Positions 1 to 34,443 of a stretch of 34,443 nucleotides of DNA are shown here, in pieces. The stretch's first letter is position 1; each line of letters opens with the position of its first letter. The stretch is from contig JAMCVM010000233.1 in the NCBI GenBank assembly GCA_023475835.1, positions 1 through 34,443 of the forward strand, read 5' to 3'. The notes beneath the pieces were generated by a model that saw only the letters and a list, made by a program, of their open reading frames with translations, was not told the DNA's origin and did not search any database. The position numbers were made by a program, and so were the translations under genes. Origin of the DNA: Bacillota bacterium. Its GTDB lineage: Bacteria > Bacillota > Sulfobacillia > Sulfobacillales > Sulfobacillaceae.

Positions 1-683
1 GGATGCCGGAGACGGCTAGGAGCAAAACTGCGGCCTCCGAAAGAGCGAACAATTCCAGACGTGTTCAGGAATGTGCAGATCTAGGAGATTTCTGCATGGG
101 TCTGTGTAAATATGCTTAAGCACGTTATAGCGGGCTAATCCATCGCCTTGACTCGAGACGGCAGGGCGGATCCGCGAGTTGGAGACGCGGAATTCTCTCT
201 CATTAGGATCTTAGCCCATGCATACGGATGGGCTAAGATCTAACGAGGACCGGTCATCGCCTGGCTGACCACCCCTCTCGTTTTGAGACCCGGTGCTATC
301 CACTGAGAGAAATGTATAATGAATAACCAATAGCGGTCGCTGCAATCTTGATTTAGGTGCATCGACGACGCTCATTGACCGGAAATGTTGGGAAACTAAA
401 GCGTCGTGAACGAATCGTTGTCGTCCCGTTGGAGTGAGATAAGGGTTTCTGGACCTGTCAGTTTACACGCATGGAATGCGGAAGATTGTGAAGTATTTTT
501 AAATATACATCGGCTTAGACCATGAATGATCGTGGAAAGTAGCATATGATGAGTGAAGACTCCAAATCTCGTTGGCGTGTATCGCCGAACAAGCATTTAG
601 ATGAATTCTGGATGAGTTAAATACAGCGGAAGCAAGTCTATAGAAAAAAGGAAGTCATCGTCATAATCCTCTCACGTACATTT
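1..683. other. Intergenic region without a convincing gene
   Basis: No reading frame here has both a ribosome-binding site and protein-like composition. The only notable structures are the perfect 13-bp inverted repeat at 207-240 and an 8-bp inverted repeat at 365-372/400-407 (ACGACGCT / AGCGTCGT, 27-nt spacer). A TATAAT lies at 315-320 but has no -35 partner at the right distance. The only longer open frame is on the minus strand (396-596) and looks random. The purine-rich AAAAAGGAAG at 645-654 is the nearest ribosome-site-like element to the gene that follows. Confidence 0.6.
207..240. repeat. Perfect 13-bp inverted repeat (hairpin)
   Basis: GATCTTAGCCCAT (207-219) is exactly complementary to ATGGGCTAAGATC (228-240), with an 8-nt loop. 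No T-run follows on either strand, so it is not a classical intrinsic terminator. It could be a bidirectional RNA hairpin, a protein-binding palindrome, or the remains of a mobile element. No neighbouring gene explains it. Confidence 0.8.
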
Positions 684-1425
684 TTGACATGGCGACGGGC
701 AGTTAGCCAAGGACCTATTTGGACGGCTGCAGTTTGGACCCTCTTGTGGGGTGTGTTGTATATAGGGGGCCTAGTGTTAGTAGGCGCTGGCACCATGGTT
801 AGCGCCATGCTGCATCCCGGGCAGGGCGTCCTCTTCGGCCATGCTGCCACGGCAACCGGGGCTACGGTCATGGTCGGTGGTTTGGTCGAAGCGATCGTTG
901 GCCTCGGAGCGGGTCCGTTTCTCACCGCAGGCGTCTATGGGATTTTGTCTAATGCCGTTCGTGGCGACGAGGTGTCATGGTCTACGTTTTGGACCATGGC
1001 GGTGAAGCTCTATGGACGATCCTGGGGAATCGTGGCCTATTTTGTGCTGTATGTCTTGGGGGCAGCGATTCTTTATGGCGTGGGTGTCGGGTTTCTGGGG
1101 ATTATTGGTGTGGTTATAGTCTCAATGGCCGTTTTGGCATCTTTGCCCTGGCCGATCCGGATGGCAGGGGCTCTTTTTGTTGACCGGGCATCATGGGCTC
1201 AAAGCTTCCGGCAAAGTTTTCATGGTAGGGCTTATGGTGCCATGCTGCTGGGAATTTTTTTTGATGGGTATTGGCATGGGAGTCGTGTGGGTGGTCGTCG
1301 CCGAGCTAGGGCGAGTGATCGGCGCGGCGGACATTGCGCTGTTCTCGCTGCTTGAGTTGGCTTTAACGGTGGTGGTTCCGGTGTGGCTTTTCGGATTATA
1401 TCAATCCGAAAAATCCCTAGAATGA
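684..1425 (+). pseudogene. Multi-pass membrane protein, frameshifted at an 8-T tract
   Basis: The frame opening at TTG 684 encodes hydrophobic segments (around residues 15-35, 50-80, 105-160) up to about 1262, then turns into an Arg-rich tail and stops at 1355. From 1255 onward the next frame continues the hydrophobic pattern naturally (LMGIGMGVVWVVVAEL and onward) to a stop at 1425. The switch falls exactly in a run of eight T (1255-1262); seven T would give one continuous 246-residue membrane protein. The start is uncertain: TTG 684 has no good ribosome site, while AAAAAGGAAG at 645-654 is followed by no canonical start. I do not recognise the family. The gene could be inactivated, phase-variable, rescued by slippage, or affected by a base-call error in the homopolymer. 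No neighbours share its strand closely. Confidence 0.6.
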
Positions 1426-1873
1426 TAAGAGCCCAAGCGATTAGGAGAACGTCATGGTGGTGGGAACCCATGATGCAGCAAGGCGTTGAGACGCTAACTG
1501 CTTTAGCATCAACCCGTAAACTATGACGAATGCGCAGTATAGAGGACTGAAGCGAACGAAGTGGGTGACGCTGTCGGCTCCAATGCTCCGGCGGCCAAGC
1601 TCGAAGGGAAGGGGCGCCTCTGCTGAGAGTATTTGGTCCCGATCCAGACGCGGGTCCGGGTCGACAGGTGAGGGACCGGAGGCATCCGTTTTAAAAACTC
1701 GATGTGAATCGTAAAACCCGCGTGGTTGCGATCCCCAAAAGACGACTTGTCGGGCTTCGCCCTACTTTAGTTAGGCTGTAAGAGTGCATCTCCCATTTCG
1801 CAACCGTATACCTAGATATCGTATCGTGCCATGATCATCAGGCTATATATTGAATGGAAATATTGGAGAAGTT

Positions 1874-1916
1874 CCATCTATTGGGGTTGAGCAGTTCGCT
1901 TAAGCCCAATAGATGG
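1874..1916. repeat. Long imperfect hairpin, 43 nt
   Basis: CCATCTATTGGG (1874-1885) pairs perfectly with CCCAATAGATGG (1905-1916). Inside, after one G-G mismatch, TTGAGC (1887-1892) pairs with GCTTAA (1898-1903) with one G-U wobble, leaving a 5-nt loop. The total is 18 pairs in 43 nt. There is no T-run on the + strand side. Its function is unknown; it may be an RNA element or a convergent 3'-end structure. Confidence 0.75.
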
Positions 1917-2030
1917 GGGTGCGACACGTGGATTCACCTATTTGCAAACGGACCGCGGAAGATTAGACATCGGTAGAGGACGCCCAGCGCTGGAATCGTC
2001 ACGGATCCAATAGCCCCACGAACCGGCCGC

Positions 2031-2074
2031 CGGATTCAGGTCATTTTCTAGAACCTGACTTGAACGAGAATCCG
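2031..2074. repeat. Nested inverted repeat downstream of ClC gene
   Basis: CGGATTC (2031-2037) pairs with GAATCCG (2068-2074), and inside it TCAGGT (2036-2041) pairs with ACCTGA (2053-2058) around an 11-nt loop. It lies 26 nt beyond the stop codon of the minus-strand chloride channel gene and could shape its 3' end, although no T-run supports intrinsic termination. Confidence 0.45.
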
Positions 2075-2099
2075 TCGGGCAGGTCCTGAGAGGAGCGGT

Positions 2100-3455
2100 C
2101 TAAGGGGCGATCCGTTCCGGTGTGGGTTCCGGTTTTGGGTGGCGTCGAACCCACGGATAGGGGATGGTGGTTTCTGGCGCGTCTTCTAACGAAATGTTGG
2201 TGGGGATAGGCACCCAGGGGGATTTTTGCAAACGTACCTTTTGACTCGGATAGACACTGTGATTGCCGATCATGATAAAGGCAGGAACGGCCACGATAAG
2301 AAATCCGGGGGCTAGGCGCGAGCCGAATAGTTCCATGCCCATGATAATGGCCGCGATTGGAGCATTAGCTCCAGCCGCAGTGACCGCGATCATGCCGAGT
2401 TCGGCACCGATCGCTAATGGAATGCCAAGCACACCGGCGAGCACGGACCCGAGGGCGGCCCCAATCACGAAGAGCGGAGTGATGATGCCGCCGCTCATGC
2501 CTAATCCCAGGGTGATGGCAACGAAGAGCAATTTCCACCAAAAGGCAAGGGTCGGCACGCTATGACCGAGTAGAGCGCTCGTCAGCAACGGCAATGAAAG
2601 ACCTCCATATTGCCGTCCCACCATGAGAATAAGCAGGCTTAAAGCGGTCCCGGCTATCAAGGGGAAAATTGGTGGCCACCATCGTCGCTTGTCACGCAGG
2701 TGGTGCACTTGGCGGTGAAGCCCATCCATTAGCAAGACCAGTAAATAGGCGGCTAGGCCCGCTGCGATCCCAATTACCAACAATTTGCCGAAGGACCAGA
2801 CGTTTAGGCGGAGTACCGCTGAAGTCACCGGGTAGAACCAGTGCAGTCCCAAAAAACGAGAGACTTCGAAGGACATGACCGCGGCGGCAAACGAAGGTAA
2901 CAACATTTCGTACCACAGATCGCCGATGGCAAGCACCTCAATGCCCAAGATGGCACCAGCCACGGGAGTGCCGAAGACGGCGGCAAAGCCTGCGCCGATG
3001 CCGCAAATGACAATACGTCGTCGTTGGTCGGGGGAAAACTTGAGGAGGTCAGCGAGCGCCGATGCCAGGGCGGCACCAATTTGTGCCGACGGTCCCTCTT
3101 TGCCCGCTGCACCCCCTGGGGCGATGGTGGTGATGGTGGCCAGTGCCTTAATCGGAGCCACCTTCCAATTGATTTGGCCGGAATGCCGATGGACTGCCCG
3201 AATCACCGCCTCGGTACCGTGGCCGGCGGCGTCAGGAGCGCCATAGTGAATTAACATGCCGGTGACCAAGCCGGCCAATGGGAGAATAATGACCACCAAC
3301 CAAAGGGGCCAGGCATTAGTTAAGGCGATAGACCAAAAGAGCAATTTAAGAAAATAAGTGACCACCAGACCAACCAAGGCTCCGGTTAAAGAGCCCAAGA
3401 CCATCCATAACAGAAGTTGTCGCCCCATTAACATGGGCTCCCAAATCTTTCGCAT
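2100..3455 (-). CDS. ClC-family chloride channel / H+-Cl- antiporter
   Basis: This 451-residue integral membrane protein matches the ClC family of chloride channels and proton/chloride exchangers. Visible motifs are GKEGPSAQIG at residues 118-127, containing the gating glutamate E120, and GGIITPLF at 322-329, the third anion-selectivity motif. The first motif is GHGTEAV near residue 78 in place of the usual GSGIPE, as in the voltage-gated chloride channel subfamily of bacteria. There is no cytoplasmic CBS domain; the protein ends in a short Pro-rich tail. It starts at ATG 3455 with GGAGAT seven bases upstream, and this ATG overlaps the stop codon of the upstream small gene (TAATG), so the two are translationally coupled. 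In acidophiles such proteins are thought to help acid tolerance; that role here is inference. Confidence 0.95.
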   Translation of the reverse strand: MRKIWEPMLMGRQLLLWMVLGSLTGALVGLVVTYFLKLLFWSIALTNAWPLWLVVIILPLAGLVTGMLIHYGAPDAAGHGTEAVIRAVHRHSGQINWKVAPIKALATITTIAPGGAAGKEGPSAQIGAALASALADLLKFSPDQRRRIVICGIGAGFAAVFGTPVAGAILGIEVLAIGDLWYEMLLPSFAAAVMSFEVSRFLGLHWFYPVTSAVLRLNVWSFGKLLVIGIAAGLAAYLLVLLMDGLHRQVHHLRDKRRWWPPIFPLIAGTALSLLILMVGRQYGGLSLPLLTSALLGHSVPTLAFWWKLLFVAITLGLGMSGGIITPLFVIGAALGSVLAGVLGIPLAIGAELGMIAVTAAGANAPIAAIIMGMELFGSRLAPGFLIVAVPAFIMIGNHSVYPSQKVRLQKSPWVPIPTNISLEDAPETTIPYPWVRRHPKPEPTPERIAP

Positions 3456-3724
3456 TAGTCATCTCCTTCCCACTTCAGCGACGAGGCTTCCACTACCACT
3501 AGCCCTAAACGTTGCATGGTCCGATACGCGTCCTGGGTGGTGAATGCGGCCACAGGCAACCCTGTGGCCAGGGACAAGACTTGCTTGGGAGGATACCAAC
3601 GGTCATGTAACTGCACCGCATAGCGTACTAACGGATCCGGCGGTATGGTTTGGGTAACCTTTAGAATATCATCGACAGTAATATCAAACGATTGTCCGCG
3701 CAATACCAATTGCACCCCTATCAT
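3455..3724 (-). CDS. Small YPPK-motif protein coupled to ClC channel
   Basis: This is an 89-residue soluble protein read from ATG 3724; GTG 3715, 9 bases after AGGAGG, is an alternative start giving 86 residues. The open frame extends upstream to 4009, but that part precedes the promoter at 3755-3783 and encodes an artificial Ser-Arg repeat from the hexamer tract, so it is rejected. The segment RWYPPKQVLSLATGLP (residues 42-57) followed by FTTQDAYRTMQRLGL resembles, from memory, the N-terminal head domain found in ScoMcrA-like 5-methylcytosine restriction proteins (YPPK plus hydrophobic helix), here standing alone. No nuclease or sulfur-binding domain is visible. Its stop codon overlaps the ClC start (TAATG). 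Function is unknown; a regulatory or nucleic-acid-related role linked to ClC expression is only a guess. Confidence 0.75.
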   Translation of the reverse strand: MIGVQLVLRGQSFDITVDDILKVTQTIPPDPLVRYAVQLHDRWYPPKQVLSLATGLPVAAFTTQDAYRTMQRLGLVVVEASSLKWEGDD

Positions 3725-3757
3725 CCTCCTACTCCTACTCCTACTCCTACTCCTACT
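3725..3757 (-). repeat. Five hexanucleotide repeats forming the whole leader (tandem SD)
   Basis: Five perfect CCTACT units lie at 3728-3757 on the + strand, followed by CCT at 3725-3727. Read on the minus strand this is (AGTAGG)x5 then AGG directly before ATG 3724. Every unit recreates an AGGAG Shine-Dalgarno core, so the short leader of the small gene is a ladder of ribosome sites. Copy-number change by slippage would alter leader length and site number without moving the reading frame. Confidence 0.9.
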
Positions 3758-3783
3758 ATAAATTTTGCTGCCTAGTCTTGCAA
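3755..3783 (-). promoter_or_regulatory. Sigma-A-type promoter for small gene-ClC operon
   Basis: On the minus strand, TTGCAA (3783-3778) and TATAGT (3760-3755) are separated by exactly 17 bp. The -10 box overlaps the first hexamer repeat, so transcription would begin at about 3748, inside the repeat, with a leader of about 25 nt. Confidence 0.7.
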
Positions 3784-4500
3784 GAAGTCTTAATAGATGG
3801 ATGCATTGCTTATTGCTGAGGACTGTATTGGGGATGGTTGGTCGCTGGCAAATGCTGTCGTCACGGAAATCAGCCTTGGATAAGCAACAAATGAGTGCGA
3901 TGACCAAAATGGGCCTTGGTCGCGCATCATAAGACAAAAGTAGGTAACGAAAGAGGCCAAAATATCGACGAGTTCGACCAGAATGGCAAACGTTGCTATC
4001 GGGGGCCACGGTACTTATTTACCGATCTGTTCTGAAGGTTCTCGTGCCTCGCTTAAGAAGAATTTCATTAAGATCGATCGGCTTTGACTTGAGAGCAGGT
4101 TATTCAAGAAAATTTCTACGGAAAAGTTCGAGCTGCGCCATTTACCACATTAACGAAATAACGTAAGAACCAATCTGGTTATGGACGATGGAAAAAGCCC
4201 TACGTTTTTCATTTACCCATGGTGAGCTACCGTAAAGGCCCAGATCCACGCGGGTTAGCGGGTTTCGGGGCCGGTCCCCTTGGTGGATTACCACCCAGTT
4301 TTAGGTTGCGCTGGGTTAGCGTTAGGCTACGAATTGAAGATAACGTCCGCGCATTCCCCTGCTTAGGCGAAAGCCAAAAAGGTGTCTAATTGAGTTAATT
4401 CGGCGATCGTTAAGTTGACATCATCGACCGTGGATCCCCGACTTCTTTGGAGCCTATCGATCCTTGTTGGCGGGCATTACTCATGCCTGGTGCTGGGCGA

Positions 4501-4567
4501 ATTATCCGAGAAAGTAGACCAAAAATGACGAAGAGATTCGGTTACGCTTTGAACTTTCTCGGATAAT
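4501..4567. repeat. Perfect 15-bp inverted repeat with 37-nt spacer
   Basis: ATTATCCGAGAAAGT (4501-4515) is exactly complementary to ACTTTCTCGGATAAT (4553-4567). The arms are AT-rich at the outer ends and there is no T-run. It may be terminal inverted repeats of a tiny miniature element, a large hairpin or a binding site. No flanking target duplication is evident. Confidence 0.75.
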
Positions 4568-4918
4568 CATTATGAAACGCTCAGTCTAAAAACCTTGTTC
4601 TGCAGGGGTTCCGATCCATCGACGGGAAACCGCTCGGAAAATCATCCCTCTGGAACCGGACCACCCATCCTGGGAGTCACGCTATGCGCGGCCCGCTCGA
4701 AAAAGCTTTCCGTGGGGTTCTCTGCCTGGGGAATTCAGGCCGAATTCTATCGATATCTTACGTGACTCTCGTGACGAGACCGATCCAGCCCCACAACGGC
4801 ACCGCTGCCGCATTTCAGTCTTCAAAGATAGCTATATCTACGCTACCAAAGAATTGAAACGTACGCCTAGATGAAGACGACCAAGGCACTCAAACCTGGT
4901 CGGTACCAGTATCAGATT

Positions 4919-5215
4919 TTATAGCAGTCCCGTTTGTTCGGTAGGATTATCGGCCGCCCAAATTACCCACGAATCATTCGAAGCAAGGGCGGCTATTGCA
5001 GACCAAAAGGCGAACCAGTTTTCCTGCAGCGCTTGGGTCAGAAAGGTACGTGCTGGACCAACAGCGAGGGTGGGCCCCCAGGCAGGGCGAAGAGCCAGTG
5101 TTTCTCCGTGCCGGGGCTCGGCCAATGCTTCAGCAATCAGATCGTCAGCAAGATTCAGCATTTGGCTTGGTGTGTTCGAAGGATGAACTCCATCGAGATG
5201 TGGTTGTGGCTCCAA
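4919..5215 (-). CDS. Hypothetical protein, doubtful
   Basis: The frame encodes up to 98 residues from TTG 5215, or 80 from ATG 5161. It looks more protein-like than the overlapping + strand frames: it has an acidic helix near the start (MLNLADDLIAEALAEPRHG from the ATG) and a Trp-rich hydrophobic segment (FAFWSAIAALASNDSWVIW). No ribosome site precedes either start and I recognise no family. It may be a decayed remnant. The + strand frames over the same bases (4934-5314, 4996-5307) are taken as shadows. Confidence 0.3.
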   Translation of the reverse strand: MEPQPHLDGVHPSNTPSQMLNLADDLIAEALAEPRHGETLALRPAWGPTLAVGPARTFLTQALQENWFAFWSAIAALASNDSWVIWAADNPTEQTGLL

Positions 5216-5369
5216 ACTGGATATGCATCGTCATACACCGTCCCCCTCAAGAGAAGTTTAGCCGAAGCGGTCATCAACGGACGGCGGTTGGGGAAATTCC
5301 GAGGTAAACGATAAGGGGGAAGGCGGCCTGACCTGAGAAAGGAGAAAAATACGAGGTTTAACGATTAGG

Positions 5370-5398
5370 TTGAAAATAGCTAGCTACAGTTATATAAT
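5370..5398 (+). promoter_or_regulatory. Promoter of MFS1
   Basis: TTGAAA (5370-5375) and TATAAT (5393-5398) are spaced by 17 bp, close to the sigma-A consensus. The start of transcription would be near 5405, giving a leader of roughly 235 nt before the transporter gene. The -10 box overlaps the MarR-type operator. Confidence 0.75.
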
Positions 5399-5417
5399 TG
5401 TCTAGACGACAAATAAT
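5395..5417 (+). promoter_or_regulatory. MarR-type operator upstream of MFS1
   Basis: The core ATTGTCTAGACGA around the palindrome GTCTAGAC is shared, in 20 of 21 positions (5395-5415), with 12856-12876 upstream of marR-MFS2. Here it overlaps the -10 box and transcription start, a position suited to repression. That the MarR protein at 12968-13450 binds it is inference from the shared site and gene order. Confidence 0.75.
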
Positions 5418-5437
5418 CGCTGGTGTGACGTTCCTGG

Positions 5438-5491
5438 ATGGATCCTGTGATTTGCACAGGTTTTGTCAGGACGGCTGGCGCGACTCGATGA
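5438..5491 (+). CDS. Possible 17-codon leader peptide of MFS1
   Basis: ATG 5438 opens a 17-codon frame (MDPVICTGFVRTAGATR) ending at TGA 5489-5491 inside the long MFS1 leader. The hairpin at 5444-5460 lies within it. No clear Shine-Dalgarno sequence precedes it, so translation is uncertain. If translated, it would have the layout of ribosome-mediated attenuation seen in leaders of some drug-resistance genes. Confidence 0.25.
   Translation: MDPVICTGFVRTAGATR
5444..5464 (+). terminator. Terminator-like hairpin in MFS1 leader
   Basis: CCTGTG (5444-5449) pairs with CACAGG (5455-5460) around a 5-nt loop, followed by TTTT (5461-5464). The stem is short, so this is a weak intrinsic terminator at best, or an attenuator arm. 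Confidence 0.4.
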
Positions 5492-5642
5492 TTTACGTTG
5501 ACTTATCTTCGATAGGCATTGAATAGTACTTCGACATTCGCCTGAACGGAATCGTATGGAGAGCAGCGGAGATTCGGACGGACGCGTGACTGACACATAG
5601 ACGGTTTCGTCTCAGAACTAGGAAAGGAGTCAATAGTATTCG

Positions 5643-7532
5643 ATGGCTACTTCAATTCCTCAACGTGCCGCGCTCCATCATGGCATCGACTATAAATGGA
5701 TTGCCCTTTCCAATACCACGCTAGGGATTTTGATCGCCGCGATTAACGGAACCAGTCTGATAATTGCGCTACCCGCGGTGTTTCGGGGTATCCATGTCAA
5801 TCCGTTGGCTCCTGGGGCTACTGGACTACTTTTGTGGGTGCTATTGGGGTTTAACGTGGCAACCACCATTCTCTTGGTCGCTTTTGGCCGAATATCCGAT
5901 AGTTATGGACGGGTGAAACTCTATAACCTCGGGTTTGCTGTTTTCACGGTGGGGTCCATCTTACTCTCTCTAACCTGGGGACTTGGAACCGCCGGTGAGT
6001 GGCAACTGATCATTTTCCGCTTTGTGCAGGGTATTGGCGGAGCCTTTCTATTCGCCAATTCGTCGGCTATTTTGACGGACGCTTTTCCATCCAATGAACG
6101 TGGATTTGCGCTCGGCCTGAACCAAATTGCTGGTATCGGCGGCGCCGTAATCGGAATTGTCGTGGGCGGCTTATTGGCGACGGTGAGTTGGCGCGCGGTG
6201 TTTCTCATTAACGTGCCTTTCGGGATTCTGGGCACCATTTGGGCGTTCATTGCCCTTCGGGAAAGTGGGCGCGAGCGGCCACCTTTGCGCATGGATTGGC
6301 CCGGCAATATCACTTTCGCGCTGGGGCTGCTCGGTGTGCTCTTAGGCTTGACCTACAGCATCGAGCCGTACAAGACATATAGTACTGGGTGGCATAGCCC
6401 GTTTGTGCTTACTTCGTTGATTGGCGGCTTGGTGTTATTAGTTGCTTTCGTCATTATCGAGAATTATTCTAGCGATCCTATGTTCAATCTGAGCCTCTTT
6501 AAAAGTCGAGCATTTAGTGCCGGCAACGTGGCCGGATTGTTAGGAGCGGTAGCCCGAGGTGGCCTAATGTTCATGATTATCATTTGGCTGCAGGGCATTT
6601 GGCTACCGATTCATGGGGTCTCTTTTGCCCATACGCCGCTGCAGGCAGGGATCGATACCTTGCCCCAAATGGTCGGATTTTTACTAGCCGGGCCCCTCAG
6701 TGGACGTCTTTCCGACCGTTTTGGCGCACGCTGGTTCGGAATGGCGGGAATGGTGCTGTCCGCTTTGGGATTTTTCTTGTTGAATACCTTGCCGGTGATT
6801 TTCCCATATTGGTCGTTTGCTTTCTACCTGTTCTTGATCGGTGCCGGAATGGGGCTTTTTGCTTCACCAAACTCGGCCGGTATCATGAACAGTGTCGCGG
6901 CCCGTTATCGGGGAGTGGCCTCGGGCATGCTTTCGACCTTCATGAATGCAGGACAGATGCTGTCGATGGGCGTTTTTTTCACGATCGTGATCACCGTCTT
7001 AACCACACGTCTGCCGCATGCGCTGTTCAAGGGCTTAGTTCGTGTCCATCTTCCGGTGGCAGTGGCTGCCAAGATTTCGCATTTGCCGCCTATATCCGCC
7101 TTGTTCTCGGCGCTGCTTGGCTATAATCCGATGAAGGTTATCTTGGGACCTGCCGGGTTGGCGTTGCTCTCACCATCGAGTCGGGCACAGGTGGTTAGTC
7201 GCTTCTTTTTTCCTGACCTGATAGCTAGACCCTTCATGCACGCCCTCTCTGTCGTCTTTCTCTTTGCCATGGGCATGTCCTTGATTGCGGCGCTCGCTTC
7301 GGTGTTGCGCGGGGAACACTTTGTGTTCGTCGATGAAGAGGCGGCGAAGCCAGCGGGAGTAGATCGCCGCCATGTGCAAATGCTGGCTTTGGCAGGGATT
7401 TGGAAGGCGCGCCACGGAGCCAGAGAGGGTGCCAGCGCCGAAGAACGCAGTCGCTTAGTGCGCGCTCTCACCTTGCTTAAGATGGTTGATGAAAGGCTGC
7501 AGGAAGCTGTCAACAACACCGAAGCGCGTTAA
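5643..7532 (+). CDS. DHA2-family MFS multidrug transporter (MFS1)
   Basis: This 629-residue major facilitator protein has the hallmarks of 14-segment drug/H+ antiporters of the DHA2 (EmrB/QacA) type. It shows motif A GRISDSYGR at residues 82-90, an antiporter motif C-like GIGGAVIGIVVGG at 164-176, and SWRAVFLINVPFG at 182-194. A large extracytoplasmic loop precedes the last membrane segment, and a charged cytoplasmic tail of about 60 residues follows it. The start is ATG 5643, with AAAGGAG at 5623-5629, a rather long 13-nt spacing. It has exactly the same length as MFS2 (13479-15368) and 55 of the first 60 residues are identical, yet codons differ widely. It stands alone in its operon under a shared MarR-type operator. 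Substrate is unknown; export of a toxic organic compound is likely. Confidence 0.93.
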   Translation: MATSIPQRAALHHGIDYKWIALSNTTLGILIAAINGTSLIIALPAVFRGIHVNPLAPGATGLLLWVLLGFNVATTILLVAFGRISDSYGRVKLYNLGFAVFTVGSILLSLTWGLGTAGEWQLIIFRFVQGIGGAFLFANSSAILTDAFPSNERGFALGLNQIAGIGGAVIGIVVGGLLATVSWRAVFLINVPFGILGTIWAFIALRESGRERPPLRMDWPGNITFALGLLGVLLGLTYSIEPYKTYSTGWHSPFVLTSLIGGLVLLVAFVIIENYSSDPMFNLSLFKSRAFSAGNVAGLLGAVARGGLMFMIIIWLQGIWLPIHGVSFAHTPLQAGIDTLPQMVGFLLAGPLSGRLSDRFGARWFGMAGMVLSALGFFLLNTLPVIFPYWSFAFYLFLIGAGMGLFASPNSAGIMNSVAARYRGVASGMLSTFMNAGQMLSMGVFFTIVITVLTTRLPHALFKGLVRVHLPVAVAAKISHLPPISALFSALLGYNPMKVILGPAGLALLSPSSRAQVVSRFFFPDLIARPFMHALSVVFLFAMGMSLIAALASVLRGEHFVFVDEEAAKPAGVDRRHVQMLALAGIWKARHGAREGASAEERSRLVRALTLLKMVDERLQEAVNNTEAR

Positions 7533-7942
7533 CTGGAGATTCAGTTTGCTTCAGTGGCTTTAGACAAAAGCCGAGGAGATGGCGCAGGCATTTGCCACCA
7601 GGGCGTTCATGCTAAGAGCATGAACGGTAATGTTCGGCCAAGCGCTCAGTCCTGCACCCAGGGGACTGGTACGCTCTGGGGTGGATAGCATCTCAGAGCC
7701 TGGGCAAAGATTACGATTCAAAAGACGCCGGTTAGACTACGATAAACCCATTGGCGGGAACGCTTCCCGCGTTTGACACGGGGGCGTGAAAACTAGACCG
7801 CCGGGTCGAGACTGCGGGCGGTATTGCCTCCGGGGCCTCGGCTCGGTGATTTTACGGGTCGCCGGTAAGAAAAATCGTAGAAGTGTGATGATGGGGCGGT
7901 TGGGAGAGTGAGACATTCGGCGACTTTATTGATGATAGATAG
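7533..7942 (+). other. Structured intergenic region before the tRNA operon
   Basis: There is no gene, but hairpins occur in series: GGCTTT/AAAGCC (7556-7572), GTTCATGCT/AGCATGAAC with a 3-nt loop (7605-7625), CAGTCC/GGACTG nested in AGCG/CGCT (7641-7675), GCGGGAA/TTCCCGC with a 3-nt loop (7754-7770), and ACCGCC/GGCGGT (7797-7822). The first may end MFS1 transcription, although none has a T-run. The density suggests a structured RNA. I cannot match it to tmRNA, RNase P RNA, SRP RNA or a known riboswitch. Confidence 0.45.
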
Positions 7943-7971
7943 TTGACAGCGCATCGAATTCCTGCGATAAT
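7943..7971 (+). promoter_or_regulatory. Promoter of the tRNA operon
   Basis: TTGACA (7943-7948) and GATAAT (7966-7971) are spaced by 17 bp. This is a perfect -35 and a near-perfect -10, placed 45 nt before the first tRNA. Confidence 0.85.
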
Positions 7972-8015
7972 CACTTCCGTGCTTACAAGGTGTCTAGGGC
8001 CTTGAAGCCGCTAAT

Positions 8016-8101
8016 GGATGGGTGCCCGAGTGGCTAAAGGGGGCGGTCTGTAAAACCGCTGGTTGACGCCTACGTTGGTTCGAATCCAACCCCATCCACC
8101 A
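8016..8101 (+). tRNA. tRNA-Tyr (GTA)
   Basis: The acceptor GGATGGG pairs with CCCATCC, and the anticodon loop CTGTAAA carries anticodon GTA. A long variable arm makes it class II, as expected for bacterial tyrosine tRNA. The T arm contains GGTTCGAATCC, and ACCA is encoded at the 3' end. The gene is 86 nt long and reads both Tyr codons. Confidence 0.96.
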
Positions 8102-8102
8102 C

Positions 8103-8180
<78 letters not shown>

Positions 8181-8184
8181 GTTT

Positions 8185-8260
<76 letters not shown>

Positions 8261-8297
8261 CATTTTTAGCTTTACTAACTTACCTCAGGAGTCTCTT

Positions 8298-9194
8298 ATG
8301 CCCTTTGTCGCTAAAACTCCGATACTACGCATTCTCGAAGGTTCGGTCGTTGATGTCATTAAAGACCTGCCTAAGGGCGAAACTTTTCAATTAATCTACT
8401 GCGACCCGCCGTTTTATTCGCGTAAGACGAGAATCTTGGATGAGGCCGAATTCGATGATCGCTGGCTTTCGTTAGACTCGTACTTAACCGCTATGGAAAA
8501 ATACGTAGCAGCGATGGCTGATCGCGTCTCGGAGAAGGGGTTTTTTGCTCTACATTGTGACTATCACGCGTCGCACTATTTAAAAGTGATGGGGGATCGA
8601 CGCTTCGGGTATGAAAACTTTCGCAACGAAATTGTCTGGCACTATAAGGGCCGACGGCAACCAGCAATTAGTCGCCTGAATTCTAAACACGATGTTATTT
8701 TAGTGTGGGGTAAGTCCTCGCGCAGCCGCATGAACGCTCTAGCAGACCCGCTAGATCGCGATACTTACGTCGAAATGAAGCATCAACCGGTTCAGGTCGA
8801 TGAGGATGGCCGAGAATGGATATGGGGTCATATGGGCAAAGGGCGTCCTAGGGCCTATCGAATTTACTTAGATGAAGTGGTTCGTCGCGGGCTTCCCATG
8901 GATGATGTTTGGGAGATTCCGATAATCAATTTGACCGCTCGCGAACGTGTTGGCTATCCGACTCAAAAACCCATGAAACTTTTGACCCGAGTGGTGGAAC
9001 TGTTGTCTGACCCTGGGGACATGCTCGCCGATTTCATGGCCGGTTCGGGGACATTGGGGGATGTGGCGCTAAACCTAGGCCGCAAAGTCGTCTTGGCGGA
9101 TAGAAATCCCGAGGCCATTCGAATTATCAAACAGCGATTGGCGTACCATCAAGAAGCAATCCAAGCGACATCCAATACTGGGCCTTGGACCTGA
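8298..9194 (+). CDS. Orphan site-specific DNA methyltransferase (beta-type)
   Basis: This 298-residue amino-methyltransferase modifies adenine-N6 or cytosine-N4 in DNA using S-adenosylmethionine. The catalytic motif IV is DPPF at residues 36-39, near the N-terminus. YPTQKP (220-225) leads into motif I DFMAGSGTLG (245-254), which binds SAM. The order IV then I is the beta arrangement. DPPF is a less common variant of DPPY. The start is ATG 8298 after AGGAG at 8288-8292. No restriction endonuclease, specificity subunit or Vsr-like gene is in the window, so it is a solitary methyltransferase, lying between the tRNA operon and rpmG. It may be co-transcribed with the tRNAs. Target sequence cannot be predicted from this view. 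Confidence 0.92.
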   Translation: MPFVAKTPILRILEGSVVDVIKDLPKGETFQLIYCDPPFYSRKTRILDEAEFDDRWLSLDSYLTAMEKYVAAMADRVSEKGFFALHCDYHASHYLKVMGDRRFGYENFRNEIVWHYKGRRQPAISRLNSKHDVILVWGKSSRSRMNALADPLDRDTYVEMKHQPVQVDEDGREWIWGHMGKGRPRAYRIYLDEVVRRGLPMDDVWEIPIINLTARERVGYPTQKPMKLLTRVVELLSDPGDMLADFMAGSGTLGDVALNLGRKVVLADRNPEAIRIIKQRLAYHQEAIQATSNTGPWT

Positions 9195-9224
9195 TTGACA
9201 GTCAGACCACGACCGTGGTATAGT
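9195..9224 (+). promoter_or_regulatory. Extended -10 promoter for rpmG-secE-nusG
   Basis: TTGACA (9195-9200) follows the methyltransferase stop codon immediately. TATAGT (9219-9224) lies 18 bp further and is preceded by TG one base upstream (9216-9217), an extended -10. Transcription should start near 9231. Confidence 0.8.
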
Positions 9225-9252
9225 TTTGAGCGCACGCATGGGGGGATAAGGA

Positions 9253-9402
9253 ATGCGGACCATTGTAACAATGGCGTGTGGCGACTGCAAAAGGCGCAAC
9301 TACACGACCACGAAGAACAAAAAGAACGATGCGAGTCGTTTAGAGCGGCGAAAGTATTGTCGGTGGTGCAAGACCCATACCGTCCATCGAGAAACGCGGT
9401 AA
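9253..9402 (+). CDS. rpmG: 50S ribosomal protein L33
   Basis: This 49-residue basic protein begins [17 protein letters not shown] and ends [11 protein letters not shown]. Cysteines 9, 12, 36 and 39 form two CxxC pairs, making this the zinc-binding (C+) form of L33. The start is ATG 9253 with GGATAAGG just upstream. The gene lies between the promoter at 9195-9224 and secE, the usual Firmicute order rpmG-secE-nusG. A longer open frame at 9195-9416 covers the same bases in another register and is a shadow. As a zinc-dependent paralogue, L33 often has a zinc-free copy elsewhere in the genome; none is in this window. Confidence 0.95.
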
Positions 9403-9437
9403 ACCCTTTTAGTTGAGGGCGAAAGTGGGGAAGCTTT

Positions 9438-9656
9438 ATGGAAGCTAGGGGCAGCGCATCGTCGGGATCGATGGTAGAGCGTTCGGTTCGTTATCTTAGA
9501 GGCGTACGTACTGAACTGAAAAAAGTGGTATGGCCGACTCCAAAGCAGACATTGTCATATTCCGGGTTTGTGGTGTTTATGACGGCTTTTGTTGCTGGCG
9601 TGATCGTGGTTTTAGATGCGATCTTTAATTATGGACTCAACCATTTTGTTCGGTAG
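9438..9656 (+). CDS. secE: Preprotein translocase subunit SecE
   Basis: This 72-residue single-span membrane protein is the short Gram-positive form of SecE, part of the SecYEG protein-export channel. It has a basic amphipathic segment (RYLRGVRTELKKVVWPT, residues 18-34) with the conserved WPT, then one transmembrane helix at about 42-65. The start is ATG 9438, with GGGGA upstream. It follows rpmG by 35 nt and precedes nusG by 63 nt. Confidence 0.95.
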   Translation: MEARGSASSGSMVERSVRYLRGVRTELKKVVWPTPKQTLSYSGFVVFMTAFVAGVIVVLDAIFNYGLNHFVR

Positions 9657-9719
9657 CGGAGCGCCTCGATCCCGTATCACCTGACGCCGGCCAGGCGCAT
9701 TTTTTGTGGGGAGAAGGCA

Positions 9720-10256
9720 GTGACTGTGCAAAAAGACTGGTTCGTGATCCATACCTATTCCGGGTACGAAAATAAGGTCAAAGCCAATCTTGAGCGCCGG
9801 GTTGCTTCCATGGCCATGGAAGACAAGATTTTTCGTATTATGGTCCCAATGGAAGAGGAGTATGAGGTCAAAGACGGCAAGAAGAAGTTGGTCAAAAAGA
9901 AAGTGTTTCCTGGCTATGTGCTGGTGGAAATGATTATGACCGATGATTCTTGGTACGTCGTGCGCAATACGCCTGGCGTAACCGGATTTGTAGGGTCGGG
10001 ACCACGTCCGATACCCTTGCAAGAACATGAGATTCACATGATTTTGGGCCGGGATTTGTCTGGGGTTCCGGACTTACCTAAAATCAATTTGTCGGTAGGT
10101 CAAGAAGTCTTGGTAACAGAGGGCCCGTTCGAAGGATTTTCCGGACGCATCGAAGAAGTGATATCGGACCGGGGTAAGGTGCGATTGACGGTTTCGATGT
10201 TCGGCCGCGATACGCCCCTCGAATTGGATTTTACGCAAGTGGCCGAAATGGCTTGA
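9720..10256 (+). CDS. nusG: Transcription antitermination factor NusG
   Basis: This 178-residue protein binds RNA polymerase and modulates pausing, termination and coupling to the ribosome. The N-terminal NGN domain begins [20 protein letters not shown], and the C-terminal KOW domain (about residues 125-178) contains [13 protein letters not shown]. Length is typical. The start is GTG 9720 after GGGGAGAAGG; the ORF reads VTVQKDW. It sits in the conserved secE-nusG-rplK order. Confidence 0.97.
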
Positions 10257-10296
10257 TGCTCCCGCGGGATGCGGGCGAGAGATGAGGGTTAATAGG

Positions 10297-10722
10297 ATGC
10301 CGAAGAAAGTGACAGGCGTTATCAAACTGCAGATCCCTGCAGGCAAGGCGACTCCCGCTCCGCCGGTTGGGCCAGCGCTGGGTCAACACGGAGTCAATAT
10401 CATGGCGTTCGTGAAAGAGTATAACGAGCGTACTGCCAATCAAGTGGGCTTGATCATTCCGGTCGAGATTACTGTTTTTGAGGACCGGTCGTTTAGCTTT
10501 GTCACCAAGACCCCGCCAGCGGCAGTGCTGATTAAGAAGGCATTAGGATTGGAGACGGCTTCGCCCACACCCAATCTCAAAAAAGTGGGCAAGTTATCCC
10601 GAGACCAGGTGCGGGAAATTGCGGAGCAAAAAATGCCGGACTTGAATGCGAACTCTATCGAGTCGGCAATGCGGATGATTGAAGGCACGGCTAGGAGCAT
10701 GGGTGTCGAAGTCGCTGAGTAA
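10297..10722 (+). CDS. rplK: 50S ribosomal protein L11
   Basis: This 141-residue protein of the ribosomal GTPase-associated centre binds 23S rRNA with L10. The Pro-rich N-terminus ([20 protein letters not shown]) and the RNA-binding C-terminal domain are complete. ATG 10297 is preferred over the in-frame ATG 10282 because GAGGG (10284-10288) lies eight bases before it and the product then begins [10 protein letters not shown], as in the family. A small hairpin (CCCGC/GCGGG, 10261-10275) lies between nusG and this gene. Confidence 0.96.
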
Positions 10723-10772
10723 ATTTTGGTGGGAGGCCTAAGGCCGCCAATACCACAAGGAGGTTTTTAGTT

Positions 10773-11480
10773 ATGAGTCAAGGGAAGCGCTATCGTGAAG
10801 CCATGGCCCGAATTGAAAAGGGTCGACTTTACGATACCAGCGAAGGATTGGCCTTGGCTAAGGAGCTTAGCCAAACCAAGTTTGATGAAACCGTCGAAGT
10901 GGCCTTGCGCTTAGGGGTGGATCCACGGCATTCCGATCAGGTCGTTCGCGGTGCGGTGGTTTTGCCGAATGGCACAGGTAAGACAGCCCGTGTGGCGGTT
11001 TTCGCCAGAGGCGAAAAGATTCGTGAGGCGGAAGAGGCGGGAGCCGATTTTGTCGGTGGAGAAGATCTAGCGGAACGGGTGCAAAACGGATGGACAGGGT
11101 TTGATATGGCCGTCGCCACGCCGGATATGATGGCCCTGGTGGGTCGCTTGGGTAAAATTTTAGGGCCTCGCGGCCTGATGCCTAATCCCAAAACGGGTAC
11201 GGTGACCTTTGATTTAAGGAATGCGATCGCGGAAATCAAGGCGGGGAAAATTGAGTTTCGAACCGAAAAGGCTGGTATTGTCCATGCCCCGCTGGGGAAG
11301 GTCAGTTTTTCGGTTGAGGCCTTATCGGAGAATCTTTCGGTTTTGCTTGACGCCGTGCAAAAGGCGAAGCCCGCAGGCGCCAAAGGAACGTACATCAAAG
11401 GAGTCACCATTTCCACGACCATGGGACCGGGAATCGCGTTGAATCCGTTAGCGATCCAGAGGGTCGAAGCGGCTAGTTAA
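10773..11480 (+). CDS. rplA: 50S ribosomal protein L1
   Basis: This 235-residue two-domain protein of the L1 stalk helps deacylated tRNA leave the E site and in many bacteria represses its own operon. The signature [15 protein letters not shown] and typical length are present. The start is ATG 10773, preceded by AAGGAGG at 10759-10765. It is followed by a strong intrinsic terminator, so in this genome the rplKA transcript ends before rplJL instead of running on. Confidence 0.97.
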
Positions 11481-11494
11481 GATTCGAGATGGAT

Positions 11495-11534
11495 AAAAAA
11501 GCCTCCCACGAACAAGCTCCAGGGAGGCTTTTTT
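11495..11534 (+). terminator. Intrinsic terminator after rplA
   Basis: AAAAAAGCCTCCC (11495-11507) pairs with GGGAGGCTTTTTT (11522-11534) around a 14-nt loop, ending in six T. It is symmetrical and could act on both strands. It closes the rpmG-secE-nusG-rplK-rplA unit. Confidence 0.96.
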
Positions 11535-11653
11535 ATGGACTTCGCGCCTTGTCGGTGTGGGTTGAGAGGGGATCGTGCCGCGCAGGCTTTTTGACCGTAG
11601 CGCTCTATGCGAATTAATGTGTTAGGATTGAGCTAAGCTAAGGGGGAGAGAGC

Positions 11654-11971
11654 ATGGTCGTGTTAAGTGAGGAAGCGAAAGCGGCGTTGGAAAAGATGCA
11701 AGCCAAACGCGATGACGCCGTGATTCGTTTGAAGGCGCGTCAAGTCTGCGATTGTGGCAAGGTCGGGTTTGACTTAGGCTTTGACTCAGCGGCGTCGACT
11801 GATGATGTAGCCGAGAAAGTGGGATCGTTGACCTTGGTCTATACGCCGGAAAGCGCAGCCTATTTGGATGGCGTCGAGGTCACGTACCACGACGAGCTCA
11901 TCGGGAAAAGTTTTACCTTCTACAATCCTAACCTGAAAAATGGCGGGGGCTGTGGTCGAGAATTCAACTAA
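11654..11971 (+). CDS. HesB/IscA-like protein (A-type Fe-S family variant)
   Basis: This 105-residue protein has the HesB/IscA fold signature: a Ser-Glu-Glu-Ala helix at the start, central beta segments, and the ending FYNPNLKNGGGCGREF, which aligns with the FTNPNV...CGCGESF end of IscA. The cysteine layout is unusual. It has C32 and C34 (VCDCGKVGF) and a single C100, whereas classical carriers have one central Cys and a C-terminal CGC. Iron or cluster binding is therefore uncertain. The start is ATG 11654 with GGGGGAG upstream. A possible promoter is TTGACC at 11591-11596 with a weak -10 near 11613. It is monocistronic, closed by the terminator at 11986-12017. Confidence 0.8.
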   Translation: MVVLSEEAKAALEKMQAKRDDAVIRLKARQVCDCGKVGFDLGFDSAASTDDVAEKVGSLTLVYTPESAAYLDGVEVTYHDELIGKSFTFYNPNLKNGGGCGREFN

Positions 11972-11985
11972 ATGTGGGCGGTGGA

Positions 11986-12017
11986 GGCGGTCAGCGGGGC
12001 ATGCTGGCCGTCTTTTT
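11986..12017 (+). terminator. Intrinsic terminator after HesB-like gene
   Basis: GGCGGTCAGC (11986-11995) pairs with GCTGGCCGTC (12003-12012) with two G-U wobbles and a 7-nt loop, followed by TTTTT (12013-12017). Confidence 0.88.
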
Positions 12018-12174
12018 AAACAGTGGTGGGTGAGTGGTGATTAATCAGCATGTACTAGAGTTCCCAAGGAATAGAATAAGGCAAGGCGTGGCAGGTTAGG
12101 AAGGAGGGGTCAGAACGCAGCCGAAAGATCCTTTACCTTCTTCGGACCAAGGTTGGACGACTAAAGTTACTGGG

Positions 12175-12858
12175 TTGGCGCAGCAACGTTGGGTGATGGG
12201 TGCCGCTTTAGCAATGGCTGTGGGCCTTCTGACGTGGTGGGGGGTATCTCATTATTTAGGACCGTTTCACGTGGCCCACTGGCTCGAGTCCATCGCGCGC
12301 GGGGTAAAGCATCGGGCCCACCGCATGGGGGCGTGGGGGCCGATCTTGCTGGTGGTGCTCTTGGCCGCGCATAGTGTGGTCTTTGTCTTTCCGATGGAGA
12401 TTCCAACCTTCGCCGCCTTCAGTCTGTACGGGCCCATTGGCGGGGTATTAATTGTGTGGATCGGCTCGATGTTTGCGGCGGGAATTTCCTACGCGTTAGG
12501 ACGCTTGATTGGTCCGCCAATCTTAAGGCATTGGGCACGCAACCCGCGGGTGGAATCTACGCAGCGGATCGTGGGAACATTGTTGCCCTCGGAACTGGTG
12601 TTGGTACGATGGATCTCTCTCATTCCCTATGACGCCCTGAATCTTATTTTTGGCACGTGTGAAATTCCTCTGTTTCGGTTTATGTGGACGACGGGACTCG
12701 GCGTTTTTGTCACCAACATCGCCATGATGGTGCTCTACGATCGTGCGCTGCACGCGGCCTGGGGCCAGCTGGTGTTGGTCGCTTTGGCCGTGGCTCTAGG
12801 CACCCTGGTGGCATTGCATCGCGGTCGGGCACTGCGGCAACGATTGAAGCCTAAGTAA
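12175..12858 (+). CDS. TVP38/TMEM64 (DedA-like) membrane protein
   Basis: This membrane protein of at least 227 residues matches the VTT/TVP38-TMEM64 family. Family signatures are the FPMEIPTFAAFSLYGPIGG segment, SYALGRLIG, and RWISLIPYDALNLIFG, with hydrophobic spans around residues 8-25, 55-75, 85-110, 165-185 and 195-215. Relatives are lipid scramblases or exporters; the substrate here is unknown. The start is problematic. TTG 12175 has no ribosome site, whereas a strong AAGGAGG at 12101-12107 points to codon 12115, which is ACG, in the same open frame (in-frame stop at 12097). The protein may thus begin 20 residues earlier from a non-canonical or mutated start. The stop codon overlaps the MarR operator at 12856. 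Confidence 0.85.
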   Translation: MAQQRWVMGAALAMAVGLLTWWGVSHYLGPFHVAHWLESIARGVKHRAHRMGAWGPILLVVLLAAHSVVFVFPMEIPTFAAFSLYGPIGGVLIVWIGSMFAAGISYALGRLIGPPILRHWARNPRVESTQRIVGTLLPSELVLVRWISLIPYDALNLIFGTCEIPLFRFMWTTGLGVFVTNIAMMVLYDRALHAAWGQLVLVALAVALGTLVALHRGRALRQRLKPK

Positions 12859-12878
12859 TTGTCTAGACGATAAATATA
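12856..12878 (+). promoter_or_regulatory. MarR-type operator upstream of marR-MFS2
   Basis: ATTGTCTAGACGA (12858-12870) and its flanks match the MFS1 operator in 20 of 21 positions. The core GTCTAGAC is a palindrome. It overlaps the stop codon of the preceding membrane-protein gene and lies just upstream of the -35 box of the marR promoter. Confidence 0.75.
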
Positions 12879-12885
12879 CTAAGCG

Positions 12886-12914
12886 TTGCAAATAGATGGC
12901 GGTTCTAATATAAT
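12886..12914 (+). promoter_or_regulatory. Promoter of marR-MFS2 operon
   Basis: TTGCAA (12886-12891) and TATAAT (12909-12914) are spaced by 17 bp. Transcription should begin near 12921, giving a leader of about 47 nt. Confidence 0.8.
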
Positions 12915-12922
12915 TAGCGTGA

Positions 12923-12931
12923 AGACAATTA
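12923..12931 (-). promoter_or_regulatory. Second operator half-site
   Basis: AGACAATTA is the exact reverse complement of TAATTGTCT, the left half of the operator at 12856. It lies at the predicted transcription start, so the promoter is bracketed by a full site upstream and a half-site downstream, compatible with autorepression. Confidence 0.5.
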
Positions 12932-12967
12932 ATTACGGTCTCGTGGAAGGTTTTTAGGAGGCTCACT

Positions 12968-13450
12968 GTGGGAGATTCGCTCGAACCGCGCGCTGATACT
13001 TCGATAGATTCGTCGATCAGAGCGTTTTTCCGATTAGTCACCCTAGCCGAATCGATTTCTTTTGAGTTGTGGCGTACCCATGGTCTTACCTTGGGTCAGG
13101 TTCGCTTGTTGCAACGCATTCGCAGTCAAGCGATGGTGGCGGGAGATTTGGCCAAGGAATTGGGGATTCGGGCAGCGTCGCTCACCCGAATGATGGAACG
13201 CTTAGAAAGCAATGGGCTGGTCGATCGGACGTTGGACCGTGAGGACCGTCGTCGGATCTTAGTGCAAATTACTGACCAGGGCCGAGACACGCTGGGGGGA
13301 ATAGACTTTTGGCGGCGAGGGCCAGTGGTGGCTGCGCTGGAGGCAATGAGTCAGGAAGAACGCATCCAGTTTACGCAAACGTTGGAGTGTTTTATGCGCC
13401 AGGTGAGAGACCAGGATGAGGAGATGGAAACCCCTACGAGAACAGTCTAG
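12968..13450 (+). CDS. MarR-family transcriptional regulator
   Basis: This 160-residue winged-helix repressor of the MarR family has helix-turn-helix GDLAKELGIRAASLTRMMERLE at about residues 59-80 and a wing with DREDRRRILV (90-99), carrying the conserved D-x-R contacts. Such proteins bind palindromes as dimers and leave DNA on binding a phenolic or other lipophilic ligand, or by Cys oxidation; only one Cys, near the C-terminus, is present. The start is GTG 12968 after AGGAGG (12956-12961). It leads the operon containing MFS2 and two small membrane proteins, and the operator found here recurs at MFS1. The likely role is repressor of both transporters and of itself. Confidence 0.93.
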   Translation: MGDSLEPRADTSIDSSIRAFFRLVTLAESISFELWRTHGLTLGQVRLLQRIRSQAMVAGDLAKELGIRAASLTRMMERLESNGLVDRTLDREDRRRILVQITDQGRDTLGGIDFWRRGPVVAALEAMSQEERIQFTQTLECFMRQVRDQDEEMETPTRTV

Positions 13451-13478
13451 GAAACGCGAAAGGAGTGCGGAGCAGTCG

Positions 13479-15368
13479 ATGGCGACTTCGGTCCCGCAAC
13501 GCTCGGGAGTGCATCATGGAATAGATTACAAGTGGATTGCGCTATCGAATACGACGCTTGGCATTTTGATGGCCGCGATTAACGGCACCAGTTTAATCAT
13601 TGCCTTGCCGGCGGTGTTTCGGGGCATTCACGTCAATCCGCTGGCGCCGGGGGCCACAGGACTTCTTCTCTGGGTGCTATTAGGCTTTAATGTCGCGACC
13701 ACCATTTTGTTGGTGGCCTTTGGACGCATATCTGACAGCTACGGACGGGTAAAACTCTATAATTTAGGCTTTGCCGTATTCACTGTAGGCTCTATCTTGT
13801 TGTCGATTACACCGGGAGTAGGGGTAGCCGGTGAATGGCAACTTATTATCTTTAGGTTTATCCAAGGAATTGGCGGAGCATTTTTGTTTGCCAACTCAGC
13901 GGCGATCTTGACCGATGCCTTTCCTTCCAATGAACGGGGATTTGCGCTAGGGTTGAATCAAATTGCCGGAATTGGCGGAGCAGTGATTGGCATTGTCATC
14001 GGGGGCCTATTGGCTACGGTCAGTTGGCGGGCCGTCTTTTTGATTAATGTGCCCTTTGGCCTGCTAGGAACCGTATGGGCCTATATGGCACTTCGGGAAA
14101 GTACGGGCAAGCGGCCGCCACTATCGATGGACTGGGCAGGAAACATCACCTTTGCTGCCGGCTTATTAGGCGTGCTCTTAGGGTTAACCTACAGTATTCA
14201 GCCCTACCACCATTATGCAGTTGGGTGGCGGAGCCCGTTTGTTTTGGTCTCCCTGATTGCCGGGGTGGCGCTTTTAGTGGCCTTTGTGATCATCGAGAAT
14301 TATGCCAAGGATCCTATGTTCAATTTGCAGTTGTTTAAAAACCAGGCCTTCAGCGCTGGCAATATTGCGAGTCTCCTGGGGGCAGTGGCCCGTGGCGGAT
14401 TGTCCTTCATGATTATCATTTGGCTGCAAGGGATTTGGCTGCCCATTCACGGCGTCTCTTTCAACCACACTCCGCTCCAGGCGGGAATCGATACGCTTCC
14501 CGAAATGGTGGGATTTTTGCTTGCCGGTCCGATTAGTGGACGGCTTTCGGACCGCTTTGGCGCGCGCTGGTTTGGATTCGCCGGGATGGTCGTGGCCGCT
14601 TTGGGCTTCTTTTTATTGAACACGCTTCCCGCCATTTTCCCGTATTGGTCGTTCGCATTTTATCTATTCCTGATTGGTGTCGGGATGGGATTGTTTGCTT
14701 CGCCCAACTCGGCGGCGATTATGAATAGCGTGGCCGCGCGCTATCGGGGTGTCGCTTCGGGAATGCGGGCGACGTTTATGAACGCGGGCCAGATGTTGTC
14801 CATGGGAGTGTTTTTTACCATTGTCATCAGCGTGTTAACCACTAAATTGCCGTCTTCGTTGTATAGGGGATTAGTGAAAGTCCATTTTCCGGCGGCGATT
14901 GCCACCCAAATTTCACACTTGCCCCCGATCTCGGCATTGTTCGCGGCTCTCTTAGGCTATAACCCGATGAAACGGATTTTGGGAACGAAGGGCCTAGCCC
15001 TGTTACCTCCAGCTAGTCGAACGGTCGTGGTAGGGCGCACGTTTTTCCCCGATCTGATCGCACGGCCGTTTATGCACGCGCTCGCTGTGGTGTTCTTATT
15101 TGCGATGATCATGTCGTTGATTGCGGCGCTGGCTTCGTTATTGCGGGGACCCCATTTTATTTACCAAGAAGAAAGCGCTAATCCGCCCGCGGCGCGCATG
15201 AATCCCCGTCGAGCCAAAGAGTTGGCGTTGGCCGGGATTTGGACAGCGCGACAAGGAGCCGACCCCAGCGCTAGTGTGGAGGAACGCGAGCGATTGATTC
15301 GCGCCCTGAATTTACTGGAGATGGTCAACCAGAGGGATAAGACTGCGGACAGTTCCGAAGCGCCGTAA
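13479..15368 (+). CDS. DHA2-family MFS multidrug transporter (MFS2)
   Basis: This 629-residue drug/H+ antiporter-type permease is a paralogue of MFS1 with the same motifs: GRISDSYGR near residue 82, GIGGAVIGIVIGG and SWRAVFLINVPFG, a large loop before the last membrane span, and a charged tail (ALAGIWTARQG...EERERLIRALNLL). The open frame extends back to 13416, but ATG 13479 is chosen because the protein then aligns residue for residue with MFS1 (MATSVPQR) and GGAG (13469-13472) lies six bases upstream. It begins 28 nt after marR and is followed by two small membrane-protein genes, so it belongs to a four-gene operon. Codons differ from MFS1 at many silent positions, so the duplication is not recent. 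Confidence 0.94.
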   Translation: MATSVPQRSGVHHGIDYKWIALSNTTLGILMAAINGTSLIIALPAVFRGIHVNPLAPGATGLLLWVLLGFNVATTILLVAFGRISDSYGRVKLYNLGFAVFTVGSILLSITPGVGVAGEWQLIIFRFIQGIGGAFLFANSAAILTDAFPSNERGFALGLNQIAGIGGAVIGIVIGGLLATVSWRAVFLINVPFGLLGTVWAYMALRESTGKRPPLSMDWAGNITFAAGLLGVLLGLTYSIQPYHHYAVGWRSPFVLVSLIAGVALLVAFVIIENYAKDPMFNLQLFKNQAFSAGNIASLLGAVARGGLSFMIIIWLQGIWLPIHGVSFNHTPLQAGIDTLPEMVGFLLAGPISGRLSDRFGARWFGFAGMVVAALGFFLLNTLPAIFPYWSFAFYLFLIGVGMGLFASPNSAAIMNSVAARYRGVASGMRATFMNAGQMLSMGVFFTIVISVLTTKLPSSLYRGLVKVHFPAAIATQISHLPPISALFAALLGYNPMKRILGTKGLALLPPASRTVVVGRTFFPDLIARPFMHALAVVFLFAMIMSLIAALASLLRGPHFIYQEESANPPAARMNPRRAKELALAGIWTARQGADPSASVEERERLIRALNLLEMVNQRDKTADSSEAP

Positions 15369-15409
15369 AGATGCGGGGATAAGCGGCGCAGATCGCAAGG
15401 AGGGTAAGC

Positions 15410-15892
15410 ATGAAGAAATACTTGTGGCCTCTCAGTGGACTCATGGTCACGGTGCTAGCTGGGGTGGTGGTCATGGTGGGGCCATTTGCCTTGCATCTCA
15501 ATTTGGCAGGGCATTGGACTCGAGCGACGGAAACGATGTTTTGGTCGGGCGTCGGAATTATCGTAGTAGGCGTTTTGGGCCTCCTGATGTGGCAACGGGA
15601 GCTTAGCAACGAAATTGCCAATGCCATGGAGCCTATGCATTCCAAAGAGGAAGAGGCATTGGCAGAAGTGCCCGAAGCAGTGGCCGAGCCGTCTGGGGAA
15701 GAAAAGTGGGAAACGGAATTGGCGAAATTGGCCGAGGCCGTGTTGATGGATCTTAAGAGTGAAGTAGAGACTCCTAAGCCCAAAGAAGTGGCTCCGGATG
15801 ACTTGCAGGCGGTGGCGTCGGCCCTGCTCCAAGATTTGTCTCAGCGCATGGATCAGGTCGGAGTCGATGCGGGACGAGGAGGGCGATACTGA
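15410..15892 (+). CDS. Small two-span membrane protein with acidic tail (A)
   Basis: This 160-residue protein has two hydrophobic helices at about residues 5-30 and 43-61. A long charged, mostly acidic cytoplasmic tail follows, carrying two copies of an amphipathic motif: LAKLAEAVLMDL (104-115) and LQAVASALLQDL (132-143). I recognise no family with confidence. It shares layout and the tail motif with the next gene, suggesting paralogous partners. The start is ATG 15410 after AAGGAGGG. Its stop overlaps the next start (TGATG). It is the third gene of the marR-MFS2 operon, so an accessory role with the transporter is the simplest guess. Confidence 0.8.
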   Translation: MKKYLWPLSGLMVTVLAGVVVMVGPFALHLNLAGHWTRATETMFWSGVGIIVVGVLGLLMWQRELSNEIANAMEPMHSKEEEALAEVPEAVAEPSGEEKWETELAKLAEAVLMDLKSEVETPKPKEVAPDDLQAVASALLQDLSQRMDQVGVDAGRGGRY

Positions 15893-16338
15893 TGAAAGCC
15901 ACGGTTGGATTATCAGGCCTCGCAGTCTTAGGGGGCGTGTGGATAGGGATTTCGCCGTTTTGGGTGGGTTATGCCCCCAAACATGGTCCGGTGTTTACGG
16001 GCCCAGTCGAGCTTTCGGTCCTTATGGGCATCGTAATGGTTATCGTTGGTCTGGTTGGCCTAGTCGGTTACTGGGCCGGGGGTTTGACGGAGATCGAACG
16101 TCAACTCAGGACTCCGGTGCATGCGGATGCCAGCAAAGAAAGTCTAGAGGGCAGGTTCGAGGCGGTGAATGGCGAATCGGCATCACAAAAGCTGGCCGAG
16201 TCGGTCAACCTTACCACCAACGCTGAATCCAAGGGCCCTGCAGACGACCATCAGACGATGGACTCCGATGCCAACTTGCAAGCGTTAGTGGACCGGGTGC
16301 TCAAGGATCATTCGCTAGCGTTTGACAGGCAATCGTAA
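15892..16338 (+). CDS. Small two-span membrane protein with SPFW motif (B)
   Basis: This 148-residue protein has two hydrophobic helices at about residues 4-27 and 41-64. GISPFWVGY (19-27) at the end of the first helix recalls the SPW repeat of small bacterial membrane proteins. The hydrophilic tail ends with LQALVDRVLKDH (129-140), the same motif as in the tail of the preceding protein. The start ATG 15892 overlaps the upstream stop by one base and is preceded by GAGGAGGG, so the pair is translationally coupled, probably in fixed ratio. It is the last gene of the operon before the terminator at 16347-16390. Function is unknown. Confidence 0.8.
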   Translation: MKATVGLSGLAVLGGVWIGISPFWVGYAPKHGPVFTGPVELSVLMGIVMVIVGLVGLVGYWAGGLTEIERQLRTPVHADASKESLEGRFEAVNGESASQKLAESVNLTTNAESKGPADDHQTMDSDANLQALVDRVLKDHSLAFDRQS

Positions 16339-16346
16339 TAGCATAG

Positions 16347-16390
16347 AACCAGGGCAGGAACGACGAGTTTTGCGGTCCCGCCTTGGTTTT
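16347..16390 (+). terminator. Terminator of the marR-MFS2 operon
   Basis: CCAGGGC (16349-16355) pairs with GCCTTGG (16380-16386) with one G-U wobble. Further pairing (GGA/TCC) continues inside, and TTTT (16387-16390) follows. Confidence 0.7.
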
Positions 16391-16550
16391 ATACTTCTCA
16401 TGGATCCCAAGTGATGGTTGGAGTTGAGCAGTAAAACCACCGAATTGGCTCACAGAGCCGTGGCCAACCGCTGCGAAATTTCGTCAATGGTCGTCCGCGA
16501 AGAGTATATGATCGAATGGAAAAGGCAAAACCTCCATGGGCGGGAACGAT

Positions 16551-16579
16551 TTGCTCCTCGAGCAAAAAGCTGCTATAAT
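16551..16579 (+). promoter_or_regulatory. Promoter of rplJ-rplL
   Basis: TTGCTC (16551-16556) and TATAAT (16574-16579) are spaced by 17 bp. Transcription should start near 16586, at the beginning of the L10 leader RNA. Confidence 0.75.
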
Positions 16580-16586
16580 CCATTCG

Positions 16587-16699
16587 AAGCCCAAGACGAT
16601 GGGTGCCGTGGCTGGCTTAATATCCCGTCCAGGTTATTATGTGGAAGACGGACGCAATTCCGAAATCCTCACCCTGCTTTGGGTGGAGGTTATTTTTTT
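16587..16699 (+). ncRNA. Ribosomal protein L10 leader (autoregulatory RNA)
   Basis: The segment with CCAAGACGATGGGTGCCG, GGCTTAATATCCCGTCCAGG and TTATTATGTGGAAGACGGAC matches, from memory, the L10 leader of Bacillus and relatives. It directly precedes rplJ and follows its promoter. In that family the L10-L12 complex binds the leader and lowers its own synthesis. The leader ends with the hairpin at 16667-16699. Confidence 0.88.
16667..16699 (+). terminator. Attenuator hairpin at end of L10 leader
   Basis: CCTCACCC (16667-16674) pairs with GGGTGGAGG (16681-16689) with one bulged G, followed by TTATTTTTTT (16690-16699). Its position right before the rplJ ribosome site (GGGAGGTGAT, 16704-16713) suggests premature termination when L10 binds upstream. 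Confidence 0.8.
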
Positions 16700-16717
16700 G
16701 TTTGGGAGGTGATATTC

Positions 16718-17242
16718 GTGCCCACAGCTCAAAAGGCTCAGGTAATTGCTGAGACTCGGGATGATTTTGAACGGGCGAAGGCAGCCGTATTAGCTGACTA
16801 CCGAGGTTTGACTGTGCATCAAATGGGACAATTGCGTCGTAAATTAGCCGAGCGCGGCGTGGTCTTAAAAGTAATCAAGAACACGCTGATTAAACGGGCG
16901 GCCGATGAGGCAGGAGTAGAAGGGCTGGATCCGTATTTAAGCGGGCCCACAGCTGTAGCCTTTTCGTACGATGACCCGGTGGTTGCTGCTAAGCTTATGG
17001 CGGAGGCCATTCGTGAGTTTCGTAGGATGGAGATTAAGGCGGGTGTGTTAGGCAAGTCTGCGTTTGATGCTAAGGCAGTACGCAGCCTGGCCGACTTGCC
17101 CAGTCGCGAAGTGCTGCTAGGCAAATTGGCGGGAACATTAAATGCTCCCATTCAACAATTGGCATGGGTGCTGAATGCTCCGTTATCCAACTTGGCCCGG
17201 GCGCTTGATCAGGTGCGTCTACAGAAGGAAGCCAGCATTTGA
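16718..17242 (+). CDS. rplJ: 50S ribosomal protein L10
   Basis: This 174-residue protein is the base of the L7/L12 stalk and partner of the leader RNA. It contains VLADYRGLTVHQMGQLRRKL and NTLIKRAADEAG, as in the family, and a C-terminal helix that binds L7/L12 dimers. The open frame continues back to 16418 through the promoter and leader, which cannot be coding. GTG 16718 is chosen because GGGAGG (16704-16709) lies eight bases upstream and the protein then begins at the usual place. Confidence 0.96.
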   Translation: MPTAQKAQVIAETRDDFERAKAAVLADYRGLTVHQMGQLRRKLAERGVVLKVIKNTLIKRAADEAGVEGLDPYLSGPTAVAFSYDDPVVAAKLMAEAIREFRRMEIKAGVLGKSAFDAKAVRSLADLPSREVLLGKLAGTLNAPIQQLAWVLNAPLSNLARALDQVRLQKEASI

Positions 17243-17285
17243 TGGCTGAAATGTGATTTAGGCGTGATCAAAAGGAGGTAAATTG

Positions 17286-17672
17286 ATGGCAAAGGTCGAA
17301 GAGATTATCGACGTAGTTAAAGAGATGAATGTTTTGGAACTGTCGCAATTGGTCAAGGCGCTTGAGGAAGAGTTTGGTGTGACTGCGCAGGCGGCGGTAG
17401 CCGTGGCAGCGGCCCCGCAAGCGGCAGGCGCTGGTGCGGCAGTGGCGGAAGAGGTTGAGCAGACTGAATTTGATGTCATTTTGACCGCATCAGGCGATAA
17501 GAAGGTTCAGGTGATTAAGGCGGTTCGTGAGTTGACCGGATTGTCCCTGACCGAGGCGAAGGCTGTAGTCGACGGGGCTCCTAAAGCAGTGAAGCAGAAA
17601 GTGGCCAAGGCTGACGCTGACGAAGCCAAGGCGAAGTTGGAAGAGGCAGGAGCTTCGGTCGAAATTAAATAA
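17286..17672 (+). CDS. rplL: 50S ribosomal protein L7/L12
   Basis: This 128-residue acidic stalk protein recruits translation GTPases. The N-terminal dimerisation domain, an Ala/Gly-rich hinge (about residues 38-55) and the factor-binding domain with [21 protein letters not shown] are all present. ATG 17286 (six bases after AAGGAGGT at 17272-17279) is preferred over TTG 17283. It forms a two-gene unit with rplJ, separated by 43 nt, and is followed by the large hairpin at 17689-17740. Confidence 0.97.
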
Positions 17673-17688
17673 TGTGGGACGCCTTTCT

Positions 17689-17740
17689 CACAAGCCCATT
17701 CCCTGAGTCGAGCATAGCTTGACCCAGGGGTGGGCTTGTG
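17689..17740 (+). terminator. 52-nt hairpin between rplL and rpoB
   Basis: CACAAGCCCA (17689-17698) pairs perfectly with TGGGCTTGTG (17731-17740). Inside, CCCTG (17701-17705) pairs with CAGGG (17725-17729) and GTCGAGC (17707-17713) with GCTTGAC (17717-17723), leaving a 3-nt loop. That gives about 22 pairs in all. No T-run follows, so it may be a processing or partial-termination element rather than a full intrinsic terminator. Confidence 0.8.
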
Positions 17741-17750
17741 ATATTATAAT
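17719..17750 (+). promoter_or_regulatory. Possible rpoB promoter
   Basis: TATAAT (17745-17750) is a perfect -10. The best -35 is TTGACC (17719-17724), but the 20-bp spacing is long. The -35 would lie within the 3' half of the hairpin. If used, transcription starts near 17757 and the rpoB leader is about 110 nt. Confidence 0.45.
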
Positions 17751-17866
17751 GACTTGCTATATTTTATACGCCATTTCATTCCAGTGCCATATACGCTTTG
17801 GTGATCGTGTTTGTCGGCGGTGGCCCCAATGGGGAAAAACCTGGGATACAAGGAGCTGACGGTGAA

Positions 17867-20800
17867 TTGGCCAATTCTCTTGAAACGGAGCAAGCGGCGC
17901 GGCGAGTGAGCTTTGCTTCCATCAAGGAAGTTCTCGACATGCCCAATTTGATCGAGATCCAACAAAATTCGTACCAGTGGTTTTTAAGGGATGGACTTCG
18001 GGAGATGTTTCGCGATATCTCTCCAATACAGGATTTCACCGGCAACCTCATTTTGGACTTCGTGGACTACGCCTTAAGAACCCCAAAATATACGGTGGAA
18101 GAATGCAAGGCACGGGATGTCACTTACTCCGCTCCGCTGCACGTACGAGTGCGTTTGATCAACAAAGAGACCGGGGAAGTGAAAGAGCAGGATGTATTTA
18201 TGGGTGACTTCCCGTTGATGACGGACAAAGGCACCTTTATTATCAATGGCGCCGAGCGCGTGATTGTCAGCCAGTTGGTGCGTTCGCCGGGCGTGTATTT
18301 TGGTGAGCAACTCGATCCGGCGGGCAAGCCTTTGTTTACGGCGACGGTGATCCCCAACCGCGGGGCCTGGCTGGAGTTCGAGTCGGATTCGAACGACGTC
18401 TTATCGGTCCGAGTAGACCGGACCCGAAAGCTGCCGGCGACCACGCTGCTCAGAGCGTTGGGCTTATCTACGGACGTGCAGATTCTTGAGGCGGTGGGCG
18501 ACGACGCCCGCATCCGAACGACGTTGTCCAAAGACACGACGAAGAATCGAGAAGAGGCGCTGATTGAGATTTACAAGCGTTTAAGACCGGGCGAGCCTCC
18601 GACCGTCGAAAGTGCACAGACATTGCTGCAATCGCTGTTTTTTGAGCCTAAGCGATATGACTTGGCCGGTGTCGGTCGGTATAAGATCAACAAGAAGCTT
18701 GCGTTTCGCCGGCGGCTAGTGGGCACCACTGCGGGCCAAAATGTTGTCCATCCGGAGACGGGAGAAATCCTGTTGAGAGAGGGCGATCATATCGGCCGCG
18801 ATGTCGCCGAGTCGTTGGATCGGGCCCATGTTTCGCACCTTTTGGTGAAGATGGAAAACGGGGAAACCGTACTGGTAGTGTCTAACGGGCAGCCCGATTT
18901 TGAGAACAAAACCATTAGCCACAACGATGTGATTGCCTGTTTGAACTACATGATGAATTTGTTTGAGGGCCTCGGCACCTCGGACGATATTGACCACCTG
19001 GGCAATCGCCGACTCCGGTCGGTTGGGGAACTCCTGCAAAACCAGTTTCGAATCGGGCTATCGAGGATGGAGCGCGTGGTTCGGGAACGGATGACCATTC
19101 AGGACATGGAGTCGGTGACGCCGCAAGCGTTGATTAATATTCGACCAGTGGTTGCCGCGGTCAAAGAGTTTTTTGGATCGTCGCAACTCTCGCAGTTTAT
19201 GGACCAAACCAACCCATTGGCGGAGTTGACGCACAAGCGGCGGCTGTCGGCTTTGGGCCCAGGCGGTCTGTCGCGGGAGCGGGCGGGATTTGAAGTGCGC
19301 GACGTGCATCATTCCCACTATGGTCGAATGTGCCCAATTGAAACCCCTGAGGGGCCGAATATTGGGCTGATTGGTTCACTTTCGACGTTTGCTCGGATCA
19401 ATGAGTACGGCTTTATCGAAACGCCGTATCGCCGAGTCGACAAGGAGCATGGGATTGTTACCGCCGACATCGTCTACCTCACCGCTGACGAAGAGGACGA
19501 TACGGTAATCGCCCAAGCCAACGAGCCCTTGGAAGACAATGGGCGGTTCAAGGCGGAGCGGGTGACCGTGCGCTCGCGGCACGAAATTCTTGAGGAATCT
19601 CCGGAACGCGTCGACTACATGGATGTTTCTCCCAAGCAGGTGGTGTCTATTGCCACGGCGTTGATTCCCTTTTTGGAGCATGATGATGCCAACCGAGCGT
19701 TGATGGGAGCGAACATGCAGCGGCAAGCGGTGCCGCTCTTGGTACCTGATTCGCCAGTGGTCGGGACCGGGATGGAAGGGAAAGCCGCCAGGGACTCCGG
19801 GGTCGTCGCTATTTCGCTTAAAGATGGCGTAGTGGATCACGTGCAAGCGGATCAATTGGTGGTGAAAAACGACGACCATACGGTGTCGGTCTACAAATTG
19901 TTGAAATTTGCGCGCTCAAACCAAGGCACCTGTATCAATCAACGGCCAATTGTACGTCGCGGGGACCGAGTGGTCGAAGGTCAGATTATTGCCGACGGCC
20001 CATCTACCGATCAAGGCGAATTGGCCCTAGGGCGCAACGTCGTTGTCGCTTTTATGCCCTGGGAAGGCTACAACTACGAAGACGCGATTTTGCTAAGCGA
20101 ACGCCTGGTGAAAGAGGACGTGTTCACGTCCATTCACATCGAGGAATATGAATGTGATGCTCGAGACACTAAACTTGGCCCCGAAGAAATTACGCGCGAC
20201 ATTCCCAATGTCGGTGAAGAGGTTTTGCGGGATTTAGATGATCGTGGGATTATCCGCATTGGGGCTGAAGTGCGCCCCGGGGATATTTTAGTGGGCAAGG
20301 TCACTCCCAAAGGGGAAACCGAGTTGACCGCGGAAGAACGCCTGTTGCGAGCCATCTTTGGTGAAAAAGCTCGCGAGGTGAGAGACACCTCTCTCAGAGT
20401 GCCCCACGGCGAATCGGGGATCATTGTGGATGTGAAAGTCTTTACCCGAGAGCAGGGCGACGAACTCTCTCCCGGCGTCAATCAGTTGGTGCAAGTGTAT
20501 ATTGCTCAAAAACGGAAGATTTCCGAAGGCGACAAAATGGCGGGACGGCACGGCAATAAAGGGGTCATCTCGCGCATTTTACCCGAGGAGGATATGCCGT
20601 TTTTGCCGGATGGAACGCCGGTCGAGATCGTGCTGAACCCACTCGGCGTGCCGAGTCGGATGAATATTGGGCAGGTGCTAGAAACCCATCTGGGGTGGGC
20701 GGCTAGAACTTTGGGGGTCAAGGTAGCCACACCGGTGTTTGACGGCGCGCGCGAGAGCGACCTCATTAGTCTCTTTCAAAAGGCCAATCTTCCGGTATCA

Positions 20801-21514
20801 GGCAAGACGGTTCTCTATGATGGAAGAACCGGCGAGCGTTTTGATAACGAGATCACGGTGGGCGTGGTATATATGTTGAAATTGGCCCACTTAGTCGACG
20901 ATAAGATTCATGCCCGGTCGACTGGACCGTACTCTCTGGTTACGCAACAACCGTTGGGTGGTAAGGCACAATTTGGCGGCCAGCGCTTTGGAGAAATGGA
21001 AGTATGGGCGCTAGAAGCCTATGGCGCGGCTTATACCTTACAGGAATTGCTGACCGTCAAGTCGGACGACGTGGTGGGTCGAGTCAAAACCTACGAGGCA
21101 ATCGTGAAGGGTGAGAACGTACCGGAACCCGGTGTGCCGGAATCGTTCAAAGTGTTAATTAAGGAACTGCAAAGTCTAGGTCTCGATGTGAAGATCCTGA
21201 ATGAACTGGACGAGGAGATTGAAATTCGAGAGTTGGATGACGAACCAATGATGGAGCCGCGCGGGTTTGAACTTCTGCCCGAAGTGCCTGAAGAGGGCGA
21301 GGGCGTGGAGTTGCACCGAATGATGGAAGACACGCCGGGGATCAATCCTCGCCGCGACATTTTGGAACCGGGTTCCGGCATGGGCTTTGATGAAGAGGCC
21401 GAACACGCGATGGCGGTTCTCAGGCGTGGGGGGCAAGCTCCGATAGCCCCAGATGAGCCCGATGAGCCCGATGACGTAGAGGACGACGACAGCGACGACG
21501 ACAAAGACTTTTAA
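17867..21514 (+). CDS. rpoB: DNA-directed RNA polymerase subunit beta
   Basis: This is the catalytic beta subunit, about 1,215 residues from TTG 17867. Conserved blocks include [16 protein letters not shown] near the start, the rifampicin pocket ([19 protein letters not shown] and [11 protein letters not shown], near 19180-19270, wild-type at the usual resistance positions), [15 protein letters not shown], and [15 protein letters not shown]. The frame is open back to TTG 17798, but AAGGAG (17850-17855) lies 11 bases before TTG 17867, making the latter more likely; a start at 17798 would give 1,238 residues. The C-terminus carries an extra strongly acidic tail of Asp, Glu and Pro after the usual end. 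It is followed by rpoC after 20 nt. Confidence 0.95.
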
Positions 21515-21534
21515 TTCGGGAGGGGTCGACCACG

Positions 21535-24500
21535 ATGTTAGATGTGAACAACTTCGATTCCATGCGCATAGCCCTAGCCTCCCCGGAACAGATCCGAGAA
21601 TGGTCGAAGGGCGAGGTGAAAAAGCCAGAGACCATAAACTATCGCACCTTAAAACCCGAACGCGAAGGTTTGTTTTGCGAAAAGATCTTTGGACCGACCA
21701 AGGACTGGGAATGTCACTGTGGCAAGTATAAGCGTGTGCGCTATAAAGGGGTCGTCTGTGATCGTTGCGGGGTGGAGGTTACGCGCTCCAAGGTGCGCCG
21801 GGAGCGCATGGGCCACATCGAACTTGCGGCTCCAGTATCCCACATTTGGTACTTTAAAGGCATTCCATCCCGAATGGGTCTGATTCTAGACATGTCGCCG
21901 AGGGCCTTGGAAAAGGTCTTGTATTTCGCGTCGTACGTCGTGATTGAACCCGGGACCACGCCTTTGATGAAAAATCAGCTTTTGGTAGAGACCGAATATC
22001 GCGAGTATCGGGAAAAATATGGGAGTCACTTTCGGGCCATGATGGGGGCCGAAGCCATAAAAGAACTCTTGCTGGAGTTGGACTTAGACACCATGGCGAC
22101 GGAACTGCGCGACGAACTCAACAACTCGAGCGGCCAACGCCGCATCCGCGCGATTCGCCGCTTGGAAGTGGTGGAGGCCTTTCGCGCCTCGGGCAACCGA
22201 CCAGAGTGGATGATTTTGGATGTTGTGCCGGTGATACCTCCCGACTTACGGCCTATGGTGCAGTTGGACGGCGGACGTTTTGCGACCTCCGACTTGAACG
22301 ACTTATATCGCCGGGTGATTAACCGCAACAATCGTCTCAAGCGTCTTTTAGACTTGGGTGCACCGGACATCATCGTGCGCAATGAGAAGCGCATGCTGCA
22401 AGAGGCGGTGGATGCGCTCATTGACAATGGGAGGCGTGGCCGACCGGTTACGGGTCCCGGTAACCGGCCGCTGAAGTCGCTTTCGGATATGTTGAAGGGC
22501 AAGCAGGGACGTTTTCGGCAAAACCTTTTGGGGAAGCGGGTGGATTATTCGGGGCGATCGGTGATCGTGGTCGGTCCGAAGCTTAAAATGCACCAGTGTG
22601 GATTGCCGAAAGAGATGGCCCTGGAATTATTCAAGCCTTTTGTGATGAAGCGATTGGTCAACGAAGGCTACGCCCACAATATTAAATCGGCCAAACGCAT
22701 GGTCGAGCGAGTCCGTCCCGAAGTCTGGGATGTGTTGGAAGATGTGATTAGCGAACATCCGGTGCTGTTGAACCGCGCTCCAACACTTCATCGCCTGGGG
22801 ATTCAGGCCTTCGAACCGGTTTTGGTGGAGGGCCGAGCCATTCAAATTCACCCCTTAGTGTGCACAGCATATAATGCAGACTTTGACGGGGACCAGATGG
22901 CGGTGCATGTTCCGCTTTCTGCCGAAGCCCAATCTGAAGCTCGGGTCTTGATGTTGGCATCGCAGAATATTTTGAACCCTAAAGATGGCCGTCCAGTCGT
23001 AACGCCGACCCAAGACATGGTTCTAGGGTCGTATTACCTGACCATGGATAAGGAGGGATCGAAGGGCGAGGGTTCGCTTTTTGCCGATCTGGCGGAAGGC
23101 TTGATGGCGTATCAGAGCGGAGAAGTCGAGTTGCATGCCTATGTGGAGATGCGCTTTGACGGCAAGCGCCGGAAGTCGACCTTGGGCCGGTTTATCTTCA
23201 ATGATGCGCTGCCGATAGAACTGCGCTTTATCGATAAAGTCGTGGATCGTCGGATTTTAGCTGAGATCGTGGCGGATGCCTTTAGGCAATTTGGCGCGTC
23301 CAAAACCGCTGAGGCGCTGGATAGAATTAAAGAGTTGGGATTTACTTATGCGACTCGCGCCGGCGTCACCATTGCCGTCGCCGATATCCAGATTCCATCG
23401 CGCAAGCGTGAAATTTTGGCCTCGGCGGAAGCAGAGGTTACCTTGGTCGCTCGCCAATTCCGGCGAGGACTGATCACGGCGGACGAGCGCTATGAACGAG
23501 TCATTGACATTTGGACCCGGGCTCGGGAAGAGGTCACCCAGGCCCTGATGGACAGTATCGACAAGCAAAACCCGGTGTATATGATGGCTACTTCGGGAGC
23601 GCGTGGAAATGTGCAGCAGCTGTCGCAGCTGGCCGGAATGCGCGGGCTGATGGTAGACCCTTCGGGGCGGATTATCGAACTCCCGGTTCGGGCCAATTTC
23701 CGTGAGGGGCTTACCGTGCTTGAGTACTTTACGTCCACCCACGGCGCGCGCAAGGGGTTGGCGGATACGGCTCTTCGCACCGCGGACTCTGGCTACTTGA
23801 CCCGGCGGTTGGTCGATGTCGCTCAAGATGTCATTGTCCGCGAGATGGACTGCGGTACGAGCGAAGGGACCGAAGTGTCCGAAATCAAAGATGGCGGGAC
23901 CGTCATCGAGAATCTCTATGATCGCCTGGTGGGCCGGCTTTTGGCGCAACCGGTCGTCCATCCGGTGAGTGGAGAAGTTATCGCCGAGGCGAACCAAATG
24001 CTGCTCGAAGAAGATGCGCAAGACATCATTGACGCGGGGGTACAGGTGGTGACCGTGCGCTCGGTGCTAACCTGCAAAGCTCGTTATGGCGTGTGCGTAG
24101 CTTGTTACGGGCGCAACTTGGCCACCGGTGGGGTTGTCGAGGTTGGCGAAGCGGTTGGCATCATTGCCGCGCAGAGCATTGGAGAGCCCGGTACCCAGTT
24201 GACGATGCGGACGTTTCACACCGGTGGTGTGGCCGGAGACGACATTACCCAGGGTCTACCGCGCGTCGAAGAATTGTTTGAAGCGCGCAAGCCCAAGGGG
24301 CAGGCGATCATTTCGGAGATCGCGGGCACGGTTCGGATGGGCGAAAATAAAGGCCGACGGGAAATCACCGTCATGTCTGGGGCAGAACAGTCGGAAGCCG
24401 TCAGTTATGTGGTCCCGTTTGGCTCCCGGATTAAGGTGCATGAAGGCGACACGGTCGTCGAAGGTCAAGAACTGACCGAGGGTTCTGTCAATCCTCACGA

Positions 24501-25023
24501 TTTGTTGAAAGTCAAAGGACCGCGGGGAATTCAGGAATATCTGCTGCACGAAGTGCAGCGGGTGTATCGAGCCCAAGGCGTAGATATCAACGATAAGCAT
24601 GTCGAAGTCATGGTGCGCCAAATGATGCGCAAGTTCAAAGTCGACGAAGCTGGCGATACCAATTTGCTGCCAGGAGCGCTGGTGGATCGCTTTGACTTCG
24701 AGGACGCGAATGCCGAAGTTCTGGCAATTGGTCGTATGCCAGCGGTGGCTAAACCGGTGGTTTTGGGTATTACCAAAGCCTCCTTGGCCACCGATTCCTT
24801 CTTGTCGGCAGCATCCTTCCAGGAGACCACGCGCGTGTTGACCGAAGCTTCGATTAAAGGCAAGCGGGATCCGCTGTTGGGTCTCAAGGAAAACGTGATC
24901 ATCGGGAAATTGGTCCCTGCTGGAACGGGAATGTCGCGTTACCGCAACGTAGAAGTCATTACCCCGGAAGGCTATAGCGAGATCGATGTCGACCACGTTC
25001 TGGTGGACCCGGTGATGGGGTAG
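21535..25023 (+). CDS. rpoC: DNA-directed RNA polymerase subunit beta'
   Basis: This 1,162-residue subunit carries the active-site motif [16 protein letters not shown] at about residues 446-461, whose three Asp bind the catalytic magnesium. The N-terminal zinc site has C60, C62, C75 and C78; the second zinc site has C773, C847, C854 and C857. The bridge-helix/trigger-loop region reads [19 protein letters not shown] and [15 protein letters not shown]. The start is ATG 21535, preceded by GGGAGGGG. The length is that of the compact Gram-positive form without the large insertion of proteobacteria. Confidence 0.97.
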
Positions 25024-25044
25024 ACATGGGCAAATTAACCGTCG

Positions 25045-25074
25045 TTGACAGCGGTAGATCCCGGGTGATAGAAT
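25045..25074 (+). promoter_or_regulatory. Extended -10 promoter for the L7Ae-rpsL-rpsG-fusA-tuf unit
   Basis: TTGACA (25045-25050) and TAGAAT (25069-25074) are 18 bp apart, with TG at 25066-25067 one base before the -10. It lies 22 nt after the rpoC stop codon. Transcription should start near 25081. Confidence 0.75.
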
Positions 25075-25115
25075 ATTCAAGTGTGCCTAAGCCAGGAAGC
25101 CGAGGAGATAGGACT

Positions 25116-25385
25116 GTGCCGGCGGAAGCGCTAAGAAACCTGAAACGGCGCGTAGTGGGCGCTAAGGAGACCTTGAAGCAGGTGACAGCCGGCCGCGCGA
25201 TGGAAGTGTACGTAGCTCGGAACACCGATTCCAAGGTGGTGGCGGCGATCATCGCCGAGTGTGAACAGCGCCACCTACCGCTCTACTACGTGGAGACAAT
25301 GCAAGCCCTGGGCGAAATGTGCGGGATAGAGGTCAGCGCGGCTGCTGCCGCGCTGACTCAGAGTGAACCGGATTCTGGGCACTAA
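25116..25385 (+). CDS. L7Ae/L30e-family RNA-binding protein (YbxF-like)
   Basis: This 89-residue protein of the L7Ae/L30e/Gadd45 family binds kink-turn RNA; the Firmicute representatives YbxF/YlxQ sit at this place, between rpoC and rpsL. It reads [57 protein letters not shown], matching the family through its end. The frame is open back to ATG 25026, but that segment contains the promoter at 25045-25074. GTG 25116, eight bases after GAGGAG (25102-25107), is therefore chosen and gives the usual size. Confidence 0.9.
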
Positions 25386-25410
25386 CCGATCAGGTAGAAG
25401 GAGGCTCGAA

Positions 25411-25797
25411 ATGCCGACAATCAATCAGCTAGTCCGTCATGGACGGAGTAAGTCCAAGAAGAAGTCATCGGCGCCGGCGTTGCAAAAGAGTCCCCAAAAG
25501 CGCGGCGTCTGCGTGAGTGTAAAAACCATAACCCCTAAGAAGCCTAATTCGGCTTTGCGTAAGGTGGCACGGGTCCGATTGACCAATGGGCAAGAGGTGA
25601 CGGCCTATATTCCTGGGATTGGTCACAACTTGCAAGAGCACTCCGTGGTCTTGGTGCGCGGAGGCCGGGTGCGAGATTTGCCCGGGGTGCGCTACCATAT
25701 TATTCGGGGTGCGCTCGACACGGCTGGAGTGCAAAAACGTGCTCAGGGCCGTTCAAAGTACGGGGCCAAAAAGGCTCAGTCATCAGCTAAAAAGTAA
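25411..25797 (+). CDS. rpsL: 30S ribosomal protein S12
   Basis: This 128-residue protein of the decoding centre is complete, with [17 protein letters not shown] and [24 protein letters not shown]. Lys43 is the normal streptomycin-sensitive residue, but position 88 is Arg (codon CGA, 25672-25674) where most bacteria have Lys; Lys-to-Arg at this site is a known streptomycin-resistance change. Asp89, the methylthiolation target, is kept. ATG 25411 with AGAAGGAGG upstream is chosen over the longer frame starting at 25363 within the previous gene. Confidence 0.97.
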
Positions 25798-25809
25798 GAG
25801 GGGGGCATT

Positions 25810-26280
25810 ATGCCGAGGCGTGGACAAGCGGTGGCCCGAGAGGTGGCGCCAGATCCTGTGTACCGAAGCCCGCTCGTGCAGAGCCTGATCAATAAGATCA
25901 TGGTGAGCGGAAAGAAAAGTTTGGCTCAAGCAATCGTTTATCGTGCATTCGACCTGATTGCGGAAAAGAGTGGGCGCGATCCCCTCGAAGTCTTTGAAAC
26001 CGCGGTAAAGAACGCGACGCCGTTGCTGGAAGTTCGGCCTCGACGGGTGGGTGGAGCCACGTATCAAGTGCCGATGGAGGTCCGACCGAGTCGGCGTCAG
26101 TCTCTGGCTTTGCGTTGGTTGGTCAATTTTTCCCGCCAGCGCGGGGAACGTACGATGGAAGAGAAGTTAGCTGGTGAGTTGACGGATGCAGCCCAAAATG
26201 CCGGGGGCGCGGTTCGTCGACGGGATGAAACCCATCGAATGGCCGAAGCCAACAAGGCCTTCGCCCATTATCGATGGTAA
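25810..26280 (+). CDS. rpsG: 30S ribosomal protein S7
   Basis: This 156-residue protein nucleates assembly of the 30S head and contacts mRNA and tRNA in the E site. It reads MPRRG...[15 protein letters not shown], with VEVRP-type segments ([20 protein letters not shown]) and [21 protein letters not shown] at the end, as in the family. The start is ATG 25810 after AGAGGGGGG; it follows rpsL by 12 nt. Confidence 0.97.
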
Positions 26281-26298
26281 ACGCAGAAGGGAGTCACA

Positions 26299-28392
26299 AT
26301 GCCTCGCTCATTTAGTCTGGAAAAAACCCGCAACATCGGTATCATGGCTCATATTGATGCGGGCAAAACGACCACCACCGAGCGGATTCTGTTCTATACC
26401 AAGGTCAATTACAAAATTGGGGAAGTTCATGATGGCACTGCCACCATGGACTGGATGGAGCAGGAACAAGAACGTGGGATTACCATCACCTCTGCGGCTA
26501 CGACGTGCCAATGGCGCGATCATCGAATCAATATTATCGACACGCCCGGCCATGTGGACTTTACGGTGGAGGTAGAACGCTCCCTGCGCGTCCTCGACGG
26601 TGCGGTTGCCGTCTTTGACGCTAAGGGCGGAGTCGAGCCTCAGTCCGAGACCGTGTGGCGTCAAGCCGACAATTATCATGTGCCTCGGGTAGCCTACATC
26701 AACAAGATGGATATTGTAGGTGCCGACTTTGCGATGTGCGTGGACCAAATCAAAAAAACCGGCTTGGCGCCACCCGTCGCGATTCAGTGGCCGGTTGGAG
26801 CTGAAGATACATTCCGCGGGATTATCGATTTGTTGCGGATGGAAGCCTATTTTTATACCGACGACATGGGGACCCAGGGCGGTTTTGAGCCGATTCCCGA
26901 GGATCTGCTTCCAGTGGCCGAAGAGCGTCGACAGATGCTGTTGGATGCAGTCGCCGAAGTGGATGACGATCTGATGGAGAAGTTTCTGGAAGGCGAACCG
27001 TTTACCACCGAAGAAATCCGGCGGGCGCTTCGTCATGGCACGGTCACCGGGAAATTGGTGCCGGTGTTGTGCGGATCCTCCTACCGTAATAAGGGAGTCC
27101 AACCGTTGCTCGACGCGGTGGTCGATTTCTTGCCTTCACCGCTTGACGTGGGCGCGATTATTGGTCACAGCGTGGACGGGGAAGAGCAGTTGTCTAGGGA
27201 ACCGTCGGATTCGGCGCCCTTTTCGGCGTTGGCTTTTAAAATTATGTCCGATTCTTACGTGGGCAAATTAGCCTTCTTTCGCGTGTATTCTGGAACCTTG
27301 AGTTCCGGTTCCTACGTTTACAACGTGACCAAGGGTCGGCGTGAGCGCATTGGCCGGTTGGTGCAGATGCATGCCAATAAGCGTGAAGAGATAGAAACGG
27401 TATACACCGGGGATATCGCCGCGGCCGTGGGGCTAAAGGATACGACCACGGGGGATACCCTAGCCGATGAGCAGCACCCGATTGTGTTGGAGTCGATGCA
27501 GTTTCCAGAGCCCGTTATTTCTGTGGCCATCGAGCCCAAGACGAAAGCTGACCAAGACAAGATGGGGATCGCTTTGGGCAAACTGGCGGAAGAAGACCCG
27601 ACCTTTCGGATGCATACCGACGAAGAAACGATGCAGACCATCATTTCCGGGATGGGTGAACTGCACCTGGAAATAATTGTGGATCGGCTGCTGCGTGAAT
27701 TTAAAGTGCAGGCAAACGTTGGCAAACCGCAGGTGGCTTATAAAGAGACCATTCGCAAGACCGTGGAGGGCGAAGGCAAGTACATTCGCCAAACCGGTGG
27801 TCGCGGACAATATGGCCACGTGTGGATTCGACTCGAGCCATTGCCACCGGGCCAAGGCTATGAGTTTGTCAATAAACTGGTCGGGGGCGTTGTTCCCAGG
27901 GAGTACGTACCCGCGGTGGACAGCGGAATTCGCGAGGCCATGCAATCAGGGGTCTTGGCGGGCTATCCGACCATTGATCTTCGTGCTACCATTTATGACG
28001 GTTCATACCATGAAGTGGACTCGAGTGAAATGGCCTTTAAGATTGCCGGCTCTATGGCGTTCAAGAAGGCGGCCCAGAAAGCCAATCCGGTGTTGCTTGA
28101 ACCGCTGATGGCGGTCGAAGTGGTGGTTCCCGATGACTATATGGGTGACGTAATCGGAGACCTCAATGCGCGTCGCGGTCGGATCGAGGGCATGGATCCC
28201 AGGGCCGGTGGCCTTCAGGTGATTCGAGGCCTGGTCCCCCTGGCGGAGATGTTTGGGTACGCGACCGATCTTCGCTCCCGGACTCAAGGACGGGGAACCT
28301 ATACGATGCAATTTTCGCACTATGATGAGGCGCCCCGTCACATTACTGAACAAGTGATGAAGGCGAGAAACCCAACTGGGCAACCCCGTTAG
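26299..28392 (+). CDS. fusA: Elongation factor G
   Basis: This 697-residue translocation GTPase catalyses movement of tRNAs and mRNA after peptide transfer and splits ribosomes with RRF. GTP-binding motifs are AHIDAGKT (residues 17-24), DTPGH (81-85) and NKMD (135-138). The G1-adjacent switch [18 protein letters not shown] is intact, and domains II to V are complete, including GRGQYGHV in domain IV. The start is ATG 26299 after AGAAGGGAG. It forms the str cluster with rpsL, rpsG and tuf. Confidence 0.97.
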
Positions 28393-28425
28393 TCGATATG
28401 ACCTTTAAGGAGGAGACAGTTACAG

Positions 28426-29628
28426 ATGGCAAAGAAGAAGTACGAGCGCACCAAGCCTCACATCAATGTGGGGACCATTGGTCATGTTGACCACGGCAAG
28501 ACCACGTTAACGGCCGCAATTACCCGGGTGCTGGCGACCCAGGGCAAGGCAGAGTTTACCGCCTATGACCAAATTGACAAGGCGCCGGAAGAGCGTGAGC
28601 GCGGAATTACGATCGCAACCGCCCACGTGGAGTATGAAACTGAAAAGCGGCACTACGCCCACGTGGATTGCCCCGGACATGCCGACTATGTCAAAAACAT
28701 GATTACCGGAGCGGCGCAAATGGACGGCGCCATCCTGGTAGTATCGGCAGCTGACGGGCCTATGCCCCAGACTCGGGAGCACATCTTATTGGCGCGTCAG
28801 GTCGGAGTGCCTCACATCGTAGTGTTTTTGAACAAGGCAGATATGGTTGACGACCCCGAGTTGATGGAACTGGTCGAGATCGAAGTCCGGGAATTGTTGT
28901 CTAGCTATGAATTTCCCGGCGATGAGATCCCTATCGTCAGTGGCTCGGCGCTGAAGGCGTTGGAGTGCGGCTGTGGCAAGCGCGAGTGTGAATGGTGTGG
29001 AAAGATTTGGGAACTGATGGATGCGGTCGACGACTACGTGCCTACCCCCGAACGCGATATTGAAAAGCCATTCTTAATGCCCGTCGAAGACACCCATTCC
29101 ATCACTGGGCGAGGCACCGTGGTCACCGGTCGAGTCGAGCGGGGCACGGTTAAAGTAGGAGAAGAAGTGGAGATTGTGGGTTTGCATGAGGATGCGCGGA
29201 AGACGGTGGTCACCGGGGTAGAAATGTTTAAAAAGACCCTCGACCAAGCCGTGGCCGGTGATAACATTGGGTGCTTGCTGAGAGGGGTCGACAAGGAGCA
29301 GGTCGAGCGAGGTCAGGTGTTGTCCAAGCCCGGATCGATCCATCCGCACACCAAATTTTCCTCTGAGGTCTACGTGCTATCCAAAGAAGAAGGCGGACGG
29401 CACACCCCATTTTTCAACGGCTACCGTCCTCAATTTTACTTCCGAACCACCGACGTAACCGGAGTAATCCAGTTGCCGGAAGGCGTAGAAATGGTGATGC
29501 CTGGCGATAACGTGCAAATGGAGATTGAGCTCATTGCACCTATCGCTATGGAAGAGGGACTCAGATTCGCAATCCGCGAGGGTGGCCGCACGGTCGGCGC
29601 CGGCGTGGTGACCGGGATTAAGGCCTAA
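28426..29628 (+). CDS. tuf: Elongation factor Tu, with a Cys4 insertion
   Basis: This 400-residue GTPase delivers aminoacyl-tRNA to the ribosome. G1 is GHVDHGKT (residues 19-26), followed by DCPGH and NKAD, and domains II and III are complete. Between SALKALE and [10 protein letters not shown] the usual short acidic loop is replaced by a cysteine-rich insertion, [13 protein letters not shown], with C181, C183, C188 and C191 spaced to bind a metal ion. I recall similar insertions in some clostridial lineages, so it is probably lineage-specific rather than unique. The start is ATG 28426 after AAGGAGGAG. Confidence 0.97.
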
Positions 29629-29645
29629 GGCCAGGAGGAACGACG

Positions 29646-29954
29646 GTGGCCCAGCAAAAGATAAGGATTCGGCTTAAAGCCTACGACCACGAGATCTTAG
29701 ATCAGTCGGCGGTGCGGATTGTGGAGACGGCTCGGCGCAATGGCGCCAGCGTCTCCGGTCCTGTACCCTTGCCCACGGAGAAAAAAATCTACACCGTGCT
29801 TACGGCGCCTAATGGCGAGAAAGACATTCGCGAACAGTTTGAGCGCCGGGTACACAAACGCTTGATCGACATCATGGATCCCAGCCAAAAGACGGTCAAT
29901 GCGCTGATGCGATTAGACCTCCCGGCCGGTGTCGATATTGAGATCAAGCTATAG
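29646..29954 (+). CDS. rpsJ: 30S ribosomal protein S10
   Basis: This 102-residue protein, also NusE in antitermination complexes, begins [19 protein letters not shown] and contains [16 protein letters not shown]. It starts at GTG 29646, preceded by AGGAGGAA. It opens the S10 operon but lies only 17 nt after tuf with no promoter in between, so it is transcribed with the str genes. Confidence 0.97.
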
Positions 29955-29966
29955 GCGGGAGGACGT

Positions 29967-30617
29967 ATGAAGGGGATTATCGGGACTAAGATAGGAATGA
30001 CCCAAGTGTTTGACGAAAGTGGCTTAGCCATCCCGGTAACGGTGATTCACGTGGCCCCCAATGTGGTGGTTGGGCATCGGACGGTGGCTAAAGAAGGCTA
30101 TGATGCCGTGCGCCTAGGGATGGGTGAGGTCAAGCCGCGAAAACTGACGCAACCGCTGCGCCGGGACTACGAAAAGCGGGGGTTGCCGATGGTGAAGCAC
30201 CTGCGCGAATTTCGTCTCCCGGGCGCGTTGGACCTGACGCCGGGGAGTACGCACCGGGTAGAGGCGGCGTTTGAAAACGGTGATATGGTGGATGTGACCG
30301 GTACCAGCAAGGGCAAGGGGTTTGCCGGAGTCATCAAGCGGTGGGGATTTCATCGCGGGCCGATGAGTCACGGCTCGAAGTACCATCGCCGCGTGGGTTC
30401 GTTGGCTCCCAGAACTTCTGGCGGCGGTGGTCGAGTGCATCCAGGGCGAAAAATGCCTGGGCACATGGGCCACGACCGAGTGACAGTGCTGAACCTGAAG
30501 GTCGTGCGGGTAGATGCGGATCGGAATCTGCTGTTAATTGGCGGAGCGGTGCCTGGGCCTAAGGGCTCGTTGGTCATGGTGCGAGAAGCCATCAAGATGA
30601 GAAGGGAGAGGATTTAA
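29967..30617 (+). CDS. rplC: 50S ribosomal protein L3
   Basis: This 216-residue early assembly protein reaches the peptidyl-transferase centre. It begins MKGIIGTKIGMTQVF and carries the signature GTSKGKGFAGVIKRWGF and GPMSHGSKYHR. The start is ATG 29967 after GGGAGGA. The stop overlaps the rplD start by one base (TAATG). Confidence 0.97.
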   Translation: MKGIIGTKIGMTQVFDESGLAIPVTVIHVAPNVVVGHRTVAKEGYDAVRLGMGEVKPRKLTQPLRRDYEKRGLPMVKHLREFRLPGALDLTPGSTHRVEAAFENGDMVDVTGTSKGKGFAGVIKRWGFHRGPMSHGSKYHRRVGSLAPRTSGGGGRVHPGRKMPGHMGHDRVTVLNLKVVRVDADRNLLLIGGAVPGPKGSLVMVREAIKMRRERI

Positions 30618-31243
30618 TGCCAACCGTAACCGTCAAAGATGTCTCAGGCAACGCCGTAGGCGATTTGGAGTTGTCGGATAAAGTCTTCGGGGCAACGGTG
30701 TCCATTCCGCTTCTTCATCGGGTGGTAACCGCCTATATGGCCAACCAGCGGCGAGGGAACGCAGACACGAAAACCCGGGCCGAGGTTCGGGGCGGTGGAC
30801 GTAAGCCCTGGCGGCAAAAAGGGTTGGGTCGCGCCCGAGCCGGTACTACGCGGGCGCCACACTGGCGCCACGGAGGGGTCGTGTTTGGTCCGCACCCTCA
30901 TGATTTTTCTCAGCGCATCCCCAAAAAAATGAAACAGGCCGCCATTCGTCAAGCGTTAAGTGCCAAACTCCGGGATCAAGAACTGATCGTGATTGACCGC
31001 TTTGCTCTTGAGAGTCCGAAGACCAGTGGGATGCTTGAGATGTTAAACAACTTAGGCACAGGGATGAATGTGCTTTTAGTGAGTGGTAGCCCTGTAGTCA
31101 ACGCCAAGTTAGGGAGTCGCAATCTAAAGAGCACCGAGATTACCACCGCCCACTCGTTAAGCGCGTACACGTTGTTAAAACACGCTCAAGTGATCCTCGA
31201 TGAGGATGCGGTGCGGATGGTGGAGGAGGTGTTTGGTCGATGA
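30617..31243 (+). CDS. rplD: 50S ribosomal protein L4
   Basis: This 208-residue protein lines the polypeptide exit tunnel. The extended loop reads [20 protein letters not shown], followed by [15 protein letters not shown] 30617 overlaps the rplC stop and has GGGAGAGG upstream. It overlaps rplW by four bases (ATGA). Confidence 0.97.
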
Positions 31244-31530
31244 GTAAATCGCCCTATGATGTCATCATTCGGCCACTCATTACCGAAGCGGCGACGGATG
31301 CGTTGGAACTCAACAAATACACGTTTGAGGTAGACCGGCGAGCCAATAAGGTGGAGATTCGGGACGCCATTGAAGAAATCTTCCATGTGCGCGTAACCAA
31401 GGTGAATACCTTGTGGCGGCGGGGAAAGGTACGTCGCCGGGGTCAGAGCTCAGGACGCACGCCGGATCGCAAGAAGGCCATCATCACGTTGGCGGCCGGG
31501 GATTCGATCGAAATCTTTACCAACGTATAG
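31240..31530 (+). CDS. rplW: 50S ribosomal protein L23
   Basis: This 96-residue protein at the exit tunnel mouth is the docking site for trigger factor and SRP. It reads [16 protein letters not shown] and [24 protein letters not shown]. The start ATG 31240 lies within the rplD stop region, with GGAGGAGG 9 bases upstream. Confidence 0.97.
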
Positions 31531-31544
31531 GGAGGGGAGAGAAT

Positions 31545-32375
31545 ATGCCGGTTCGCAAAATGAAGCCGACCTCACCTGGGGTTCGCCAAATGACGATAGC
31601 CAGTTTTGAGGAAATCACCAAGCGCACGCCGGAAAAGGCCCTGACCCAGGGTTGGCACCGAAAAGCCGGTCGCAACAATTATGGGCGGATTACGACCCGC
31701 CACCGGGGCGGGGGGACCAAGCGCCGCTATCGGACGATTGACTTTCACCGCAACAAAGATGGAATGTTTGCCGACGTGTTGGCCATAGAATATGATCCCT
31801 TTCGAACCGCGCGAATTGCCTTGGTCCAGTATGAAGACGGGGAAAAGCGCTACATTTTGGCACCCGCTGGACTGAAGGTGAATGATCGGATTATGTCTGG
31901 CGCGAGCGCCGACATTAAGCCCGGCAATGCTTTAGCATTGTCGGATATCCCTGTGGGCACGATTGTCCATGCGGTCGAGATGCTGCCCGGCAAGGGGGCC
32001 CAGCTCGGACGCTCGGCCGGAGTACAAATTCAATTGGCGGCCAAAGAGGGGAAGTATGCGTTGTTGCGGCTGCCCTCAAGCGAGTTGCGGCAGGTGCCGA
32101 TTGCCTGCCGGGCGACCATTGGGCAAGTGGGCAATGCGGAGCACGAAAACATTTCGTTAGGGAAGGCCGGGCGGAGCCGCTGGATGGGTAGAAGGCCATC
32201 GGTGCGCGGTGTCGCGATGAATCCGATAGATCATCCCCATGGTGGTGGTGAAGGCAAGTCCCCGATTGGACGCAAGCATCCGGTCACGCCGTGGGGCAAG
32301 CCGGCGCTCGGAGTGAAAACCCGAAAGAGGCACAAAGCGTCGAGCCGGCTGATTGTGCGACGGCGGACCAAGTAG
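31545..32375 (+). CDS. rplB: 50S ribosomal protein L2
   Basis: This 276-residue protein is essential for subunit joining and close to the peptidyl-transferase centre. It contains [22 protein letters not shown] and the conserved [13 protein letters not shown] loop with its key His. ATG 31545 with GGGAGGGGAG upstream is chosen; the open frame reaches back to 31413 only by overlapping rplW. Confidence 0.97.
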
Positions 32376-32416
32376 TGGGGTTGGGCTCAAGGAGCCGATA
32401 AGGAAGGAGGTAGGGC

Positions 32417-32701
32417 GTGGGACGTTCAGTAAAAAAGGGGCCGTATATCGACGTGAAATTGCTAAAGAAGGTCGAGGCTCAGAATCAGAACAGCCAAAAA
32501 CGGGTGATTCGAACCTGGGCGCGTGCGTCTACCATTAGTCCCGAGATGGTGGGGCATACCATTGCGGTTCATGATGGGCGGCGTCACGTGCCGATCTACG
32601 TGAATGAAGAGATGGTCGGCCACAAATTGGGTGAGTTTGCACCGACGCGTACGTTCAGGGGGCACGGGGACCACACCGAGCGCTCGACGTCGCTCAAGTA
32701 A
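32417..32701 (+). CDS. rpsS: 30S ribosomal protein S19
   Basis: This 94-residue protein of the 30S head contacts the A-site finger. It begins [20 protein letters not shown] and ends [20 protein letters not shown]. It starts at GTG 32417 after AAGGAGGT. The 41-nt gap from rplB is the longest in this part of the operon. Confidence 0.97.
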
Positions 32702-32713
32702 GGGGAGAAGGAA

Positions 32714-33076
32714 ATGGCAGAAGCACAAGAGGTGTTAGAGGCAAGGGCGTATGTGCGCCAGGTTCGGATCGCGCCGCGCAAGGTCCGGATAGTCGCCGAC
32801 TTGGTGCGGGGGAAGGATTTGCGGAATGCGGAGGCCATCTTGCGCCACACTCCCAAGCGGGCATCGGGGATCTTAGCCAAATTGTTGAAGAGCGCAGCGG
32901 CTAACGCGTACCACAATTTCGAGATGGACCCGAGGGACTTGTACATTCATGCCATTTGGGTGGATGGCGGGCCCACCTTGAAGCGGATTCACCCACGGAG
33001 TCGTGGGCAGGCATTTGCCATTCTAAAACGGACCAGCCACGTTTCGGTCGTTTTGCGACAGCGCCACGGAAGTTAA
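32714..33076 (+). CDS. rplV: 50S ribosomal protein L22
   Basis: This 120-residue protein has a beta hairpin that reaches into the exit tunnel near the macrolide site. It reads ARAYVRQVRIAPRKVRIVADLVRGK, and GPTLKRIHPRSRGQAF forms the hairpin. The start is ATG 32714 after GGGGAGAAGG. Confidence 0.97.
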   Translation: MAEAQEVLEARAYVRQVRIAPRKVRIVADLVRGKDLRNAEAILRHTPKRASGILAKLLKSAAANAYHNFEMDPRDLYIHAIWVDGGPTLKRIHPRSRGQAFAILKRTSHVSVVLRQRHGS

Positions 33077-33094
33077 CTAAAAAGGGGGGAAATC

Positions 33095-33769
33095 GTGGGT
33101 CAGAAAGTTAATCCTAAGGGTTTCAGACTCGGTGTGGTGCGGGATTGGGATTCGCGCTGGTTCGGCACTCGAGCCACCACTCCGGGCCTACTGAACGAAG
33201 ATTTTCGCATTCGCCGCTTTATTAAGCATCGCCATTATGGGGCGGGCATTTCCCGGATTGAAATTGAACGGGGTACTTCGAATCGGTTAAGGGTGTGGGT
33301 GCATACCGGAAAACCGGGGATGGTGATTGGCAAAGGTGGAGTAGGCGTCGAATCGTTGCGTAAAGAGTTAGCGGCGATTAGCGGCAAGCAAGTCGACCTC
33401 AATATTCAAGAAATCAAAAGTCCGGAAACGGATGCGCAGTTGGTGGCCGAGTCGGTAGCCAGTCAGTTGGAGAAGCGGATTGCCTTTAAGCGAGCCATGA
33501 AGCAATCGGTGCAGCGGGCTATGCGTCAAGGCGCCAAAGGCATCAAAATTATGGTAAGCGGTCGGCTCGGAGGGGCGGAAATCGCACGTCGGGAGTGGAC
33601 TTGGGAAGGATCGATTCCTTTGCACACCCTTCGTGCCGATATTGATTACGGCTTTGCGGAAGCGCATACCACCTATGGCGTGATTGGGGTCAAGGTGTGG
33701 ATCAACAAAGGTCAAATTCTGCCGGGTCTGAGAAAGCGCCCGCAGGCGGTTAATGAGGGAGGTCGTTAA
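33095..33769 (+). CDS. rpsC: 30S ribosomal protein S3
   Basis: This 224-residue protein at the mRNA entry channel has an N-terminal KH domain with [18 protein letters not shown]. The C-terminal domain contains [13 protein letters not shown] and GQILPG. The start is GTG 33095 after AAGGGGGGA. Confidence 0.97.
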
Positions 33770-33771
33770 GC

Positions 33772-34206
33772 ATGTTGGCGCCCAAGCGGACGAAGTTTCG
33801 CAAGCAGCACCGAGGCCGGATGAAAGGGACCGCGCATCGTGGTAATAAAGTGGTCTTTGGAGAATACGGGTTGCAGGCGCTGGAGCCGGCGTGGATTACG
33901 GACCGCCAAATCGAAGCAGCGCGGGTAGCCTTGACTCGGTACATTCGTCGTGGCGGTCAGGTATGGATTACGATTTTCCCTGACAAGCCAGCCACCAAGA
34001 AACCGGCGGAAACGCGGATGGGCAGTGGAAAAGGCAACGTGGAATATTGGGTGGCGGTGGTAAAACCGCAACGGGTGATGTTCGAATTGGCGGGCGTGCC
34101 AGAAGACGTGGCTCGGGAAGCGATGCGTTTGGCGGGGCATAAGTTGCCGATTCGTACCCGATTTGTGAAGCGGGAACAGTTGGAGGTGGCTGCCGATGAA
34201 GGCTAA
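33772..34206 (+). CDS. rplP: 50S ribosomal protein L16
   Basis: This 144-residue protein near the A-site tRNA elbow begins [19 protein letters not shown] and contains [18 protein letters not shown]. The start ATG 33772 lies two bases after the rpsC stop, with GGGAGG upstream. Its end overlaps rpmC by 11 bases. Confidence 0.97.
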
Positions 34207-34402
34207 GGAAATTCGAGACCTCGACGAAGGCGAGTTAGACGCCAAATTGAAAAGCCTGAAAGAAGAGCTGTTTCGCTTGCGCTTCCAATTGGCCACGGCT
34301 GCGTTAGAAAATCCGATGCGGATTCGACAGGTCAAGAAAGATATTGCCAGGGTGCACACGATTCTTTCAGAACGGGCTTATAGCGCGGCTGAAGGAGAAT
34401 AG
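34196..34402 (+). CDS. rpmC: 50S ribosomal protein L29
   Basis: This 68-residue two-helix protein at the exit tunnel begins [20 protein letters not shown] and contains [28 protein letters not shown]. The start ATG 34196 lies inside the 3' end of rplP, with GGAGG 9 bases upstream. Confidence 0.97.
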
Positions 34403-34409
34403 ACGCAGA

Positions 34410-34443
34410 TTGGACCCTGCACGTCATCGGCAAAGGAATCGAT
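34410..34443 (+). CDS. rpsQ: 30S ribosomal protein S17, 5' end only
   Basis: TTG 34410 opens a frame MDPARHRQRNR that runs off the window. rpsQ follows rpmC in nearly all S10 operons, and the basic N-terminus fits. GAAGGAG (34391-34397) lies 12 bases upstream, inside the end of rpmC. The start codon is a guess because only 11 codons are visible. Confidence 0.55.
   Translation, partial: MDPARHRQRNR

Follow-up and report, generated by a model that had tools for sequence, protein, structure and literature searches.

Tandem hexamer units before a small SCO5918-related gene in Sulfobacillaceae, a candidate iterated operator

The omega (ParB) repressor of pSM19035 is described, in the available text of PMC9499535, as a ribbon-helix-helix protein with a role in partition, for which binding to WATCACW heptads in 7-10 copies has been shown. 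The tetranucleotide AGAT repeats of UspA2 in Moraxella catarrhalis range from 6 to 23 copies among strains with a shown effect on expression (as cited in the accessible part of PMC4679880), and the same part of that source reports about 169 sets of TAACTGA repeats before unrelated genes in one genome of marine Beggiatoaceae. The GAA repeats of vlhA in Mycoplasma gallisepticum, present at many genes, lie some 40 nt before the start site and are considered active only at 12 copies, according to the excerpt available of PMC6258824.

Here we describe an array of hexamers before a small gene and a ClC-type gene in the window, meaning the whole stretch of 34,443 nucleotides analyzed. So far as the available parts of those reports reach, our locus resembles the omega system in having a small protein and consecutive, non-palindromic short direct repeats over promoters, that of its own gene included; the array in the window likewise consists of contiguous direct non-palindromic repeats over its own promoter, the promoters here being predicted by consensus only. 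It differs in a unit of 6 bp rather than 7 bp, in another predicted fold and in a binding that is inferred. With UspA2, within the cited account, it shares a variable number of tandem units placed between the promoter and the start codon, but the repeats here track one gene family and can extend into the promoter, and the copy-number difference (5 versus 3) is one between two species of one genus. Like the TAACTGA repeats, as that partial source presents them, the hexamers lie directly upstream of start codons, undergo whole-unit indels in some relatives and suggest a trans-acting binder, as has been proposed there; unlike them, there is one array per gene of one family. A purine repeat of variable copy number at a promoter is also common to vlhA, in the portion of that report available. 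Our literature search, which covered hexamer operators, the chloride channel of Sulfobacillus and the ScoMcrA head, found no description of the array or of the small gene.

Direct reading of the minus strand gives five exact AGTAGG units (3757-3728), AGG (3727-3725) and ATG (3724-3722), preceded by TTGCAA, a 17-nt spacer and TATAGT (Table 1), just as the first-pass annotation had stated. Tandem Repeats Finder places the array at 3726-3757 (period 6, 5.3 copies, matches 100%) with the top score among the 6 arrays in the window, and in its own 3.8-Mb genome it is the sole site with three AGTAGG units at no more than 1 mismatch. It is written below as TAGGAG units, the register common to the homologues. 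The promoter called near-consensus in that annotation does contain both elements at the spacing given; since it matches the consensus at 9 of 12 positions for -35 plus -10, and four equally good matches occur in the same 1 kb (shuffles 1.2 +/- 0.9), it is plausible, not proven. The AGT of the -10 element doubles as the AGT of the first unit, so that only about 3-4 units would enter the mRNA if transcription started 6-8 nt downstream.

Table 1. Coordinates, in the window, of features around the hexamer array
Feature	Position	Strand	Basis
Putative -35, TTGCAA	3778..3783	-	Sequence; 9/12 jointly with -10
Putative -10, TATAGT, its AGT being the first half-unit of the array	3755..3760	-	Sequence, consensus match
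(AGTAGG)x5 + AGG array, candidate iterated operator	3725..3757	-	Sequence, Tandem Repeats Finder, periodicity, homologues
Terminal AGGAGG, likely Shine-Dalgarno site	3725..3730	-	9 nt upstream of GTG 3715
Start codon GTG, likely true	3713..3715	-	Conservation, SCO5918 model, substitution pattern
Small gene (86 aa), distantly related to the SCO5918 family, with a predicted ScoMcrA-head-like fold	3455..3715	-	Homology, model
ClC-type chloride channel/transporter gene	2100..3455	-	PF00654, E 9.2e-69

The small gene probably starts at GTG 3715, and not at ATG 3724 as first annotated, as judged from sequence conservation, the fit to the SCO5918 model and the pattern of substitutions. The GTG position holds a start codon in 12/12 rows of the homologue alignment (7 ATG, 3 GTG, 2 TTG), nothing ahead of it is conserved in the homologues, one of which (G021) is without a start codon at the ATG position, and from GTG 3715 the protein aligns with the SCO5918_fam model from position 1. 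Compared with the sister species, the gene carries 14 substitutions distributed over codon positions as 1, 1 and 12, with 12 synonymous and 2 nonsynonymous codon changes; it is under purifying selection. The AGGAGG touches ATG 3724 without spacing and lies 9 nt from GTG 3715, against 6-9 nt between AGGAGG and start in the four nearest homologues. With GTG 3715 as the start, the last AGGAGG would therefore be one ordinary Shine-Dalgarno site nine bases upstream, and the view that each unit supplies a ribosome site is hard to maintain, given this single rightly spaced AGGAGG and seven distinct homologues whose arrays begin upstream of -10. The proposed coupling of the small gene with the ClC gene stays plausible because the stop of the former and the start of the latter share one base (TAATG, 3455). 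The GTG start sits inside a predicted RNA hairpin (window 3680-3725, z -3.6), right after the mostly unpaired purine leader. The array was also considered as a coding tract, being open as SRSRSRSRSR in its own genome and as SRSRSR in the sister species; it was rejected on the 198 bases before the array, in which 24 substitutions fall evenly over codon positions (7, 7, 10) and 15 nonsynonymous stand against 7 synonymous codons, and on stops close upstream in other homologues.

Matches to the small protein number 19, spread over 16 of the 34 family genomes, the close relatives including Sulfobacillus MAGs, and one more of similar size (G121) comes from another class of the same phylum. A ClC orthologue is found in 21 genomes; it adjoins a small gene, intact or decayed, in 12 of them and does not in the other 9. 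Elsewhere the small gene has a serine recombinase and a 180-aa gene as neighbors, or precedes a D12 adenine methylase. In L040, L041, L042, L045 and L046, small-gene paralogues are divergent from a recombinase-type gene (the Resolvase/Recombinase match was scanned in L040 only) and have a promoter made of TTGAC plus four hexamers; in L045 and L046 the small domain carries a long C-terminal extension. The locus of the other class (L076 1784-2995) has the small gene before the D12 adenine methylase, with a nearby frame that looks HNH-like by eye. The small gene is decayed in L015, L044, L047 and L048, and the adjoining ClC gene is still open in the last three.

By its profile scores the window protein is only a distant SCO5918 relative: residues 1-76, counted from GTG 3715, match positions 1-76 of the 98 in NCBIfam NF038312 with 32.0 bits, below the cut-off of 60 bits. 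All 12 aligned homologues match the same model (best E 2.7e-11) under that cut-off, which is passed in none of the 34 family genomes. No paper found in our literature search names SCO5918. The window protein has no Pfam or PHROG match at E<=1 and no PADLOC match at E<=0.1, and no relative of it was found in phages or viral contigs; weak Pfam rows for a few homologues (E 0.04-0.15) and two designed proteins, with low E in phmmer and absent from the profile search, were taken as chance. The AlphaFold2 model (mean pLDDT 88, pTM 0.77, 8 sequences in the alignment) consists of two strands, a helix, two strands, two helices, a short strand and a helix. Its top three PDB matches in Foldseek are ScoMcrA chains (E 0.13 with probability 0.96, then E 0.30 and 1.2), and structural alignment with 5zmm_B residues 4-100 gives a VIA Z of 5.9 and an rmsd of 4.3 over 66 aligned residues, below the safe level for a fold match. 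The model thus points, through a weak match, to a predicted fold resembling the ScoMcrA head domain, which the available text of PMC6224610 presents as small, flexibly attached and of unknown function, within a four-domain restriction enzyme (PDB 5zmm). No ribbon-helix-helix match is listed for the model, which is not exclusive of that fold, and the viral fold search with it gave no match at E<=0.001. Part of the small-protein domain also matches large AAA-domain proteins, with an AAA_5 match in both of the two scanned; in L071-L075 and L092 the small domain lies N-terminal to the AAA domain, which is McrB-like by eye.

Periodicity was scored over the 60 bases before the start as the lag-6 identity minus the mean of lags 4, 5, 7 and 8, with 1000 dinucleotide shuffles and 156 regions upstream of other frames (150 codons or longer) at the same loci as controls. 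Of 20 homologue places (the 19 matches and G121), 16 were scored as leaders, 15 intact and one of a pseudogene (G010); G029 lies at a contig edge with no upstream DNA, and the decayed G004, G006 and G028 were read by eye only. The 15 intact leaders represent 13 distinct sequences, since G024b/G025b and G027/G025c are identical over the tested stretch. The window leader exceeds all 156 control regions and all 1000 shuffles. The 15 intact leaders belong to homologues down to about 38% identity, with ClC, a recombinase-linked gene or a DNA methylase as the next gene. Every one of them beats at least 957 of 1000 shuffles (0-43 reach them), and the pseudogene leader is reached by 154. Against the real upstream regions, 12 of the 15 are reached by no more than 5 controls, while G025a, G005 and G121, with 15-16 of 156 as high, are not outstanding.

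Counted with a motif taken from the window only (TAGGAG, at least 4 of 6 matching), runs of 3-6 units occur in G000, G009, G021, G024a, G025a, G003, G030, G027 and G025c, those of 3 in G025a and G003 being matched by 5 of 156 controls; G031, G005, G024b, G025b, G007 and G121 have runs of 2 only, matched by 16 of 156. The TAGGAG/TAAGAG/TAGGTG register recurs before small genes with ClC, the 180-aa gene by the serine recombinase or the D12 methylase (G121) next to them. Apart from that of the window, promoters were assigned by eye: in seven distinct leaders (G031, G003, G005, G030, G007, G024b and G027) TTGAC is followed after 5-6 nt by a hexamer frame that runs through -10 into the leader, thus putting units in the putative -35/-10 spacer, and in G000, G009, G021, G024a, G025a and G121 the units begin at or past -10. 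The array in this way overlaps the predicted promoters. The units change in sequence from lineage to lineage, several arrays continue into the Shine-Dalgarno site, and the recombinase-linked leaders hold about four hexamer positions across genera; GGA is sparse in these and in several other leaders. Nine distant actinobacterial plasmid relatives show no visible array and score no more than 0.004, except L079, whose 0.135 equals the weakest leader of the small-gene set. The SCO5918-family members of Streptomyces plasmids further differ from our locus in following a CBS-domain gene.

None of the nine ClC orthologues without the small gene has an array; their last 60 bases score at most 0.025, and the best 60-base stretch within 200 bases scores 0.05-0.20, the top being G026. 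The array goes with the small-gene family, not with ClC, and the idea of the first-pass annotation that it regulates a ClC channel, at least as a general explanation, does not survive these leaders and the arrays of small-gene homologues that precede other genes. Three tandem TARGWG units with 1 mismatch, a pattern derived from the small-gene leaders themselves, occur at 10 places in the 34 family genomes, 7 of them immediately before the small gene; of the remaining three, two represent the same orthologous site, within an apparent frame, and the third lies in G012. The other 120 genomes of the class have 20 further places, of which 12 were read: none is before a small gene, and all 12 fall within an open frame (150 codons or longer) on one strand. 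Only the location of the array, not its frequency, is unusual, because the reversed control pattern is commoner in the genomes (47 versus 17 for the pattern itself). Beyond the array, its own genome has only one three-unit match at 1 mismatch, C127, which falls within an apparent frame of the opposite strand, and one more at 2 (C93); no regulon was seen in this TARGWG scan. At one of the 12 read places (L142 1501-1518), GAGGTGTAGGTGTAAGAG is followed at once by the ATG of an unrelated protein of 161 aa.

That copy number might vary had been anticipated, and among relatives it is not constant. The array has 5 units in its own genome and 3 in the sister species (97% protein identity), where the difference is an exact 12-bp gap with flanks otherwise conserved, and the G003 leader reads by eye as the G031 leader plus one 6-bp unit, the rest being alignable. 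In both pairs copy number shifts in whole units. G024a and G025a, also compared by eye, are 2 bases apart, which is not a unit. A second small tandem repeat is present about 260-280 bases before the small gene of the sister species (L031), as a 20-bp insertion built from two copies of GATAGCAAAA; the window carries a single GATAGCAA copy at the corresponding place, near 4003.

Comparison of these sequences suggests that the array could be an iterated operator of hexamers at which the small protein regulates its own expression, a proposal for which we see about an even chance. Contiguous 6-bp direct repeats of about TARGWG would cover the core promoter and the transcript start, the small gene's own product would bind the units side by side, and the bound protein would repress (activation is less likely) its operon, here with ClC included, while one terminal AGGAGG would serve as the Shine-Dalgarno site. 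The number of units would set the amount of protein bound, so lineages could come to differ in their set point as slippage adds or removes units. The binding to the array, the sign of the regulation and any copy-number effect are what we infer here. An iterated operator fits best because it would explain the tie to one gene family despite different neighbors, the predicted overlap with the core promoter, the fixed 6-bp step with drifting sequence and the change of copy number by units. Weighing against it are the three leaders that do not stand out from the control regions, the runs of only 2 units in six leaders, the weak ScoMcrA match and the actinobacterial relatives in which no array is visible. 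An extension that is possible but doubtful is that the head-like domain reads runs of 6-bp TAGGAG/TAGGTG with one module per unit, that the stand-alone proteins autoregulate, and that the domain takes part in DNA targeting by McrB-like proteins and ScoMcrA.

It is unlikely that the array acts as a purine-rich translation enhancer, a reading close to that of the first-pass annotation, in which spare Shine-Dalgarno or standby sites along an unstructured leader would boost translation of the small gene and slippage would set how many there are. Each unit in the window does give AGGAG across its junction, the leader up to AGGAGG is predicted to be mostly unpaired, and several arrays reach into the Shine-Dalgarno site; but beyond about 15 nt from the start a unit cannot serve as a Shine-Dalgarno site, TAGGTG and TAAGTG units are poor ones, the ClC-only leaders have no units, and a tandem Shine-Dalgarno leader is not the general explanation because seven distinct homologues start their hexamers between the putative -35 and -10, outside the mRNA. 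That there is nothing beyond a purine-rich Shine-Dalgarno region, now and then expanded by slippage, would be a simpler cause for the ClC group, whose units are Shine-Dalgarno-like, and would agree with sequences that differ by lineage; the six-base phase of all 15 intact leaders against shuffles, the hexamer frame set 5-6 nt from TTGAC in seven distinct leaders and again the array-free ClC-only leaders make it improbable.

For the leader in the window itself, the main rival is autoregulation at the RNA level, because most units there would be transcribed: the small protein, or CsrA through the GGA repeats, would bind the transcribed units and block ribosome entry. CsrA is encoded in 27 of the 34 family genomes, that of the window included, the window leader has GGA every 6 nt, and the SCO5918-family genes of Streptomyces plasmids stand behind a CBS-domain gene in 5/5 regions read and behind a DEAD/DEAH helicase in 4/5. 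We nonetheless regard it as quite unlikely, in view of the scarce GGA in the recombinase-linked and several other leaders and of units that, should the predicted promoters be correct, lie partly outside the transcript. TRAP is a known binder of UAG/GAG repeats, but a TRAP-regulated leader was rejected, with PF02081 in none of the 34 family genomes and a positive Bacillus subtilis control. Very improbable, finally, is a slippage-driven phase or dosage switch, in which copy number would change fast in populations and be selected for variability of expression; the 5 versus 3 units of the sister species and the one-unit difference between G003 and G031 are in its favor, and against it stand the imperfections in most homologous arrays, expected to make slippage rarer, and the recombinase-linked leaders, which keep their hexamer positions across genera.

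Under the operator proposal, what looked like an oddity becomes a testable connection between a family of orphan proteins and a DNA target. Binding of the units by the protein, if it occurs, would be the first biochemical handle on a domain apparently also present in restriction proteins, and the natural series of 3 and 5 units could relate operator length to autoregulation in an acidophile ClC operon; if the wider extension is true as well, the head domain, now listed as unknown, would gain a function. Elsewhere in the window, a 21-bp tandem repeat of two copies (32755-32798) has the second-best tandem-repeat score, and a perfect 15-bp inverted repeat, ATTATCCGAGAAAGT ... ACTTTCTCGGATAAT, read by eye at 4567-4501 with 37 bases between its arms, is located in a long upstream stretch without clear genes.
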